Assembly: GCF_003386535.1 (NCBI RefSeq)
Contig: NZ_QTTN01000027.1
Coordinates: forward strand, 24,281 to 88,280
Length of the DNA: 64,000 bases
Reading direction: 5' to 3'
DNA from: Paenibacillus taihuensis
GTDB lineage: Bacteria > Bacillota > Bacilli > Paenibacillales > Paenibacillaceae
Notes under the pieces: model-generated
What the model saw: only the letters and a program-made list of their open reading frames with translations
What the model was told of the DNA's origin: nothing
The model's database searches: none
Shown here: piece by piece, positions 1 to 64,000 of the stretch
Numbering within the stretch: position 1 is the stretch's first letter
How the letters are laid out: every line of letters starts with the position of its first letter
Position numbers and translations under genes: made by a program

Positions 1-1756
1 CCGTCGCGAGACTCGCCGGCAGCTCCCATTGCCAGCCAATTTCGACTGCTTGGTAGCCCTCAGTCGTAACCGTCGCTTGGACTTGTGCCCTTAACTCGGC
101 GGACGTGAGCGACTTATCACCATGCAAATATTTGAATACGTACAAGTCTCCCGCATCCGCATCGTCTACGAAAATAAGCTGTTGCTCATACGTCTCTCCA
201 GTAATCTTATCAAACAGATTCAGACTCCCATTCGGGTTTACCGTCACACGCAAGAATTCATTCTCCAGCTTGCTTTCTTCATTCTGCGGCGCTTCGAAAG
301 CTGCAGGAAGTTGACTTGGGATAACCTGATAAGAAGTGTAGCCCTGCCCCGGCACCTGCTCCGCGGCAAATCCGATAGTATAACGATCTACCGGCAGTTC
401 CGTGGGTAAGTTAATAGGGCTGAGTCTTTGTTTTCTCGTTTTGGTCTGGCTAATAATTTGATAAGGAACCTCCTCGCCCTTCGCATTAAAGATACGGAAC
501 GATTGAACGCTGTCTTTCTCCAGAAAATCAATGCACTGCTCGATCCATCCTGACAATGGCAATGTGGAGGGGTTGAACACGGCGATCAGTTGATCGTCAT
601 CTCCCATTCCCTCCTGGTTGATTCCTCTCAGCAGGCTCAGCGCTTGCCGCCGAAGAGTTTCTTCGCCAGCCTCCATCAAAGCCTCAAATCGGTCCATCAT
701 ATGTTCATGCACCTCGTCTTGGCTGCATCCACAAATGCTGTCGTGGGGATGGTTCTTCATCAGCGATTTCCATAAATACGTGAGATAGGCTTCCGGATAG
801 CTGCCTAAACCGGACATTCTTGCCCAAACCGCAAGCGGTTCGATCCACTTCTCCAACAGATCCTGTGCCTTTACGTTTTCCTGCTTAAGATAAACGCGCG
901 CTGACAGTGTGCCTGCCAGGATGTGATAATCGTCTCCCGCCCTCATCTCGCCTTTCTGAACGGCTGGCGACAAGAGCTCCGCCTCTACTCTCCGGATATG
1001 TTCTTCCAGAGTCGTATGGAGAATTTCGACCTCATCGCCAAGTGTTTCACGTAGTCCCTTCAGAATACCGCTTAAGTTCTCCTGCGCTTCCAAATGGTCG
1101 ACGCCGTTCATCAGCAAATAATTGTTGGTTTGTTTACGTTCGTCGATTTTGGCTTGAATTAGCTTTAATGTTTTAAGCGCCTTGGCTGGATCTTCGGGTA
1201 TGCGCTGCGCATTGTTGTACCAGTTCGGCATGAAGATCGCCGTTATTCGGCTATCGTCTGCACCCTCCCATAGGAATTCCTGCTCTTGATGGGATTTGAA
1301 ATTGTCGTAGCCTCTTCCAAACACGACATTGCCGATGCCGAAACCGCGAAGAATTTGCGGGATTTGCGAGATATTGCCGAACTGGTCGGGCAAGTAACCT
1401 ACCTTCATCTCTTTGTCGATTTGACGAGACATGGTGATGCCTGTCTGCAAATTCCGGATAGTTGCTTCTCCACTTGTCAAATATTCATCATTTTGCAGAT
1501 ACCAAGGCCCTATAAGGATCCTTCCTTCGCGAATTAGCTTCTCCAGACGTTCTTTGTTTTCCGGATGAATTTCGAAATAGTCTTCTAAAACAATGGTCTG
1601 ACCGTCCAAATGGAATACTTCGAATTCAGGATCAGACTCAAGTAACTCAATCAGCCCGTTGATCAGGTCAACTAGTCTGAAACGGAACTGTTCAAAGGTC
1701 AGGTACCATTCCCTGTCCCAGTGGGTATGCGAAATCACGTGAAAGCTTGGTTTCAT
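1..1756 (-). CDS. GH38 alpha-mannosidase, 3' end outside window
   Basis: Retaining alpha-mannosidase of glycoside hydrolase family 38, expected to hydrolyse alpha-mannosides in the cytoplasm after import. The translation begins MKPSFHVISHTHWDREWYL, carrying the HTHWDREW signature whose second His and following Asp are family zinc ligands. PDEY, about 70 residues later, holds the expected Asp nucleophile, and an LPDQFG motif follows. About 585 codons are visible with no stop, and family members run to 850-1000 residues, so the C-terminal part lies left of base 1. It starts 35 bp after the stop of a paralogous GH38 gene on the same strand, so the two are probably co-transcribed. Family assignment is secure. 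The substrate (plant N-glycan mannosides, mannosylglycerate or other) is not determined by the sequence. Confidence 0.93.
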   Translation of the reverse strand, partial: MKPSFHVISHTHWDREWYLTFEQFRFRLVDLINGLIELLESDPEFEVFHLDGQTIVLEDYFEIHPENKERLEKLIREGRILIGPWYLQNDEYLTSGEATIRNLQTGITMSRQIDKEMKVGYLPDQFGNISQIPQILRGFGIGNVVFGRGYDNFKSHQEQEFLWEGADDSRITAIFMPNWYNNAQRIPEDPAKALKTLKLIQAKIDERKQTNNYLLMNGVDHLEAQENLSGILKGLRETLGDEVEILHTTLEEHIRRVEAELLSPAVQKGEMRAGDDYHILAGTLSARVYLKQENVKAQDLLEKWIEPLAVWARMSGLGSYPEAYLTYLWKSLMKNHPHDSICGCSQDEVHEHMMDRFEALMEAGEETLRRQALSLLRGINQEGMGDDDQLIAVFNPSTLPLSGWIEQCIDFLEKDSVQSFRIFNAKGEEVPYQIISQTKTRKQRLSPINLPTELPVDRYTIGFAAEQVPGQGYTSYQVIPSQLPAAFEAPQNEESKLENEFLRVTVNPNGSLNLFDKITGETYEQQLIFVDDADAGDLYVFKYLHGDKSLTSAELRAQVQATVTTEGYQAVEIGWQWELPASLAT

Positions 1757-1791
1757 GGCCAGTCCCTCTCCCTTTTTTTTATCATTTGAGG

Positions 1792-4497
1792 CTATTCGCC
1801 GGCAAAGCTGAATCGAATACTCCGAATTTGTTTCGGCTCGAATGTTACGGTAATGTGCTTGCCCGCATGTTGAATGGATTCCGATTGCCTTTCTTGCAGG
1901 TTGGTCATTGCTGCTTGCGCAATAGGATCTTTGAATGTTAGAACAGCCTTTTGAGCTTCCGAAGCCGGATTGTACAGTCTTACAATCCAACCCTTTCCGT
2001 CTTCAGCCCGCTTCAGAGCACTAAGTGACAAGTTACCCTCTGTCAATCGAAGGAAGGAGCACGCTTCAACAGGAAGCTTTCCTTGCTTGCCCGGTGTTCC
2101 TTGATAATAACGTAAGCCGGCGCGGTAAGCGTCCGCCTGTCGGACAAGTTCACTGTCCGATATTCCTTCATGAATAACGATCGCGTAATTATACGTCATC
2201 GAGCGCAGGCACTGCGATCCCGGTGTTTCGAGTGCCGGCCCGGCACCAGCGTTAATCTTCAGCGGATCTGGTGAACCCAGATGCCCGACGGAACGCAGCA
2301 ACGTCAGAGCCAATGTTCTGGCAGAATCAGAACATATCTCATACTCCGTCAGATCGCCTGACAAGAGAGCAAAGCCCTTGCCATTCTCGGAAACGTCTAC
2401 GAAGCCATGCATTGGATACGTCGTGGGTGCGTCCTCCACCCACACTTCATCATTGGGTTGCTGGACAAACACCTTACGCTTCACAACGTCGAACTGGGAT
2501 CCTGCTCTTGATTGATCCGTTTGAACATTCGTCGGGAACAAGACACGCAAGCGATGATCCTTTACGCTATTGACGACAGTCGTTCTTATTTCGACTCGTC
2601 TCGTATGTCGCAAGAGCGTCACTTCTGTCTCCACGCTCACTCGATTCTTCTCCTTGGTTCTGGCGTTGCGGTCACCAGTCAGCGACAGAGGAAGGAGCAT
2701 AGATCGTGAAATGCGAATTATAGCAAAATCCGGTGTATCCGCGATGACGGAGATCGCGCATTCTTCTCCGCCGCCAACAAACACTTCGTCATACAACGGA
2801 GGGGAGTAAACGTATCCATCTCCTCGGTCGCCGCCGTCCTCGAGCGTATGTTGTCCCGGATATACACGACCGGAGTGTTTATCTGTCAGATCGAATGTGC
2901 CGTCGGAACGAATGTCCACTTTGATCCACTCATTCTCCATTGTTCTAGGCCGAGTGATCAGACTGTTATCCCAAACCTTCGATCTGCGAGTAGGTCTTGC
3001 CAATATGGTTGTATAACCTTGAGCTGGCACATACGGCATATAGAAACGAACCTTAGCAGCTTGCCAATATGGAATAAGCGGATGATGATCATAAGCATGT
3101 TTGGCAACTGCTCGTTTGCGGCTCTCCAGCACCTGCGAGGGAATCAAAGCACCATCTATACCCCTCAATTCCAGATTTCTGATTTCCTCTCCGTCCGGGA
3201 ATAAAATGTCCGCTTCTACCATGCCTTCTCCATCCTGTAGTCCGGTATGGAATACATGTATTGGTACCGCACTTTCATCCAAACCTTCTGTGTTAATTTG
3301 AGCGCTGATGCCATGCATCGCTTCATAAGCGAGTTGGGTGCTGATTTCCGACGACCATTCGAATCTCGTTTCATTCTGATCATGCACCTCATCAATGCTG
3401 CAACCGCAAATGCTATCATGCGGATGGTTCTGCAGCAGATATTTCCATGACTGGCGAAGCAGTTCGTAAGGATAATCAACCCCGCCTATTCGTGATGACC
3501 ATACTGATAGTGGCTCTGCCCAGCGCTCTAACATTACTTGAGCGCGCTCATTCTGCATCTTCAAATACATGCGCGTCGACATGACATTTGCCAATACGAA
3601 GTTATGATGACCCAAAGGTGAATAGTTCGTGCTACGAAGCTCCCCCTGCAACGATTGCAGTTCTTCGCGGTGCGCTTCCCCCTTCACCGCTTGCACATAT
3701 TGATCCACAGTGCTGTGGATGAAGGTGAACCCTTCGAAATGCTCGTTCATCCACTCCACCATCTCGACAAGATTCTCTTCCGGCATCGTATGATCCGTTC
3801 CGTTCATTAAAAGTAGATGCTTAGTTGTATTTCGGACGGTTAATTTATCCAACTCCGTCTTTATACGTTCGAGCATCTCTTCTTTGGCACTAGGCAAAGA
3901 CAATGCATTACTGTAGCCAGCATGAATCGGCAAATGATTGGCAAGCAATTTACTGCCATCTGCTCCCTGCCATATAAACTCCGATGATTTCTGCTCCGTT
4001 CCTTCAGCTCCGCCGTCAATTCCACGCCAGAATACGATGTTATCAATTCCGAATCCTTGCAGGAGCTGCGGCATCTGACTGATGTGCCCGAATATATCCG
4101 GCAAATAACCAAGCTTCACCCCTCTCCCGAATTCGTCTGCCATGCTTAAGCCCATCTCAAGGTTGCGAATAATCGACTCCCCGCTTACGAGAAATTCATC
4201 CGGCATGACGTACCATGGCCCGACATCGATTTTCTCCTCCGTAATAAGCTTCTTTAGTATTTCCTTATTGGCTGGCTTAATTTCCAAGTAATCTTCAAGG
4301 ATGATCGTTTGACCGTCGAAATGAAAAGAAGGATAATTTTTGTTTTCTAACAAATACTGCAATCTATCCATGAGCCTAACGAGTCGAATCCGGAAATTCT
4401 GATATGATAGATACCATTCTCGATCCCAGTGCGTATGGGGAACGACATGGACGATCATGTCTCCATTCGGTGGTTTCTTCTTGAACGATTTATTCAT
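1792..4497 (-). CDS. GH38 alpha-mannosidase (MngB-like)
   Basis: A complete 901-residue GH38 enzyme. HTHWDREW at residues 21-28 supplies the zinc ligands His23 and Asp25. VMPDEFLVSGES contains the predicted nucleophile Asp100, and LPDIFGHISQMPQLL (132-146) is typical of bacterial GH38 including mannosylglycerate hydrolases. No signal peptide is visible, so a cytoplasmic role is expected. It is the first gene of a two-GH38 unit and is divergent from an AraC regulator 92 bp away, which probably controls it. A CUT1-type sugar importer lies beyond that regulator on the same strand. Taken together this suggests uptake and intracellular demannosylation of a mannose-containing oligosaccharide or glycoside. 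The two GH38 copies are clearly diverged and may split linkage specificities. Confidence 0.95.
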   Translation of the reverse strand: MNKSFKKKPPNGDMIVHVVPHTHWDREWYLSYQNFRIRLVRLMDRLQYLLENKNYPSFHFDGQTIILEDYLEIKPANKEILKKLITEEKIDVGPWYVMPDEFLVSGESIIRNLEMGLSMADEFGRGVKLGYLPDIFGHISQMPQLLQGFGIDNIVFWRGIDGGAEGTEQKSSEFIWQGADGSKLLANHLPIHAGYSNALSLPSAKEEMLERIKTELDKLTVRNTTKHLLLMNGTDHTMPEENLVEMVEWMNEHFEGFTFIHSTVDQYVQAVKGEAHREELQSLQGELRSTNYSPLGHHNFVLANVMSTRMYLKMQNERAQVMLERWAEPLSVWSSRIGGVDYPYELLRQSWKYLLQNHPHDSICGCSIDEVHDQNETRFEWSSEISTQLAYEAMHGISAQINTEGLDESAVPIHVFHTGLQDGEGMVEADILFPDGEEIRNLELRGIDGALIPSQVLESRKRAVAKHAYDHHPLIPYWQAAKVRFYMPYVPAQGYTTILARPTRRSKVWDNSLITRPRTMENEWIKVDIRSDGTFDLTDKHSGRVYPGQHTLEDGGDRGDGYVYSPPLYDEVFVGGGEECAISVIADTPDFAIIRISRSMLLPLSLTGDRNARTKEKNRVSVETEVTLLRHTRRVEIRTTVVNSVKDHRLRVLFPTNVQTDQSRAGSQFDVVKRKVFVQQPNDEVWVEDAPTTYPMHGFVDVSENGKGFALLSGDLTEYEICSDSARTLALTLLRSVGHLGSPDPLKINAGAGPALETPGSQCLRSMTYNYAIVIHEGISDSELVRQADAYRAGLRYYQGTPGKQGKLPVEACSFLRLTEGNLSLSALKRAEDGKGWIVRLYNPASEAQKAVLTFKDPIAQAAMTNLQERQSESIQHAGKHITVTFEPKQIRSIRFSFAGE

Positions 4498-4589
4498 TTC
4501 CGTCCTCCATAAAAGTTGATCTGTGCACTTGTTGCGAATAGAATTAGCCTATAGACAAATGTTAAAATATTTAAAAAGGTGGCAATCGT

Positions 4590-5516
4590 ATGACGGAATC
4601 TAGAAGCTATCACCAATTGTCCAAAGAAATTCAACGTTGTCCGCTCGCGTTTGAACTGGGGGCTTTGCATATCGATATCATCAACTTTGAATATGTGCCT
4701 CCCGGGCCTTACTGGGTCGTACCCAATCACCAGCATTCATCCTACGAATTCCATTTCATATCCACAGGCAAAGGGTATGTCACGCTCGAAGACAAGACGT
4801 TTACCGTAACGAAGAACCAATGTTACTTGACCGGTCCACATGTCTATCATTCTCAAAAAACGGACGAGCATGATCCTATGGACGAATGCTCCTTACAGTG
4901 CCAGATTCGCTTGAATGCCAGCGCGCCAAAACATGAGCTGGAGGAAGCCGAGCGAATCCTGAAACTTTTGAACCGTCCTAACGGAAGTAACCATGTCGAC
5001 ACCAACGGATGCATCGGTATTTTTTTTGGCGTGCTGAGAGAAATACAAGAAAAGCGAATCGGCTATCTTATGGCGATCAAACAGCGAATGATGGAACTGT
5101 TCATAGCCGCCGTACGCAACTTGCATGGAGATAAACCAAATGAACCTATTGAGCTGCCGATGAATCATTCCGACCACTCAATCGTGCGCCACTGCATATT
5201 GTTTCTCGAAGATAATTATCAGAACCAGATTACTCTAGAAGAGGCAGCAGCTTCCATTCACTTCAGTCCCAGACACTTGGGCAGGGTATTTAAAACGATT
5301 ACCGGTCGGACTGTCCATGAATATTTGATGGCACTACGGCTAAATCGCGCCAGGCAATTACTTGAAGTGAGCGATGAATCACTTGAACAGATTGCACAGG
5401 AATGCGGCATTACCAATGGCAGTTACCTAAATACCTTGTTCAAGAAACATTTTGGCATCAGCCCGAATCAGCACCGCAAGAACTGCGTCTTGCAGAAATG
5501 CAACGTTAACCCTTAA
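4590..5516 (+). CDS. AraC-family transcriptional regulator
   Basis: A 308-residue regulator. The N-terminal cupin-like sensor (about residues 35-110) has the NHQHSSYEFHF motif and the VYHSQ segment seen in sugar-responsive AraC proteins. The C-terminal pair of helix-turn-helix motifs (about 205-300) includes IHFSPRHLGRVFK and IAQECGITNGSYLNTLFKKH. The ATG is preceded by AAAAAGGTGG at a workable distance. It is divergent from the GH38 genes and its 3' end overlaps the 3' end of the convergent permease gene by 11 bp. By context it is the local, ligand-dependent activator of the mannosidase genes and possibly of the importer. The ligand is unknown. Confidence 0.93.
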   Translation: MTESRSYHQLSKEIQRCPLAFELGALHIDIINFEYVPPGPYWVVPNHQHSSYEFHFISTGKGYVTLEDKTFTVTKNQCYLTGPHVYHSQKTDEHDPMDECSLQCQIRLNASAPKHELEEAERILKLLNRPNGSNHVDTNGCIGIFFGVLREIQEKRIGYLMAIKQRMMELFIAAVRNLHGDKPNEPIELPMNHSDHSIVRHCILFLEDNYQNQITLEEAAASIHFSPRHLGRVFKTITGRTVHEYLMALRLNRARQLLEVSDESLEQIAQECGITNGSYLNTLFKKHFGISPNQHRKNCVLQKCNVNP

Positions 5517-6390
5517 TCCCACTGAACGTAATACCTTGAATAATGTAACGCTGGAAGAACAGGAATAAAGCCATCGGCGGGATCGTGATTAAGGTCAGGA
5601 TCCCGAACTGAACATTCACCCCGACGCGCCCCATATTTGTTTTATAAATTGCACTGTAAACTGCAGTGGCAATCGGCCAGTTCTCGTTCTTTAGAATCAG
5701 AAGGGGCCAGAAGAAATCTTTCCAAACGTAAGTAAAGCCAAAGATGATCAGCGTAGCAATTACCGGCTTCGTCAGAGGAAGCATAATCTGCCAATAAACC
5801 CTGAACTCCGAAGCGCCGTCGATTCTCGCAGCTTCGAACAAATCTTTAGGTATGCCGAGGAAGAAGCTGTATAACAAAAATAATCCAAACCCATCGGCAG
5901 CTCCTGGCAGCCAATATGCCCAATACGTACCAAGCAGGTTCGTGCCCAATATCGGAAGGCTTTGAAGCGTCAAATAGTTCGGAATCATTAGCACCATGCC
6001 CGGTACCATAAGCGTAGCAAGGAAATACAAAATAAAACCTTTCTTGAGAGGAACCTGCAATACCGCCAACGAATAAGCAGCCAGCGTTATGATAATGATT
6101 TTGATGATCATAAAGCCACTGAAGAGCAATAGAGTATTCCCCATGTACTTCGCAAAGTTAAGACTTGTCCATGCCTCTATATAATAGGAAAAATGCCACT
6201 CGGACGGCAGTAGAGCAGGCGGAAACTGAAGTGCTTCTTTCTCCGTCTTGAACCCATTAAGAACAACCCAGAGTAATGGATATATCATGAATATTGCAAC
6301 CGCAACCAAGCTTAACACAGACAAGACATATCCTAGCTTGACTGCTGGTCTCTTCATGTCGAAATCGGATATGATGGAACGTCCGCGCAT
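5506..6390 (-). CDS. Carbohydrate ABC transporter permease (MalG/LacG type)
   Basis: An inner-membrane subunit of a CUT1-family sugar importer, 294 residues with six predicted membrane segments. The EAA loop that docks the ATPase is visible as EAARIDGAS at residues 186-194. It follows the partner permease after only 2 bp, so translation is probably coupled. No ATPase gene is nearby. In Bacillota such systems normally share an MsmX/MsiK-type ATPase encoded elsewhere, and I infer the same here. Its last codons overlap the convergent AraC gene. Confidence 0.95.
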   Translation of the reverse strand: MRGRSIISDFDMKRPAVKLGYVLSVLSLVAVAIFMIYPLLWVVLNGFKTEKEALQFPPALLPSEWHFSYYIEAWTSLNFAKYMGNTLLLFSGFMIIKIIIITLAAYSLAVLQVPLKKGFILYFLATLMVPGMVLMIPNYLTLQSLPILGTNLLGTYWAYWLPGAADGFGLFLLYSFFLGIPKDLFEAARIDGASEFRVYWQIMLPLTKPVIATLIIFGFTYVWKDFFWPLLILKNENWPIATAVYSAIYKTNMGRVGVNVQFGILTLITIPPMALFLFFQRYIIQGITFSGIKG

Positions 6391-6392
6391 CT

Positions 6393-7322
6393 TTACAATC
6401 CCTCCTGTTTACGGTTAAGCAGCATATAGATAGCGGACAGCGAGGCTAACGTAATAAAGAACAAGGTTCCAAGCGCTGCAGCAGGTCCAAATTTAAAGTA
6501 AACGAATGCGTAGCGGTAGATGAGATAAAGAACAGTCAGAGTCGAGTTGTTCGGACCGCCTTCCGTGACAACAAACATGCTTTGAAAGGCTTGCGCTGAA
6601 CCTATTAATTGCAGGACAAGCAGCACGAGCATCACGTTCTTCATACCTGGAATCGTAATATGAAATATACGTTTCCACACCCCTGCTCCATCAATCTCAG
6701 CAGCTTCATACGTTTCCTCCGATATGGCGCCAAGAGCAGCTATATATAAAATCGCCGTCGAACCAAAACCGGCCCAGGTATCCATAAGCACCATTGAGAA
6801 CATCGACCATGTCCCGCTTGTGATCCATGGAATGCCGTGAATCCCGATATAACCAAGCCAAGTATTCAGCAGACCTTGTGGCTCATACATCCATCTCCAA
6901 AGGGTATAGATTGCGATACCTGGCAAAACAGCCGGAATATAAACCGCCATTCGAAAGAAATTCTGGTACCGTCTCATCTCCGCAATCCATACTGCGACAA
7001 GAATAGGCAGGAAGTAACCAATAACCAAACCGTATGCCATGTATTTTGTAGTATTCCAAATCGCCTTGCCTAACAGAGGATCATTTAAAACTGTCTTATA
7101 ATTGTCCATCCCCACGAATACAGGATCCTTCACCAAGTCGTAATTCACAAACCCGATCTTTATTCCCAGATAAATAGGATACCAAAGGAAAATGCCGAAA
7201 ATCGCCACAGCCGGAATTAGAAACAGCAGGGCTAAAATTTTTTTTCTAGATCGTTGTAAACGTCTCTTGAACGGTCCAACCGTGTCGTAGGGCGCGCTTG
7301 GTCGCATCTCCACTCTAATCAC
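6393..7322 (-). CDS. Carbohydrate ABC transporter permease (MalF/UgpA type)
   Basis: The first permease of the CUT1 importer, about 305 residues with six membrane segments and an EAA loop (EAAEIDGAG, around residue 206). The exact start is uncertain within the first six codons. A GTG at the upstream end sits right against GGGGAGGA, while a second GTG three codons later has ideal spacing. It lies between the binding-protein gene and the second permease in the usual CUT1 order. A strong hairpin separates it from the binding-protein gene, which would keep its expression below that of the binding protein. Confidence 0.94.
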   Translation of the reverse strand: MIRVEMRPSAPYDTVGPFKRRLQRSRKKILALLFLIPAVAIFGIFLWYPIYLGIKIGFVNYDLVKDPVFVGMDNYKTVLNDPLLGKAIWNTTKYMAYGLVIGYFLPILVAVWIAEMRRYQNFFRMAVYIPAVLPGIAIYTLWRWMYEPQGLLNTWLGYIGIHGIPWITSGTWSMFSMVLMDTWAGFGSTAILYIAALGAISEETYEAAEIDGAGVWKRIFHITIPGMKNVMLVLLVLQLIGSAQAFQSMFVVTEGGPNNSTLTVLYLIYRYAFVYFKFGPAAALGTLFFITLASLSAIYMLLNRKQEGL

Positions 7323-7336
7323 TCCTCCCCGTTAAT

Positions 7337-7378
7337 AGCTAGAAGCCCGGTTTGCTGCGCACCCCGGGGCTTCTAGCT
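7337..7378 (-). promoter_or_regulatory. Intra-operon hairpin between binding-protein and permease genes
   Basis: A perfect 12-bp stem, AGCTAGAAGCCC pairing with GGGCTTCTAGCT, encloses an 18-nt loop region in the 80-bp gap. No long T-run follows on the minus strand. I read it as an mRNA-stabilising or partial-termination hairpin, as is common after binding-protein genes, rather than a full terminator. Confidence 0.6.
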
Positions 7379-7402
7379 TACGGCTATCCAGTATAGCTTG
7401 TA

Positions 7403-8827
7403 TTATTTACTGTTGTATGGGTCAAGCACTTGTGTTTGGAAATCATTCGCAACTTTCTTCATCAGCTCTTCAGGGTTTGCGTTCTTGTTAGACAATACGA
7501 ATTCGATCACGCTTGCTACATCTGTGTACCATGCTTGAGCCTCAACAGGAGGCTCAGGGTGGCCGGATGCGTAAAGCTGGTTATACAGCTCTGTTGGCCA
7601 TTGTACGAATGTGCCGGGATTCGCATCCCAAATTTCTTTCAGACCCTTGTAAATTTCGGAATTTTCTTTGTAAGGTCTCATCATTACATGAGCCCATACT
7701 TCTCCTTTAGACTTTAGTTCAGCCAAGCGCTCTTGCTCGTTCTTGACAGCTTCATCTTTCGTCTCCAGGAATGTTATCCAGTCAAATGCGGCTTGAAGTT
7801 TATCTTTATCTGTTACATTTGCGTTAATGATTTCAAAACTTCCGCCTTGAACAGCCTGGCTCTTGCCGCTTGGTCCAACTGGCATTGGCACGATGCCAAC
7901 TTGATCAGGCTTCATTTTGAATTGATTCATCATCATGGAAACAACCCAATCACCATGCGTAATCATAGCAATTTTGCCGTTACCAAAGTCTGTATTAATG
8001 TCAGCCCCGTCCGCAAGCGCATTCGGGTTAAGGACATCATATTTCCAGCGCAAATCTTTGTAGAATTGGAGTGCTTTTACACCAGCATCAGAATCGAATG
8101 CCGCTTTTACATTTTTCCCTTCAAATTTCTCGACTTCTCCGCCTGCCTGGTACAAGAAGTTGGACCAGATCCAAGCGGCTGCTCCGCCTTTGCCTGTCGT
8201 GCCAAAGCCTGATATGCCCTTCTCACGATTTGTAAGTTTCTTAGCTGTATCGATAAATTGATCCCACGTCCAGCCTGCTTTTGGATAAGGTACGCCAGCT
8301 TTGTCAAACAGCGCTTTGTTATACATGATGTTCATTACATAGCTGCCTTTAGGGAAGCCATAACGTTTGCCGTTGAATTCGAATAGCTTGAAAGCATCAT
8401 CCGAATACTGATCACTGTATTGCCAGTTACGGATCAACTCTGTTAGATCAGCTGCCCAGCCGCGTTCCGCGACGATACGACCCTCGGAAGCAAATACGCC
8501 GATAACGTCCGGAGCGCTATTGCCCGCCATCTTAACCGCAAACTCCTGCGCATTGTACTGCCATGTGTCTGGTTTTACTGTTACATTCGGATATTTTTCT
8601 TGGAAAGCTTTAATCCGTGCATCGAAATTCGCTCTACCGGTTTTATCCGTTTCTGCCGGATAGCCGCTTACCGTAATGGTTACGGGTTCTTGCTTTACTT
8701 CTCCTTCCGAATTATTATTGCTTGTGTTACCTCCGGTGTTACTTGCGTTACCATTCTTGTTGCCGCTGCATGCCGCCAATGAGATAGACAGAATGAGCGT
8801 TAATACGATCAGGAAACTTTTCTTCAT
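7403..8827 (-). CDS. Extracellular sugar-binding lipoprotein of CUT1 importer
   Basis: Substrate-binding lipoprotein (family 1 solute-binding protein) of the importer, 474 residues. The signal peptide ends in lipobox LAAC with Cys20 as the lipidation site, followed by a low-complexity Asn/Gly/Ser spacer. The mature region has family-1 hallmarks such as the YNKALFDKAGVPYP-type segment and the W-rich ligand-binding lobe. It is first in the transporter operon, with a strong GGGAGG site before the ATG. The long upstream region (8828-9338) has no gene and carries a cre-like box and a candidate operator. Given the GH38 genes next door, a mannose-containing oligosaccharide or glycoside is a reasonable ligand, but the sequence does not prove it. 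Confidence 0.95.
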   Translation of the reverse strand: MKKSFLIVLTLILSISLAACSGNKNGNASNTGGNTSNNNSEGEVKQEPVTITVSGYPAETDKTGRANFDARIKAFQEKYPNVTVKPDTWQYNAQEFAVKMAGNSAPDVIGVFASEGRIVAERGWAADLTELIRNWQYSDQYSDDAFKLFEFNGKRYGFPKGSYVMNIMYNKALFDKAGVPYPKAGWTWDQFIDTAKKLTNREKGISGFGTTGKGGAAAWIWSNFLYQAGGEVEKFEGKNVKAAFDSDAGVKALQFYKDLRWKYDVLNPNALADGADINTDFGNGKIAMITHGDWVVSMMMNQFKMKPDQVGIVPMPVGPSGKSQAVQGGSFEIINANVTDKDKLQAAFDWITFLETKDEAVKNEQERLAELKSKGEVWAHVMMRPYKENSEIYKGLKEIWDANPGTFVQWPTELYNQLYASGHPEPPVEAQAWYTDVASVIEFVLSNKNANPEELMKKVANDFQTQVLDPYNSK

Positions 8828-8860
8828 TAAATTTGACCTCCCACAATCGATTTAAATCAT

Positions 8861-8870
8861 GAAGCGCTTC
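8861..8870. promoter_or_regulatory. cre-like palindrome upstream of binding-protein gene
   Basis: GAAGCGCTTC is a perfect 10-bp palindrome 34 bp upstream of the binding-protein start. It contains the AAGCGCTT core of CcpA sites, although the flanks match the 14-bp consensus poorly. A TATACT -10-like box lies further upstream (about 8911), so the site would be in the leader, where CcpA could act as a roadblock. Tentative. Confidence 0.35.
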
Positions 8871-9007
8871 CTCGTTAGTAGTGCCAAGAAATCGCTTACA
8901 TGATTAGTATAAAATTTAACTTCTTTAAAAGCCTTTAAGAAATGGACATCAAAAAATGTCTTTTAATTTCCGTCACAATTCAAAAAAACGTTGCAACCAC
9001 TAAATTG

Positions 9008-9024
9008 TGTTCGTTTTAAACAAA
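9008..9024. promoter_or_regulatory. Candidate DeoR-type operator, copy 1
   Basis: TGTTCGTTTTAAACAAA lies about 180 bp upstream of the binding-protein gene. It matches 16 of 17 bases with a site at 12964-12980 and resembles one at 12436-12450 upstream of the deoR-type gene. A repeated AT-rich partial palindrome of this kind is typical of DeoR-family operators. Apart from this box, the stretch 8900-9280 shows nothing I recognise. Confidence 0.35.
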
Positions 9025-9284
9025 TTAAAACTTCTTAATGAACATAAAATTCGGACATTTTACGATTTCGGACATGAATATTTGTACTTCTTAAACGCAT
9101 TATTTATTGAATGGTGTTTGAAAAAGTCCTTTCTTTATATAAAAGGGGCTTCAAGAATGATCCTATACAGCAAACTGTTTCTCGAAAATCGTACAACCCT
9201 ATTGCTCAATCTGTAGTATGCATCTTATTGAAGAACATATTCAGGCCATTTAGTGCTCCCTGTTTTATGGCCCTCTGTAAAATG

Positions 9285-9316
9285 CAAACGTCTCCCCGTT
9301 ATCAGGGAGACGTTTG
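9285..9316 (-). terminator. Rho-independent terminator of sigma/anti-sigma operon
   Basis: A perfect 12-bp stem, CAAACGTCTCCC with GGGAGACGTTTG, has an 8-nt loop. On the minus strand it is followed by CATTTTAC. It lies 23 bp beyond the stop of the anti-sigma gene. Confidence 0.75.
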
Positions 9317-9338
9317 TAATCTTGCATGTTGATGAGAC

Positions 9339-10091
9339 TTACCACTGAATTGATTTAACAATACTCAATGCTTCTCTTTCAGTGAAATGATGTATGAGCG
9401 GTATCTTTCCAGCGTTTTCCGAGTTATCCATATTGAATCCTTCGATGACAATCTTCCACTCTCCATGAAAGATATAAATCCAGTACCCATCGAACTCCTT
9501 TACAGATATAAGATGGACTGGAACTCCGTTTACATAAACCACCTTATCTGAAACTGCATCGGTAGTATTAAAGTTAAAATGTGGACTTGTTGTAGACCTA
9601 TAGTTGGCCGTGATTGATACCATCCGATTACTTGTTCTTATTGAGTAATAATACCCAACCACATCTCCCTTTTCCGTGGTAACACTCATTTCACGTCTCA
9701 TAGCCGTAGGTTCGCCTTTTAAAACTTTTAGTGGAAAAGGAAGCTTTTGACCAACTGCCTGCTCAGCATCATGAAGGGATGAATAACTTGTTGCTGTATC
9801 CCATTTTCTTGAACTAGCCCAACCTTCATATACCACAGCATCAGATTCACTATTAACAATGTGGGTATCAATAAACGTGTTGATCGAGGCTCTGACCGAA
9901 GGGCTAAGAAGTAAAGTAAGAATCAGCATACCTGCGACTCCGGACGTAATCCAAGTCATGTAGAATCTGCCGGCACTTTTTTTCTTCCGTTTATTCAAAA
10001 AACGGTTCGTATGAACTCCCCAGACCTGGTCGAACGTAACCGAAGGTTTTAGATTATCTAATGCATCTACAAAATCTGATTTGGCTTTCAT
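9339..10091 (-). CDS. Membrane-anchored anti-sigma-type protein
   Basis: A 250-residue protein with a basic cytoplasmic N-terminus (residues 1-43), one membrane segment (about 45-64) and a roughly 185-residue extracytoplasmic domain. The distal part (VNGVPVHLISVKEFDGYW and after) resembles DUF4367-type domains of anti-sigma/regulatory proteins. Its start overlaps the end of the ECF sigma gene by 4 bp, the classical arrangement for an anti-sigma factor controlling its partner. No zinc HxxxCxxC motif is visible, so it is not a canonical ZAS-type anti-sigma. The stimulus is unknown. Confidence 0.8.
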   Translation of the reverse strand: MKAKSDFVDALDNLKPSVTFDQVWGVHTNRFLNKRKKKSAGRFYMTWITSGVAGMLILTLLLSPSVRASINTFIDTHIVNSESDAVVYEGWASSRKWDTATSYSSLHDAEQAVGQKLPFPLKVLKGEPTAMRREMSVTTEKGDVVGYYYSIRTSNRMVSITANYRSTTSPHFNFNTTDAVSDKVVYVNGVPVHLISVKEFDGYWIYIFHGEWKIVIEGFNMDNSENAGKIPLIHHFTEREALSIVKSIQW

Positions 10092-10624
10092 AACATTTCC
10101 CCTCCTATTGGACTACGAAACATTTCGTTCTCAGGCAATTGCTTACGGAGTGATGATAATGCCGAATGAAGTCGTGATTTACATGTTCCTAAAGGAATTT
10201 GAAGTGAATCTGCAATTTCTCTGAGCTTCAATCCAGAATAGAAATGCATAATGATTACTTCTCTGCTCTTTAGAGGTAGCTGACCAACTTCCTTCCATAG
10301 TTCCTTATTTTCAGCTTCCTGAATAACTGAGACTTCTAAACTCTCTTCTTGTGCTCCATCGGGATGAATACCAACGAATGATAACCACCTTTGCTTTCGT
10401 AATAAATTACGAGCCGTATTAATGGCTATGCGATGAATCCATGGCTCTATGGGCTTCATTTGATCATAGGTGTGAAAATGTTTGAATACCTTTAAAAAGG
10501 TCTCTTGCGTCACATCATCTGCTAAAGCCGCTGATCCAGTTAATAATAGGGCAACGCGAAAGATGTACGCGGAGTAGCTGTTAAAGAGCTCCTCTGCACG
10601 TTCTTTGTCGAGTTCTTGATTCAA
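10088..10624 (-). CDS. ECF sigma factor
   Basis: Sigma-70 family group 4 factor. Region 2 contains ELFNSYSAYIFRVALLL and DDVTQETFLKVFKH. Region 4 contains LPLKSREVIIMHFYSGLKL and the recognition helix LQIPLGTCKSRLHSAL. I place the start at the TTG (10624) because AGAGGAGAGAGAGGC precedes it and the resulting protein (about 178 residues) begins just before region 2. An upstream ATG at 10687 gives 199 residues but has a weak ribosome site and an atypical leader. It is translationally coupled to the downstream anti-sigma gene. Confidence 0.88.
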   Translation of the reverse strand: MNQELDKERAEELFNSYSAYIFRVALLLTGSAALADDVTQETFLKVFKHFHTYDQMKPIEPWIHRIAINTARNLLRKQRWLSFVGIHPDGAQEESLEVSVIQEAENKELWKEVGQLPLKSREVIIMHFYSGLKLREIADSLQIPLGTCKSRLHSALSSLRKQLPENEMFRSPIGGEML

Positions 10625-10847
10625 GCCTCTCTCTCCTCTCTTAATCGTCTTCGCCCTGTATACACTTCCAATGGAAAAAAGGTTCATTTTTAACCTGTCA
10701 ATTTTGATTTATCAAGGCCTCCACTGAGCTTTCCACACAATTCGACAAAATAATCTATTTTGTGATACTATAATCCTAGTTTTTTTTGTATCGCATAGTA
10801 TTTTTCATGTGCAATAGTTCTTTTCACACGGAATTGGAGAGTGCGAA

Positions 10848-10997
10848 ATGGTAGTTAATAAAACTGCTTATAACCCTGAAAAGGAAAGATCGAAAAAAGT
10901 ACTGGATACTGCTAAGAAACTATTGACTGAGAAGAAAAAACAACCCTTTTTCTATAAATATTTTAGATTACATCCCAAAACGAAACCAAGATGGTAA
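10848..10997 (+). CDS. Small basic protein, 49 residues, unknown
   Basis: ATG preceded by GGAGAG, 49 codons, TAA. The product is lysine-rich and ends KYFRLHPKTKPRW, with many Lys/Arg and no membrane segment or Cys. A hairpin with a T-rich tail follows 44 bp downstream, which supports a real transcription unit. It is divergent from the ECF sigma gene. No family is recognised, and it could be a small regulatory or nucleic-acid-binding peptide or an unremarkable conserved small ORF. Confidence 0.55.
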   Translation: MVVNKTAYNPEKERSKKVLDTAKKLLTEKKKQPFFYKYFRLHPKTKPRW

Positions 10998-11040
10998 GCA
11001 TGCAACAATTTTCAAGGTTTTACCAAGAAGCGGAATAAAA

Positions 11041-11061
11041 GCTGCCGAATTGATCGGCAGC
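11041..11061 (+). terminator. Rho-independent terminator
   Basis: GCTGCCGA pairs with TCGGCAGC around a 5-nt loop, followed by TTTTATT. It is preceded by AATAAAA, so it may work in both directions. It closes the 49-codon ORF. Confidence 0.8.
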
Positions 11062-11190
11062 TTTTATTCATTCTTCCTATGGCATAGTGAATATAAGGCT
11101 ATTGATAATATTCCAGTAAGAGTATATCGTTAGACATAAAACAAACTTAAATCACCTAATATTCTTTACAATATTGGCTTAACACTCATC

Positions 11191-11553
11191 TCAATTGCTT
11201 AAATGCTCGTGTATTAGCTTCCAGTTTCCCTCATTGTCCTTAATAAATACATTTGTGGCTCTACCCCTACCTTGTACAAATTCCCCTTCCAAATAACCTT
11301 TATATTCATAGTTGTAAAGACATGATGCGGAATTATTATCTATTGTTAACCATTGGACATTATTAATCGAATACACCTCATCTTTTATCATTCGCCATGC
11401 GTTTTCAAAATAATATTGTATTTCGTCCATATTGGTACATCTTTTACCTGTAAACCAATAAATGGCTTCGGGATGAAGTACTTTTCTTACATTTTCAAAA
11501 TCATGAGTGTTTGTTGCTTTGATATATTGACTAAGTGCTTCCAAATGGTTCAA
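11191..11553 (-). CDS. SnoaL/NTF2-like domain protein
   Basis: A 120-residue cone-fold protein of the SnoaL-like (DUF4440-like) type. An N-terminal helix (LEALSQYIKATNTHDFENV) is followed by HPEAIYWF and a C-terminal NWKLIHEHLS strand, the usual layout of this family. Such stand-alone proteins are often small-molecule binding or isomerase-like, and many have no assigned role. GGAGGG precedes the start. It is 55 bp upstream of the DeoR gene's stop-side boundary and on the same strand, but no functional link is evident. Confidence 0.75.
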   Translation of the reverse strand: MNHLEALSQYIKATNTHDFENVRKVLHPEAIYWFTGKRCTNMDEIQYYFENAWRMIKDEVYSINNVQWLTIDNNSASCLYNYEYKGYLEGEFVQGRGRATNVFIKDNEGNWKLIHEHLSN

Positions 11554-11608
11554 TTCATACCCTCCTTATAATGCCCCTGATAATTACTATGGGGGCCTGA
11601 AACAACCA

Positions 11609-12364
11609 CTAAACTATTAAAATATCCGTTGCTGCAGCATGCAATGCAGATTCCCAATCCTCTGAAGGCCGCAGGTCTGTAATAATTGCAGAAACCTCAT
11701 TAAGCGTAGAAAAAGAGAACAATGCATTTTCACCAAATTTGGTATGGTCCATCACAATAAAGGCATCCTTTGCCTTCTGGATCGCAATACGCTTTATGTC
11801 AGCTTCAAGCATGTTTGAATTACTAAATCCATGTTGAAAACTAACACCGGTCGTTCCTAGAAACACCTTATCGAAGGCTAGTTTAGAAATTGACTCTATA
11901 GCCGAAGTCCCAGCCATTGCATTAGTTTTACCCAGAAGTACACCTCCGATAACAACTGTGGGAATTTTCTTTTCCCCTAATGCAGCAGCAACGTGAATTG
12001 CATTTGTGACGACCGTAATAGACGCTTCCTCAGGCAATGAACGTGCGATCTGAAGAGTCGTGGAACCACTATCAATAAAGATGGATTCCCCTGGCAATAT
12101 AAGCTTTGCCGCAGTTTGTCCAATCAGTTCTTTCTCAGCCATCCTGAGGCGTGAACGCTCCGCAAGTGCTGTATCTTTGTTATTAAGAACTGCACCACCG
12201 TATGTGCGAATCAATACCCCACTTTGCTCGAGCTTCTCCAGATCTCGTCTTAACGTCATATCAGTGACAGAAAACAAATCTTTCATTTCTGTAATCTTTA
12301 CTTCTCCATCCCTTTGCAATAGCCTAATAATTTGCCTTTGACGTTTCGTACTCGCAGATGACAT
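11609..12364 (-). CDS. DeoR/GlpR-family transcriptional regulator
   Basis: A 251-residue sugar-responsive repressor. The N-terminal winged helix (residues 6-60) includes QRQIIRLLQRDGEVKI and the signature VTDMTLRRDLEKLEQSG. The C-terminal sugar-phosphate-binding domain (about 75-235) has the DSGSTTLQIARSLP and GGVLLGKTNAMAG motifs. Upstream at 12436 lies a TGTTCGTTT-type box also found at 9008 and 12964, which could be its operator. The decayed glcD-like gene immediately upstream may have been part of the regulated operon before IS-mediated loss, so the regulator may now be orphaned or may act on another locus. Confidence 0.93.
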   Translation of the reverse strand: MSSASTKRQRQIIRLLQRDGEVKITEMKDLFSVTDMTLRRDLEKLEQSGVLIRTYGGAVLNNKDTALAERSRLRMAEKELIGQTAAKLILPGESIFIDSGSTTLQIARSLPEEASITVVTNAIHVAAALGEKKIPTVVIGGVLLGKTNAMAGTSAIESISKLAFDKVFLGTTGVSFQHGFSNSNMLEADIKRIAIQKAKDAFIVMDHTKFGENALFSFSTLNEVSAIITDLRPSEDWESALHAAATDILIV

Positions 12365-12435
12365 ATCCGTCCTCCAATCAGTTCATAGCTTACATTATAA
12401 GTTGGGATTATTTTGAGATCAATAGACAGAATATT

Positions 12436-12450
12436 TGTTCGTTTAACACA
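12436..12450. promoter_or_regulatory. Candidate DeoR-type operator, copy 2
   Basis: TGTTCGTTTAACACA lies 72 bp upstream of the DeoR-family start. It is a one-base-shorter variant of the boxes at 9008 and 12964, which would fit autoregulation. Confidence 0.35.
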
Positions 12451-12506
12451 TTTTGATTCTATAATTTTTGATACGGTTCTTGCTGCACCGTAAATGTCCT
12501 TATATA

Positions 12507-12890
12507 TTACAAGTATCGATTTTCACTTTGTGGCGGGGGAATGAGCTTCAAGGTGGTTTCGGTTATTATCGCAAGCGTACCTTCAGATCCGACTAGAAGT
12601 TTTGTAACGTCGTAACCTGCAACATCTTCCATCAATTTACCACCGTTCCTGATTATTTCGCCATTGGGCAAAACAACACCTCAAGACCAATAACGTAGTC
12701 CTTCGTTGTTCCATATTTAAGATCGCGAAGATCAACCTACAGGATTCGATTCTAGATTACTCCATTCGGCAAGCTTTGCAGCATCGGTGTTTCGTCATAG
12801 GAATTAGATACGCGTGACCCCGTATCAACTTTATAGTATTTCTCGCCACCTATGCTTTGAAGCTGATGTACAATGGATAAGTTGAGTATG
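12507..12890 (-). pseudogene. glcD-like FAD-linked oxidase remnant
   Basis: Conceptual translation of the minus strand gives two recognisable blocks of glycolate-oxidase subunit GlcD. The N-terminal block reads GEKYYKVDTG then SYDETPMLQSLPNGVI, followed by a TAG. After a gap that removes most of the first half, a second block reads [23 protein letters not shown], and [20 protein letters not shown], ending in a TAA. An extra base within the second block shifts the frame after GLEV. The C-terminal half is absent. A native GlcD is about 470 residues, so this is clearly dead. It sits between a DeoR regulator and an IS1595 transposase. Confidence 0.75.
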
Positions 12891-12963
12891 CCCCCCTCAT
12901 TGTTAGTTATTTGTCTAATAGAACGAATTATATTAGATAAATAGATTCAAGGAAGCACAACTT

Positions 12964-12980
12964 TGTTTGTTTTAAACAAA
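12964..12980. promoter_or_regulatory. Candidate DeoR-type operator, copy 3
   Basis: TGTTTGTTTTAAACAAA is part of a perfect inverted repeat CTTTGTTT/AAACAAAG with a 5-nt spacer (12961-12981). It lies upstream of the glcD remnant on the minus strand and close to the start of the IS1595 gene. It matches 16 of 17 bases of the box at 9008. Confidence 0.35.
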
Positions 12981-13069
12981 GGCTTTGTTTATCTTTGTTG
13001 TTGATATTTGATAATTACGAACGAATGTTCTATAATGAGGGTAATAACACTGTTCGGAGATATTTACCC

Positions 13070-14116
13070 ATGGAGTTAAATGAATTGAAAAAGCTTGCTG
13101 ATACGTTGGACGATAATGGTAAGAGAGAGCTTATCTACTTTTTGCAGTCACGAGCCAAGGGAGTTTCGGTTCCAGTTCGAGCGATTGATGAAATCCATGA
13201 GCAGAAGCATAAAGACGGACTTGTTTGCCCGAATTGCAAAACCCATTCTGTCGTGCGATTTGGAAAGTACGCTGTAAAAACACGTACTGGAGAGGTTAAA
13301 CGTCAACGTTACCGTTGTAAGTCCTGTCTTCAAACGTTCAATGACCTTACAAATACCCCTCTGCAACGAACGAGGAGACCTCATATTTGGGTTCGTTTTA
13401 TTGAATGCATGATTGAAGGATATTCTCTGAGAAAATGTGCAGAGAAGTTAAACTGTGAAGTCACGCATGTCACCTTGTTTTACTGGCGGCATAAGATTCT
13501 CTCTGCTCTAAAACAGATTCCAACCGAAGCATTTCAAGATATTGTTGAGATGGATGAGACTTACTTTCTGTACTCAGAAAAGGGCAAGCGAAATATCGCC
13601 GAACGCAAGCCACGTAAACGTGGAGGCAAAGCTAAATATCGTGGTATAAGCCACGATCAAGTGTGCGTACTTGTTGCACGTGACCGTCAGAAAATGACGT
13701 ACTCTGGCGTTCTTGGACGTGGGCGAATTCGTACAACGAAATTGGATGAAGCGATCGGCGGTCATTTGTCCGACTCAAACGTGCTATGCACTGATTCGTG
13801 GAGGGCATTTAGCTCCTATGCCAATTCAAAAGGCTTGGCTCATTACCGATTCAAGTCCGACGGAAAGCAACGTGTAAAAGGCGTGTACCATATCCAAAAC
13901 GCAAACAGCTACCACAGCCGCTTGAAGAAATGGATGGATCGCTTTAATGGTGTTGCAACTAAATATTTGCAACATTATTTGGCTTGGTTTCGTTACTTAG
14001 ACAGCAAGGAATATGAGAATACCGCATCGAATAAGAAAAATATGTTGGTCAAATCGTGCCTGTTTACTGTGACCGATACGAACGCCAAACTTCGGATTTC
14101 TGCTTATTCTTGTTAA
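13070..14116 (+). mobile_element. IS1595-family transposase
   Basis: A 348-residue transposase counted from ATG 13070, chosen because a GGAG site lies 10 bp upstream and the product begins MELNELKKLADTL. The N-terminal zinc ribbon shows CPNC and CKSC pairs flanking the RQRYRC segment. The DDE-type core shows VEMDETYFLYSEKGKR, CTDSWRAF and NANSYHSRLKKW, as in the IS1595 family. The frame is intact, so it may be active. I could not define terminal inverted repeats by eye. It interrupts or borders the promoter region of the decayed glcD-like gene. Confidence 0.9.
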
Positions 14117-14175
14117 GGTAACGGCAGGTGTGTTCATGCCCTTACTGAAAAAAATGTTTAGGGGAGAAGATATGC

Positions 14176-14535
14176 ATGATACTTAAGAGAAAAGCTGCTT
14201 TGCTAATTATCATCTTGGTAATGAGTATTCTTTCAACTGGTTGCAATATATTTTCAGGACCACCAGAATCTGAAGAATCGGTTAAACAGAAAGTGGTCGC
14301 TCATCTTGTTTCAAAAGGCTACAAAGAAAATGAGTTTAATATCGAAGTTAAATATTATAAATCAGGAGAAGGCAAGTTCGGAGGTCCTTACGCCATTAAT
14401 GTAGTTTTTAACGATGAGCCTAACGTAATTTATGGTTATAAATATAACTATAAATCAGAAAACAAAGATATAACTCAAAATGGCGTTGCTCCTATGGAAG
14501 GTAAGGATGATAAAAATTTTAAACACGCTGAGTAA
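14176..14535 (+). CDS. Small lipoprotein, possibly DUF3139-like
   Basis: A 119-residue predicted lipoprotein. The signal peptide ends in LSTGC with the lipid-accepting Cys, and the mature part is acidic/basic mixed and Tyr-rich (YGYKYNYKSENKD). The layout (short lipoprotein, VKQKVVAHLVSKGY helix, then beta-rich tail) resembles the DUF3139 family of Bacillota, but I am not certain of the match. AGGGGAG precedes the start. A terminator follows 44 bp after the stop, so the gene is monocistronic. Confidence 0.75.
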   Translation: MILKRKAALLIIILVMSILSTGCNIFSGPPESEESVKQKVVAHLVSKGYKENEFNIEVKYYKSGEGKFGGPYAINVVFNDEPNVIYGYKYNYKSENKDITQNGVAPMEGKDDKNFKHAE

Positions 14536-14578
14536 TTTTTTATTACGTCATCCACCTAACGAATTACGATAACTTATT

Positions 14579-14610
14579 AAACCGCCTTTTAGGGGGCGTT
14601 TATTTTTTGG
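14579..14610 (+). terminator. Rho-independent terminator of lipoprotein gene
   Basis: AAACCGCC pairs with GGCGTTT (one bulged C) around an 8-nt loop, followed by a TATTTTTT tail. Confidence 0.7.
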
Positions 14611-14810
14611 CTAATAATCAACATTGAGATTTAACATAGCCTAAACAAAAAATAAAATGAATCTATTTTCTTAATGAGGATGAATATATCCACATGTCAT
14701 CTCAATAAATGTACTTACTGTCATATCTCCTTAAATATATTTAGAAACAACTGTAACCATTCTCCCTCCTTCCTCGTCTTTAATACTGAGAAAAAGGAGA
14801 GATGATATTT

Positions 14811-16088
14811 ATGAATAAACCATTGATTAGTTCCATGATCGCCATGACGATCTTCACGGCGACGGCCACAAGTGCAATTGCATCTGATAAGTTAATTGCT
14901 GGGCCTATCGTCGCACCAAATCATTCCTTTGTGGATGTCAGTGACAAGCATTGGGCTTCCAATGCCGTGTATGCCCTTCAAAGTCTGGGGATCATTCATG
15001 GAATTGATGCTAACCATTTTGCCCCCCTTCAGAAAGTGACCAAAGCACAGTTTATTCAAATGGTCATTGAGCTTGGATATAAGTCTGGTGCCTTAACGCC
15101 GAGACAACATGTAGCCGAGCCGACAGAGCCTTATGAAGATGTTCAAAAAACAGACTGGTTCTATGGTTCCGTAGTTGATGCTTTTGACCGAGGATTCATC
15201 GATACCTCCGTAAAGTTTAACCCTAATGAACCGATCGCGCGGGAAGAAGCAGTCATTATCCTTTCCAAATATTTTTCAGATGCATCGGGAAGCGATCTTA
15301 ATCTCCGAGGCGACGTAATCAAGGATTATCCTTATGCTGATGTATCTGAGGCATCACTAGCAGGAAGCAATGCTGCTCTTTATTTGACGCATTTGGGACT
15401 GGTAAACGGCAAATTGGATAACGCGAATCATAAGGTGTTTGATTTTAAAGGGCAAATGACCCGAGCAGAGGCAGCTGAATTGCTGTACGTTGCGAATTCC
15501 AAATATCTTGACCTGTTGTCGCATAAGACATACAAAGAGGGAGAAGCCACGTTCGAGGTCAATAAAACTACCAACGGTTATACGATCACGGGCACGTTGG
15601 ATAAGTTGCCGATTGATGGATATAGCATCGCCATCACGGGACACAAAATTCAAGGTAACATCATCACTGTGTCCTACACCATTACGGAACCAAACCCCAA
15701 TCGTAATGATGTTGGGGAAGTTGTAAGCAACTATTCCATAAAAACGGGAACCGGAGCGAATGTTCGCTTTAATTTCGAAGCTAATCAGAAGGATACTGAC
15801 ATCGTATTGACGGAAAATGGCGTCACGTTTACCATGGTGCATAAGCAGGATGATCTTACCATTTTTGCTGATATGGGGGAACAACCAACTACAGGATATG
15901 CCGTGAAAATCAAGGGAATCTCCTTCGAACCGAATGATGTAGTGATGATCCAATATTCGGTGCAAAAGCCGCAGCCTGGACAGCTTCAGGGACAGATCGT
16001 TATGCATCCTACAGATACCTTTAGCAATCGCGTAGACATCGGGAAAAACTATACGTACCGCCTTCAATTGATAGATGCTGCAGAGTAA
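14811..16088 (+). CDS. S-layer-homology surface protein with PrcB-like C-terminal repeats
   Basis: A secreted cell-wall protein of 425 residues from ATG 14811. GGAGAG lies 10 bp before this ATG, whereas the in-frame ATG at 14802 abuts it. A Sec signal peptide ends near TSAIA-SD. Three SLH modules follow (roughly residues 35-95, 105-165 and 175-225: FVDVSDKHWASNAV, YEDVQKTDWFYGSV, YADVSEASLAG), which bind pyruvylated secondary wall polymer. The C-terminal half carries two repeats, each with a (P)xxGYxVxIxG...V.I.Y.(V/I)xxPxPG-like pattern seen in PrcB-type domains. The role is probably in the cell envelope. It is not obviously linked to its neighbours. Confidence 0.88.
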   Translation: MNKPLISSMIAMTIFTATATSAIASDKLIAGPIVAPNHSFVDVSDKHWASNAVYALQSLGIIHGIDANHFAPLQKVTKAQFIQMVIELGYKSGALTPRQHVAEPTEPYEDVQKTDWFYGSVVDAFDRGFIDTSVKFNPNEPIAREEAVIILSKYFSDASGSDLNLRGDVIKDYPYADVSEASLAGSNAALYLTHLGLVNGKLDNANHKVFDFKGQMTRAEAAELLYVANSKYLDLLSHKTYKEGEATFEVNKTTNGYTITGTLDKLPIDGYSIAITGHKIQGNIITVSYTITEPNPNRNDVGEVVSNYSIKTGTGANVRFNFEANQKDTDIVLTENGVTFTMVHKQDDLTIFADMGEQPTTGYAVKIKGISFEPNDVVMIQYSVQKPQPGQLQGQIVMHPTDTFSNRVDIGKNYTYRLQLIDAAE

Positions 16089-16172
16089 TTGGTATAACCA
16101 TTGCAAGAATCCTTTGTCTTGTGAAAAGTAACAATAGAAATTGAACCGACGACAGCCATGGACGAGAGCTAC

Positions 16173-16221
16173 AGCGACAAACAGCCGACATCATGTTTCT
16201 TGATGTCGGCTGTTTGTCGCT
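16173..16221. terminator. Bidirectional terminator, 21-bp stem
   Basis: A perfect 21-bp inverted repeat (16173-16193 with 16201-16221) has a 7-nt loop TGTTTCT. It sits between the convergent SLH-protein and YciI genes. The T-tract on the plus side is short (CTTTATA). Confidence 0.75.
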
Positions 16222-16223
16222 CT

Positions 16224-16541
16224 TTATACTGTACGAGTGGTTAAATAATCGACAACTTTATCCAAGTGAAAGTTATTAGCAGCGTTCGCTTCTTCCACTT
16301 CCACTATGCTCCTTGTTTCATAGTAGCCTGCTTTTGAGAAGGGGTCTTCTTCCACATATAGAGAAGCTTCTTCTAAGTTTCCACAACTGAGAATCATTAT
16401 GGCTGTACCATCTTTACAAGGACCACAAAACGGTAGAACATCTTTTTCTTTTAGCTTCCTTAAATATTCAACATGATCTCGCACCAAACCTTCCGTCATT
16501 AAGTGGCGTTGTTTATTTGAAAGATGAACAAAAAATTGCAC
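16224..16541 (-). CDS. YciI-family protein
   Basis: A 105-residue ferredoxin-fold protein of the YciI/YCII type. It has the characteristic opening MQFFVHLSNKQRHLMTEG, LVRDHVEYLRKL, an FCGPCKDGTAIMIL strand and the EEDPFSKAGYYETRSIVEV ending (Asp-Pro-Phe before the active-site region). Members are dimeric with a His/Asp pair of unclear enzymatic role, and some are dehydrochlorinase-like. AGGGAGGG precedes the start. Monocistronic. Confidence 0.85.
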   Translation of the reverse strand: MQFFVHLSNKQRHLMTEGLVRDHVEYLRKLKEKDVLPFCGPCKDGTAIMILSCGNLEEASLYVEEDPFSKAGYYETRSIVEVEEANAANNFHLDKVVDYLTTRTV

Positions 16542-16819
16542 AGCTTTCCCTCCCTATAGTTTTATATTTACATTGCGATATTACTGCTTTAATGTTTGCT
16601 AAATTACCGTCTAAGTGGTTATCTAGTTTCATGTCAGCTTTAACTAGATATCCGGGCTTGTTCAATATCGTTAAGTCCCTTGGGAGCTAGTGTTGAATTA
16701 AGGATGTTTTCTTGAATATTGTTGCTATCTGATATAATGTGAAGTGCGTAGACACACTTTAAGGAGCAACTAATTCGACTTTTATTCGGTCGGGGTCTTC
16801 GAAAAACAGAGCATAATAA

Positions 16820-17497
16820 TTAAGAGTTGTCATAGCAGTTGCCTTTTCGACTCATGCTGCAGATAAACTCGTGCTTCTTTAGGAGCTTCTGGTAGCCTTT
16901 GCTGGCGTATTGGACGCCACGATCAGAATGTACAATAAGTCCTTTGGATGCACCGGTGCGGCCAATTGCTTGCTTTAGAGCAGCGCAGACAAGCTCTGTT
17001 TTCATACGACCATCCATCGCCCAGCCTACGAGTTTTCGACCGTGTAAATCCAGTACTCCAGCGAGATATAGCCATCCTTCAGCTGTTGGAATATACGTAA
17101 TGTCACTCAGCCATTTCTCATTGGGTTTGCTCGTTGTAAAGTTCTGGTTCACAATGTTATCTGCAACCGGTAGATTGTGACTTGAATGGGTTGTTGCTTT
17201 ATATTTTTTAACCACTTTCGATCGGATCCCGTTTGCTCGCATTAATCGGGCAACGCGGCCGCGACTCGCCTTCTTCTCTGATGGCAGGTTCTTAGTAATC
17301 TGCGGTGCTCCATAGATGCCACGACTATTCGAGTAAATGTCTTTTATCGTATGAAGCAGCTCACGATTCGCTTTGCTGCGTTTACTTTCAGGTCGCTTGA
17401 TATGAGCATAATAGCCGCTTCTTGAGACGCTAAGGGCCTGGCACATCTTCGCAATCCGAAACTCGAAGCGGTGTTCAAAGATAAACTTGAACCTCAT
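16820..17497 (-). mobile_element. IS3-family OrfB integrase, 3' truncated
   Basis: Integrase-catalytic subunit of an IS3 element (IS150/IS3 subgroup-like), 225 residues remaining. The HTH_21 part (SVSRSGYYAHIKRPESKRSKA) and the first catalytic motifs (WLSDITYIPTAEGWLYLAG, IVHSDRGVQYASKGY) are intact. The reading frame ends abruptly at GNCYDN-S-stop, exactly where the family continues with the third acidic residue region. The catalytic Glu is therefore missing and the enzyme must be inactive. The truncation point is the deletion junction with the VOC gene fragment. OrfB begins at the overlapping stop/start of orfA. Confidence 0.88.
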
Positions 17498-17789
17498 TAT
17501 TTCTGATTTTTCGCGAAGTAGGCTGCCGCCTTTTTTAGGATATCATTCTCTTCTTTCAAATCCGCCAATTGCTTGCGAAGCTTACGTATTTCATCATCTT
17601 CAGCTTTAAGATGACCACTGCCTGGAAACGAACTGTCTCCATCACGCTTATAAAATTTCACCAGTCACGGACTGTGGTGTAATGTACATCCAGTTCCTTA
17701 GCTGCATCCGCTACCGTTGATTCCTCGGCTAAGATTCGCAACACAACCTGCTCTTTAAACGCCTTATCGAATTTCTTCCTCTGTCCCAT
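17497..17789 (-). pseudogene. IS3-family OrfA, frameshifted
   Basis: The N-terminal part MGQRKKFDKAFKEQVVL through DVHYTTVRDW is followed by a TGA. The remainder KFYKRDGDSSFPGSG, DEIRKLRKQLADLKEENDIL and KKAAAYFAKNQK continues in another frame. Restoring one G after the Trp codon rejoins them, so a single-base deletion inactivated OrfA. The left terminal repeat of the IS is probably near TGACCCTGCCCCGAATAG on the minus strand, around 17845. Confidence 0.8.
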
Positions 17790-18149
17790 AGTAAATCCCT
17801 CCACGTATATTATAGAGGTTTTCTATGTGTCTATCTATTCGGGGCAGGGTCAACCCTCTTCCCATTGCTGATATGGCGTATAACCAAGCTCCGACAGAAA
17901 CCACCCCCAAAACTCAGCCGAATATTTGAGGTCTGATACGTAAATCTCGATATGATGTAGAAATCCAAAATGATTCACCTTTCCTTGTTGCTTTTATCAC
18001 TTCATCATTAGTCCGCTTTAAACGATTGTATCGTAATGAATTGGGTTTCTGACACGATGGCAAAATAAATAGTTATCCAAGTAACGAGTCGCAACATCAA
18101 AAACTGGAAGTTGAGAAATAAATACATATTCCTTCAATTAATAAGCAAT

Positions 18150-18165
18150 AATATCAATTGATATT
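18150..18165. promoter_or_regulatory. Palindrome upstream of DUF2306 gene
   Basis: AATATCAATTGATATT is a perfect 16-bp palindrome ending 29 bp before the GTG start of the DUF2306 gene. It is a plausible repressor operator. No other feature was recognised between 17979 and 18194. Confidence 0.35.
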
Positions 18166-18194
18166 ACTCTGTTCGACCAAAAGGGTGGGGCTTT

Positions 18195-18854
18195 GTGGCT
18201 TTGTTTAAAAAAAGGTTGTATTGGTCGCTGCTTGTTGCTGCGATTATAATTTTCATGGTTTACATTGTTGTTCAATATGTTATCGTCGGAGCTCGTGGGG
18301 CAGGAATCGTACAAGCTAAGTTAGACTCCGTTTCATTTGCGTACCATTGCTGGCTCGCATTCCTAATTGTTCACATATCGGCCAGCAGTATCGCATTCGT
18401 AATCGGTCCCATCCAATTCGTTGGACTTCAGCCGAAGAAACCAGCTTCTCTCCATCGGGCTCTCGGCTACTTGTACGCTGTTTCGATTATTATCGGCTCT
18501 TTAACCGGCGCTTATCTGGCATACAATTCGACCGGCGGGCCAATTGAGGGGCTAGGCTTCCTAATGCTTGACATACTCTGGATTTCAACCCTGTCGGTAG
18601 CGATGAAGCATGTATATTCGAAAAGATTCATCCGACACCGCGAGTGGATGCTTCGCAGTTATTCGGTCACATTTGCATTCGTCACCTTTAGGGTACTCCT
18701 GCTGCCGTTAACCTACGGCCTGTCTCTTAATTTACAAACCGGAATGCAAATATCATCCTGGCTGTGCTGGATTATCAACTTATCCGCAGCTGAATGGATC
18801 ATTCGCAGTAATAGGAGGAAAGCCAATGGGAACAAGATCCCAAATTTTGTTTAG
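18195..18854 (+). CDS. DUF2306-type multi-pass membrane protein (copy 1)
   Basis: A 219-residue integral membrane protein with about six membrane segments. It has the HRALGYLYAVSI and HREWMLRSYSVTFAFVTFR motifs typical of DUF2306 membrane proteins (conserved His residues that could coordinate haem or metal, function unassigned). It starts with GTG after GGGTGGGG. Its last 29 bp overlap the following VC0807-type gene, so the two are translationally coupled. A paralogous pair in the same order is at 22517-21248 on the other strand. Confidence 0.82.
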   Translation: MALFKKRLYWSLLVAAIIIFMVYIVVQYVIVGARGAGIVQAKLDSVSFAYHCWLAFLIVHISASSIAFVIGPIQFVGLQPKKPASLHRALGYLYAVSIIIGSLTGAYLAYNSTGGPIEGLGFLMLDILWISTLSVAMKHVYSKRFIRHREWMLRSYSVTFAFVTFRVLLLPLTYGLSLNLQTGMQISSWLCWIINLSAAEWIIRSNRRKANGNKIPNFV

Positions 18855-19446
18855 CATTGCAGTGAACGGTCTTCTACCTTGGGGGGTATATGAGCTGCTT
18901 CATACCCATATGGGTAGCACGCAAGCACTAATCTACGCAACACTTGTGCCGCTCGTTGACAATCTCATCCACTTTGCCAGACACAGGAAAGTGGATGTCT
19001 TCGGGTCACTTATGCTGTTCACCTTCCTACTTACATTGGGACTCGCTTTTGCAGGAGGAGGAGAGAGGATAATTCTCATGAGGGAATCCTTTATCAGTGG
19101 TGGCGTAGGTATTATATTTCTCGGCTCCCTGGTGTTCCATAAGCCCCTTATGTATTATCTCGCACGCAAATTCGTTCCCTCGGAACGTTTTGTTTCCAAT
19201 TCGAAGTATCCCTATTTCCGCTATGTAATGCGTTTGATGACATTTGTCTGGGGAAGTGGTCTGATCTTGGAATCTCTCCTTCGGATATACCTTGTCTATC
19301 GCTTGACGATCGACCAGTTTCTAGCCGTCTCCAGCCTTTTATTCTACATCGCTATTGGCCTCCTGATTCTTTGGACGGTATGGTATCGACGGAAATCTGC
19401 CCGCAAACTTGCCGCAGTGATTGCCGACTCGGCCAGAGCTCATTAA
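18826..19446 (+). CDS. VC0807-like multi-pass membrane protein (copy 1)
   Basis: A 206-residue membrane protein with six predicted segments. It has LLPWGVYELLHTHMGSTQA near the N-terminus, HRKVDVFGSLMLFTFLLT, and an RESFISGGVGIIFLGSL segment, resembling the VC0807 family (related to the DUF3159/intracellular septation type). AGGAGG-like sequence (ATAGGAGGAAAGCC) precedes the ATG. It is closely similar along its length to the protein at 21248-21868. The function is unknown, but pairing with a DUF2306 protein twice in this window suggests a two-subunit membrane complex. Confidence 0.8.
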   Translation: MGTRSQILFSIAVNGLLPWGVYELLHTHMGSTQALIYATLVPLVDNLIHFARHRKVDVFGSLMLFTFLLTLGLAFAGGGERIILMRESFISGGVGIIFLGSLVFHKPLMYYLARKFVPSERFVSNSKYPYFRYVMRLMTFVWGSGLILESLLRIYLVYRLTIDQFLAVSSLLFYIAIGLLILWTVWYRRKSARKLAAVIADSARAH

Positions 19447-19720
19447 AGTGGTGGATCACTAACATATACTATATCGAGCTTGCTGATGCTCGCCTAGTAC
19501 TCTGCGCTGCTGAAGTAGATATATGGGAACTCGATATCCGACCAGTAATCTCCCGCGAACAGCAGGCCCAGCGGCTAAATGACCGTATAGATGCCGTCGC
19601 TGTTGTGCCTGGGGGAGTGGTAGAAGGTTAATCGCGTCCCCCCCTCGCTATTACTCAGCTTCAATACCTTGTCCATCCGCCTGCGCTCGGTGCGTGACAC
19701 TTGGGTAAGCAGTCTCGTAG
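19447..19720 (-). pseudogene. MBL-fold hydrolase remnant
   Basis: The minus strand, read in one frame, gives EGGTRLTFYHSPRHNSDG, IYTVI, stop, PLGLLFAGDYWSDIEFPYIY, FSSAEY, stop, ASISKLD. GDYxSDIEFPxIYxSS, preceded by an HTPGHxxDG-like segment, is the C-terminal half of a metallo-beta-lactamase-fold hydrolase. Two in-frame TAG codons and an altered metal motif (SPRHN) show that it is dead. No start region is recognisable. The rest of the gap to 19900 contains only a G/C-tract pair (AAAAGGGGG and CCCCTTTTT) that may end transcription. Confidence 0.6.
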
Positions 19721-19900
19721 TCCCGCTCCAAGTAGGACGAGTCTTCGAAGTCGTAAATTCGCTCGAAAATGATGTATATCAGATTTTCGATTTTTTAGAG
19801 ATTGCAGAAAGTAGAATCAGATATTAGATGCTGATGCTCATCAAACAAAAGGGGGCATTGGTGGTGCATCCTCCCCCCTCCCCTTTTTAACGATATAATT

Positions 19901-20554
19901 CTACTTAACAATAGCAACCGCCAAGCCGTCATATGCTGGCAACAGTGTGCCGATGAGTCGCTCGTCGCATACTATTGCTTGGTTGAACTGGCGCATTGCG
20001 AAAACAGAAGTGCCGTTCTCGTCAGGGTCGATCGTTTTTCCATGTAACAGCGCGTTATCACCTGTGATGACCGCGCCAGGGTTTGCGAGCTTGATTGCCC
20101 ACTCCAGATAGAGCGGATAATTCTCCTTATCAGCATCGATGAAGAAGAAGTCAAACCTACGACCTTCTTCAGCTAGTTCGGCTAAACTTTTCTTTGCGTC
20201 TCCTACACGGTATTCAACGCGTTCTCCAAGGCCTGCCGCTTCTAGGCTGCCACGAGCAACATCCGCATATTCCTGAAGTAATTCCAATGACGTCAAGCGT
20301 CCGCCATTAGCCAATCCCTTTGCCAAACAAATCCCGCTGTATCCACCGAGCGCTCCGATCTCAAGTACACTACTTGCGCGGCACATGCGAACAAGCATGG
20401 TCAACAGACGACCGTATCCCACAGCGATGGAAATCTCCGGCATTGCCTTGTCGCGAATTGTCTGATGAACACGTTCTAGATCAATATTCTCTCCAAGCAA
20501 ACTTTCCACATATTGTTCGACAGACATGATCTTTTGCTCTCCCTTTAGATACAA
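19901..20554 (-). CDS. Class I SAM-dependent O-methyltransferase
   Basis: A 217-residue member of the O-methyltransferase family (COG4122/caffeoyl-CoA-OMT-like). Motif I is SVLEIGALGGYSGICLAKGL. The metal-binding acidic motif is FFIDADKENYPLYLEWAI, and the GDNALLHGK segment contains the further Asp-Asn pair, so a divalent cation is likely used. The true start may be the internal ATG ten codons in (MSVEQYVESLLGENIDL), which has GGGAGAGCAAAAG ahead of it, giving 208 residues. The substrate is unknown: a catechol or hydroxamate-type acceptor is typical. It stands alone between a dead MBL gene and a GNAT gene. Confidence 0.88.
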   Translation of the reverse strand: MYLKGEQKIMSVEQYVESLLGENIDLERVHQTIRDKAMPEISIAVGYGRLLTMLVRMCRASSVLEIGALGGYSGICLAKGLANGGRLTSLELLQEYADVARGSLEAAGLGERVEYRVGDAKKSLAELAEEGRRFDFFFIDADKENYPLYLEWAIKLANPGAVITGDNALLHGKTIDPDENGTSVFAMRQFNQAIVCDERLIGTLLPAYDGLAVAIVK

Positions 20555-20733
20555 CCCACATAAGATTTGAAATTTTTTGTACCTATTCGTTTCCGTTTAC
20601 ACAATTACATTAGCAACTTCTTTTGTCTTTGCTATCCCAAGGCCATTGTCCAACCGTATGTTCAAGTTACGTTGGTATTATCAAATCGACAATTTTGGGC
20701 GCCACAACTTAGACTTTCAACACTCGGAGGTGT

Positions 20734-21234
20734 TTAAAGCAATTTCTCAAAACATAGATAAGGAACCTTGCGCATCGGAAACTTGATCGTGCCCACCTCA
20801 ACGTATCCCGCCCGTCGATACATGCCGACTGCGCCGGGATTCCCTGTAAAGACGTCGAGCCTGATACTGGAGCTGCCTGCCTCCCGTGCGTGTTCCTCGG
20901 CGAACTGAAGCAGTCTTTTACCAATTCCCTGCCCTTGATAATCGGGATGTACTGCTAGCCTATGGATGCATGAAGGTTTCCCTGTCCGATCGTTCCATAT
21001 TAAACGTGCGTACTTTCCGCTCTGCTGGCTGTCCACAACAACAGCTCCAATTATCCGCTGCCCACCTCTAATGCCGTACACTGTTCCTCTCTTCAAATCC
21101 TGTTCGATAACGAATCGATTCGGGTAGAATCGGTCCCATTGGCGAATGCCCGCTTGGCTTAGACTCAACGTGATCTCGCGGTACAACTGCACCAAGTCCT
21201 TCCTATCTTGCTTTGTCAGCCTGACGATTTCCAT
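20734..21234 (-). CDS. GNAT-family N-acetyltransferase
   Basis: A 166-residue GNAT protein. Acetyl-CoA-binding motif A is LAVHPDYQGQGIGKRLL (about residues 92-108), preceded by the beta4 strand GKPSCIHRLA. Motif B (GNPGAVGMYRRAGYVEVG) is near the C-terminus. The substrate cannot be read from the sequence. It lies 13 bp downstream of the VC0807-like gene on the same strand and is therefore probably the last gene of the TetR-DUF2306-VC0807 unit. The gap 20555-20733 shows nothing I recognise. Confidence 0.9.
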   Translation of the reverse strand: MEIVRLTKQDRKDLVQLYREITLSLSQAGIRQWDRFYPNRFVIEQDLKRGTVYGIRGGQRIIGAVVVDSQQSGKYARLIWNDRTGKPSCIHRLAVHPDYQGQGIGKRLLQFAEEHAREAGSSSIRLDVFTGNPGAVGMYRRAGYVEVGTIKFPMRKVPYLCFEKLL

Positions 21235-21247
21235 CGTATTTCACTCC

Positions 21248-21868
21248 CTAAAGGTATAGTGTTCCATTTTTCTTTATTTGGAGGAACTTAACTGCGGAGT
21301 GTCGGCGGTATACAATCGTCCACAGCACTGCAGCACCAATGAAGCCGTAGAGCACAAAGTTAGAGAAGACCAAATATCTCTCAGTGGACATGTGGTAAAC
21401 CATATATACACGAACAGCAGCTTCCCCCGTGAGCATAATACCCCACACAACCGTCATCAGCCGCATTACAAATCGAAAATAAGCATAGCTCCAGCTACTC
21501 GAAAAATCATTACCGATTACAAATCGTGTTGCCAGATGGTACATGATTGGTCGGCTAAAGAACAAAGAGCCAAGAAACACCAAGCCCACACTTGCGGTAA
21601 TGAACGACTCACGGATGAGCAACAGTTTCTCGTCACCGCCAAAAAAAACAAGCGCGATTGTAAGCACGAACGTAAACAGCATAAGACCACCGAAAGCATC
21701 CAGCTTGCGGTGCTTCACGAGTTGAAATAAGTTGTCAAGCAGTGGGATCAACGTCGCGATGGACAGCGCAGCCAAGCTGCTCATGTGACTCGATAATACG
21801 GTATATAATGCCCAAGGAATAATACCGTTAATCAGAAGCGTAAGAATGACATATATCTTTTGTGACAT
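21248..21868 (-). CDS. VC0807-like multi-pass membrane protein (copy 2)
   Basis: About 206 residues from ATG 21868, which follows the upstream stop as TGAAATG and has AAAGAGTGG as ribosome site. A TTG six codons earlier is a poorer choice. Similarity to copy 1 is obvious in IIPWALYTVLSSHMSS, HRKLDAFGGLMLFTFVLT and RESFITASVGLVFLGSLFF. Six membrane segments. It is coupled to the DUF2306 gene just upstream. Confidence 0.8.
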   Translation of the reverse strand: MSQKIYVILTLLINGIIPWALYTVLSSHMSSLAALSIATLIPLLDNLFQLVKHRKLDAFGGLMLFTFVLTIALVFFGGDEKLLLIRESFITASVGLVFLGSLFFSRPIMYHLATRFVIGNDFSSSWSYAYFRFVMRLMTVVWGIMLTGEAAVRVYMVYHMSTERYLVFSNFVLYGFIGAAVLWTIVYRRHSAVKFLQIKKNGTLYL

Positions 21869-21869
21869 T

Positions 21870-22517
21870 TCAAACCACTCTTTCAATAGATTTTAGGCTA
21901 CTACGGCTTGATTTATGGAGATATAGTTCAGTGAATGCAAGGTTTAGCGCAATAGATAGGTAAACAGCGAAGGGGAAGGTGGAGCTAGTCGATGCGTCGA
22001 TGGATAACTGAATGATCCCCAAAACAATCCGAAAGGTGACAAATACGAATGTAATGGCATAGCTGCGAAGCATCCATTCCCTATGCTGGCGAAGCCTTTT
22101 ATTCCTAATGTGCCGGATGCCTATAACCGTCGTTCCCAGCCAGAGGACATCCAATAACAAGAATGCAACCGTCGACGGCGTCCCCCCTGTTGCGTAAAGT
22201 GAAATGTACGGGACAACAAGCACATTTAGCAGAATGGCTATTCCATAGATTCTACCCAGCATTTTGTGCCTGGGTGTTTTTTTGCGGCTTCGCTGCGTCA
22301 ATTGGTAAGCTCCAATCAGAAGTGCGGTTATGCCTAGCAGAATGTGAGGGTAGAAGAACAGCTTCCAAATGGCGTAAGGAAACGAGCTATCATTCAGCTT
22401 GGCGGACACCATTCCCGCTTGACTTGGTTTGTAGATTAAATACTGCAGCACCACATAGAAGGTAAATAGATAAACAAGCACATATAACACTGGTAAAATA
22501 ATCTTCCGGTTCAACAT
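21870..22517 (-). CDS. DUF2306-type multi-pass membrane protein (copy 2)
   Basis: A 215-residue membrane protein, paralogous to 18195-18854, with the HKMLGRIYGIAILLN and HREWMLRSYAITFVFVTFR motifs. It is preceded 22 bp upstream by a TetR regulator on the same strand and followed directly by the VC0807-like partner. This copy therefore sits in a regulated operon, unlike copy 1. A small-molecule-responsive membrane function (stress, efflux-related or haem-related) is a guess only. Confidence 0.82.
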   Translation of the reverse strand: MLNRKIILPVLYVLVYLFTFYVVLQYLIYKPSQAGMVSAKLNDSSFPYAIWKLFFYPHILLGITALLIGAYQLTQRSRKKTPRHKMLGRIYGIAILLNVLVVPYISLYATGGTPSTVAFLLLDVLWLGTTVIGIRHIRNKRLRQHREWMLRSYAITFVFVTFRIVLGIIQLSIDASTSSTFPFAVYLSIALNLAFTELYLHKSSRSSLKSIERVV

Positions 22518-22539
22518 AGGCCTGAGTCACTTCCTCTCT

Positions 22540-23121
22540 TTAACTTAGTGCTTTGGACATGAATGCAATCAAGTCCTGTACCATTATTCGTCTCTGCTCC
22601 TGTAAGACAGTGTTTTGCACACGCAGGCCGTACATGAACATGACAAGCATCTCCGCAATCTTCGATCCATCGGTCCCTATGGGAATCACCTTGTGCATCT
22701 TACCAACTTCGATCCAGCTTGTGCAGGTCTCAAGTGTATGGCCGTAGATATCCCGGACGATCGCTTCTACTTTGTCATTGTCCATCTGACTCAGCAAGTA
22801 AATGAAAATTTTGTTCGTCACATCTTCATGACTCGTAGAGCGGATCATGCCTTCGGCGATGAACTGCAGTGGATAGCTTAGGCCCGATGTACTCGGACTT
22901 GCTACAATCTCGGTAAACCGTGTATTAATTTGTTCGACTCGTGATTTAAGCAAGAGACCGAACAATTCGTCCTTACTGGAGACATAATGATAAATCGCTC
23001 CCTTCGACATTCCACTTTGTCGGATAATATCTCGCAGCGTCGTCTGTGTGCATTCCTTCTGTTGAATAAGCACCTCAGCGGCATCCATAATTGTTTGAAA
23101 GCTTGATCTATTTATTGCCAT
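22540..23121 (-). CDS. TetR/AcrR-family transcriptional regulator
   Basis: A 193-residue repressor. The N-terminal HTH reads QKECTQTTLRDIIRQSGMSKGAIYHYVSSKDELF (split as TLRDIIRQSGMSKGAIYHY then VSSKDELF), the standard TetR signature. The C-terminal domain resembles TetR_C of YfiR/AcrR-like proteins. It is the first gene of the unit with DUF2306, VC0807-like and possibly GNAT genes. The perfect palindrome at 23183-23201, 62 bp upstream, is the obvious operator for autoregulation. Confidence 0.93.
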   Translation of the reverse strand: MAINRSSFQTIMDAAEVLIQQKECTQTTLRDIIRQSGMSKGAIYHYVSSKDELFGLLLKSRVEQINTRFTEIVASPSTSGLSYPLQFIAEGMIRSTSHEDVTNKIFIYLLSQMDNDKVEAIVRDIYGHTLETCTSWIEVGKMHKVIPIGTDGSKIAEMLVMFMYGLRVQNTVLQEQRRIMVQDLIAFMSKALS

Positions 23122-23182
23122 TCCCCCGCGTCCTTTCGCTTGTCGCTCAAACCAACCGACGGTATATTACAATGAAATATAC

Positions 23183-23201
23183 CATACCGACCGTCGGTAT
23201 G
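23183..23201. promoter_or_regulatory. TetR operator palindrome
   Basis: CATACCGACCGTCGGTATG has two perfect 8-bp arms and a 3-bp centre, with the ACCGACCGTCGGT core common to TetR-family operators of Bacillota. A further half-like ACCGACGGTATAT lies at about 23154-23166, overlapping the probable -10 region, so two dimers may bind. Confidence 0.75.
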
Positions 23202-23254
23202 TAAAGATCACTGCAGATCCTTCTAAGTTCCGGGAAATTAAGTAAAAGGCAATA

Positions 23255-23560
23255 CTAGAACATAAATACATAAATACATAAAAACAAAAAGACGAAGCGT
23301 TTTATCCCCCGCGGAATTGCGAACACCATCCGAAAGTCCTGGTTATCGAAATACACCACCTGCTGCAGTGGGAACCGTTCTCTGTCAAACACAAGATGAT
23401 CACCTTTCGTAAGGCGTAGATTCTCGCCTGCTTCGAACGGTCCATATCCCGCAGATCGATTACCCAAGGCCACGTTTAAATGCCTCATTCCTGCTACCAT
23501 GGAATACGTCTTCTCCCACTTAACAACTGCATTTACATCACTTACTTTAAATTGTGCCAT
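23255..23560 (-). pseudogene. glpD internal fragment, frameshifted
   Basis: An ORF of 101 codons contains [20 protein letters not shown] then [20 protein letters not shown]. This aligns with residues TLRLTKGVHLVFDGGRFPL and following of the intact GlpD encoded at 38753-40468. Just upstream, in a different frame, [15 protein letters not shown] matches GlpD PWVDDVREMDQSKEG. A frameshift joins them. The downstream GKTYFGTTD region is missing, replaced by a hydrophobic chance tail. Only about 60 residues of a 560-residue enzyme remain. Confidence 0.8.
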
Positions 23561-23656
23561 TCTATATCATTCTTCAGTCCTTCATATTCTAAATCATGAA
23601 ATTCTTGAAACCTGTTACGTACTTCACTTATATTGTAGTGTATACTTTGGAAATAG

Positions 23657-24079
23657 CTAACTGAGACCTAATCGTTCCAAGACCTTGGATATCCCTGGGA
23701 GTGAATAGCGGTGGCTCCATTCTCGTTCCACATAAGCAGCAATGAGCTCAAGCGTCCAGTTGTACTTGGAAGTGAAGCCGACCTCATGTGGAATCGAATT
23801 TGCGATAATATGTTTCAACTGCTGCTGCTGCTGCTTCGTCAACCGGGTAGGAGCGCCAGAAGAGTATTTACGCTGCAAGGCTGTTAATCCACCGCTTTCA
23901 TACGCATGAATGTAACTGCTCACCGTCATTCGACATCGATTTAATATGCCAGCGATCTCCGTCATAGATGTGCCTTTCAAATGCAAATAGACGGCTTGAT
24001 ACCGTTCATACATGCGCCGCTCTTTGACTTGTTTCATTGCTTGTGTTACTTCTTCCAATTCGTTATGCTTCTTAATCAT
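23657..24079 (-). mobile_element. IS630-family transposase, N-terminal part only
   Basis: The HTH part of an IS630-type transposase. MIKKHNELEEVTQAMKQVKE is followed by RYQAVYLHLKGTSMTEIAGI and the winged-helix SGGLTALQRKYSSGAP-TRLT region, ending RLGLS. In complete relatives the sequence continues into the DDE domain after RLGLSYT. Here a stop appears at once and no DDE domain follows, so the copy is truncated or is OrfA of an element that lost OrfB. I take ATG 24079 as start rather than 24118. It is not functional as such. Confidence 0.75.
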
Positions 24080-24217
24080 AGCACTCCCCACTCGTCCGTT
24101 TGTTGATCTGTTTATCATTCGACAATCGGTTCAATTCCATGTGCTTAAGGATTGCCAAGAACTTTAGTCCATTTATATAGATCGAATTTTAAATCTATCT
24201 TACTCGATCGCACCTTC

Positions 24218-24670
24218 TTAATGATTAAATTGAATCAACTCGCAATTGTTAAGCACTTTCTCCAAATTAAGAAGTACCACAAACCTGTTCTCGTCCATCT
24301 TCGCAATACCTCTCAAATACTTTGCTTTTATCCCGCCTATAATTTCAGGAGGATCTTCGATGTGATTAATATCGATATCAACAACATCGTTGGCTGAATC
24401 TACGATAACACCTACTTCGATATCGTTTACTTCTACAATAATTGTCCGGGCGTTATGCGTATATGCTTCTACCGGCAGCCCAAATCTTCCTCGCAGGTCG
24501 ATAACAGGAATGACCACGCCCCGCAGATTGATTACACCTTTAATAAAATCATAGGTATTCGGTACACGAGTGACAGGCATCACTCGTTCTATACCTTTAA
24601 CCCGCTTAATTTCGATGCCGTATTTTTCATCTGCAAGCGTAAATACGATAACTTTTAATTCTTCATCCAT
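24218..24670 (-). CDS. cheW: Chemotaxis coupling protein CheW
   Basis: A 150-residue CheW: an SH3-like scaffold protein that couples receptors to CheA at the cytoplasmic membrane. It has the family signature regions YGIEIKRVKGIERVMPVTRV, NTYDFIKGVINLRGVVIPV and IDLRGRFGLP. It starts 15 bp after the cheA stop and is the last gene of the signalling cluster. No receptor (MCP) gene is present in the window. Confidence 0.95.
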   Translation of the reverse strand: MDEELKVIVFTLADEKYGIEIKRVKGIERVMPVTRVPNTYDFIKGVINLRGVVIPVIDLRGRFGLPVEAYTHNARTIIVEVNDIEVGVIVDSANDVVDIDINHIEDPPEIIGGIKAKYLRGIAKMDENRFVVLLNLEKVLNNCELIQFNH

Positions 24671-24685
24671 GGAAATCCCTCCGGA

Positions 24686-26722
24686 TTAATTGATTAGTGC
24701 ATTTGTGTCAACAATCAGCGCTACTTGTCCATCCCCTAATATCGTCGCTCCGGAAATGGCAATTATGTTGGTCAGGTACTTGCCCAACGATTTAAGGACA
24801 ATCTCTTGCTGTCCTAGAAAATCATCAACCGGGATGGCGAACAGTTTTTCGCCTTTGCGAACGACGATAATTTTAATCGTTTCCGCAATTTCCAGTTCAG
24901 TTTGCGGGATCTGTAAGATATCATGAAGAGAAATTACAGGTATAATATTTTTACGAAACTCCATCATCCGCATACCGCTCACGTACCGCAATTGGTCTTT
25001 TCTAACACAGGCAGTTTCGACAATAGTTGTTAGCGGAATCGCATATCTCTCGGGACCAATCTGAATTAGCATTGCGGTAATAATTGTTAATGTTAGTGGT
25101 AACTGAACAGAAAATGTCGTCCCTTCTCCCCGCTTCGAATCCACCTGTACACGACCGCCAAGTGATTCGATTTTGGTCTTCACAACGTCGAGACCTACGC
25201 CTCTGCCCGAAAGATCAGAAATCTGTTCAGCTGTGCTGAAACCTGAAGCAAAGAGAAGCTGGTAAATTTCATGCTCTGACATTCTCGATGCTTGGTCTTG
25301 TGTAACAAGCCCTTGCTGCATGGCCCTATTAAGAACCTTTTCTCCATTAATCCCCGCGCCATCGTCTTCAATTTCGATAAAAACCTGGTTCCCGCTATGA
25401 AACGCACGCAACTGAATGGTTCCGGTTTCCAGCTTACCCGCTGCCACCCGTGCAGCCAATTGTTCAATTCCGTGGTCAGCCGAGTTACGCAGCATGTGTA
25501 CCAGCGGGTCGCCGATCTCATCTACTATGATACGGTCCATCTCGGTATCTGCTCCGGTAATAACCAGCTCCAACTTCTTACCGATCGATTTAGCCACATC
25601 CCGAATCATACGTGGAAAACGATTGAATACGTTATCAACCGATACCATACGCAGCTTCATGACAACATTCTGCAAATCGTTGCTTACCCTTGACATATGC
25701 TCTACTGTTTCTGTCAGCTCTGTCCGACGAATTTCCGATGCTAGCTGTTCCAGACGCACACGATCCAACAGTAACTCGCTAAACAGGTTCATTAATGCAT
25801 CCAAACGTTCGATATCCACGCGAATCGTTCGTGTTGCAGGTAAAGCATTCCCTGGTGGTGGAGCTGCTTTGGCCGATGGCTCCGCTTTACCACGTGACTG
25901 CTCTACAACCTGCGTATCCGCAACAGTTACCATAGTGTTTTGGGTATTTTCCTGTCCTACCATCAATTCTTTGAGCGAATCGCTTGTCAATCCAATAACG
26001 TTCACCGATTCGATCTCCGAAACGTTCCCTATAATCCTGCAAAGCTCACTTTCCTCTACTTGAGATATATAATAGACAGAGAAAGTTCGATCGAACCTTT
26101 CTTGCTCGATCTCTTCTACAGTCGGTGAGGATTTAACAATTTCCCCACTGCCCTCAAGCGCCTTGAATACCATATACGCTCTTGCTGCCTTAAGAATACA
26201 GTTCTCTTCAAGCTCTACTTCTACGCGAAACACATTATGACCGGACTCGATCAATTGATGCATGATCGCGAACTGGAACTCATCAATATGAGCAGGCAAA
26301 TGGCCCGATTTATCCTTTCCATCGGCATTCTCTTTTATATAATCGCCTGATACAATTGATTTCAATATGGTCACATTTTCTTTGACATCAGCTCGGCCGG
26401 TGCCTCCCTGCATAATATCTTGGACCATAGATTCAAGTGAGTCTGTACTCCTAAATAGTGCATCGAAAATAAAGACGCTCATCTCGAGCTTCTGGTTACG
26501 AACCAGATCCAGAACGCTTTCCATCTGGTGTGTAAGTGCTGCCATATCTTCAAACCCCATCGTCGCTGACATTCCCTTCAGCGTATGCGCTGAACGAAAT
26601 ATCGCTTGAACAAAGCTCAAATCCTCCTGGCTTTCCTCTAAACGAAGGAGATTCTCATTGATCGATTGTAAATGCTCTCTAGATTCATCGATAAACATGG
26701 ACAAATATTGATTCATATCCAA
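24686..26722 (-). CDS. cheA: Chemotaxis histidine kinase CheA
   Basis: About 678 residues. I choose the TTG at 26722 because it lies 9 bp from AGGAGG and gives the usual Bacillota opening MDMNQYLSMFIDES. Domains: HPt with the phosphorylated His46 (RSAHTLKGMSATMGF), P2-like region (about 145-240), dimerisation helices (about 295-360, RLDALMNLFSELLLDRVR), HATPase (LRNSADHGIE, DDGAGI, SGRGVGLDVVKTKIESLGG), and C-terminal CheW-like domain (about 545-678). All kinase motifs are present, so it should be active. It is followed by cheW and preceded by cheX, cheY and a small ORF. Confidence 0.96.
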   Translation of the reverse strand: MDMNQYLSMFIDESREHLQSINENLLRLEESQEDLSFVQAIFRSAHTLKGMSATMGFEDMAALTHQMESVLDLVRNQKLEMSVFIFDALFRSTDSLESMVQDIMQGGTGRADVKENVTILKSIVSGDYIKENADGKDKSGHLPAHIDEFQFAIMHQLIESGHNVFRVEVELEENCILKAARAYMVFKALEGSGEIVKSSPTVEEIEQERFDRTFSVYYISQVEESELCRIIGNVSEIESVNVIGLTSDSLKELMVGQENTQNTMVTVADTQVVEQSRGKAEPSAKAAPPPGNALPATRTIRVDIERLDALMNLFSELLLDRVRLEQLASEIRRTELTETVEHMSRVSNDLQNVVMKLRMVSVDNVFNRFPRMIRDVAKSIGKKLELVITGADTEMDRIIVDEIGDPLVHMLRNSADHGIEQLAARVAAGKLETGTIQLRAFHSGNQVFIEIEDDGAGINGEKVLNRAMQQGLVTQDQASRMSEHEIYQLLFASGFSTAEQISDLSGRGVGLDVVKTKIESLGGRVQVDSKRGEGTTFSVQLPLTLTIITAMLIQIGPERYAIPLTTIVETACVRKDQLRYVSGMRMMEFRKNIIPVISLHDILQIPQTELEIAETIKIIVVRKGEKLFAIPVDDFLGQQEIVLKSLGKYLTNIIAISGATILGDGQVALIVDTNALIN

Positions 26723-26918
26723 CCCCAAGCACCTCCTGCTGGTTTACCCGGTTTTCCTATTCAATTATCCGAGATCGACTCTGAATTGATGCAATTCTGC
26801 TGCCATCCCCAGAGAGATCATTTCCAAAGCATACATTTCAAGTTGAATCAGGGCCTAATATGTCGGTCGTTGAAAGTAAGTTACGGGTATTTCCCTAATT
26901 CTCTTAGCGACCAAATGT

Positions 26919-27209
26919 TCATCGCTGTAATGTGGATCCGTATGTCTCATCTCTTAGTCTTCGAGTTATAGAAACATATCGTATATCCGTATGTTGCCCT
27001 AAGTTCGGTTTAAAGCGCATCTTGATAAAATCAATGCATTGCATATTTAGACCCGTCACTTCTTTGATTAAATTCGTGTAGTCTTTTATGTCAGGAAGCT
27101 TCTGCTTTGAAACAAGCAAAGGAAACTGTATGATTTCGGGTTTCCTACCTGCTCTATCTAATTCTAAACTAATATAGTATCTATCCAATAAAAGATTATG
27201 ATTCTCCAT
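26919..27209 (-). CDS. Hypothetical protein within chemotaxis cluster
   Basis: A 96-residue ORF between cheY and cheA on the same strand. It begins MENHNLLLDRYYISLELD and has KQKLPDIKDYTNLIKEVTGL and DIRYVSITRRLRDET segments, mixed charge, and no membrane region. Ribosome site GAAGTGAAG is moderate. I do not recognise a family. Position suggests a chemotaxis accessory or a regulator of CheA, but it could also be a non-coding leader ORF. Confidence 0.5.
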   Translation of the reverse strand: MENHNLLLDRYYISLELDRAGRKPEIIQFPLLVSKQKLPDIKDYTNLIKEVTGLNMQCIDFIKMRFKPNLGQHTDIRYVSITRRLRDETYGSTLQR

Positions 27210-27319
27210 TCTTCACTTCTACACATCCATTTTTAAATTATGGGTTAGATAGGACATGACACGCAGCCCTTCCCTATCTTGTTCATTTTAAATAAATTAG
27301 GAGCCGGTCACTTGGGCTT

Positions 27320-27490
27320 AGCATGCGTCTTCGCCCATATCTGGTTGTAATTTGCAAGCAATTCAATCGCGTAAGAGAAAACACTTATCGCAGTAAACGC
27401 CGTCAAGTAATAAAATGAAATCCCACAATAAACGCAATTGAAATCTGCAGCAAAGTGTGCGACATGTTCAAGAGAACTACCATACTATAA
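27320..27490 (-). pseudogene. Possible decayed membrane-protein tail
   Basis: Minus-strand translation gives a hydrophobic stretch (SHTLLQISIAFIVGFHFIT, then TGA). After one base is skipped, it continues YLTAFTAISVFSYAIELLAN then YNQIWAKTHAKPK and a stop. The continuity of hydrophobic helices across a single frameshift suggests a broken small membrane protein in the cheY-to-ORF gap, but no family is recognised. Confidence 0.35.
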
Positions 27491-27551
27491 TAATGCTACC
27501 GCAACGTAGACAAATCTTACTATACATCTAGCTCTCCCAAGGATTATTTTA

Positions 27552-27914
27552 TTAAGCCGAGAGCACCTTTCTGACAGCTTCTAACACCCGGTCTTTTTGA
27601 AAGGGCTTCACAACAAAATCCTTCGCCCCTGCTGTAATTGCATCTAAAACCATGCCTTGCTGCCCCATTGCTGAGCACATAATCACTTTAACCTCTGAAT
27701 TCAATTGTTTAATGGCTTTGACCGCTGCTATACCATCCATCTCCGGCATTGTAATATCCATTGTAATGAGATCAGGATTGCAAGATTTATAAAAGGAGAT
27801 AGCTTCTTCACCGTTAGCTGCTTCAGCTACCACTTCATGCCCTCCCTCCGTTAAAATTTCTTTTATCATCTTTCTCATAAAAGCCGCGTCATCAACAACC
27901 ATAATTTTTGCCAT
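27552..27914 (-). CDS. cheY: Response regulator CheY
   Basis: A single-domain receiver of 120 residues. Acidic pocket Asp8/Asp9 is in MVVDDAAFMRKM, the phospho-acceptor is Asp53 in LITMDITMPEMDG, and the conserved Lys is in FVVKPFQ. There is no output domain, so it signals by binding a partner, classically the flagellar switch. It is separated by 22 bp from cheX, its probable phosphatase, and acts as the phosphoryl acceptor for the CheA in the same cluster. Confidence 0.95.
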   Translation of the reverse strand: MAKIMVVDDAAFMRKMIKEILTEGGHEVVAEAANGEEAISFYKSCNPDLITMDITMPEMDGIAAVKAIKQLNSEVKVIMCSAMGQQGMVLDAITAGAKDFVVKPFQKDRVLEAVRKVLSA

Positions 27915-27936
27915 TCAAGACACTTCCCATTCTGTT

Positions 27937-28404
27937 TTATTTAGTTGTTTGCGCCTCTTCTAGCTGCATGTACACATCAATTTTGCCTATCTCAGATGTC
28001 ATTGTTACAACTGTGTAATTGTTGATGGAATGATACGTAACGTCCCCCTCATGAAGAAGAGGCTGAGTAATATTAACTTGAATTCCTTGGGATGCTAATT
28101 CAGTAGCAATTCCGCTAACAAACCAGTTTCCAAACTCTTGAAATGCGCTCCAACACATTTCATCAAGTTGTTGAACTTCATAGCCCCCCATCATACGACT
28201 AACCAATTCCTTAACAGTAGCCGTACTCATCGTACTAATAAACTGCCCTTCCATCTGCCCAATAATTTGGAGAGCTACACCAACGCCATTACTCTCAATG
28301 CTATTAGCCCCTTGCTGCAACTCAGATGTCTCAACAATCAAGCCAAGGTACCCAGCTAATACATTCTGTCCAACCTTGGATATTACGTCATATTCATTAA
28401 GCAT
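27937..28404 (-). CDS. cheX: CheX-type CheY-P phosphatase
   Basis: A 155-residue protein of the CheC/CheX/FliY phosphatase class. The single catalytic ExxN motif is FQEFGNW (Glu and Asn four apart) within SAFQEFGNWFVSGIATEL. An ISTMSTATVKELVSRMMGG segment lies before it, as in CheX. It dephosphorylates CheY-P and so resets the signal. As first gene of the che unit it follows a 300-bp leader that contains repeat copy A (28544-28645). Confidence 0.88.
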   Translation of the reverse strand: MLNEYDVISKVGQNVLAGYLGLIVETSELQQGANSIESNGVGVALQIIGQMEGQFISTMSTATVKELVSRMMGGYEVQQLDEMCWSAFQEFGNWFVSGIATELASQGIQVNITQPLLHEGDVTYHSINNYTVVTMTSEIGKIDVYMQLEEAQTTK

Positions 28405-28543
28405 GTCGTTCTCCCTGAATTAAGTCTTAGTTTCTAAGATATTTTTTCCTCGTGTGCTGTAATTTCTGGATTTCCGCAGGTCAGGAAATCCTGCTTTCTC
28501 AATTGGTATGAATTTGCTTTGCAGGATTGAGATCAGCGAGGAG

Positions 28544-28645
28544 ACAATCCCTATTGGAGTTCCATTTTAAATTGAGGCTCTTACCGTGTTCTAACAACTA
28601 GACCCACGTATTCTAACTAATCACTTCATTGGAGACTGAGAATCG
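28544..28645 (-). repeat. 100-bp upstream repeat, copy A (before cheX)
   Basis: About 75 percent identical by eye to 29713-29815. Conserved blocks on the plus strand include TCCCTATT, GAGTT, CATTTTA, TCTTACCG, GTTCTAACAAC and TTCTAACTAA. Read on the transcribed (minus) strand it has two GTTAGAA boxes 22 bp apart and a TAAAAT -10-like box. It lies 140 bp upstream of cheX. Confidence 0.65.
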
Positions 28646-28711
28646 CTTATTTGTATGTAATCCAATGTATATTCGTGGAAAGTACGAATATATATGGATT
28701 AAAGGTAATGA

Positions 28712-29368
28712 TTAAAATAGAACCGCCAACTTTTTCTTGATACGTGTTCTTGCGTTGTCGACTGCTCTCAGTGAAATTTCCAACTGAAGAGCGATTTCTT
28801 TGTACGATAGATTTTCACACGATAATCCCAGAAATACACCCTTTTCAAGAGAAGTTAGTCGACGGAAGAAGGCTTGAAACTGAACTCGTACCTCTTGATT
28901 TTCTATTTCCTGTAGTATGATATCTTCAGGCGTTTTGTCTTTAGATGGAGTTACATCATAATACGATGTATAGAAACAAGCATTTAAACATGGTTCATCT
29001 AGGGAATTGCAGGTAGAAAGTATCTGCTGTTTCTTTCGTGTTTCCCGTTTCACGGCGTTGATTATTGCAGTTTTCACATGCAGTTTAGCATAAACAATAA
29101 AAGGGACTTTCCGCTCAAAGTCGTAAAGAGTTAGGGCTTTGTAAAGTCCGAGAGACCCCTCTTGGATTAAGTCGCGCTGGGTTAAACTTGGTGCGAAATA
29201 TTGTTTTGCAATCGATTTGATATGGCGGAGGTTTATTTCTAGAAGGGTGTTAAAGGCATCCTCATTGCCTTCTTTGAAACTTTTAACCAGGGTCTGGATT
29301 CTATTCATTTCCTGGTCATTGCTCTCTTTTGGTGCCTGATCATTCTTTTTTCCAAGTAACATACTCAT
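28712..29368 (-). CDS. SigH-like sigma-70 family factor
   Basis: A 218-residue sigma factor with region 2 (LLEINLRHIKSIAKQYF, QRDLIQEGSLGLYKALTLYD, VPFIVYAKLHVKTAIINAVK) and region 4 (LTSLEKGVFLGLSCENLSY, EIALQLEISLRAVDNARTRI). Architecture and length are closest to SigH/Spo0H-type factors (about 210-220 residues), rather than ECF. A Cys-containing linker (LDEPCLNACFYTSYYD) is unusual. It lies upstream of the che cluster on the same strand. Repeats before it and before cheX suggest that it may drive its own gene and the cluster. Confidence 0.88.
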   Translation of the reverse strand: MSMLLGKKNDQAPKESNDQEMNRIQTLVKSFKEGNEDAFNTLLEINLRHIKSIAKQYFAPSLTQRDLIQEGSLGLYKALTLYDFERKVPFIVYAKLHVKTAIINAVKRETRKKQQILSTCNSLDEPCLNACFYTSYYDVTPSKDKTPEDIILQEIENQEVRVQFQAFFRRLTSLEKGVFLGLSCENLSYKEIALQLEISLRAVDNARTRIKKKLAVLF

Positions 29369-29712
29369 GTAATATTACCACCTGTTGAATATATTCTTTC
29401 CAAGATGTGAAGTTGAGACACATTTGATAAAGTGTCATACGACGACAAGGTCATGTCATGAGATAGATCAGTCCCTTTTTTATCATAAAAATCACCATGT
29501 ATGTATGGTTGCTAACTCCTGCGCAGTGTATAGAAATAGTGCAAAGCGTTCACAGTTTATGACAGTTCTCAGACCACAGCTATACAAGACTTCTTATAAA
29601 AGTACTAGATTACAGCTCCATCAACTCCATCAAGATGCTCTTGGACTAAGCGCTAAAAGTAATTTCTTGCATGTTCTTCGTACTCTTGTATGTGCTCTAA
29701 TGCAACGACTAA

Positions 29713-29815
29713 AACATTCCCTATTCGAGTTTCATTTTAGGTGGAGGTTCTTACCGCGTTCTAACAACGTAGACGCATTTCTAACTAAATCATTTCAAGC
29801 AAGAATGAGAATTAA
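29713..29815 (-). repeat. 100-bp upstream repeat, copy B (before sigma gene)
   Basis: Partner of 28544-28645. On the minus strand it carries GTTAGAA boxes 20 bp apart and the same TAAAAT box. It ends about 345 bp upstream of the sigma-gene start. An ORF crossing it on the plus strand looks spurious. Confidence 0.65.
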
Positions 29816-29822
29816 CTTTTAA

Positions 29823-30094
29823 CCGCTTTACTCCACTATCTATCATTGGTGAATTATAATTTTGTTCAATGACTTTACTTTTTCTGAAACTAATCCAATA
29901 CAATAAGACTCAAATTATAGCTGGTATCACTAGCGTTGCATAAACTCTCCGCTAGTAATTAGTCAGAATATTAAGAACATGGCTCTGCGTCTGAAATCCA
30001 AACAGTCGATCGGCTCTTAGAGGTAGCTTCGTCCATTTGGAAATTTTATGTATTCCTGTTCACGTGTGTAAGCTTGGTATCGGATCGCGCAACC
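29823..30094. other. Gene-free stretch
   Basis: No coding signal was recognised. It contains one short hairpin, ACTAGCG/CGCTAGT (29929-29956) with a 14-nt loop, and AT-rich sequence leading to the IS4 remnant. Confidence 0.4.
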
Positions 30095-31243
30095 TTATGA
30101 GGTTGCTCTTGGTCTTCGTCCGGCTGAAGTTCTGCTCGGCCTTCGTTTCATCCGTGCAAGCCACTCCGCATATGGTTGCCACAGCAACTTGTGCAGCCAA
30201 CGTGAAATCTCAAGTAGGCTGTGGTCAACCTTCGTCTCAAGTTTGACAAGCACATGCAAGCAAAAGGCGATGAGCGCAATCCAGATTTGGTTGTGTACAG
30301 CTCGCTCACTCGTGCCATAGAACCGCTTTATCCGAAGATGCTGTTTCATCCATTTGAAGAATGTCTCAATGGCCCAGCGATTGCGGTACATTTCACCGAT
30401 TTCGTCGCCTGTCAGATCGAATCGGTTGGTCACCAAAAAGAGTAGGTTACCTTCCGAATCCTCAGTTTGAATCATGCGAAGCTCATGTTTAACGCGCTTC
30501 TGCGGTGATCCAATTCGCACAATCTCATCAGCCAAAATCTTGCTGTCTGGCGGAATCGCATTCGACATTAGCGGTTCGATGACCGCGTTATTTTTCAGCC
30601 GCGTCACAAAGAAAATTCCATCCTTGCAATACCGATCAAACGCATCGTAATTCACATAACCGCGGTCAAATATGTACGTTGCACCAGGTTCATCCATGAG
30701 CCATCCATTTGTGCCCGATCGTTCTTCTTTGCTTCTGTAATTGTCGCTCTCTCGGGTAGGACCTCGTTTTCACCGACGAAAGCGAGTCGCAAAAGCAGCT
30801 TAATTCCGGCCTTTGACTTGCGAAACGCCGCCCACTTGTAGGTGTTCAAGCAAAGGGAGACGGTACTCGAATCGATGATCTTCATGTTTTTACGATGGTT
30901 GGCAGGCGCATGTCGCATCAGCATTTGCTTCACCAAGCGCTCGAAAACTTGTTTAAGGAGTTCCGAGTCCACTTGATTATGCTTACGACTCAGCTGCGAC
31001 GCAGAAATAGAGGATAATCCAAGTTCCTTCTGAAAAGCACGGCTCAGCATATGATTGGCGATGTCACGAAGGCCATCACAATTGTGTAATTGCGCATGTA
31101 AGAACAGCTTGAAGTACGCTGTCGTTGTCAGTTTCTTGACGCATTTGTCTTGGCCCGATTGTGCAATTTGATCTGTGACACGTTTTTGTACATATTGGCG
31201 AAAGCCATTTACCAAACGATGAAAATAGCGTATTCTTGTCCAT
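30095..31243 (-). pseudogene. IS4-family transposase broken by frameshifts
   Basis: The minus strand encodes an IS4-type DDE transposase in three pieces. MDKNTLFSSFGKWLSP starts at ATG 31243. After a frameshift comes VQKRVTDQIAQSGQDKCVKK through the first catalytic Asp (MKIIDSSTVSLCL) to KKNDRAQMDG. After a second shift near 30700, DEPGATYIFDRGYVNYDAFD carries the second Asp, and NRWAIETFFKWMKQHL, the Y-(x)-R/E-x-x-K motif, carries the Glu. Every catalytic residue survives but no single frame does, so the copy is inactive. Termini were not resolved. Confidence 0.85.
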
Positions 31244-31315
31244 GCGATGATCCTTTTTAGTGGATTTGGACAGGTCTACCTTCCATTCCGTTCTAAAGGA
31301 TTTTTTTATGCTCAT

Positions 31316-31778
31316 TCGGCATAAATATTGAAAATTGTGAAAATTACATATACATTAATGCAACGCCAGTGAGCTGGTATAAATAATTGAATTTATTGGC
31401 AACGGGGTACACACACGTTACAAGTTGTGATCTTCTTCAGCAATAGCGGAAGTCACTTTGTTCTCGATTTAATTTATTCATCTTCGTTGAGGCTGTACCA
31501 TGCACACCAATAGTGCCGCGACCAAAGGCGGCGGCATGACAAAGCTGAGAAGAAATGAACGTCTCGTCTCGCCTCGCCTCTCCCCTCCCCCCATTTCTCT
31601 TCAAACGCAGAAGGACCCTATTCTCGATATTTGCAAGCAAAACAAGCAGTGTACGGATTCCAGTCAATCATATTTTTTAATAAATCTACTTTTATTCGGC
31701 AAGCTAAACAAGCCAGATTATGCATAGTGATTGTTTATGTTTTCTGCTCGTAATTGTAGCTTTCCCTAGACGAAAACA
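31316..31778. other. Gene-free stretch
   Basis: No convincing coding sequence, repeat or RNA was recognised. Short ORFs here are C/T-tract rich and have no supporting ribosome site. Confidence 0.4.
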
Positions 31779-31808
31779 GGACGAAGCATGGTATTATCAG
31801 CTTCGTCC
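31779..31808 (-). terminator. Terminator of sigma/WD40/lipoprotein operon
   Basis: GGACGAAGC pairs perfectly with GCTTCGTCC around a 12-nt loop. On the minus strand it is followed by TGTTTTCG. It lies 18 bp beyond the lipoprotein stop. Confidence 0.7.
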
Positions 31809-31826
31809 CATTTTAAGATTACTTAA

Positions 31827-32402
31827 TTAATGGATTGCTTTCGCAGTTTTTGCAATCTTCTCGGAGTCATCTAAAGTTATCTGTTTGGCATCGAACCGGA
31901 GATCGTATATTACCTGCGATTCCTTCAAGAAATAATAATAATGGATTTCTTCTCTCTCTCCTTCATTTCCACTAGCCTCGATCTTCAAATGCGCACGTAC
32001 CGTTGGAACAGGGAAGCCATTCAATGATTCCTTCTTATTGACAATTGCCCCGTTGGGAAGTAACGAGTCAATGGATTTCGAATCGTTATACCCCAGTCCA
32101 TCTAACCCTCCGACAGGCACCTCATCTTTCTGGAAGCTAAAAGACTCTTCGCCACTTTGCAGCGTCCATTCCGACGGAATTTGTATGACCAGATGAAGCG
32201 CACTTACTTCGGCTGTCTTCTCTTCATCAGCCGCCTTGGAGGCATCTTTTAAATTTAGAGCCAATCCTGAATTAACGGACCTGTCTGCTTTCATCTCCTG
32301 ATTTCTTTGATTCTCCTGTATCTCTTGAGCTGATGAACAACTTGTTGCAAATATAACGACAGCCAGACCTAGACTTAAGCCGAACAAGTATTTTAGTTTC
32401 AA
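31827..32402 (-). CDS. Predicted lipoprotein of ECF operon
   Basis: About 191 residues from TTG 32402, preferred because AGGAG is 8 bp upstream and the product then opens with the normal lipoprotein leader MKLKYLFGLSLGLAVVIF, lipobox ATSC, Cys22. A TTG three codons earlier abuts the ribosome site. The mature protein is acidic and includes LVIQIPSEWTLQSGEESFSF and a C-terminal YDLRFDAKQITLDDSEKI segment, which may form a PsbP/Mog1-like fold, though this is not firmly recognised. It is the last gene of the ECF sigma/anti-sigma unit and could be a sensor or target of it. Confidence 0.8.
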   Translation of the reverse strand: MKLKYLFGLSLGLAVVIFATSCSSAQEIQENQRNQEMKADRSVNSGLALNLKDASKAADEEKTAEVSALHLVIQIPSEWTLQSGEESFSFQKDEVPVGGLDGLGYNDSKSIDSLLPNGAIVNKKESLNGFPVPTVRAHLKIEASGNEGEREEIHYYYFLKESQVIYDLRFDAKQITLDDSEKIAKTAKAIH

Positions 32403-32414
32403 TGGATCCAACTC

Positions 32415-33731
32415 CTAATGATAATCGATTGTTAACTCTTGCAATGAGAAATGAATACCGGATTCTTCATTGACATTCCGTGTAAATACCAAATTCTTAC
32501 CATTCGGAGACCAAGCCGGGTGCCCATCCGAGGTCTCTCCGCTTACGGCAAATGCAGCATGAAGATCCTCTCGGCTGTCTGCTTCAGTGAGAAGCTCTTT
32601 CATTAACCTAACGGGATATGCACTGTGTGTCAGTTGGGTTTCAGTTCCGCTCTCGATATTAATCGCCCAAAGCTCTTGATATTGAAATTCAGCTGAATAA
32701 GCAGCACGCTCTTGCTTCTTGTTCAGTACTTGATGTTCCACTCGTGTCTTCACATAAGCAACGAATGGTCCTGCCGGTGACCATGCGGGCATTTGTCCAT
32801 CCACCAGCTTTCTTTGCGTATGATCGGACAGATTCATGATCCAGATTTGCGGCGAAACAGAGCCTTCATCCAAGGTGTAGCTAATCTTCTTCCCATCTGG
32901 GGACCAAGTAGGCTGGCTCCCCTTCGTACTGACTCCTAACTCCGTACCGTCTGTATTTACGATGTGTATAGTTCGTTCGTACATAACACCTGTCTCATCA
33001 GATAATCGCGCGCGAACAGCTGTAAATGCAATCCGCTTTCCATCCGGTGACCATACTGGAGCTTCAAATGCAGTGTCGGCGTTTGAAGGAAGAGCCACTA
33101 ACCTTGACCCAGATCCATTACGGTTAACAACCCAAATCCCTGGTACGGAGGTTCTACGTAATGCTTGATTGTAACCTGAAAATGCTATCATTTTGCCGTC
33201 CGGAGACCATGCCGCATCCCTCATATAAGGGAAAGACAGAGAAAGTTTCATCGACTGACCCGATGTACGATCCCATAAAAAAATTTCATCTTCTACCCCG
33301 TAGCTAATATTTTGATCACTGCCTGCATATCTGGGCGACATTGCTTGTTTAACACCAAGACTAAGGAGTTGTCCTTGACTACTAACGCTAAGTTCCGAAG
33401 CATTGACGTCAGACCGCCCCAAGATAGGTGTAAAGATTAACCCTATTACCAGGAGCAGCGCGGCGGCAGCCGTTATCCAACTGAAACGTTTGAGTAAGAA
33501 TAGCCTCGCCTTCACCTTATTCCCTTTGGTAGCATAGGTGATCTGCTCCCAGCCCTTATAGGCAAATTCATTTGAAGGCTCTTGATAAATGCGAGCTGCT
33601 CCTCTCAATTTCCTCACGGTTTCAATCATCGCCTCAAGCTCCGGATTCATCTCGAACTCTTCCCTTTTGTCCGATCCATTCTCTAAATGATCAATCAAAC
33701 GTGATAGAACTTCTTCCCTATTCAGTCCCAT
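32415..33731 (-). CDS. TolB/WD40-like beta-propeller anti-sigma-type membrane protein
   Basis: About 438 residues from ATG 33731 (AAGGAG 10 bp upstream), overlapping the end of the ECF sigma gene by 14 bp. A cytoplasmic N-terminus of about 80 residues (EEVLSRLIDHLENGSD) precedes a membrane helix (WITAAAALLLVIGLIFTPIL). The large extracytoplasmic part has at least five PD40-type propeller blades (AWSPDGKMIAFSGY, VWSPDGKRIAFTA, TWSPDGKKISYT, AWSPAGPFVAYV, AWSPNGKNLVFT). Coupling with the ECF gene makes an anti-sigma role likely, with the propeller sensing an envelope or peptidoglycan signal. Confidence 0.85.
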   Translation of the reverse strand: MGLNREEVLSRLIDHLENGSDKREEFEMNPELEAMIETVRKLRGAARIYQEPSNEFAYKGWEQITYATKGNKVKARLFLLKRFSWITAAAALLLVIGLIFTPILGRSDVNASELSVSSQGQLLSLGVKQAMSPRYAGSDQNISYGVEDEIFLWDRTSGQSMKLSLSFPYMRDAAWSPDGKMIAFSGYNQALRRTSVPGIWVVNRNGSGSRLVALPSNADTAFEAPVWSPDGKRIAFTAVRARLSDETGVMYERTIHIVNTDGTELGVSTKGSQPTWSPDGKKISYTLDEGSVSPQIWIMNLSDHTQRKLVDGQMPAWSPAGPFVAYVKTRVEHQVLNKKQERAAYSAEFQYQELWAINIESGTETQLTHSAYPVRLMKELLTEADSREDLHAAFAVSGETSDGHPAWSPNGKNLVFTRNVNEESGIHFSLQELTIDYH

Positions 33732-34233
33732 GGCCTGGTTCTCCTTCCTCATTGTTAATGCCGAGCTTCTTCTGAATCATGCGTATGGCTCTAAATTGCA
33801 TGGTTTTTACAGATGATTCTGCCTTTCCGGTTATCTCCGCCGTTTCTTTGACTGAGTAGCCCTGGATAACGCGCAGAACAACAATCATACGCTGCTCATC
33901 GTTCAAAGCTTTTAAAGCTTGACGAATTAGCTCATCACGGATAACCATTTGCTCTGGGTCATACATTCCTTTGTCTGCGAGAATCTCTTCAAAAATAGGT
34001 AAGGATTGCCCTTGCTTCCTCATTTTACGCCAACGATCAATGATAAGCCGTAGAGCTGTTCGCTTAAGCACCGCGACAACGTTCGACGATTCGTAGTTTC
34101 GTTTGCTCCGCATAAGACGGATGAAAGTCTCTTGTGTTAGATCCTCCGCTTCCTGCCTTCCACTACTCATTTTAAAATAAATAAAATTGTATAGCTCCTT
34201 CCAATGATCTTTCCATAGCTTTTCCCAATCCAT
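33718..34233 (-). CDS. ECF sigma factor
   Basis: A 171-residue group-4 sigma factor. Region 2 contains HWKELYNFIYFKM and AEDLTQETFIRLMRS. Region 4 contains ALNDEQRMIVVLRVIQGYSV and EITGKAESSVKTMQFRAIRM. It is first in a three-gene operon with the propeller anti-sigma and lipoprotein. The upstream region carries a GTAAC/CGTTA pair with 16-bp spacing, which may be its own promoter. Confidence 0.93.
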   Translation of the reverse strand: MDWEKLWKDHWKELYNFIYFKMSSGRQEAEDLTQETFIRLMRSKRNYESSNVVAVLKRTALRLIIDRWRKMRKQGQSLPIFEEILADKGMYDPEQMVIRDELIRQALKALNDEQRMIVVLRVIQGYSVKETAEITGKAESSVKTMQFRAIRMIQKKLGINNEEGEPGHGTE

Positions 34234-34272
34234 TCATGTACCTCCGTAAATAAGAGCCGGCTCTACCGTTAA

Positions 34273-34298
34273 TAACGAAAGATATGAGGATTCGTTAC
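34273..34298 (-). promoter_or_regulatory. Candidate autoregulated ECF promoter
   Basis: On the minus strand GTAAC and CGTTA are separated by 16 bp, about 40 bp before the sigma gene. The same bases form an inverted repeat AACGAA/TTCGTT. The spacing suits an ECF promoter, but the motif is not a known consensus. Confidence 0.35.
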
Positions 34299-34440
34299 TT
34301 GCTAGGTAAAAAATCAACTTTTTACAAGTGAAGTCAATGAGCCATATAGTTCGTAACTTGCTTTGGAATGCTGCTTCCAATGATAACTATCAGCTGTACG
34401 TGTAGAGGATGCAAGAAATATTTATTTTGTAAGCGTCAAA

Positions 34441-34467
34441 TAGCCCACACCTTTAAGGAGTGGGCTA
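34441..34467 (-). terminator. Terminator of AIM24 gene
   Basis: TAGCCCAC pairs with GTGGGCTA around an 11-nt loop, 16 bp after the AIM24 stop. The minus-strand tail is ATTTGAC, so efficiency is uncertain. Confidence 0.6.
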
Positions 34468-34482
34468 TACGCTTACGCTTTT

Positions 34483-35163
34483 CTAGTTACCTCTTGGTAT
34501 GAATTGTTGTACCCAGCTTCCGAAACCTTTTCCATTGCGAGTCTGAATTAATACAGTGCCTTTCCCTTTAAATCGGCAAACGGCTAACTCACCAGAAGTA
34601 AAGGTAGAAAACCATCCTTTTGAAGCTTTCTCGACTTTATAATTCATATAACTAGGCCATGCGACAAGATGCTGACTATCAATAACAACTTCTTCATGAT
34701 CAGAAAGACTGATGGCGTGGATTGCTCCAAAGGAAGAAATGAATACCGTCCCTTTGCCACTTACCTCAAGGATAAAGAAACCTTCACCTGAAAAAAGAGA
34801 CTTAGAAATATTTTGAATTTTTGTTGATACTTTAATTCCCATGGTTGCAGCCAGGAACCCATTCTTTTGGACCAAAAGTGTATACGAGCCATCAAGTTCA
34901 ACTGCTTGAACATCACCAACAGAATTTGGGGCAAGGAGTACTTCTCCCTGGCATTCACTAGCAAGCAACTCCTGGAAAAAGAATTTTTCCCCACTCAGTA
35001 GACGGCCAAAACCACGAAGTATTCCCCCGTCCAAAGTACCTTTTAACTCAACTTTGGGACTCATTGAGATCATCGCATTCATTTCAGCTTTTATCGCTTC
35101 GTCTCTTTCCAACTTTACTTTTACAAGAGGGAACGTATTGCCATATAAGATCTCATACTTCAC
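34483..35163 (-). CDS. AIM24-family protein
   Basis: A 226-residue protein of the AIM24/TIGR00266 family, a beta-rich TRAP-like fold of unknown biochemical function. Family features are the opening FPLVKVKLERDEAIKAEMNA, the glycine-rich GTLDGGILRGFGRLLSGEKF and the repeated GSYTLLVQKNGFLAAT/GKGTVFISSFG segments. GGAGAA precedes the start. It is monocistronic and has no evident link to neighbours. Confidence 0.9.
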   Translation of the reverse strand: MKYEILYGNTFPLVKVKLERDEAIKAEMNAMISMSPKVELKGTLDGGILRGFGRLLSGEKFFFQELLASECQGEVLLAPNSVGDVQAVELDGSYTLLVQKNGFLAATMGIKVSTKIQNISKSLFSGEGFFILEVSGKGTVFISSFGAIHAISLSDHEEVVIDSQHLVAWPSYMNYKVEKASKGWFSTFTSGELAVCRFKGKGTVLIQTRNGKGFGSWVQQFIPRGN

Positions 35164-35467
35164 GTTAAGCTATTTCTCCTTCTCATTTAAACCCTTCATA
35201 CCTAGCCTGACGAATTGTATTACTATTAATCACAAGCAACAGATTAACCCTCTAGCATGCACAATTATATGCTATTATCTTCATTTGGTAAATAACTTGT
35301 GCCTGTTTACATAAAGATGTTCAAAAGTGTGTGGCGGAATGCCAACCAGAAAAATATTCAAAAAAAGCTTGCACCACCACCAATCTATAAAGGTAAGGGG
35401 GTTCATTACCGTTTCAAAGAAGGGGGCAACACTCATCCCGGGATATACAGGTTCGTCCCTTCTACGT
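35164..35467. other. Gene-free stretch before the LysR gene 3' end
   Basis: Overlapping short ORFs on both strands, none with a recognisable domain or ribosome site. Nothing else was recognised. Confidence 0.4.
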
Positions 35468-36388
35468 CTACCCTTGATTTTTTGGAATTGCAGGAGAATT
35501 ATCAATTTCTAAAACACATTTGATGTAATCAAGAAAAGCACTCAAAGTACTGCTAACAAAAGAGTCTCGACGGATTATGAACTCTGTTGTAAGATTATAG
35601 TTTAAGGAATCAAGAGCAAAGATATGCATTTTTCTGCTATTTTCATTTTTCTTTATGATTATTTTAGGTAAAAGTGAGATTCCTAGCCCAGCTTCCACTC
35701 CGCCAATGATTGCTTCAACAGTCCCCATCACAATAAAGTGTGGTCTTGTTTGGGTTTTATCACGCATCCACTGTTCCATGATTTCTTTGTATATACAATT
35801 CATATCCAGTACCAGAATCGGTCTTGTGGTAATTTCTTCTATATCGAAATTTCCTTCTGCCGCAACAATGACTAATTCATCGTTGAAGCACGGAATTGAT
35901 TGAAGATCGGGATGAACACAAAGATGACTTATGAAGGCTCCATCAAGATCATAGTCTAGGACTTTTTTTATTAATGTTTGTGTATCCCCTGTCGTAACAG
36001 ACAAGATGACACCCGGGTATTGTTTGTAAAACGAAGTAAACAATTTAGGTAAGTGGATCGAGGCAATTGTCTGCGAAGAGCCAATCATAAGAGGACCGAT
36101 GGGTTCAAGGGTAGCGGAAAGTGCTTGGGTTGCTTCTTCCAGCAGACCAACAATTCTATCTGCATATGAAAGAAGGATTTTGCCAGTGGAAGTAAGCTTC
36201 ATGCCTCTGTTGTGCCTAAAGAAGAGTGTAGTCCCAAGTTCAGATTCTAACCGTTTGATTCGGGCAGTAACATTTGATTGTACAAAACCGAGCCGTGCAG
36301 CAGCTTGTGTGATTGAGCCCTCTCGAGCAACTATTCGAAATATACGTAAGTCAGAACTATCCAACAATGATCCCCCCGTTGATATCAT
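35468..36388 (-). CDS. LysR-family transcriptional regulator
   Basis: A 306-residue LTTR. The N-terminal winged HTH is DLRIFRIVAREGSITQAAAR then LGFVQSNVTARIKRLESELG. The C-terminal effector domain (about 95-300) is of the periplasmic-binding-protein type and includes IGSSQTIASIHLPKLFTSFY. The start is uncertain by about nine codons (MISTGG or the TTG preceding DSSDLR). It is divergently transcribed from an EamA transporter gene with a 97-bp shared promoter, the classical arrangement for LTTR control of an exporter. Confidence 0.93.
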   Translation of the reverse strand: MISTGGSLLDSSDLRIFRIVAREGSITQAAARLGFVQSNVTARIKRLESELGTTLFFRHNRGMKLTSTGKILLSYADRIVGLLEEATQALSATLEPIGPLMIGSSQTIASIHLPKLFTSFYKQYPGVILSVTTGDTQTLIKKVLDYDLDGAFISHLCVHPDLQSIPCFNDELVIVAAEGNFDIEEITTRPILVLDMNCIYKEIMEQWMRDKTQTRPHFIVMGTVEAIIGGVEAGLGISLLPKIIIKKNENSRKMHIFALDSLNYNLTTEFIIRRDSFVSSTLSAFLDYIKCVLEIDNSPAIPKNQG

Positions 36389-36485
36389 TATTTATGATAT
36401 GAACTATAGTTAACAATCATTATACATAAAAACAGAATCTCATTACAATATTAATAGAGACATCAGACAATCGGAGGAGACAACC

Positions 36486-37355
36486 ATGAAGAATAATTTT
36501 CAATATTTAGGATTAGTCCTTTTGGCAACAATGTTAATGGGCATTGCGTTCCCAATTGGAAAATTAGGCCTTTTGTACGCCCCCCCATTTTTTCTAATGG
36601 GTATCCGTTATATAATGGCTGGCGGTATACTTGCGTTGATTGTAAAAAGAAAACCATTGCCTAAAAGCCTAAAACAGTGGATACAAGTGTTTATTATAGG
36701 ATTGCTCCAATCTGCTGGAGTCATGGGTTGTGTGTATTATAGCATGCAGTGGATTAGCTCTAGTGAGTCAGCAATTCTAACCTTTATGAGCCCACTCCTA
36801 GTTATCATTTTAAGCACCATACTTTTAGGGAATCATTACCGGTTTCAGGTATGGATAGGAGTATGCTTCGGTTTTGTTGGGGTCTTCCTTACTTTCGGTT
36901 TTAACATGAATATTTCGACAGGCACAATAATTGGTTTCATGGGGGCAGTTTGTTTTGCATTGTCAACTATACTTGTTAAGAGATGGGGTCAGGTATTTGA
37001 AATGCAAGTTCTGACAGCATATCAAATGCTTTCAGGTGGAATCGTACTAATTATCTTAAGTTTACTCCTAGAGCATTCATATTTTATTTTTTCACTAAAT
37101 TCCGTTTTTATTCTTTTGTTTCTAGTTATCCTGTGTTCAATTGTCCAATTTTCTGTCTGGTTCTATTTACTTCAAAAAGGCGATCCAGGAAAAACCAGCT
37201 CTTTCCTATTCCTTGCTCCGTTCTTTGGCGTAATCTCCAGTTGGTTATTGCTTGGCGAACAACTGAAATGGTATGTGGGGCTTGGGGGAGTTTTTATTGG
37301 AACTGGGGTATTTTTAGTCAATTGGAAAGTCACGCAAAAACAAAGTTCTAATTAA
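36486..37355 (+). CDS. EamA/DMT-superfamily transporter
   Basis: A 289-residue drug/metabolite transporter with ten predicted membrane helices in two EamA repeats. Repeat one has GIAFPIGKLGLLYAPPFFLM and SESAILTFMSPLLVIILST. Repeat two ends with SSFLFLAPFFGVISSWLLLG. Such carriers export amino acids, metabolites or drugs. The substrate is unknown. GGAGGAG precedes the ATG. It is probably regulated by the divergent LysR protein. Confidence 0.93.
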   Translation: MKNNFQYLGLVLLATMLMGIAFPIGKLGLLYAPPFFLMGIRYIMAGGILALIVKRKPLPKSLKQWIQVFIIGLLQSAGVMGCVYYSMQWISSSESAILTFMSPLLVIILSTILLGNHYRFQVWIGVCFGFVGVFLTFGFNMNISTGTIIGFMGAVCFALSTILVKRWGQVFEMQVLTAYQMLSGGIVLIILSLLLEHSYFIFSLNSVFILLFLVILCSIVQFSVWFYLLQKGDPGKTSSFLFLAPFFGVISSWLLLGEQLKWYVGLGGVFIGTGVFLVNWKVTQKQSSN

Positions 37356-37494
37356 ATTCTGATTAACTTTGATTCTAGACTTTAATTAGCCACATCGAAC
37401 TAATTGTGCGACAATAATGCATTCTTAATCGAGGTGTTCAACGTGATGAACAAATAGGACTGAGATTTTATATTGCTCACCATACGACTTATCC

Positions 37495-37700
37495 AAGATG
37501 AAGCGAAGACGGTGGCCATACATGAAGAATACCTTGTACCGATAGGCAGCTAAGTTTAATGCAGATGGTACTAATTCGTTCCCATGCAATAATGGTACAG
37601 CTAAAGTCTAGTGACAAAGCTATGCGTGATCTCCAGAGACGACTCCGTGATCTCGAGCAGGAGAATGAAATTTTGAAAAAGCCATACACGACTTCGTGAA
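37495..37700 (+). pseudogene. IS3-family OrfA remnant
   Basis: Degenerate reading gives KSSDKAMRDLQRRLRDLEQE then NEILKK, the leucine-zipper end of an IS3-type OrfA. The frame breaks where KKAIHDF would be expected (one base missing). The upstream part (DEAKTVAIHEEYLVPIGS) is full of stops. No OrfB follows. Confidence 0.6.
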
Positions 37701-37775
37701 ATGGAATTATTCCATTCAAGTAAACACTCAAAAACATTAGCGCGGAGGGTGTTGGTTAAATATGGATTATGCGTT

Positions 37776-37895
37776 TTAGGGCAATCCCTTCTTTAAGATG
37801 GCGTAAATGTGATACAACAGCTTGTTGGAGTAAGCAATCACCGTCACCTTGTAGGGCTTGCCCTCTTGTCTTTTCTTGTCGTAGTACGTGACCTC
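37776..37895 (-). pseudogene. IS110-family transposase C-terminal fragment
   Basis: Translation is EVTYYDKKRQEGKPYKVTVI then AYSNKLLYHIYAILKKGLP and a TAA. The YxxKxxEGKPYKVxxIAxxxKLLxxIYA pattern is the C-terminal end of IS110/IS1111 transposases. The catalytic DEDD and Ser domain parts are gone. Confidence 0.6.
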
Positions 37896-38039
37896 GTATT
37901 TCTTTCATAATACATAGGAATGCAGTCCTCATAATAGGAATGATGCTTTTTTGTTGAATTGGGGGCTCAACCCCCTAAAAGTAATGCCTGCATAGTTTTC
38001 TCCGTCGTTCTCCCCGTAATTGTGCATAAATCTGCGTTG

Positions 38040-38228
38040 TTAACTTGATAGCTGTCCCACTTTCTTTGGTCTCCGCACCAATTCTCCTCCACAATTCGGA
38101 CATACATGATTCATACTCTCTGTACACGCCTCACAAAAAGTACATTCATGTGTGCAAATATATGCAATTGAGTGATAATGAAGTTCCTTTGAACACTTCT
38201 CACAGCGATTTCTCATCTCCAGGGCCAT
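38040..38228 (-). CDS. DUF1272 small zinc-binding protein
   Basis: A 62-residue protein with treble-clef-like Cys pairs: CEKC, then CTHECTFCEAC, then CPNC, and the ending GGELVRRPKK. This is the DUF1272 pattern, a small predicted zinc protein of unknown role found in many bacteria. AGGAGAAAG precedes the ATG. It stands alone amid mobile-element debris. Confidence 0.88.
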   Translation of the reverse strand: MALEMRNRCEKCSKELHYHSIAYICTHECTFCEACTESMNHVCPNCGGELVRRPKKVGQLSS

Positions 38229-38424
38229 TATGGCTTTCTCCTTTAATCCTCTTCAATTTGATCTTTCCGACAGTTAACACTCTTGAAACTTGAACAAGCT
38301 TACAAAAGGCACAATATCATCAGAAGCTGAGTGCAGCGTAACTAACGGAAGGAAGCAGTTCGTCCCATCCAAGTCGAATACGAATTTCATTTTTGATTCC
38401 TCCCTCAGTTTTTCTCATTATAAC

Positions 38425-38513
38425 AAAACAGTTTCAGCTGCGTAACTATGAGAAAAACGAGGTCGTGCTAAACCAAGGAGATAAGTTGGAGGGCATTTAC
38501 TTTCAAGTGGAGG
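38425..38513 (+). pseudogene. Crp/cNMP-binding regulator remnant
   Basis: Translation of this strip gives QFQLRNYEKNEVVLNQGDKL then EGIYFQVEG, matching the start of a cyclic-nucleotide-binding-like domain (as in YeiL/Crp relatives). The sequence then loses all similarity and stops. No start or HTH is present. Confidence 0.5.
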
Positions 38514-38654
38514 GCCCGACTGAATCCAGAGTTAATAAACGCCCCCTAAATTAGAATCATGTGCTTTCAATTGGCTGCTCAGCAGAGCGCAAGGATCAGG
38601 ATCTGAGTCGGATCGTAGAAAGGGAAATATAATACAATACAGTCATCGCAAAGT

Positions 38655-38724
38655 AAAAAACCGCCGCAGCACGGCACCCAAGGGCAGTGATATGCTCGCC
38701 CAATCACGCCATGCTGCAGCTGCC
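38655..38724 (-). terminator. Terminator of GH42-glpK-glpD operon
   Basis: On the minus strand CAGCATGGC pairs with GCCGTGCTG (one G-T pair), extended by GC-rich flanks, and is followed by six T. It lies 29 bp beyond the glpD stop. Confidence 0.8.
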
Positions 38725-38752
38725 TAAATGGATTTCGTTATTTCCGATTTCG

Positions 38753-40468
38753 TTAATGAGTTGCGCTTCCTACAACTGCTCTTACTTCCGAAGCATGCCG
38801 CAGCTCTTCATCAAGCTCAGCGGCATACCCCAATTGCCGCTCCTCACTCCAGCCAAGTCGCTCAGCCATAGCTGCAATGACCCCCCGTTTCCACCGACGA
38901 ACATCTGCGATGCGGAAGAACAAATTACCCGTACGGCGGATGAAGAAGTCGACCGGACGGACGGTCATCTCTGAGTCGATCGCATATCGGAGCTGAATAG
39001 CTAACGACAGCGGCAACCCATGTGCATCTGCCCATGCTTGCGTTTCCTTTGCCAACGCGAATAGATGCTCCGCGTTCGAGCCGTATCTCTCTGCAATGAA
39101 TCGCGCATCGGATTCTGATAGTCCATCTCTAAGCATTCCCAAAGTCGTCTGAACATTGACAAAAGCTTGGAAGTTCGCCGAGCCGCCGACATCGCCGCCT
39201 GAGATCTTCATATCCTGCGTCCGGCTGCTGCCGATTCCCTGTGCTTTGCCCTCACCCTCAGCGCGCATCAGCTCCACCGCTTTGTCTACGACGGTCTCCG
39301 CCATCTTGCGGTAACCGGTTAACTTGCCTCCGGCGATGGAGATCAAACCCGAACGAGAGACGAAGATTTCGTCGCGGCGAGAGATTTCCGAAGGTGATTT
39401 CCCTTCCTGTTGAATGAGCGGGCGAAGTCCCGCCCAGCTCGATTCTACGTCATCGGCGCGGAGTGACAACTCCGGGAACATGAGGTTAACTGCGCGCAGC
39501 AAATAATCGCGATCCTCCTCCGTAACGCGAGGGTTCGCTGTATCGCTAGTATAATTCGTGTCCGTCGTCCCGAAATAAGTCTTACCTTCACGCGGAATCG
39601 CGAATACCATCCGTCCATCCGGCGTATCGAAGTAAATGGCTTGCCGCAGCGGGAAGCGGCCGCCGTCAAACACCAGATGAACGCCTTTGGTCAGCCGAAG
39701 CGTCTTGCCTTCCTTGGATTGATCCATCTCGCGCACATCATCCACCCAAGGTCCGGTTGCATTGACGACCTTCGTTGCGGTTAATTCGTAGTTGCGACCA
39801 CTAACCCGATCATGCACCACTGCGCCAATCAGCTTGCCTTCTTTATCATAACGAAGCGTCTCCACCTTCGCATAATTGACCGCTAATGCACCTTCCGCTG
39901 CCGCCTGCTTCATGACTTCTATCGTGAGGCGGGCGTCGTCCGTCCGATACTCCACATAATAGCCGCCGCCTCTTAAACCCTTTTTCTTCAGGAGCGGTTC
40001 CTTGGCTAAGGTTTCCGCATCGCTAAGCATCTTCCTGCGCTCGCCGCGTTTCACGCCGGCTAGAAAGTCATACACGCGAAGACCGATGCTCGTGGACAAG
40101 GGACCAAACGTACCACCCTTGTACATCGGCAGCAGCATCCATTCCGGCGTTGTTACATGCGGCCCGTTCTCATAAACAATCGCCCGCTCCTTGCCGACCT
40201 CTGCTACGACGCCGATCTCGAACTGCTTCAAGTAGCGCAGCCCGCCGTGAACGAGCTTGGTCGAACGGCTGGACGTTCCCGCCGCGAAATCCTGCATCTC
40301 TACTTGTCCTGTACGCAATCCGCGCGAGGCCGCATCCAATGCGATGCCTGCCCCCGTGATTCCGCCGCCGATAATCAGGAGGTCAAGCGGCTCCTGTTCC
40401 ATCTCTGCAAGCAACGCCGAGCGCGCCTCTGCCGAGAACTCGCGCGTTCTTATTTGTGTTAAACTCAT
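38753..40468 (-). CDS. glpD: Aerobic glycerol-3-phosphate dehydrogenase
   Basis: An FAD-dependent, membrane-associated enzyme oxidising sn-glycerol-3-phosphate to dihydroxyacetone phosphate with electrons passed to quinone. About 571 residues from ATG 40468 (GGAGGGGG upstream). The dinucleotide-binding motif is LLIIGGGITGAGIALDAASR, followed by GTSSRSTKLVHGGLRYLKQF and the DAO domain. The C-terminal DAO_C region includes YAIDSEMTVRPVDFFIRRTG. It follows glpK after 16 bp. Final gene of the GH42 operon: it finishes glycerol catabolism. A decayed fragment of a paralogue lies at 23255-23560. Confidence 0.96.
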   Translation of the reverse strand: MSLTQIRTREFSAEARSALLAEMEQEPLDLLIIGGGITGAGIALDAASRGLRTGQVEMQDFAAGTSSRSTKLVHGGLRYLKQFEIGVVAEVGKERAIVYENGPHVTTPEWMLLPMYKGGTFGPLSTSIGLRVYDFLAGVKRGERRKMLSDAETLAKEPLLKKKGLRGGGYYVEYRTDDARLTIEVMKQAAAEGALAVNYAKVETLRYDKEGKLIGAVVHDRVSGRNYELTATKVVNATGPWVDDVREMDQSKEGKTLRLTKGVHLVFDGGRFPLRQAIYFDTPDGRMVFAIPREGKTYFGTTDTNYTSDTANPRVTEEDRDYLLRAVNLMFPELSLRADDVESSWAGLRPLIQQEGKSPSEISRRDEIFVSRSGLISIAGGKLTGYRKMAETVVDKAVELMRAEGEGKAQGIGSSRTQDMKISGGDVGGSANFQAFVNVQTTLGMLRDGLSESDARFIAERYGSNAEHLFALAKETQAWADAHGLPLSLAIQLRYAIDSEMTVRPVDFFIRRTGNLFFRIADVRRWKRGVIAAMAERLGWSEERQLGYAAELDEELRHASEVRAVVGSATH

Positions 40469-40484
40469 GCTGCAACCCCCTCCG

Positions 40485-43948
<3,464 letters not shown>

Positions 43949-44038
43949 GTTGCTCCACGCTCCTGCCCTGATGTCCTTTTCTCCCAAATCTAAAAAAAAT
44001 AGGCGATATTCATAAACGAATGAAGATCGCCATCCTAT

Positions 44039-44869
44039 TTATTTCACTGCGGAACCAACCGTCAATGCGTTCTCAACCTGCTCGCTAAAGAGCATGTAGA
44101 GCAGCAGCGTAGGCAAGCTGGCAATCGTCATTGCTGCACCCATTGCGCCCCAATCCGTCGTGAACTGCCCTTGGAAGAACAGAAGTCCCAGCGGAAGCGT
44201 CTTGAGCGATTCTTTGGAAATGAGCATCATCGCAATCGGGAACTCGTTCCACGCCGCGAGGAATACGAAGATAATCATCGTCGCGATGGACGGGCGAATG
44301 ATCGGCAGCATAACGCTGAAGAACGTCCGATAGATGGATGCGCCATCGATGCAAGCCGCTTCCTCAAGATCAACCGGAACGCTGCGGAAGAAACCGTAGA
44401 AAACAAGCGTCGCGAAAGAAAGGTTAAACGCGATATAAGGCACAATTAGCGTCAAATACGAGTTAGCCAGATGGAAGTCGCGCATCAGAATCGCGAGCGG
44501 GATCATGATAACCTGAACTGGTACAAACATACCGATCGTCATGTAGATGCGGGCCGCGCCGCTTAGCCGCCACTTCATTCGCGCAACCGCATAGGCGAAC
44601 AAGACTGCGAAGGTGAGGCTGAATATAACCGTAACTACGGATACGATAACGCTGTTCGTAAAATACTGCGGCACATTGAAGCTCGTCCATGCCGTCTTGT
44701 AATTATCGAAACGGAAGTGCGTCGGAAAGCCGAACGGGTTCGTAACGAAGATTTCGTCGTTATTCTTAAGCGAGTACGCGATCATCCAGAATAGCGGATA
44801 GACGGAGAGCAGCGCGTACAGCCAGATGAGGATATTCGAGATGGGATATTTCATTCTTAATGTCTTCAC
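44039..44869 (-). CDS. Carbohydrate ABC transporter permease (MalG type)
   Basis: A 276-residue CUT1 permease with six membrane segments and the EAA loop EEAACIDGASIYRTFF. It starts with GTG, with AAAGGAG 11 bp ahead. It is 18 bp after the first permease stop and 90 bp before the GH42 gene. No ATPase gene is in the locus, so a shared MsmX/MsiK-type ATPase is presumed. Confidence 0.95.
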   Translation of the reverse strand: MKTLRMKYPISNILIWLYALLSVYPLFWMIAYSLKNNDEIFVTNPFGFPTHFRFDNYKTAWTSFNVPQYFTNSVIVSVVTVIFSLTFAVLFAYAVARMKWRLSGAARIYMTIGMFVPVQVIMIPLAILMRDFHLANSYLTLIVPYIAFNLSFATLVFYGFFRSVPVDLEEAACIDGASIYRTFFSVMLPIIRPSIATMIIFVFLAAWNEFPIAMMLISKESLKTLPLGLLFFQGQFTTDWGAMGAAMTIASLPTLLLYMLFSEQVENALTVGSAVK

Positions 44870-44887
44870 GAGTCATCTGCTCCTTTC

Positions 44888-45769
44888 CTAGTAGACAATC
44901 GGATCGCGCGCGATCAGCTTGTTGATGATGAGCGTGACGATCAAGCATTCGATGACAAGGAAGGCTGCAGAAGCGCTGCCGTAACCGAATTCACCGACAC
45001 GGAAAGCCGAACGGAACATCATATAAGTCAGTGTGTAGGTTGTCGTTCCTGGGCCGCCGCTTGTCATAATGTACATGTTCGCGAATGCGTTCAAGCCGCC
45101 CGTGAAGGCCAGGATCAGACAGAATTTGTAGGTCTCCGCGAGCATCGGCATCGTGATACGAAGGTGCGCTTTCATTTTGCTTGCTCCATCGATACGTGCT
45201 GCTTCCATGTAGCTCTCAGGGATCGATTTGACACCGGCAAGCAGCAAGGCGAAGTGGTAACCCATGTACTGCCAAGCATTAACCGCCGCCAGTGCGAAGA
45301 TAGCCGTATGTCGATCAGTCAGCCAGTCTTGACGATAGGATAAGCCGACAGCTTCGAATAGTTTGTTAATGAGACCGTATTCGCCGTTATACATAGCCAG
45401 CCAGAGCTGGCAGACGACCGTAATGGACAATACAACCGGAATGAATACAGTGATACGCACGAACTTGCGACCGCGCATCGCTGCTTCAGAAACAGCGAAT
45501 GCCAGCAGCGTGCCGATCGTAATCTGAACGATGGCAATGATGACCGCAAACACCGCGCTATTGTAGAGCGAGGTGAAGAAGACATGGTCATGGAATAACC
45601 GTTTATAGTTATCCAGGGCAATGAATTTCGCCTCGGACAACCCGTCCCAATCAAACAAGCTCCGATAGAACACTTGAACGACCGGGTAAAATACGACAAC
45701 CGTATATAAGAGAAGGGCCGGCAAGATGAACAGTAGAATTGCCGTCTTATTGCCCAAGTATTTTCGCAT
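44888..45769 (-). CDS. Carbohydrate ABC transporter permease (MalF/UgpA type)
   Basis: A 293-residue CUT1 permease from ATG 45769 (AAGGAAG upstream; the longer frame from 45811 adds an atypical leader). It has six membrane segments and the EAA loop MEAARIDGASKMKAHL. It is the second gene of the operon, separated from the binding protein by a hairpin that probably tunes stoichiometry. Confidence 0.95.
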   Translation of the reverse strand: MRKYLGNKTAILLFILPALLLYTVVVFYPVVQVFYRSLFDWDGLSEAKFIALDNYKRLFHDHVFFTSLYNSAVFAVIIAIVQITIGTLLAFAVSEAAMRGRKFVRITVFIPVVLSITVVCQLWLAMYNGEYGLINKLFEAVGLSYRQDWLTDRHTAIFALAAVNAWQYMGYHFALLLAGVKSIPESYMEAARIDGASKMKAHLRITMPMLAETYKFCLILAFTGGLNAFANMYIMTSGGPGTTTYTLTYMMFRSAFRVGEFGYGSASAAFLVIECLIVTLIINKLIARDPIVY

Positions 45770-45865
45770 GTCGTCACTTCCTTCGCATATTAAGATCTTG
45801 CCTATTTGCATACGAATATCCGCTTGCTTATGTTTACTTGCTGCCAGTTAAGCGCTCATAAAGGA

Positions 45866-45904
45866 GGAAAACTCACACCGTCGTGAAGCCGGCATGAGTT
45901 TTCC
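45866..45904 (-). promoter_or_regulatory. Intra-operon hairpin after binding-protein gene
   Basis: GGAAAACTCA pairs with TGAGTTTTCC (perfect 10 bp, 19-nt loop) between the binding-protein stop and the permease. The same arrangement as at 7337-7378. It may be a stabilising or partially terminating structure. Confidence 0.6.
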
Positions 45905-45935
45905 AATACTACTCACGATTCGTTAAACGCGTCGA

Positions 45936-47285
45936 TTACTTCGACGAAATTGCAGCATCTACATCGCTGACGAAGTCATCCGGCGAGTATCCGCCTGTCA
46001 TCAAGCTTTGCGCAGCATCTTCGATCGCTGCTTTGAATTTCGGATTGCTCAGACCCCATGAGAAGGCAGTCGTCTTCATGCTCGGAATATCCTTGCTCAG
46101 TTGTTCCATAACCGGCGGGAACTTGTTCACGACAGGCGCATCGACCTTCGTCGCTACCATCGGCGTGCCGCGTTGCGTAAACTTGAACTCCGCATATTTC
46201 AAGGAGATGAATGCTGCTACTTTCGCCGCCAGCTCAGGGTCCTTCGTTTGCGGGTTAACTGCATAGCCGCCAGGGCCGCCGCCGCCGCTGAAAGTCAGCT
46301 TCGAGCTTTCGTATGCCGCTGCATCCGCCGCCGGCACGTACATGTAGCCGAGCTTTTCGCCAAGCGCTTTCGTCGAAGCGTCGATTTCCCATTGGCCATT
46401 CAGGAACATCGCTGCTTTGCCTTCGTGGAACAGCGCCGCTGCTTGGTCGTAGTTCAAGTTCGTTGCGCCTTTTGGCAGCATGCCTGCTTTAACCAATTTC
46501 ACGATTTCTTCCGCAGCTGTTTTGTACTCAGGATCGCTTGCTTTCGCCTCGCCCTTGTCCAACTTCGTGATACCCGCTGGATCGTTACGGGATGCGAACA
46601 TGTCGTACAGCGCAACCGTTGGCCATTTTTCTTTTGCAAACAATGCAAGCGGCGTAATGCCCTTCGCATTGAACGCATTTACAGCAGCCATCATTTCATC
46701 GTACGTTGTCGGTACTTTGACGTTATTCGCTGCGAACAGCTCTTTGTTATAGAACAGCATCGCGACTTCGTTGCCCGCGTAAGGGAACGCGTAGATGTGA
46801 CCATCATCCGTCACAAGCGTATTCATTGCGCTTGGCTGAATCTTCGCTTTGAAGTCGTCTGCGTATTTATCAAGTTCAAGGATGTTGCCCGATTTCTTAA
46901 ACGTGCTGATGATATCAAGTCCTGCTTGGAAAATATCCGGAAGATTGCCTGTAGCCGCATACGTCTTCAGCTTCTGGCCATCATCCTGTGCTTGCACATC
47001 CAGCTCCAGCTCTACGTTCGGCATTGCTTTCTTAAGCTCTGCAACCGCATAGTCGTAAGGGCCTTTCGTATCTTCGTCTGCGTATTGCGCATAGATCCGA
47101 AGCTTAACCGACTCTGTGCTGCTCGAGTTCGTTGAATCTCCAGCGTTAGCAGCTGCCGCGTTGTTGCCTGCCGCTTGGTTACCTGTGTTTGCTGAATTCT
47201 GCTCTTTATTGTCGTTGCTGGATCCACATGCTGCCAGACCCATCACCATTGTTGCTGAAATGAGCGCTAGCGTCCATTTTCTCAT
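45936..47285 (-). CDS. Extracellular sugar-binding lipoprotein
   Basis: A 449-residue family-1 solute-binding lipoprotein. The signal peptide ends in GLAAC with Cys20 lipidated, followed by an Asn/Ala/Ser-rich spacer. It captures the substrate for the two permeases downstream. GGGGAGG precedes the ATG. It is first gene of the transporter-GH42-glpK-glpD operon and lies 98 bp after the response-regulator gene. A promoter with a good -10 and poor -35 is visible at 47331-47359, which fits activation by that regulator. The ligand is predicted to be a beta-galactosyl-glycerol or a related beta-galactoside. Confidence 0.95.
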   Translation of the reverse strand: MRKWTLALISATMVMGLAACGSSNDNKEQNSANTGNQAAGNNAAAANAGDSTNSSSTESVKLRIYAQYADEDTKGPYDYAVAELKKAMPNVELELDVQAQDDGQKLKTYAATGNLPDIFQAGLDIISTFKKSGNILELDKYADDFKAKIQPSAMNTLVTDDGHIYAFPYAGNEVAMLFYNKELFAANNVKVPTTYDEMMAAVNAFNAKGITPLALFAKEKWPTVALYDMFASRNDPAGITKLDKGEAKASDPEYKTAAEEIVKLVKAGMLPKGATNLNYDQAAALFHEGKAAMFLNGQWEIDASTKALGEKLGYMYVPAADAAAYESSKLTFSGGGGPGGYAVNPQTKDPELAAKVAAFISLKYAEFKFTQRGTPMVATKVDAPVVNKFPPVMEQLSKDIPSMKTTAFSWGLSNPKFKAAIEDAAQSLMTGGYSPDDFVSDVDAAISSK

Positions 47286-47330
47286 GGTGAATGACCTCCC
47301 CTTGTGCTGTTGGTGTGCTTTACGTTCCTC

Positions 47331-47359
47331 ATTATAAAATGCATCCCGCGTCCCGATAA
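47331..47359 (-). promoter_or_regulatory. Activator-dependent type promoter of transporter operon
   Basis: On the minus strand TTATCG, 17 bp, TATAAT. The -10 is perfect and the -35 matches only three of six positions. This is what is expected for a promoter that needs the AraC-type response regulator encoded just upstream. Confidence 0.55.
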
Positions 47360-47383
47360 TGGAAAAAACGATGGCGTTTTGTA

Positions 47384-49024
47384 CTATCCGCGCATCGTTT
47401 CGTTTGTTTTGATGTGATTTTCGTACTCGCTAGGCGACCAGCCGAAGAATTTCTTGAAGCTTTTGCTGAAATAACTGCCATCGCTGTAGCCGATCGCTTC
47501 CGCTATATCGGCCAGCTTGCGGTTCCCCTCACCGAGCAGCTCTTTGGCCCGATTCATTCGGATATGCGTTATATAGTCCGTAACGGTCATGCCCATCTCT
47601 TTCTTGAATACAGCCCGCAAATAACTGGCGTTAATGTACGACTGCTGCGCCACAAGATCGACGCCCAGGTCAGGGTCACTGTACCGCTCTTCGATGAAGG
47701 CTTTCGCGGATTGCGCAATGATTGAGGATCTTGTTTTCTTGTAGCGCCGCGCATACTGCACCGCTTTGGCGAACAAGGCTTTCATCCAGGTTTCCACCTC
47801 GTCGATGGACGTTAGGCTGCGGATTTCTTTGTAAGGGAAGAAATGCTCGCCGAAGCAATCCTCGATCGGATGCCCTGCTTCCGTCACGTAACCAAGACAG
47901 ATGGATACGAGACTCATACAGATAACATAAGTGTAGTCAATAGACAGCTTCTGCTCCCGGATATGCTGGAACAGCTCGCTTAGCTTCGCATTCATGCGCT
48001 CGTCATCCTGAGCCCGCAGCAACAGCTGAAGCTCATCGCCAAGCTCTGGCGGATATTGAGCACCGCCCGATCCGGCAGCCGACATCTGTTCCCCGTAGGC
48101 AATGACTCGGTCGCTGCCAAGCACGAACTTGTTCTGAAGCGCAGTCAGCGACTCGTAGTAAGAGCTGCGGATTCCTGTTACGCTTCTGTCATAGATACCC
48201 CCAACGCCAATGGTGATGGAGAAATGCAAGTAACGTTTAATGAGCATGCACAGCTTCTCGAACGGTTCCAGTCGAGGTAAAGCGCTCGCTCCCGCATCCA
48301 CGGCTTTGACACCCGTATCAGACATACCGTAGAGACAGATAATTCTGCCCTCTGGCCCGTTAAAGATGATCGGCTCGCCTCCGGATTCCTCCATCGCCTC
48401 TGTCAGGATGTTCGTGACCGCGTATTTCCAAAGCAATCGTTCGCTGACCTCGCTCCACTTGCGGTTCATATCATCGATCTCAATGACTGCCACCGCATAG
48501 ACCGGAGCATCAAGGGTCAGCTGGTAGGAGGCGAGCAGCTCGCGTAATCCTTCGTTCCGCTCCGTCAGCTCCCCATTCACCAGTCGCAACAGCACGCTCT
48601 CCCGCATGAGCTGCAGATGATGCTGCAGCGTGGACTGCTCCTCTCGCTGTTTCAAGTGCTCCTCCTGCAGCTTCAGCATCGTGAGCATCAGCTCGTCCTT
48701 GGAGAACGGTTTTAAGATATAGTCCTCGACGCCAATCTTCAGTGCACGACGCGCATAATCAAATTCATTATGGCCCGTTATTAGCACAATACTGATGTCC
48801 GGGTATAGCTTCTTGAGACGATCTGCCAGCTCCAAGCCATCCATAAACGGCATCGTAATATCTAGCAAAGCGATGTCCGGAGGCGCAGCCTTAGCGAGCT
48901 CCAGCGCCTCTTCTCCGTTCTTGGCCTCGCCGCAAATGCGAAAGCCATACAGCTCCCAATCTAGTGCCGTTCGAAGGTATTCGCGAAACATCCATTCGTC
49001 GTCTGCAATTAATACTTGAAGCAT
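47384..49024 (-). CDS. AraC-type two-component response regulator
   Basis: About 546 residues from ATG 49024 (AAGGAG 9 bp upstream). The receiver domain (1-120) has Asp8/Asp9 (LIADDEWM), phospho-acceptor Asp55 (IALLDITMPFMDG) and the conserved Lys in ILKPF. A central region of about 300 residues is typical of the YesN-like class. The C-terminal AraC HTH pair has VDLVAQQSYINASYLRAVFK and IAEAIGYSDGSYFSKSFKKF. It begins one base after the histidine kinase stop (TGATATG). It is expected to activate the adjacent sugar transporter operon. Confidence 0.95.
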   Translation of the reverse strand: MLQVLIADDEWMFREYLRTALDWELYGFRICGEAKNGEEALELAKAAPPDIALLDITMPFMDGLELADRLKKLYPDISIVLITGHNEFDYARRALKIGVEDYILKPFSKDELMLTMLKLQEEHLKQREEQSTLQHHLQLMRESVLLRLVNGELTERNEGLRELLASYQLTLDAPVYAVAVIEIDDMNRKWSEVSERLLWKYAVTNILTEAMEESGGEPIIFNGPEGRIICLYGMSDTGVKAVDAGASALPRLEPFEKLCMLIKRYLHFSITIGVGGIYDRSVTGIRSSYYESLTALQNKFVLGSDRVIAYGEQMSAAGSGGAQYPPELGDELQLLLRAQDDERMNAKLSELFQHIREQKLSIDYTYVICMSLVSICLGYVTEAGHPIEDCFGEHFFPYKEIRSLTSIDEVETWMKALFAKAVQYARRYKKTRSSIIAQSAKAFIEERYSDPDLGVDLVAQQSYINASYLRAVFKKEMGMTVTDYITHIRMNRAKELLGEGNRKLADIAEAIGYSDGSYFSKSFKKFFGWSPSEYENHIKTNETMRG

Positions 49025-49025
49025 A

Positions 49026-50963
49026 TCATTCGACTCCTTCTCGTTTCTCACTTCGTCCCTCCGTAACCCGGGCAGGATCGGGCTCGTTCAGCATGCCGCC
49101 GAACGCAAGGGGGAGTCGCACGAAAATCTCCGTGCCTGCTCCAAGCTCGCTATTGATGGTTAATCCATATTCTTCGCCAAAATAAAGCTTAATTCGGCTG
49201 TCCACACTTCGCAGTCCGAATGAGCTGCCTGAGTTTCCAGCCGCAGATACCGCGCCTATATGAGCTTCTTCATCAAGCCCTCCTGGCTTAAGCAGCAGCG
49301 GCAGCCGTTCAGGAGGGATTCCAACACCGTCGTCTCGTACGCGAAGCTCCAGATAGTCGCCTTCTCTGCATCCGCTCACCCACAGATGTCCGAAGCTTCC
49401 CTTCGTCTTGAGCCCGTGATAAATCGCATTCTCGACAAGCGGCTGCAGCGTCAGCTTAAGCACGGTACAGCTCATGACATCCGGCTGAACGTCAATCTGA
49501 TAATCGAAAATATCCGCATAGCGAAGCCGCTGAATGCCGAGATAATCCCGCAGTCCCTGAAGCTCGTCCTGCAGAACAATTGCCTCACGCCCCTTACTCA
49601 GGACGATACGGTAATAATCGGCGAGTGACTTGGTTGTGCGCTGCACATCCTTAACCCGGCCAAACTCCGCCAAGGTGTAGATGACATCAAGCGTGTTATA
49701 TAGAAAGTGCGGCTTAATCTGGGATTGAATGAGAGCCAGTTCATATTCGCGTTTCTTCTTCTGTTCAAACCGTACATTGTCGAGCAATTGATTGATACGC
49801 GCGATCATCGTATTGAAACCGGAAGCGAGCAGCCCAAGCTCATCATTGGTCCGAACCGGAAGGCGGAGGCTTAGGTTTCCTTCTTTCACGAGCTTCATAT
49901 TCTTGGTTAGCAATACGATCGGTCTTGCGATCAGCCTGTTTAGAATGCCCGCACCCATCAGCGCGAACAAGAAACATAACAAGCCGATGAAGGCGATCAG
50001 CATCGTAATCTTGCGGCTATCCTCGGTTAGCTTCGTGTAAGGCTCCATGGAGATCATCTTCCATCCGAACTTATCCATCTCTGAGCTAACCACCAGCTGT
50101 TTGCTGCTCTGAAAACGGCCAATAACGGATTGATCCTTCGCCGTTTGCACCCAATCCCGAAGAACCGTATCTTCAATCGGCTTCAGCAGCTTTGTCGCGT
50201 CCGGCGTCGAAACCACCATCCCAGAAGGATCCGTAAGCATGTAGCTGCCTTGCTCACCAGTGCCGATCTTGCCGAAGATGGAGGACAGCGCACTTTCTTT
50301 GATATTAAGGACAAGCCGCCCAAGCTCTTGACCAGTATTAATATTGTTGATGCGTTTGCCAAGGGACAGAACAGGAGCAGCACCATTCACAGTGAGATAT
50401 GACCTTCGTTCCATCGGAAACCAAATATTCTGGCCGCTTGTTTGTTCAATCTGGCGAATGATCGGCGTTTGCAGCACCACCTCGGGTGATAAGCTCGCTT
50501 CAATGTTCGCGGACGTTCCGTATATATTGCCATTATTATCAATGAATGCGGCACTCTCAACGTCCGGGAAAACAAGCAGCGCGAAGCTGAGCTGGTTCGT
50601 AATGAGCGTCGACAACTGCAAGCTCCGTTCGCCGTTCAACTCGCCGTTATGGTTGTCTTGAATCACGCGATTGAGGTTGATCGTCAAACTGTTTGCGCAG
50701 CTCTCCGCATTCTTGAGCATCCCATTAATACGTGTGATGATGAGCGATGAATTGTCCGTTACATTGCTGATCGTCTTGTCTACGATCGCATTCGAATAAA
50801 TTCGATTCGAAGCAAAGCCGAGCACGAGCAGCGGCACGATAATGAGCGGAATATATATGGCGATGATTTTGTTGCGAATCACTTGATTGCGCAGCCAATA
50901 GGGGTACAGCCATTCGAGGATCACAGGTGCAGCGCCGTCCTTCCAGCCTAGGTTAGGACTCAT
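49026..50963 (-). CDS. LytS/YesM-type sensor histidine kinase
   Basis: A 645-residue membrane sensor. Two membrane helices (about 33-53 and 325-347) flank an extracellular dCache-like ligand domain. The second helix leads into HAMP (IARPIVLLTKNMKLVKEGNL) and the His_kinase domain with the phosphorylated His near residue 419 (QSQIKPHFLYNTLDVIY). HATPase motifs follow (PLVENAIYHGLK, DDGVGIPPE, GLRSVDSRIKLYFG). It partners the response regulator downstream. Such pairs in Paenibacillus usually sense oligosaccharides outside the cell, here presumably the substrate of the transporter. Confidence 0.94.
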   Translation of the reverse strand: MSPNLGWKDGAAPVILEWLYPYWLRNQVIRNKIIAIYIPLIIVPLLVLGFASNRIYSNAIVDKTISNVTDNSSLIITRINGMLKNAESCANSLTINLNRVIQDNHNGELNGERSLQLSTLITNQLSFALLVFPDVESAAFIDNNGNIYGTSANIEASLSPEVVLQTPIIRQIEQTSGQNIWFPMERRSYLTVNGAAPVLSLGKRINNINTGQELGRLVLNIKESALSSIFGKIGTGEQGSYMLTDPSGMVVSTPDATKLLKPIEDTVLRDWVQTAKDQSVIGRFQSSKQLVVSSEMDKFGWKMISMEPYTKLTEDSRKITMLIAFIGLLCFLFALMGAGILNRLIARPIVLLTKNMKLVKEGNLSLRLPVRTNDELGLLASGFNTMIARINQLLDNVRFEQKKKREYELALIQSQIKPHFLYNTLDVIYTLAEFGRVKDVQRTTKSLADYYRIVLSKGREAIVLQDELQGLRDYLGIQRLRYADIFDYQIDVQPDVMSCTVLKLTLQPLVENAIYHGLKTKGSFGHLWVSGCREGDYLELRVRDDGVGIPPERLPLLLKPGGLDEEAHIGAVSAAGNSGSSFGLRSVDSRIKLYFGEEYGLTINSELGAGTEIFVRLPLAFGGMLNEPDPARVTEGRSEKREGVE

Positions 50964-50969
50964 TATAGC

Positions 50970-51007
50970 AAAAAAAACCGTCCCGCACCTACTGGGGTAC
51001 GGGACGG
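50970..51007 (-). terminator. Strong terminator upstream of the kinase gene
   Basis: CCGTCCCG pairs with CGGGACGG around a 14-nt loop, and on the minus strand eight T follow (50970-50977). It isolates the two-component operon from the decayed genes upstream. Confidence 0.85.
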
Positions 51008-51031
51008 CCTTATATGACGTATAAGACGCAA

Positions 51032-51115
51032 TTAATTCCGGATCAGATAATCGAATGCGCCCAGCGCTGCTGTTGCACCCGATCCCATCGAAATTATATT
51101 TGCTTATACGGACTA
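51032..51115 (-). pseudogene. ahpF C-terminal remnant
   Basis: The minus strand reads SPYKQI, then after an indel ISMGSGATAALGAFDYLIRN and TAA. This is the end of alkyl hydroperoxide reductase flavoprotein AhpF (family pattern PYKQIIIxxGxGAxAxLxAFDYLIR). Everything before it is missing. Confidence 0.6.
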
Positions 51116-51308
51116 TACCAGATCGTCTTATAGCTGATCTTAGCGTCTTTAGCCCAGAATGGGATTAATCCCCAACGCAGACTCTCCAGGACCCGCTTCC
51201 CTTCACGCTCAACGACGCAAGGTACGGTTTGCGTTGGCGCAGCCTTACCCTCAATATGTAATCGTAGTTCACTTCACCAATAGAGAACATTTCGATGATT
51301 TCATCTAG
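51116..51308 (-). pseudogene. SRAP (YedK/HMCES-like) remnant
   Basis: Pieces of an SOS-response-associated peptidase. LDEIIEMFSIGEVNYDY is followed in a shifted frame by APTQTVPCVVEREGKRVLES then LRWGLIPFWAKDAKISYKTI. The RWGLIPxWAKDxxIxYKTIN block is diagnostic of SRAP. The catalytic N-terminal Cys (MCGRF) is gone. It runs directly into the ahpF fragment. Confidence 0.7.
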
Positions 51309-51425
51309 ATCCCATGGGTGAACTTAGTGCCACATCGCTTATGGCATTTATAAATCCTTGAACCATCTCGTGAAAATGATCACGTAGGCCAGAACTTAAA
51401 TAGTCCTGGCCGTCGCGGCTTGCTA

Positions 51426-51850
51426 TTATTGCTGTGTAAACGTCCACAATTGTTCGTCTGAAACGAGAGACGGCTGCGTCGCTGCTGCTACGTAATAAGC
51501 TCCCGAAATCCCCATATACGTGGGCCGCCCGTATTGTGAAGCAGCATTCCCCACTTCTTGTTGATCAGCTTATAATAGCCATTACCTGCACTCGTGATCT
51601 GCCAGAGCTGATCGTTCAGATTCCAAGACACTGGCGTTGATGCCTCATAGTAAACGTTGCTAATGCCGTTATAACTGTCACCGGTATTGTGCAAGGCGTT
51701 GCTTGAATATGACTTAGGCGTCGGAGAACGTACTATAGGTATCCCCAGGTATTCTGCAGGACCGTTCCCCATTGCTTGTTAATATAACGCGTGAACGCAC
51801 CCATCATCCAATAGTTCGCCATGTAAGCATAGCTGTTAACCTGCCCAATA
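51426..51850 (-). pseudogene. Remnant of secreted protein with ricin-like lectin domain
   Basis: Minus-strand pieces: QVNSYAYMANYWMMGAFTRY then INKQWGTVLQNT; after a frameshift SNVYYEASTPVSWNLNDQLW then QITSAGNGYYKLINKKWG and MLLHNTGG; after another shift TYMGISGAYYVAAATQPSLV then SDEQLWTFTQQ and TAA. The QLWxI/QLWTF repeats with YYKLINKKWG are the beta-trefoil (RICIN/CBM13-like) pattern at the C-terminus of secreted carbohydrate-active enzymes. The 5' part is missing at the junction with tniQ. Confidence 0.65.
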
Positions 51851-52519
51851 TGATACCACTCGATCTTTGATAATCTTTTCTTCACCCCATAATTGCCATG
51901 GTGGTGAGTCTATGCTCTCACAAATGCGATAACCGCATCTACATACATAGCCTGAATTACTCATTAAACTATAACTAATATAGTCTTTGCATTCAGGACA
52001 TTTTTCGACTAGATTGATTTGATGAAATGGACATTCATGTATAAGTAGGAATTGCGTTAAGATACTATGGTAATTCCTAGACATACATTCTTGGCAGTAC
52101 GAAAAATGCGACTTGAAGCCGGTAGTCTTACCCAACTCTTTCCAATGTATTGGGTTGTTGAGTAAGGAGCTCAACCTTTCTACTAAATCAATGTTTACTT
52201 GCAGATCTATATTAGTAAATTGTTTAAACTTAGCCTTATCAATGCCGTACAAGTATAATGGACAACGGTGCTTCTGGTTTTGAGTAATGAATTGTAATCG
52301 TGCTACTCGCTCAATACCGAAAGCTTTGAAGAAAGCAGAGTTGTCGAATGCATTTGCACACTTTATTTTCTCGAAAATGGGCCATGCTGATTCGTATTTG
52401 CTGACCCATGTTTCATCCCAACAAATCACTAGCAACACACCTAATCCTACTCTTATATTTTGATAGATTATTAAAACGAATAGTCGGTATTCAAGTTGAC
52501 CGTTGAAGTAAAAAGGCAA
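51836..52519 (-). CDS. tniQ: TniQ/TnsD-family target-selection protein, short
   Basis: About 205-227 residues. The diagnostic opening of this family in Bacillota, WVSKYESAWPIFEKIKCANA, is present. Zinc-finger Cys/His sets follow: CQECMSRNYH, HECPFHQINLVEKCPEC and VCRCGYRIC. The start is uncertain: the first 25 residues do not look like TniQ, and a GTG or TTG nearer to WDETWV is possible. The protein ends SYWAG at the junction with unrelated sequence, so it may have lost the C-terminal target-recognition region found in longer TnsD proteins. It begins 33 bp after the tnsC stop. Confidence 0.8.
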   Translation of the reverse strand: MPFYFNGQLEYRLFVLIIYQNIRVGLGVLLVICWDETWVSKYESAWPIFEKIKCANAFDNSAFFKAFGIERVARLQFITQNQKHRCPLYLYGIDKAKFKQFTNIDLQVNIDLVERLSSLLNNPIHWKELGKTTGFKSHFSYCQECMSRNYHSILTQFLLIHECPFHQINLVEKCPECKDYISYSLMSNSGYVCRCGYRICESIDSPPWQLWGEEKIIKDRVVSYWAG

Positions 52520-52551
52520 CCGTCTCTACAAAAACAGCTACCTTACAATCA

Positions 52552-53547
52552 TTATTCTAACTTTGAAACATTAAAAGAAACCTCCGAATCAACATATCCT
52601 GCCTTCTTCACGCACTCGACCCACGTAGCAAGATCAATCCAATGATTTTTCTTTTTCGACTCAGCGCCATATTTGGCAAGTGCGTACTTTATGGTAGTAG
52701 TTAGATCTTGCATTCCTACCTCCATCTTCCCTCCAAACCCCCTCTCCTGTCTCACAAGAGCAAAAGCTTCAAAGAGATCATTTGCACAATGTTCAAGTCT
52801 CTTCCCTTCCGCATACGCTTCAGGATAATAATATCTTGTATATGACCATCCGCTTCCTTCAGGATATTCAATCGTATCGTAGCCTTTAAGGCAAACCTGG
52901 AAATCTGTCACAGTTTTTGCTCCAAACAACTCATGCTCGTTAATCATAAATCTACCTACGATATGATTCATCCCTTGTGTCACAAATGATGATTTAGTTA
53001 ATTTAAGCTCCGGCTGACCAACCAATAGAATAATTAACTTAATCTGAAAGGCGTTTAAGTAATTATATAAATCAATCAGCCATTTATAGTGTTGCTCGAG
53101 CAATGCCTGAGCCTCATCCATAAACATAACTATTTGCTTATATTTTGACTTCTCGCCTTTCTCGAGTAGAAATTTTGCTAACCGATCGAATTTATGATTC
53201 TTCTTTCCAGCGTATGGGAATGCATGACCGACCCACAGTAGTAGCCACTCATAGAACACCTCCTCGTTAGCCGTGAATTTATGTTTAGCTGGGATAACGA
53301 AGATGGGTAGCTCATCTCCATATCGCAGAGTCAGTTTTTTCTCGATGTATTTTATAGCTTGTGTCTTACCTCGTCTCTGACGTCCAAATATGATCCCCCC
53401 AGGGGATCTATCCTCTATCCATTCATCTACCTTCCTATATAATCTCATTATCTCATTCGTCGGTACCAAATACTTGTCTTGTATCAGTTGATGTGTACCT
53501 TCCGGTATTGAGGGCCTTTCGGCCTCTCTCACTTGTCCCATACTCAT
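52552..53547 (-). CDS. tnsC: Tn7-like transposition regulator ATPase TnsC
   Basis: A 331-residue AAA+ ATPase. Walker A is GRQRRGKT (residues 55-62), Walker B is IVMFMDEAQAL (Asp143/Glu144), and LIILLVGQPEL holds sensor 1. It bridges the target selector (TniQ) and the TnsAB transposase and enforces target immunity. The stop of tnsB lies 17 bp upstream. The C-terminal tail would contact TnsAB. The sequence looks intact. Confidence 0.92.
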   Translation of the reverse strand: MSMGQVREAERPSIPEGTHQLIQDKYLVPTNEIMRLYRKVDEWIEDRSPGGIIFGRQRRGKTQAIKYIEKKLTLRYGDELPIFVIPAKHKFTANEEVFYEWLLLWVGHAFPYAGKKNHKFDRLAKFLLEKGEKSKYKQIVMFMDEAQALLEQHYKWLIDLYNYLNAFQIKLIILLVGQPELKLTKSSFVTQGMNHIVGRFMINEHELFGAKTVTDFQVCLKGYDTIEYPEGSGWSYTRYYYPEAYAEGKRLEHCANDLFEAFALVRQERGFGGKMEVGMQDLTTTIKYALAKYGAESKKKNHWIDLATWVECVKKAGYVDSEVSFNVSKLE

Positions 53548-53563
53548 TTAAATCCCACTTTTC

Positions 53564-55579
53564 CTAAAACGATATTGGCTTGAAGAAATCCTCCCAGCCA
53601 TCTTCAAGCGTTTCGTTATTATTTACTTGCACTATTACAGTATGCTCAAAAATAATAGTGTTTATAGGGTCTCTTTCCGCAATCACTTCATCAACGCAAT
53701 ATTCTGTATCAACTACTTCTTCATTTTCATCTGTATATTCTTCTGAAAATTTTTCTTGCTCTACTAGTGCCTGTGATTGTTGATATCTTATCTCATGCAC
53801 CAAACGATTTTTGTCGCCTTTGTTTTTACTACTTGCGAGATATTCTGAAAGGGCATGTACATAGTCATCACTCTTTAAGAAAAAGTCTCGCTTTTCACTT
53901 CTTATAAAATTATTAATTAACTTTCTGGTCTCAAGTGAGTGAGGGGCTTTCGACCACTTACCAACTACCCTAAGTGTTCCCAACTCGTTTCCGTTTGGCA
54001 AGAAAGCTCTAAGGAAACGAATGTCCATTAAGTTAATATAGATTGTTAGTTTCTGACGGATAAGCCCTGCACTTTGTGAGAGGACATCGTTCCTATATTG
54101 TGCTCCTTCGTAGTTAATGTAAGGCCTCCGTCCTTTCTCCAGATTCCCCTGAACAGTAACAGTCTGACTCACAATCAAGAGTCCCAGTTCTTTACGCCGA
54201 TACTCCGGTAAGATTCTTGGTAGAAATCCTCCTTCAATCTTATCGCGCATTGCTTTAAGTGGACTCAAACCCGAGTTACCGCTGTGTGGCTCACAATTGT
54301 ACTGTGCTAACATTGCCTCTGTTAATTCCTCTAGATGTTCAATGTTAATTTCTTGTTGCAATGCCTTCAGTTCAGCCTTTTTTCTCTTAGGATCGTTCGG
54401 ATTGCTACCTGTCGTTGAAGGTAGTAAGTGATATCCGTTTACTTCAAGAGTCCGAAAGAACCTCTCTATGAGTCCCCTTCGAAGAGGAGACGCTACAGGC
54501 CCTGCATTAACGAAACAACCTACTGTCTTCGTTAGTTTATCTACCACATTCTTCGCTAAATTCGCTTTAGCGTTGTCCATCCAAAACTCTCTCCAAACAG
54601 CCCACTGAGTTTCAGGGATACTTATCGATGGAAAAGAACCTTCAGATGGATATTGCAAACCTTTAATGGTAAATTTCATGGGCTCATGTGGATGTATCGC
54701 ATTTTGAATGCATTGCAGCACATCCATCTGCGAATATTCAGGCTTAACACATAACAAGTGTCCTAGAACCGAATTTGTAGGAGCATCTATAATAGCAAGC
54801 AACCAAATTCTTTTTAAAACTTTCTTTACTACGTTCCCATTAGGATCTGTGTATCGAATTGTTAGCATCAAATCGATCTTATGTGCATCAAAAATAACTT
54901 TTGAGAAGGGTCTAAAGTTTGTAGCGTAATTTTTTTCCCCTCTGCCTACGGTTTTTGCCATCATTGCTGCAATTTCCCCGAACACATGCTCATTCCCGAA
55001 ATGTCTCTCTTTTAAATCTTTTACATACCTCTCAAGAGAACGCCTTCCTTTGTCAGCTGTATTTCTCGGATATTGATTGGGCTTTATACCAAGTTCTTTA
55101 CACTTTGTATCAAATTGCTTAAGAATGTACTTTACTGAATGCGTCGCTTTTGAAGCTCCATTCCCCGTTCCTAATGCCTTATCGTGAATCAATTTCCTTA
55201 ACTCCGGGAAAGTCAACAACAAGAGATCAAAGGCACCTGCAAAATTAGCTGCATTTGCTTTAGGTAAATCGTTTCGCTCATAGATTTTCACGTGAAGGCC
55301 TGGGTTTAAGGCTCTAAACCCCAAAATCTGATTATTCACATCTACTAAAAAACAACGGTCAACATAACGAGAAATCTCCTTTTTATCGATCCCCGTTGCT
55401 TCTGAAATTTCTCTAACGGTCGCACTATCCCGAAGGTACATCTCAACAGCCGTTTTTCTTGCTTGATATTTATCACAATCTGCTTCATCCCAGCCAGTAG
55501 TATCAACGATTGGCCACTCTGCTAGGTTAAGCAATTCTGGGTCTATCCCCAACTTTTCAAATTTGCTCTTTCTTCTCAT
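53564..55579 (-). CDS. tnsB: Tn7-like DDE transposase TnsB
   Basis: A 671-residue transposase that binds the element ends and cleaves the 3' strands. An N-terminal HTH (SATVREISEATGIDKKEISR) precedes the integrase core. The catalytic triad is approximately Asp233 (IFDAHKIDLMLTIRYT), Asp334 (EFWMDNAKANLAKN) and Glu371 (RRGLIERFFRTLE). The Mu-type beta-barrel (Mu-transpos_C) follows around 490-560. The acidic C-terminal tail (EDGWEDFFKPISF) would bind TnsC. Its start overlaps tnsA by 23 bp. Confidence 0.93.
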   Translation of the reverse strand: MRRKSKFEKLGIDPELLNLAEWPIVDTTGWDEADCDKYQARKTAVEMYLRDSATVREISEATGIDKKEISRYVDRCFLVDVNNQILGFRALNPGLHVKIYERNDLPKANAANFAGAFDLLLLTFPELRKLIHDKALGTGNGASKATHSVKYILKQFDTKCKELGIKPNQYPRNTADKGRRSLERYVKDLKERHFGNEHVFGEIAAMMAKTVGRGEKNYATNFRPFSKVIFDAHKIDLMLTIRYTDPNGNVVKKVLKRIWLLAIIDAPTNSVLGHLLCVKPEYSQMDVLQCIQNAIHPHEPMKFTIKGLQYPSEGSFPSISIPETQWAVWREFWMDNAKANLAKNVVDKLTKTVGCFVNAGPVASPLRRGLIERFFRTLEVNGYHLLPSTTGSNPNDPKRKKAELKALQQEINIEHLEELTEAMLAQYNCEPHSGNSGLSPLKAMRDKIEGGFLPRILPEYRRKELGLLIVSQTVTVQGNLEKGRRPYINYEGAQYRNDVLSQSAGLIRQKLTIYINLMDIRFLRAFLPNGNELGTLRVVGKWSKAPHSLETRKLINNFIRSEKRDFFLKSDDYVHALSEYLASSKNKGDKNRLVHEIRYQQSQALVEQEKFSEEYTDENEEVVDTEYCVDEVIAERDPINTIIFEHTVIVQVNNNETLEDGWEDFFKPISF

Positions 55580-56207
55580 TAATCCTCACCTCCGTCCCAA
55601 AACCGAAATATTCCTTATCAAGACTTGCAGAAATATCCCCTGAATAGATCATGCAGGCAACGGCTTCATACAATCGGGGTAAGCCAATATTTAACTCTTG
55701 GTTCAACTCTCCAACTGTTTTTGTACCTTCTTTTAGTTGTGTGAGAACTTTATAACGGTCAATTTCAACTATCGTACTGTTATTCAGTACATATGGAAGG
55801 AGATCTTTCAAATTTTCCAGATACTTCTCATTACTTCTTATATCTTTCTCTGTCCGAACCTGATGCTTTTTGCCGTGCAGTTCGCACCATTTTTTCTGAA
55901 TACTAATTTGTTTTGCTACAGCTTCGTCATTCAGATCTTGCTCATATTTAATTTCGAAGAATATCTCGTCACCATCTACTTTTTTAATCCACATATCAAA
56001 AATAGATACACCATCTTCTTCAATATGCGCTTCAGCAGGCTGCTCACAAAAAACTTGAATCGTATAATCGGATTCAATTAGTATCCAATGGTCGTATTCG
56101 AGATCACTGAACAGATTTACATCCCTCTTTAATTTGAAACTGTAGACCATCCAATGATTATTTCCATAACGTCCATAACGCTTTCTAATCAGAGGTTCAG
56201 TATACAT
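55557..56207 (-). CDS. tnsA: Tn7-like endonuclease TnsA
   Basis: A 216-residue restriction-endonuclease-like protein that cuts the 5' strands, enabling cut-and-paste movement. The catalytic core is visible as Glu37 (SDLEYDHW), Asp71 (SIFDMWIKK) and Glu85-x-Lys87 (IFFEIKY). A C-terminal winged-helix part (about 150-205, LNQELNIGLPRLYEAVACMI) contacts TnsB/TnsC. Presence of TnsA distinguishes this from replicative Tn5053 or type V-K systems. It is first gene of the module, 77 bp from the first candidate TnsB site. Confidence 0.9.
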   Translation of the reverse strand: MYTEPLIRKRYGRYGNNHWMVYSFKLKRDVNLFSDLEYDHWILIESDYTIQVFCEQPAEAHIEEDGVSIFDMWIKKVDGDEIFFEIKYEQDLNDEAVAKQISIQKKWCELHGKKHQVRTEKDIRSNEKYLENLKDLLPYVLNNSTIVEIDRYKVLTQLKEGTKTVGELNQELNIGLPRLYEAVACMIYSGDISASLDKEYFGFGTEVRINEKKEQI

Positions 56208-56283
56208 TCGAATCCCTCCATACCTTTTTGTTACCAGTCTTGACCGTATGCCGATAAAACAAACTACTTTTGCACTGATTAGA

Positions 56284-56409
56284 GGGATTTTTTTGTCGTT
56301 CGTATGTTATGACGGGATTTTCATGTCGCGAAAAAAAACGACATGAAAATCTCCCCAAATGAAAAAGAACCTTGATATATCAAGGTTCTAATTTGGGATC
56401 TTTATGTCG
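56284..56409. repeat. Transposon-end repeats, candidate TnsB sites
   Basis: A 15-bp motif recurs: GGGATTTTTTTGTCG (56284-56298), GGGATTTTCATGTCG (56314-56328), and GGGATCTTTATGTCG (56395-56409). There is also an inverted copy CGACATGAAAATCTCCC (56339-56355). Copies one and two are exactly 30 bp apart. Between copies three and four lies a perfect palindrome with 11-nt arms GAACCTTGATA (56367-56388), itself enclosed by CCCAAAT/ATTTGGG. Multiple spaced motifs next to tnsA are what a Tn7-like end looks like. The exact terminus (TGT...ACA) was not fixed; ACA at 56343 is one option. Confidence 0.6.
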
Positions 56410-56429
56410 TTGTACTTTCTGCAAGAAAG

Positions 56430-59400
56430 GTGGTACGTAAGAAATTGCCGCTGACAATTCCGTCAGTGCTCACTCTTTCCATGCTTCTCGGTTCATGGAG
56501 CGGTACAACCGTTTCTGCAGCCAGCGCAAAGGGAGCTGAGGTTTCGCACCTGCTTACGTATGAAGGAGCGGCGTATGCTTCATCCGTTGAAGGCGGCCTG
56601 ACGCCTGACAAAGCAGTTGATGGAGACACGGATTCTCGGTGGGGCAGCGCGTTCAGCGCAGATCCGCAATGGATCTACGTCGATTTAGGCGCTCACGCTA
56701 AGATCGACAAGGCTATTATCCGCTGGGAGAATGCCTACTCGAAGTCGTACAAGATTCAAGTGTCCGATGACGAGACCAATTGGACAGACATCTATTCCGA
56801 CACGAAGGGCGACGGCGGCGTAGATACCTTTGCTTTGTCCGGCGAAGGACGTTATGTCCGGATGCTGTCCCTTGAGCGCAGCGGCGGATACGGCGTGTCG
56901 ATTAAGGAATTCGAAGTCTATGGTACAGGCGGCACAAACCCGCTTCCGGTCGTCCTCGGCGAAGACGTCGCGCTGAATAAGCCGGTCTTTGCTTCTTCCT
57001 ATGAGAAAGCCGACAAAGATAAGCCTGCCTTGCCGCCCGAGAACGCAAACGACGCAAGCGATACTACAAGATGGTCCTCCGCTCATACGAGCGACGAGTG
57101 GATCTATGTCGATCTTGGCAGCGTGCACGACATCGGCCGCGTTCGCCTGAATTGGGAGAATGCCGCCGGACGTATCTACGATCTGCAAGTGTCCGACGAT
57201 GCGCAGAATTGGACAACCATTTACCGTGAAATCAACGGTTCTGAAGGCTGGAAGGATACGCAAGTGTATGCAAAGGGCCGATATGTGAGAATGAAAGGCA
57301 TCAGCCGTACGACAAGCTATGGCTACTCTTTGTTTAATTTCAGCGTTTACGATTATGTGCAGGGGGATCCGAAGCCCGTTTACACGATCCCTTCGCTTCC
57401 TACCGCCGGGGCGGTCGAGGTGGGCAAAGGCAGCTATCTGACTAGCGATATCAGCATGCCGCAGCCGCGTCCGCCGATTAACAAGTCCGACACTCTGGGT
57501 GCGCCGATTCCTTCCAATGACTGGTGGCAATCGGTTCTGATCAAGAACTTGAGCGACAGCTTGATCACGCTTCCGCTCAAATCCAAGTACACGCCGCTGG
57601 GACTCAGCGTTCTGAATCCGGGCGCAGGCTGGGTCAATGATACGGGCAACTCGCAAGCAGCCGATGGCGGTCCGGACTTCTATCTGCATGCCGGCAACAT
57701 CAGCGCGACCAACATCAAGAACAAGGTTGTCGGTTACGGCGATTGGTCTGCGACCGTGGCGCTGAGCGATAACGATACGCAGAAGATGACAACGACGTTC
57801 GTTAAAGGCTCGCCTTACTTGTATTCGGAATTCAGTGATCCGACGACAGCGGAATTGTACTTCCCGGCATCCACGCGCTTCTACGATGATCAAGGAAATG
57901 CCGTTCTCGCATCCGAAGGCGCTACCGTAACAGGAGACCATATCGGTTTCGCCGTAACGAACGTGGACGGCTCGCCGCAAGCGGCTGCGGTCATCCGCAA
58001 CTACGGCGCCTTTGCTCCGGCAGGCTCCGTCTTCATGAAAGTCGGCAATAAAGTGAAAATCCGCCTCGGAAACGGCGATAACTACTTGTCCGTAGCCTCG
58101 ATGCCTGCGGCAAGCGACCTGAACTACTTCTATACACACGCCTATGCATTCGTTAAGAACACGGTCGTCACACCAAGTTTCGACGAGAACACTTCCGATG
58201 TCGTTACACGCTTCGATACAGAGATCGACCAGAAGCGTACGGATATGGCTTCGACGACGCTGATGGCATTGCTCCCGCACCAATGGAAGCAATCGTCTAC
58301 TCCGCTGACGACACTCTCTTATCCTTCCATCCGCGGAACGCTGAAGCTGCGCGAGGGCAACTCGTTCACGACAACGGATAAGTTTGAGGGCATCGTGCCT
58401 CAATTCACGGAGCCGAGCGATCCTGCTTATAATCGCGACGAGCTGCTTCAAGAATTGAGCTACCTGGACGAAGCAACGTCCAAGAACATCATGTCGGGCG
58501 ACGCTTACTGGCAAGGCAAAGTGCTGCACCCGCTTGCTATGGGCGCATTGATTGCCGATCAAATCGGCGACGGGGCGTACAAGGAAGTGTTCCTCTCCCG
58601 TATGAGAACGATTCTGACGGATTGGTATACGTACACGAAGGGCGAGCCGGACTACTTCATGTACTACGACAAGGCTTGGGGCACGATGTACTACAAGAAC
58701 AGCGAATTCGGCGCGAACACGGGCCTGACGGATCATCATTTCACGTATGGGTACTATGTCTTCGCTTCTGCCGTTCTCGCTACGTACGATCAAGATTTCA
58801 AGGACAACTACGGCGGCATGGTCGAGCATCTGATTCGCGACTATGCGAATCCGTCCAAGACGGATCCGATGTATCCGTTTCTGCGCAACTTCGATCCGTA
58901 CGAAGGCCATTCATGGGCCGGCGGTTATGGCGACAACAACAACGGAAACAACCAGGAAGCGGCGGGCGAGTCCTTGTTCGGCTGGGTCGGCGAATACATG
59001 TGGAGCCTCCTGTCCGGCGACAAAGCTGTGCGCGACATCTCGATCTACGGCTTCACGACTGAACTGAAGGCTGTCGAGCAGTACTGGTTCAACTATGACA
59101 ACGACAACTGGCTGCCTGGCTTCAATCACAAATCGGTTGGCCAAGTATACGGAAGCGCGTATAACTACGGCACGTTCTTCAGCGGAGATCCGGTCAACAT
59201 CTACGGTATCCACTGGCTGCCTACCGGCGAGTACCTGACAAGCTACGGCTTCGATCAGAAGAAAGTCGCCGACTTGTATGGCGGTCTCGTGAAGGATAAC
59301 AAAGGTCCTGAAAATGCATGGTACCACATCGTATGGCCGATCGAAGCACTGAGCAATCCGCAAGACGTGCTTAATAAGTTCACGGTGGATAACACGCAGA

Positions 59401-62351
59401 AGAACGAAATCTTCAACACGTACTGGTTCGTGCACAACATGGCAACGCTTGGTTCGCGCACCAAAGATATATGGGCAACCGGCTGGTCCGGCGCTTCCAT
59501 CTACAAGAAAGGCACGACGTACACGGCTGAAGTATGGAATCCGACGAACGCTGCGATCACCATCACGTTCCACAACGCAGACGGCGTGACGGGTTCTGCG
59601 ACAGTCGGTCCGAAATCGCTAGTTAAAGTGGATCCTACGAAGGTAACGGATTTGGATGCCAGCGTCCCTCCTGCGCTGTCGTCCGACAAGACGCTTAACA
59701 CGATCGGTCAACCGATCGAAATCACGTTCGCCGATCATCTGAAGTGGCGCGAAGCGATCGACGCCGTACGTCTGGATGGACAAGTCCTTGACCCATCGCA
59801 ATACACAGTACAAGCAGGCAAAATCACTTTGAGCAGCTCCTTGTTCCCGGTTGAATCCAGCTACGAGGTTACCGTTCAGTCTAACGGCTATCCGGACATA
59901 AGCGTCCAGCAGGTTGTCATTACGAACTCGACGGTGAACCGGGCGCTGAACAAGCCTACCTTCACTTCCGAGAAACCGAACAACCCTGGCTCGTACGCCG
60001 TTGACGGCAAGCCGGATACGCGCTGGGAATCTGCTTTCAGCGATCCGCAATTCATCGGGGTCAACCTGAAATCCGAGTACCGACTCAGCCATATCCGTCT
60101 AAACTGGGAAAATGCAGCCGGCAAGAGCTACAAAGTCCTTGTATCGACAGACGGCCAAAGCTGGACTCCTATCTACTCGACGACCCGTGGTCACGAAGGC
60201 ATCGACGACATCACCTTCCCTGCCGTGAACGCTAGATATGTGAAGGTCGAAGGGACGGAACGCACGACGAACTACGGCTACTCCATATGGGAGCTGGAAG
60301 TGTTCGGTTCGCCTGCAGGCAGCCTGGATGCTCCGGATCTGGTCGCAGATACGACGATGAACCGTGCCAATCAGCCGATGGATATCACGTTCGATGATGC
60401 CGAAGGCTGGAGAAACGCGATTCAATCGGTTGCAGTGAACGGAACGCCGCTTACTGCGGATCAATATCAAGTTGCGCCAGGCGCTATTACGTTGAACAAA
60501 GCTCTGTTCCCTGAGGCCGGCATTTATAACATCACGATCGAATCACAAGGCTTTTTCACGAAGAGCGCCCAGCAAATCGTCGTGACGGACTCGAACGTCA
60601 ACATCGCGCTTCGCAAAGTGACAAGCACTTCGTCTGCTCCGAACCAAGCGAGCAGCTTCGCAGTTGACGGCAACAAAGCGACGAGATGGGAATCCAGCTT
60701 CAGCGATCCGCAATCCATCACGGTCGATCTGGGATCGCAGGAAACAATCAGCCGGGTCCTTCTGAACTGGGAGAATGCAGCAGGCAAGAGCTATACCGTT
60801 GAAGTTTCCGCGGATGGCAAGGATTGGACAACCGTCTATGCGACAACAACAGGCAAACCGGGAATCAACGACATCGGCTTCGCGCCAATCGCAGCACGTT
60901 ATGTGAGAATGAACGGCACGGAGCGTACGACCAACTACGGCTACTCCCTCTGGGAATTTGAAGTGTACGGCAACGGCGCGGGCCTGCCATCGGCACCGGA
61001 TCTCGTATCCGATTCGACGAACGCAGCGGTCGGTCAACCGATCGACATTACGTTTAACGACGATGCTGCTTGGAGAACTGCCATTGAGTCCGTTAGCATC
61101 AATGGCGCATCAGTCAACACCAATCTATATCAAGTGAGTACCGGTAAAATCGTGCTCAGTGCCTCCTTGTTCAACAATGCGCAATCGTATATGATCTCGG
61201 TTCAGGCGAAAGGCTACAGCGATGCATCCGTTCTACAGACGATCGCCGGTCAACCGCAGCAGCCTGGCGACCCGAATCAAATGCCGGATCATGGCACCAA
61301 TCCGAACCCGCTGAACCTTGCGTTCGGCAGAGAGACCGACTCATCGCCGGACTATCACCGCTCAAGCGCCGACGCGGTTGACGGCCGCTTGGACCGCCGC
61401 TGGGAATCGGCATTCGCAGACAACCAATGGATGAGCGTGAACCTCGGCAAGGCCTATACGATTAATCACGTCCTGCTGAACTGGGAGAATGCGTACGGCA
61501 AAGCGTACACCATCGACGTCTCCATGGACGGCAAAACGTGGACGACGGTCTACTCCACTGACAATGGCAACGGCGGCATCGACGATATCTCCTTCGCCCC
61601 TGTCAGCGCGCAGTACGTGAAGATGAACGCGATCAAACGCGGATCGCCTTACGGCTTCTCGCTGTGGGAGTTTGAGGTTTATGCCGGCGACACGGCTCCT
61701 CTTGCAGGACAACCGCTGACGGCAGATGCGACGAATAACGTAGTCGGAGAGTCGATCAATATCGCGTTCGCTGATGACGCGGCGTGGAGAACTGCGATCA
61801 ACGCGGTTGAACTGAACGGCGTTACGCTGGGCTCCAATCAATTCACGATTACAGACGGCAGCATTAATCTTGATCGCGCATTGTTTACGGAAGCTCACCC
61901 TTATGTTGTAACCGTGCATGCCGCAGGTTATGAAGACGTGTCCGTGGTACAGCCTATAATGGCTGCAACGAACCTTGCGCTTCATAAGGAAACAGCCACT
62001 TCGGATAATCCGCTACAAGGCGGACAACTCGCAGTCGACGGCAACAAAGGCACGCGTTTCGAATCGGCATTCAGCGATCCGCAATGGATCAGCGTCGATC
62101 TTGGCGAGAAGCACACCATCAGCCGCGTTCTGCTGAACTGGGAGAATGCCTCGGCGAAAGCATTTGCGATTGAAGTATCAGAAGACGGCGCGAGTTGGAC
62201 AACGGTTTACTCGACAACGAACGGTCGCGAGCACGAGCATATCGACAACATCTTCTTTAGCCCTGCCAATGCTCGTTATGTGAAAGTTTATGGCACGGAA
62301 CGCAACACGCAATACGGCTACTCCTTGCTGGAGATGGAAGTTTACGAGTAA
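56430..62351 (+). CDS. Secreted GH81 endo-beta-1,3-glucanase with discoidin and DUF1533-like modules
   Basis: A 1973-residue exported enzyme hydrolysing beta-1,3-glucan (laminarin, callose, fungal wall glucan). A signal peptide (MVRKKLPLTIPSVLTLSMLL, cleaved near VSA-AS) is followed by two F5/8C discoidin modules (about 40-165 and 178-310). The GH81 catalytic region (about 320-1065) has SNDWWQSVL, TDHHFTYGYYVFASA (catalytic Asp near 766) and NNNGNNQEAAGESLFGW (catalytic Glu region near 840). Four DUF1533-like modules (about 1083, 1300, 1523 and 1763) then alternate with four further F5/8C modules (from about 1169, 1390, 1627 and 1845). The start is the GTG at 56430, close to the transposon end; the native leader or promoter may have been altered by that insertion. 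Confidence 0.92.
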   Translation: MVRKKLPLTIPSVLTLSMLLGSWSGTTVSAASAKGAEVSHLLTYEGAAYASSVEGGLTPDKAVDGDTDSRWGSAFSADPQWIYVDLGAHAKIDKAIIRWENAYSKSYKIQVSDDETNWTDIYSDTKGDGGVDTFALSGEGRYVRMLSLERSGGYGVSIKEFEVYGTGGTNPLPVVLGEDVALNKPVFASSYEKADKDKPALPPENANDASDTTRWSSAHTSDEWIYVDLGSVHDIGRVRLNWENAAGRIYDLQVSDDAQNWTTIYREINGSEGWKDTQVYAKGRYVRMKGISRTTSYGYSLFNFSVYDYVQGDPKPVYTIPSLPTAGAVEVGKGSYLTSDISMPQPRPPINKSDTLGAPIPSNDWWQSVLIKNLSDSLITLPLKSKYTPLGLSVLNPGAGWVNDTGNSQAADGGPDFYLHAGNISATNIKNKVVGYGDWSATVALSDNDTQKMTTTFVKGSPYLYSEFSDPTTAELYFPASTRFYDDQGNAVLASEGATVTGDHIGFAVTNVDGSPQAAAVIRNYGAFAPAGSVFMKVGNKVKIRLGNGDNYLSVASMPAASDLNYFYTHAYAFVKNTVVTPSFDENTSDVVTRFDTEIDQKRTDMASTTLMALLPHQWKQSSTPLTTLSYPSIRGTLKLREGNSFTTTDKFEGIVPQFTEPSDPAYNRDELLQELSYLDEATSKNIMSGDAYWQGKVLHPLAMGALIADQIGDGAYKEVFLSRMRTILTDWYTYTKGEPDYFMYYDKAWGTMYYKNSEFGANTGLTDHHFTYGYYVFASAVLATYDQDFKDNYGGMVEHLIRDYANPSKTDPMYPFLRNFDPYEGHSWAGGYGDNNNGNNQEAAGESLFGWVGEYMWSLLSGDKAVRDISIYGFTTELKAVEQYWFNYDNDNWLPGFNHKSVGQVYGSAYNYGTFFSGDPVNIYGIHWLPTGEYLTSYGFDQKKVADLYGGLVKDNKGPENAWYHIVWPIEALSNPQDVLNKFTVDNTQKNEIFNTYWFVHNMATLGSRTKDIWATGWSGASIYKKGTTYTAEVWNPTNAAITITFHNADGVTGSATVGPKSLVKVDPTKVTDLDASVPPALSSDKTLNTIGQPIEITFADHLKWREAIDAVRLDGQVLDPSQYTVQAGKITLSSSLFPVESSYEVTVQSNGYPDISVQQVVITNSTVNRALNKPTFTSEKPNNPGSYAVDGKPDTRWESAFSDPQFIGVNLKSEYRLSHIRLNWENAAGKSYKVLVSTDGQSWTPIYSTTRGHEGIDDITFPAVNARYVKVEGTERTTNYGYSIWELEVFGSPAGSLDAPDLVADTTMNRANQPMDITFDDAEGWRNAIQSVAVNGTPLTADQYQVAPGAITLNKALFPEAGIYNITIESQGFFTKSAQQIVVTDSNVNIALRKVTSTSSAPNQASSFAVDGNKATRWESSFSDPQSITVDLGSQETISRVLLNWENAAGKSYTVEVSADGKDWTTVYATTTGKPGINDIGFAPIAARYVRMNGTERTTNYGYSLWEFEVYGNGAGLPSAPDLVSDSTNAAVGQPIDITFNDDAAWRTAIESVSINGASVNTNLYQVSTGKIVLSASLFNNAQSYMISVQAKGYSDASVLQTIAGQPQQPGDPNQMPDHGTNPNPLNLAFGRETDSSPDYHRSSADAVDGRLDRRWESAFADNQWMSVNLGKAYTINHVLLNWENAYGKAYTIDVSMDGKTWTTVYSTDNGNGGIDDISFAPVSAQYVKMNAIKRGSPYGFSLWEFEVYAGDTAPLAGQPLTADATNNVVGESINIAFADDAAWRTAINAVELNGVTLGSNQFTITDGSINLDRALFTEAHPYVVTVHAAGYEDVSVVQPIMAATNLALHKETATSDNPLQGGQLAVDGNKGTRFESAFSDPQWISVDLGEKHTISRVLLNWENASAKAFAIEVSEDGASWTTVYSTTNGREHEHIDNIFFSPANARYVKVYGTERNTQYGYSLLEMEVYE

Positions 62352-62389
62352 ACGGACCTTCCCCAGACCGCATAGTAATCGGAAACACG

Positions 62390-62429
62390 AACAAGCTGAC
62401 GCCAGGATACTTCCTTGCTTCAGCTTGTT
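62390..62429 (+). terminator. Terminator of GH81 gene
   Basis: AACAAGCTGA pairs with TCAGCTTGTT around a 20-nt loop and is followed by TCTTGTTCTT. Confidence 0.65.
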
Positions 62430-62548
62430 TCTTGTTCTTCCAAAATATGAAAAAACCTACAAAAATCCTTCTCTTTATCGGCCACGGCCCGTCCAGTACA
62501 TTTGAGCTAGGGCTCTGCCTAAGGAAATAAAAGGAAGGTGTGTTCGGC

Positions 62549-63499
62549 ATGCAGCATCAACTCGGTATCGCTGGACTTTCTTTTTTACTCGTAGCCATAT
62601 TTACGCCTGTGCTTATCTGGAGTCTGCGCTATTTCAAGCTCACCCAGCCGATTCGAGCTGAGCTGCCTCCGGATCATCAAGCGAAGCGAGGGACGCCGCT
62701 GATGGCGGGACTCGTTCTGCTGATCGGAGTATTCGCGTCCCTGCAGTTTCACCCTGCGCCTTTGACGGTTTTGCTATGTGCTGCGTTTCTCTTGTTTAGC
62801 CTTATCGGCTTTATGGATGATTTCAAAAAAGCAGCATGGCAAGATCCGTCGGGAATCTCCGGCCGGATGAAGCTTGTGCTCCAATTCGCCTTCACCGGCA
62901 TTCTGCTCTTCTTCTTATTCCGTTCATTTGGGCTGACGAGCGATGTTGCGGTGTTTCAAGGCTACCAGCTGCATCTTCCCGTGTATGCGTACGTTGCAAT
63001 CATGCTGCTGTTCGTGGTCGGATCAGCGAATGCGATTAACTTTACGGATGGACTGGATGGGCTGCTGATCAACGTCGCCATTCCGACTTATTTCTTCTTC
63101 TTCGTGATCTCGGACAAGCCGGAGGTGCAGACGTTCTCGCTCGCCATGATCGGCTGTCTGCTCGGGCTATTCATCTACAACATCTACCCGGCAAAAGCAT
63201 TCATGGGCGATACGGGCTCGCTCGCCATCGGAGGCTCGCTGTCCATCCTGGCGGTCATCGAGAAGGTCGAAATCTTGCTCCCGATCCTCTTCTTGGTCTA
63301 TCTGGCTGAGCAGTTATCGGTTATCCTCCAGGTCTGGTACTATAAGCGGACTAAGCTTCGTCTGTTCAAAATGGCACCGATCCATTATCATTTCAGCTTA
63401 AAATACGGCTGGAGCGAGAATACGATCGTGATGGTATTCGGCTTTATCTCCTGGGCGTCAGCACTGCTCAGCTTGCTCATCTGGAAATTTGTGCTCTAG
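62549..63499 (+). CDS. mraY: MraY-family phospho-sugar transferase (stand-alone)
   Basis: A 316-residue polytopic membrane enzyme of the MraY/WecA superfamily, starting at ATG 62549 (GGAAGG 10 bp upstream) rather than the GTG at 62540. MraY hallmarks include KRGTPLMAGLVLL, IGFMDDFKK with the Asp-Asp pair, NAINFTDGLDGLL, FMGDTGSLAIGG and the MraY-specific MAPIHYHFSLKYGWSEN near the C-terminus. It would transfer phospho-MurNAc-pentapeptide to undecaprenyl phosphate to form lipid I. It lies outside the usual mur/fts (dcw) cluster, so it is likely a second copy with an accessory or sporulation-linked role. Confidence 0.88.
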   Translation: MQHQLGIAGLSFLLVAIFTPVLIWSLRYFKLTQPIRAELPPDHQAKRGTPLMAGLVLLIGVFASLQFHPAPLTVLLCAAFLLFSLIGFMDDFKKAAWQDPSGISGRMKLVLQFAFTGILLFFLFRSFGLTSDVAVFQGYQLHLPVYAYVAIMLLFVVGSANAINFTDGLDGLLINVAIPTYFFFFVISDKPEVQTFSLAMIGCLLGLFIYNIYPAKAFMGDTGSLAIGGSLSILAVIEKVEILLPILFLVYLAEQLSVILQVWYYKRTKLRLFKMAPIHYHFSLKYGWSENTIVMVFGFISWASALLSLLIWKFVL

Positions 63500-63521
63500 C
63501 TGACCGGGGAGGTTTCAGAGC

Positions 63522-63658
63522 TGAGAGTGCGGATTTGGAGCTCTCACGCGCGAAATCGCTAATGCACGAGGCGGTTGTGATACTGAGAGATCATATTTGG
63601 ATCTCTCAGCTTTAAATGTGCCTGTTTCTGACGCGAGAGTGCGAATTTGGATCTCTCA
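63522..63658. repeat. Three spaced 25-bp hairpin repeats
   Basis: Copies at 63522-63546, 63584-63608 and 63634-63658 share the form (T/C)GAGAG...ATTTGGA(G/T)CTCTCA. Each is a near-palindrome whose GAGAG and CTCTC arms flank an ATTTG core. Spacing is 62 and 50 bp. Intergenic; no ORF is affected. Confidence 0.7.
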
Positions 63659-63690
63659 GCTCCTCACAGCAAAAAAAGGCAGGCAAAGCC

Positions 63691-63720
63691 CAATGTCATT
63701 AAGTTAACTCAATGACATTG
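63691..63720. repeat. 30-bp near-perfect palindrome
   Basis: CAATGTCATT and AATGACATTG are perfect 10-bp arms around AAGTTAACTC. On the minus strand it is followed downstream by GGCTTTGCCTGCC and seven T, so it may act as a terminator for a gene beyond the right edge or be an IS-like end. Confidence 0.5.
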
Positions 63721-63747
63721 ACCGAGAATAGAAATGGAATCCAAAAT

Positions 63748-63783
63748 GGCATGAGGGAAACCCCTGTGCCGTTTGTTTTTTTG
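63748..63783 (+). terminator. Possible terminator-like hairpin
   Basis: GGCATGAGGG and CCCCTGTGCC form an imperfect stem with an AAA loop followed by GTTTG and seven T. No gene is recognised immediately upstream, so it could be a leader attenuator for a gene right of the window. The remainder to base 64000 shows no coding sequence. Confidence 0.4.
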
Positions 63784-64000
63784 GTGCAGTCTGAAAAAAG
63801 TGTACAGCAAACAAGCGGATAGACAATCCGCTTAAAAAATGTTCATTCGAACCGATTTATGCTACTCTGTAGACGAAGCTTACAGATGATTTATAGCGTG
63901 TTTTGCGCGTATTCTGCTGCCCTGGTCGAATCGGGCGAATCGGCAAAACGTTTCTTCGAATCAGTCTCTTGAGCGCAGGAAATGTCTACAAACATGAACG

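Follow-up and report, generated by a model that had tools for sequence, protein, structure and literature searches.

A predicted beta-galactosyl-glycerol catabolic operon with GH42 beta-galactosidase, glpK and glpD genes in Paenibacillus taihuensis

Gene content and borders of the unit

Eight minus-strand genes, encoding a two-component system, a CUT1 sugar importer, a GH42 beta-galactosidase, GlpK and GlpD, lie together in the window (the whole 64,000-nucleotide stretch of Paenibacillus taihuensis DNA that was analysed) and are listed in Table 1. An ORF check and searches with Pfam and NCBIfam models confirmed the places and families originally given for all eight, as well as the overlap between GH42 and glpK (ATGA, 41972-41975), which, as judged by eye, occurs only in the window among the three loci with the same kind of importer (type A, see below). 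No ATPase gene for the importer is present in the unit. Three of the starts can probably be refined: that of GH42 to 43948 (MYLGVDYYP, matching relatives), that of GlpD to 40468, 16 nt past glpK, and that of the histidine kinase to a GTG at 50924, preferred because the listed ATG at 50963 falls within the TGCTATAAT box.

Table 1. Features of the unit, listed from its 5' border (positions are those of the window)
Feature	Position	Strand	Evidence and remarks
Terminator-like hairpin + U run	50974..51011	-	5' border of unit; consensus scan, 16 pairs
-10-like box TGCTATAAT	50962..50967	-	Before histidine kinase; similar box in G077 and G168, by eye
Sensor histidine kinase, dCache-HAMP-His_kinase	49026..50963	-	Pfam; relatives 82-83%
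Response regulator, receiver + AraC-type DNA-binding domain	47384..49051	-	Pfam; relatives 82-88%
-10-like box TTTTATAAT	47331..47336	-	Before lipoprotein; 3/3 type A loci
Substrate-binding lipoprotein, CUT1 importer	45936..47285	-	SBP_bac_1; type A relatives 87-94%
Permease 1	44888..45811	-	BPD_transp_1
Permease 2	44039..44869	-	BPD_transp_1
Terminator-like hairpin + U run	43992..44031	-	Between permease 2 and GH42; gap fold -16.4 kcal/mol
GH42 beta-galactosidase, distinct clade	41972..43987	-	Pfam, active-site table, tree
Glycerol kinase GlpK	40485..41975	-	TIGR01311; ATGA overlap with GH42
Glycerol-3-phosphate dehydrogenase/oxidase family protein GlpD	38753..40546	-	DAO + DAO_C

The original prediction treated the eight genes as one unit, which calls for caution: a terminator-like hairpin stands between the importer and GH42, leaving 43 nt to the likely GH42 start; when the same gap was folded in relatives, the hairpin was present in G077 and absent from G168. 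The type A unit of Paenibacillus lycopersici (L026/L059) is without this hairpin. It is missing from the list of the consensus terminator scan, which is weak on its own because it returned 14 terminator-like sites in the region vs 12.5 expected. The -10-like boxes before the histidine kinase and the lipoprotein were read by eye, and the list of the consensus scan contains neither; the TTTTATAAT box is likely a regulated promoter. A scan for cre-like sites gave nothing above chance (8 found, 5.8 expected).

It had also been considered that glpK and glpD might be mere neighbours with separate promoters. This arrangement was found for glpD of the relatives, which has its own promoter box and a GlpP-type leader, but not in the window, where GH42 and glpK overlap, glpK and glpD are 16 nt apart and no such leader is present. 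The relatives retain GlpP and the leader terminator upstream of glpD; our leader model (R1) recovered the 7 training loci and the held-out loci L101 and L133, and gave no hit in the window, L058 or L059 when searched up to E 1. The leader was absent as well from the second glp pair of the window's genome, in which GlpP (PF04309) had no match (0/1 genome). As a mark of GH42 linkage the leader was rejected, being general in the family's glpPKD operons; what is informative is that type A lacks it.

GlpK passes the TIGR01311 equivalog cut-off (692 vs 590 bits). GlpD has both the DAO and the DAO_C domain (Pfam) and scores below the NCBIfam equivalog cut-offs for the type 1 oxidase (579.5/840) and the dehydrogenase PRK12266 (313.5/360). 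Elsewhere in the genome we found a second glpD-glpK pair (contig C24), a single MIP channel match (contig C13) and the sole galK match, together with galE and galT (contig C3); the unit does lack a galactose kinase, as had been noted. The accompanying argument from the missing glpF fails, since a MIP match was found within ~1.5 kb in only 2/25 unlinked glpK loci of the family (the query being the genome's own MIP protein, which distant GlpFs could escape); absence of glpF is usual there and hence not diagnostic. Loss of the histidine that we take to be the PTS-phosphorylated site was rejected as a mark of a dedicated GlpK; by eye, it is also absent from the second GlpK of the genome and from the further linked copies inspected.

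Conservation of the GH42 linkage

Recurrence of GH42 beside glpK in other genomes, which had been proposed as a check, was found among 13 Paenibacillales loci with an orthologous GH42 (63-100% identity; among the matches listed, no further GH42 exceeds 40%): glpK is clustered in 9/13 and glpD in 11/13, counts that are not independent, as the linkage may have arisen only once. Other GH42 loci (28 chosen, 29-38% identity, ~9 kb either side; 27 hand-picked from the GH42 match list plus the genome's other GH42) held GlpD in 0/28 and GlpK at at least 50% identity in 0/28, two of them showing distant FGGY-kinase matches (27 and 35%). The survey is based on even, overlapping draws at family, order, class and phylum level, made with different E limits (1e-100, 1e-180, 1e-200 and 1e-130), and all counts are of loci examined. 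The importer and regulators occur as two types, A and B, whose permeases are 25-34% identical, and the GH42-glpK-glpD core survives the exchange. The linkage is seen in several genera of two families despite differing flanks; outside the cassette nothing is common to at least 3/13 loci at 45% identity, save reverse-strand ORFs over cassette genes.

In a GlpK tree of 36 rows, the nine linked copies, one of which is that of G066 beside a GH42 remnant, fall in one 100/98 clade of 14, which fits one gain and two losses. The rows are 35 of 42 matches and the copy of G307; the other 7 matches are the only copy of G001 and unlinked copies from genomes with two or three. The GlpD tree gives a less clear picture, with 5 changes of which 4 are forced. 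G014 was excluded from the trees, as frame changes (or errors of sequencing) interrupt both its glpK and its glpD, which are present only as pieces. The cassette of G016 and G341 has no glp genes, and that of the close pair G291 and G043 retains only glpD. No glpK other than the linked one was found (E 1e-120) in G031, G137 and G063, where it must therefore also serve free glycerol.

Outside the order, the same GH42 was found in 12 loci from 8 genera, with galK clustered in 11/12 and glpK or glpD in 0/12, whereas galK was found in 0/14 Paenibacillales clusters. With the same GH42, the lineage outside the order carries the galactose branch and the Paenibacillales the glycerol branch. Among the 12 loci, all those with a type B-like CUT1 importer (7/7, 4 genera) have a GH36 alpha-galactosidase and all those with MglBA (3/3, 2 genera) are without it. 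Might this split reflect digalactosyl- versus monogalactosyl-glycerol? In G649, outside the clade that carries H326 (see below), the same kind of importer is accompanied by a GH4 enzyme, and GH36 is missing. GH35 is also present in three of the outside clusters, from one genus, which may for this reason be broad galactoside operons.

The GH42 active site and the importer ligand

The GH42 protein comprises the catalytic and trimerisation domains (PF02449, 403 bits; PF08532, 153 bits). With residues counted from 43987, the catalytic pair E155 (acid/base) and E318 (nucleophile) is kept in 16/16 clade members and 28/28 control GH42s; the residues matching the axial-O4 readers of galactose, R116 and E366, are kept in 16/16, and those corresponding to the O2-, O3- and O4-contacts of BiBga42A are likewise retained. 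Two positions differ: H326 and C369 were present in 25/25 clade members (identity at least 46%; 7 of the 25 readings taken from motif strings), and H326 in 0/34 other GH42s. Structure-solved GH42s hold Trp and His there, A4 by alignment and BiBga42A by residue numbers matched through equal spacing and not by sequence alignment. Trp-326 of BiBga42A provides the stacking contact with the +1 sugar; with natural substrates, the W326A mutation reduces kcat by a factor of 100 to 600 (excerpt of PMC10688820). A His in place of this Trp fits a non-sugar aglycone; loss of the Trp is not unique to the clade, as only 5/28 controls have it at that exact position and another 12 one residue further. The two residues that bind galactose O6 in BiBga42A (same excerpt, PMC10688820) both differ in the clade; C369 and H326 alter the pocket around O6, and the glycone may consequently be modified. 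Neither residue is required for GH42 membership, and both bear on substrate use. They could mark galactosyl-glycerol-type enzymes elsewhere.

Against the GanS equivalog cut-off, the window lipoprotein scored 55.5/700 bits and the tested type B lipoprotein 50.7/700. PDB relatives were rejected as a guide to the ligand, which they do not name: those of the window lipoprotein (best 60 of 425) bear the names of chitin-oligosaccharide, xylan-type and maltodextrin binders, and those of the type B lipoprotein include cellobiose-, acarbose/maltose- and galacto-N-biose-binding proteins.

Predicted function and comparison with known systems

From its sequence, we read the unit as a predicted catabolic operon that would import and split beta-galactosyl-glycerol and hand the glycerol to GlpK and GlpD (probability about 0.6). 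The ligand thus predicted is that of the original prediction; the GH42-glpK-glpD linkage, the Trp-less +1 subsite and the galactose-pathway sister operons speak for it, while the glpF and one-unit arguments no longer do. The two-component system would sense galactosyl-glycerol or a related galactoside outside the cell and activate the lipoprotein promoter, the CUT1 importer would take the glycoside in with a shared ATPase presumably encoded elsewhere, and transcription would read through the hairpin before GH42. Inside the cell, GH42 would release two products: galactose, for which the genome has galKET outside the unit, and glycerol, to be converted by GlpK and GlpD to dihydroxyacetone phosphate for glycolysis.

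One possible explanation, which we consider unlikely, is that an ordinary beta-galactoside operon (for lactose, galactobiose or fragments of plant galactan) lies upstream of the family's usual glpPKD with no metabolic link. Operons of the latter kind are common in the family, usually without glpF, the glpD of relatives is preceded by a separate promoter box and leader, and one gain suffices for the linkage; moreover, the glpPKD of G017 adjoins an unrelated GH8 cassette, so that adjacency can be coincidence. The window unit, however, has lost GlpP, the leader and the spacing, its glpK overlapping GH42 despite a second glpDK in the genome; the linkage is kept across genera and two families amid other flanks, and all clade members seen have another residue in place of the stacking Trp of the +1 subsite. 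Less probable again is import of digalactosyl-glycerol (alpha-Gal-1,6-beta-Gal-glycerol, the DGDG head group), its 6-O-galactosyl being admitted by the small O6-side residues or trimmed first by a GH36 enzyme encoded elsewhere. The changes at both O6-binding residues, the GH36 genes beside all seven type B-like importers and five PF02065 matches in the window's genome (best 55% identical to GH36 of the outside-order loci) agree with it, but the window importer is of another type, GH36 was found in 0/14 Paenibacillales clusters (13 loci and the window), and the outside clusters with GH35 may be broad galactoside operons. Any other beta-glycosyl-glycerol, e.g. beta-glucosyl-glycerol, would suit the glpK/glpD linkage just as well and is nevertheless very improbable in view of the retained R116 and E366 and the galactose-pathway genes of the sister operons.

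Extending the galactosyl-glycerol reading, a scenario for and against which we see equal weight is that GH42s of a clade with specificity for galactosyl-glycerols form the core of a modular system for the galactolipid head group, accompanied by galKET (often with GH36, for digalactosyl-glycerol) in other Bacilli and Clostridia and re-coupled to glpPKD in the Paenibacillales, and that the window lineage left GlpP control and joined a two-component sugar operon.

Galactan operons of the ganSPQA type combine a CUT1 importer with GH42, as does the window unit, which differs in having no galactanase, a lipoprotein outside the GanS model and glycerol genes. The glpFK and glpD operons of B. subtilis, which are under GlpP antitermination (excerpt of PMC9604022), share glpK and glpD with the unit, but GlpP has no match in the window's genome, neither of its two glp pairs has the leader, and the glp genes of the unit come after GH42. 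The clostridial and Bacilli galactoside operons (L024, L025, L159, L160, L179-L185) have a GH42 of the same clade and, in 10/11, a relative of the type B LacI, but they have genes for galactose and none for glycerol. The lac operon of E. coli, with a GH2 enzyme and LacY, likewise provides for beta-galactoside uptake and intracellular hydrolysis and has the same proposed natural substrate; it has no glycerol genes, in contrast to the CUT1 importer, GH42 and glpK-glpD pair of the window unit. That the lac operon serves galactosyl-glycerols from galactolipids was proposed by Egel in 1979 (as cited in excerpts of PMC8333865 and PMC11896792), galactolipids being among the main chloroplast membrane components (excerpt of PMC8333865). 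In the literature searched we found no operon dedicated to the galactosyl-glycerol head group of galactolipids; the modular system, if true, would be a dedicated realisation of Egel's idea, and with the present unit this old proposal on beta-galactosidases can be put to the test through a single enzyme, a single binding protein and a deletion.

Organisation of the unit and its recurrence

The eight minus-strand genes from the histidine kinase to glpD had been proposed as a beta-galactosyl-glycerol utilisation unit; their order and families, and the overlap of GH42 and glpK by ATGA, were confirmed. The glpD start lies 16 nt past glpK. Between permease 2 and GH42 there is a hairpin with a U run, which was not among the sites listed by a consensus terminator scan of the region; as 43 nt are left before the likely GH42 start, a separate GH42 promoter has little room. 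The hairpin, also present in the relative genome G077 and absent from G168, would act as an incomplete terminator, so that the enzymes are expressed less strongly than the importer. A conserved TTTTATAAT precedes the importer genes, and TGCTATAAT-like boxes precede the histidine kinase. Three genes just upstream of the unit resemble a transposition module, which we take to be of the Tn7 type; its AAA ATPase matches PF13401, and a Pfam search gave no match for the other two genes. A 45-residue stretch elsewhere in the window is 67% identical to residues 280-324 of the unit's GlpD, perhaps as a GlpD remnant.

In a survey of 295 genomes of the family, GH42 was found in 123 at E 1e-100 or better; an orthologue of the window enzyme (63-100% identity) occurred in only 11, followed by a gap to 40% or less. 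An order-wide draw at E 1e-180 (7/392 genomes) added two loci from two other families, giving 13 Paenibacillales loci with an orthologous GH42. The GH42-glpK synteny, whose recurrence in other genomes was a check set in advance, recurs: glpK is present in nine of the 13 loci (broken in G014) and glpD in 11. Type B GlpP was confirmed by PF04309 in G031 and called by similarity in the others. The 28 control loci, chosen because they carry other GH42s, had no GlpD match and no GlpK at 50% or more, with distant FGGY matches in two. The source genome (6.79 Mb) shares its genus with the genome bearing the Paenibacillus lycopersici contig; there, the gene after glpD encodes a 1757-aa protein bearing S-layer homology domains.

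Gene orders and coordinates (positions without prefix, window; G, relative genomes; L, fetched loci)
Feature	Position or genomes	Strand	Content
Unit	50963 to 38753	minus	histidine kinase, AraC-type response regulator, CUT1 lipoprotein, two permeases, GH42, GlpK, GlpD
Type A	window, G077, G168		HK-RR-SBP-P1-P2-GH42-GlpK-GlpD
Type B	G031, G137, G117, G063, G014, G307		different CUT1 importer-GH42-LacI-GlpP-GlpK-GlpD
Type B'	G291, G043		importer-GH42-LacI-GlpD
No-glp loci	G016, G341		importer-GH42-LacI only
Transposition-like module	51836-55579	minus	three genes
AAA ATPase	52552-53547
Stretch resembling GlpD	23294-23428	minus
Second glp pair, source genome	L077:7267-10713		glpD-glpK (reverse order)
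Split glpK and glpD, P. cisolokensis	L066:3824-7178
S-layer homology protein, P. lycopersici	L026:15734-21007
GH42 remnant, G066	L133:7293-7622		internally deleted
MHDLTV... gene	L135:6458-7792; L136:5456-6787; L133:11572-12903
G017 locus	L139:3905-13300		two-component/CUT1/GH8 cassette, glpPKD

History of glpK, glpD and their control

At E 1e-120, two GlpK matches each were found in G000, G077, G168 and G117; the linked glpK is the sole match in G031, G137 and G063, all matches are unlinked in G291 and G043 (two each) and G016 (one), and G014 has none. A fourteenth locus, in G066, was found via its glpK and is an otherwise complete type B cassette (importer-LacI-GlpP-GlpK-GlpD) with a GH42 remnant. 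All nine linked copies in the GlpK tree, that of G066 among them, belong to a single 100/98 clade of 14 in which the five unlinked rows are nested, a pattern that fits one gain plus two losses. For GlpD the tree is less tidy (five changes, four forced). The GlpK of the source genome's second pair belongs to a lineage far from the linked one. In P. cisolokensis, frame changes split glpK and glpD, through either decay or sequencing error.

Flanks outside the cassette are common to the close pair G291/G043 only, reverse-strand ORFs over cassette genes aside. Judged by eye, G113, G129 and G066 share a similar gene (MHDLTV...): in G113 it is found upstream of glpP, in G129 upstream of the glpK locus, and in G066 upstream of the entire GH42 cassette. 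These positions suggest that the cassette was gained or lost at one site. Neither GlpP nor the leader was found in G129. In G017, glpPKD directly follows the GH8 cassette.

Before glpD, seven aligned type B/B' loci carry a TGCTATAAT-like box, a conserved stretch AAGTT(A/C)ATA...CGGT(T/C)GGAGA and a terminator hairpin. In the leader fold, 10 of 23 pairs are preserved in some sequence by two-sided substitutions, although the covariation term is unfavourable (+1.69). A model of this leader matches the held-out sequences upstream of glpD in G307 and G066 as well as several unlinked glpPKD operons, so the leader is a general feature of glpD in the family. Following the B. subtilis case (PMC9604022), we take it to be a putative GlpP target. 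The model had no match in the window, L058 or L059 (the P. lycopersici unit), a degenerate trace is visible by eye in G168, and a GlpP search of the source genome gave no match. Type A branches from among the type B rows of the GH42 tree. We infer that LacI, GlpP and the leader were lost in the type A lineage, whose cluster came under a two-component system.

Galactose-linked relatives outside the order

Phylum (9/398, E 1e-130) and class (10/398, E 1e-200) draws yielded orthologues in other Bacilli. GH42s with His326 and Cys369 (the H326 clade, numbered from 43987) were found at 12 loci outside the order, in eight genera, including two Anaerosolibacter and one Christensenellaceae. Eleven of these clusters contain galK, usually with galE and galT, and ten of the eleven a LacI related to that of type B. 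Neither glpK nor glpD is present in any of the 12. A type B-like CUT1 importer occurs in seven (four genera), always with a GH36 alpha-galactosidase (called by Pfam in two, by similarity in the rest); three of these, all of one genus, also have GH35. MglB and MglA occur in three loci (two genera), none with GH36, and exceeded NCBIfam cut-offs in L024, the sole locus tested. Neither importer nor GH36 was found at the Christensenellaceae locus, and one contig ends too early for its importer to be typed. More distant relatives combine a similar importer with GH36 (G655) or GH4 (G649).

The pattern fits uptake of alpha-Gal-beta-Gal-glycerol by CUT1 with GH36, and of beta-Gal-glycerol by MglBA; E. 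coli Mgl takes glyceryl-galactoside. A 97/95 branch of the GH42 tree, which has long branches (G649, the Christensenellaceae row and G745 among them) and three rows of unlike letter make-up and leaves out L179-L185, separates glp-linked from gal-linked rows, with two no-glp loci among the former.

Predicted substrate and active site

Galactosyl-glycerol as the predicted substrate is plausible, is better supported than from sequence alone and is cheaply testable. Among the papers listed by full-text searches, in a library lacking most of the subscription literature, no described operon had this composition; Egel's proposal of galactosyl-glycerols from galactolipids as natural substrates of the E. 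coli lac operon is cited in PMC8333865 and PMC11896792.

The clade keeps the catalytic E155/E318, residues matching the O2, O3 and O4 contacts (N154, D282 in 15/16, R116, E366), and Y284 and F356. All 25 members seen have His at 326 and Cys at 369, where A4 beta-galactosidase has Trp and His, and G655 and G649 combine C369 with W326. The 28 controls have Trp (5), Cys (10), Gly (6), Ala (4), Thr (2) or Asn (1) at 326; position 369 is Trp in 27 of them, and the remaining one has Trp at 326. The H326 clade is the only group seen without Trp at 326, 327 or 369, a site that would suit a small, non-ring aglycone. Since the changes also alter the O6 pocket, a 6-substituted galactose may be the glycone. 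In BiBga42A, according to PMC10688820, Trp-326 has two roles, binding galactose O6 together with His-369 and stacking on the +1 sugar, whereas at these positions, matched by equal spacing, the clade has H326 and C369.
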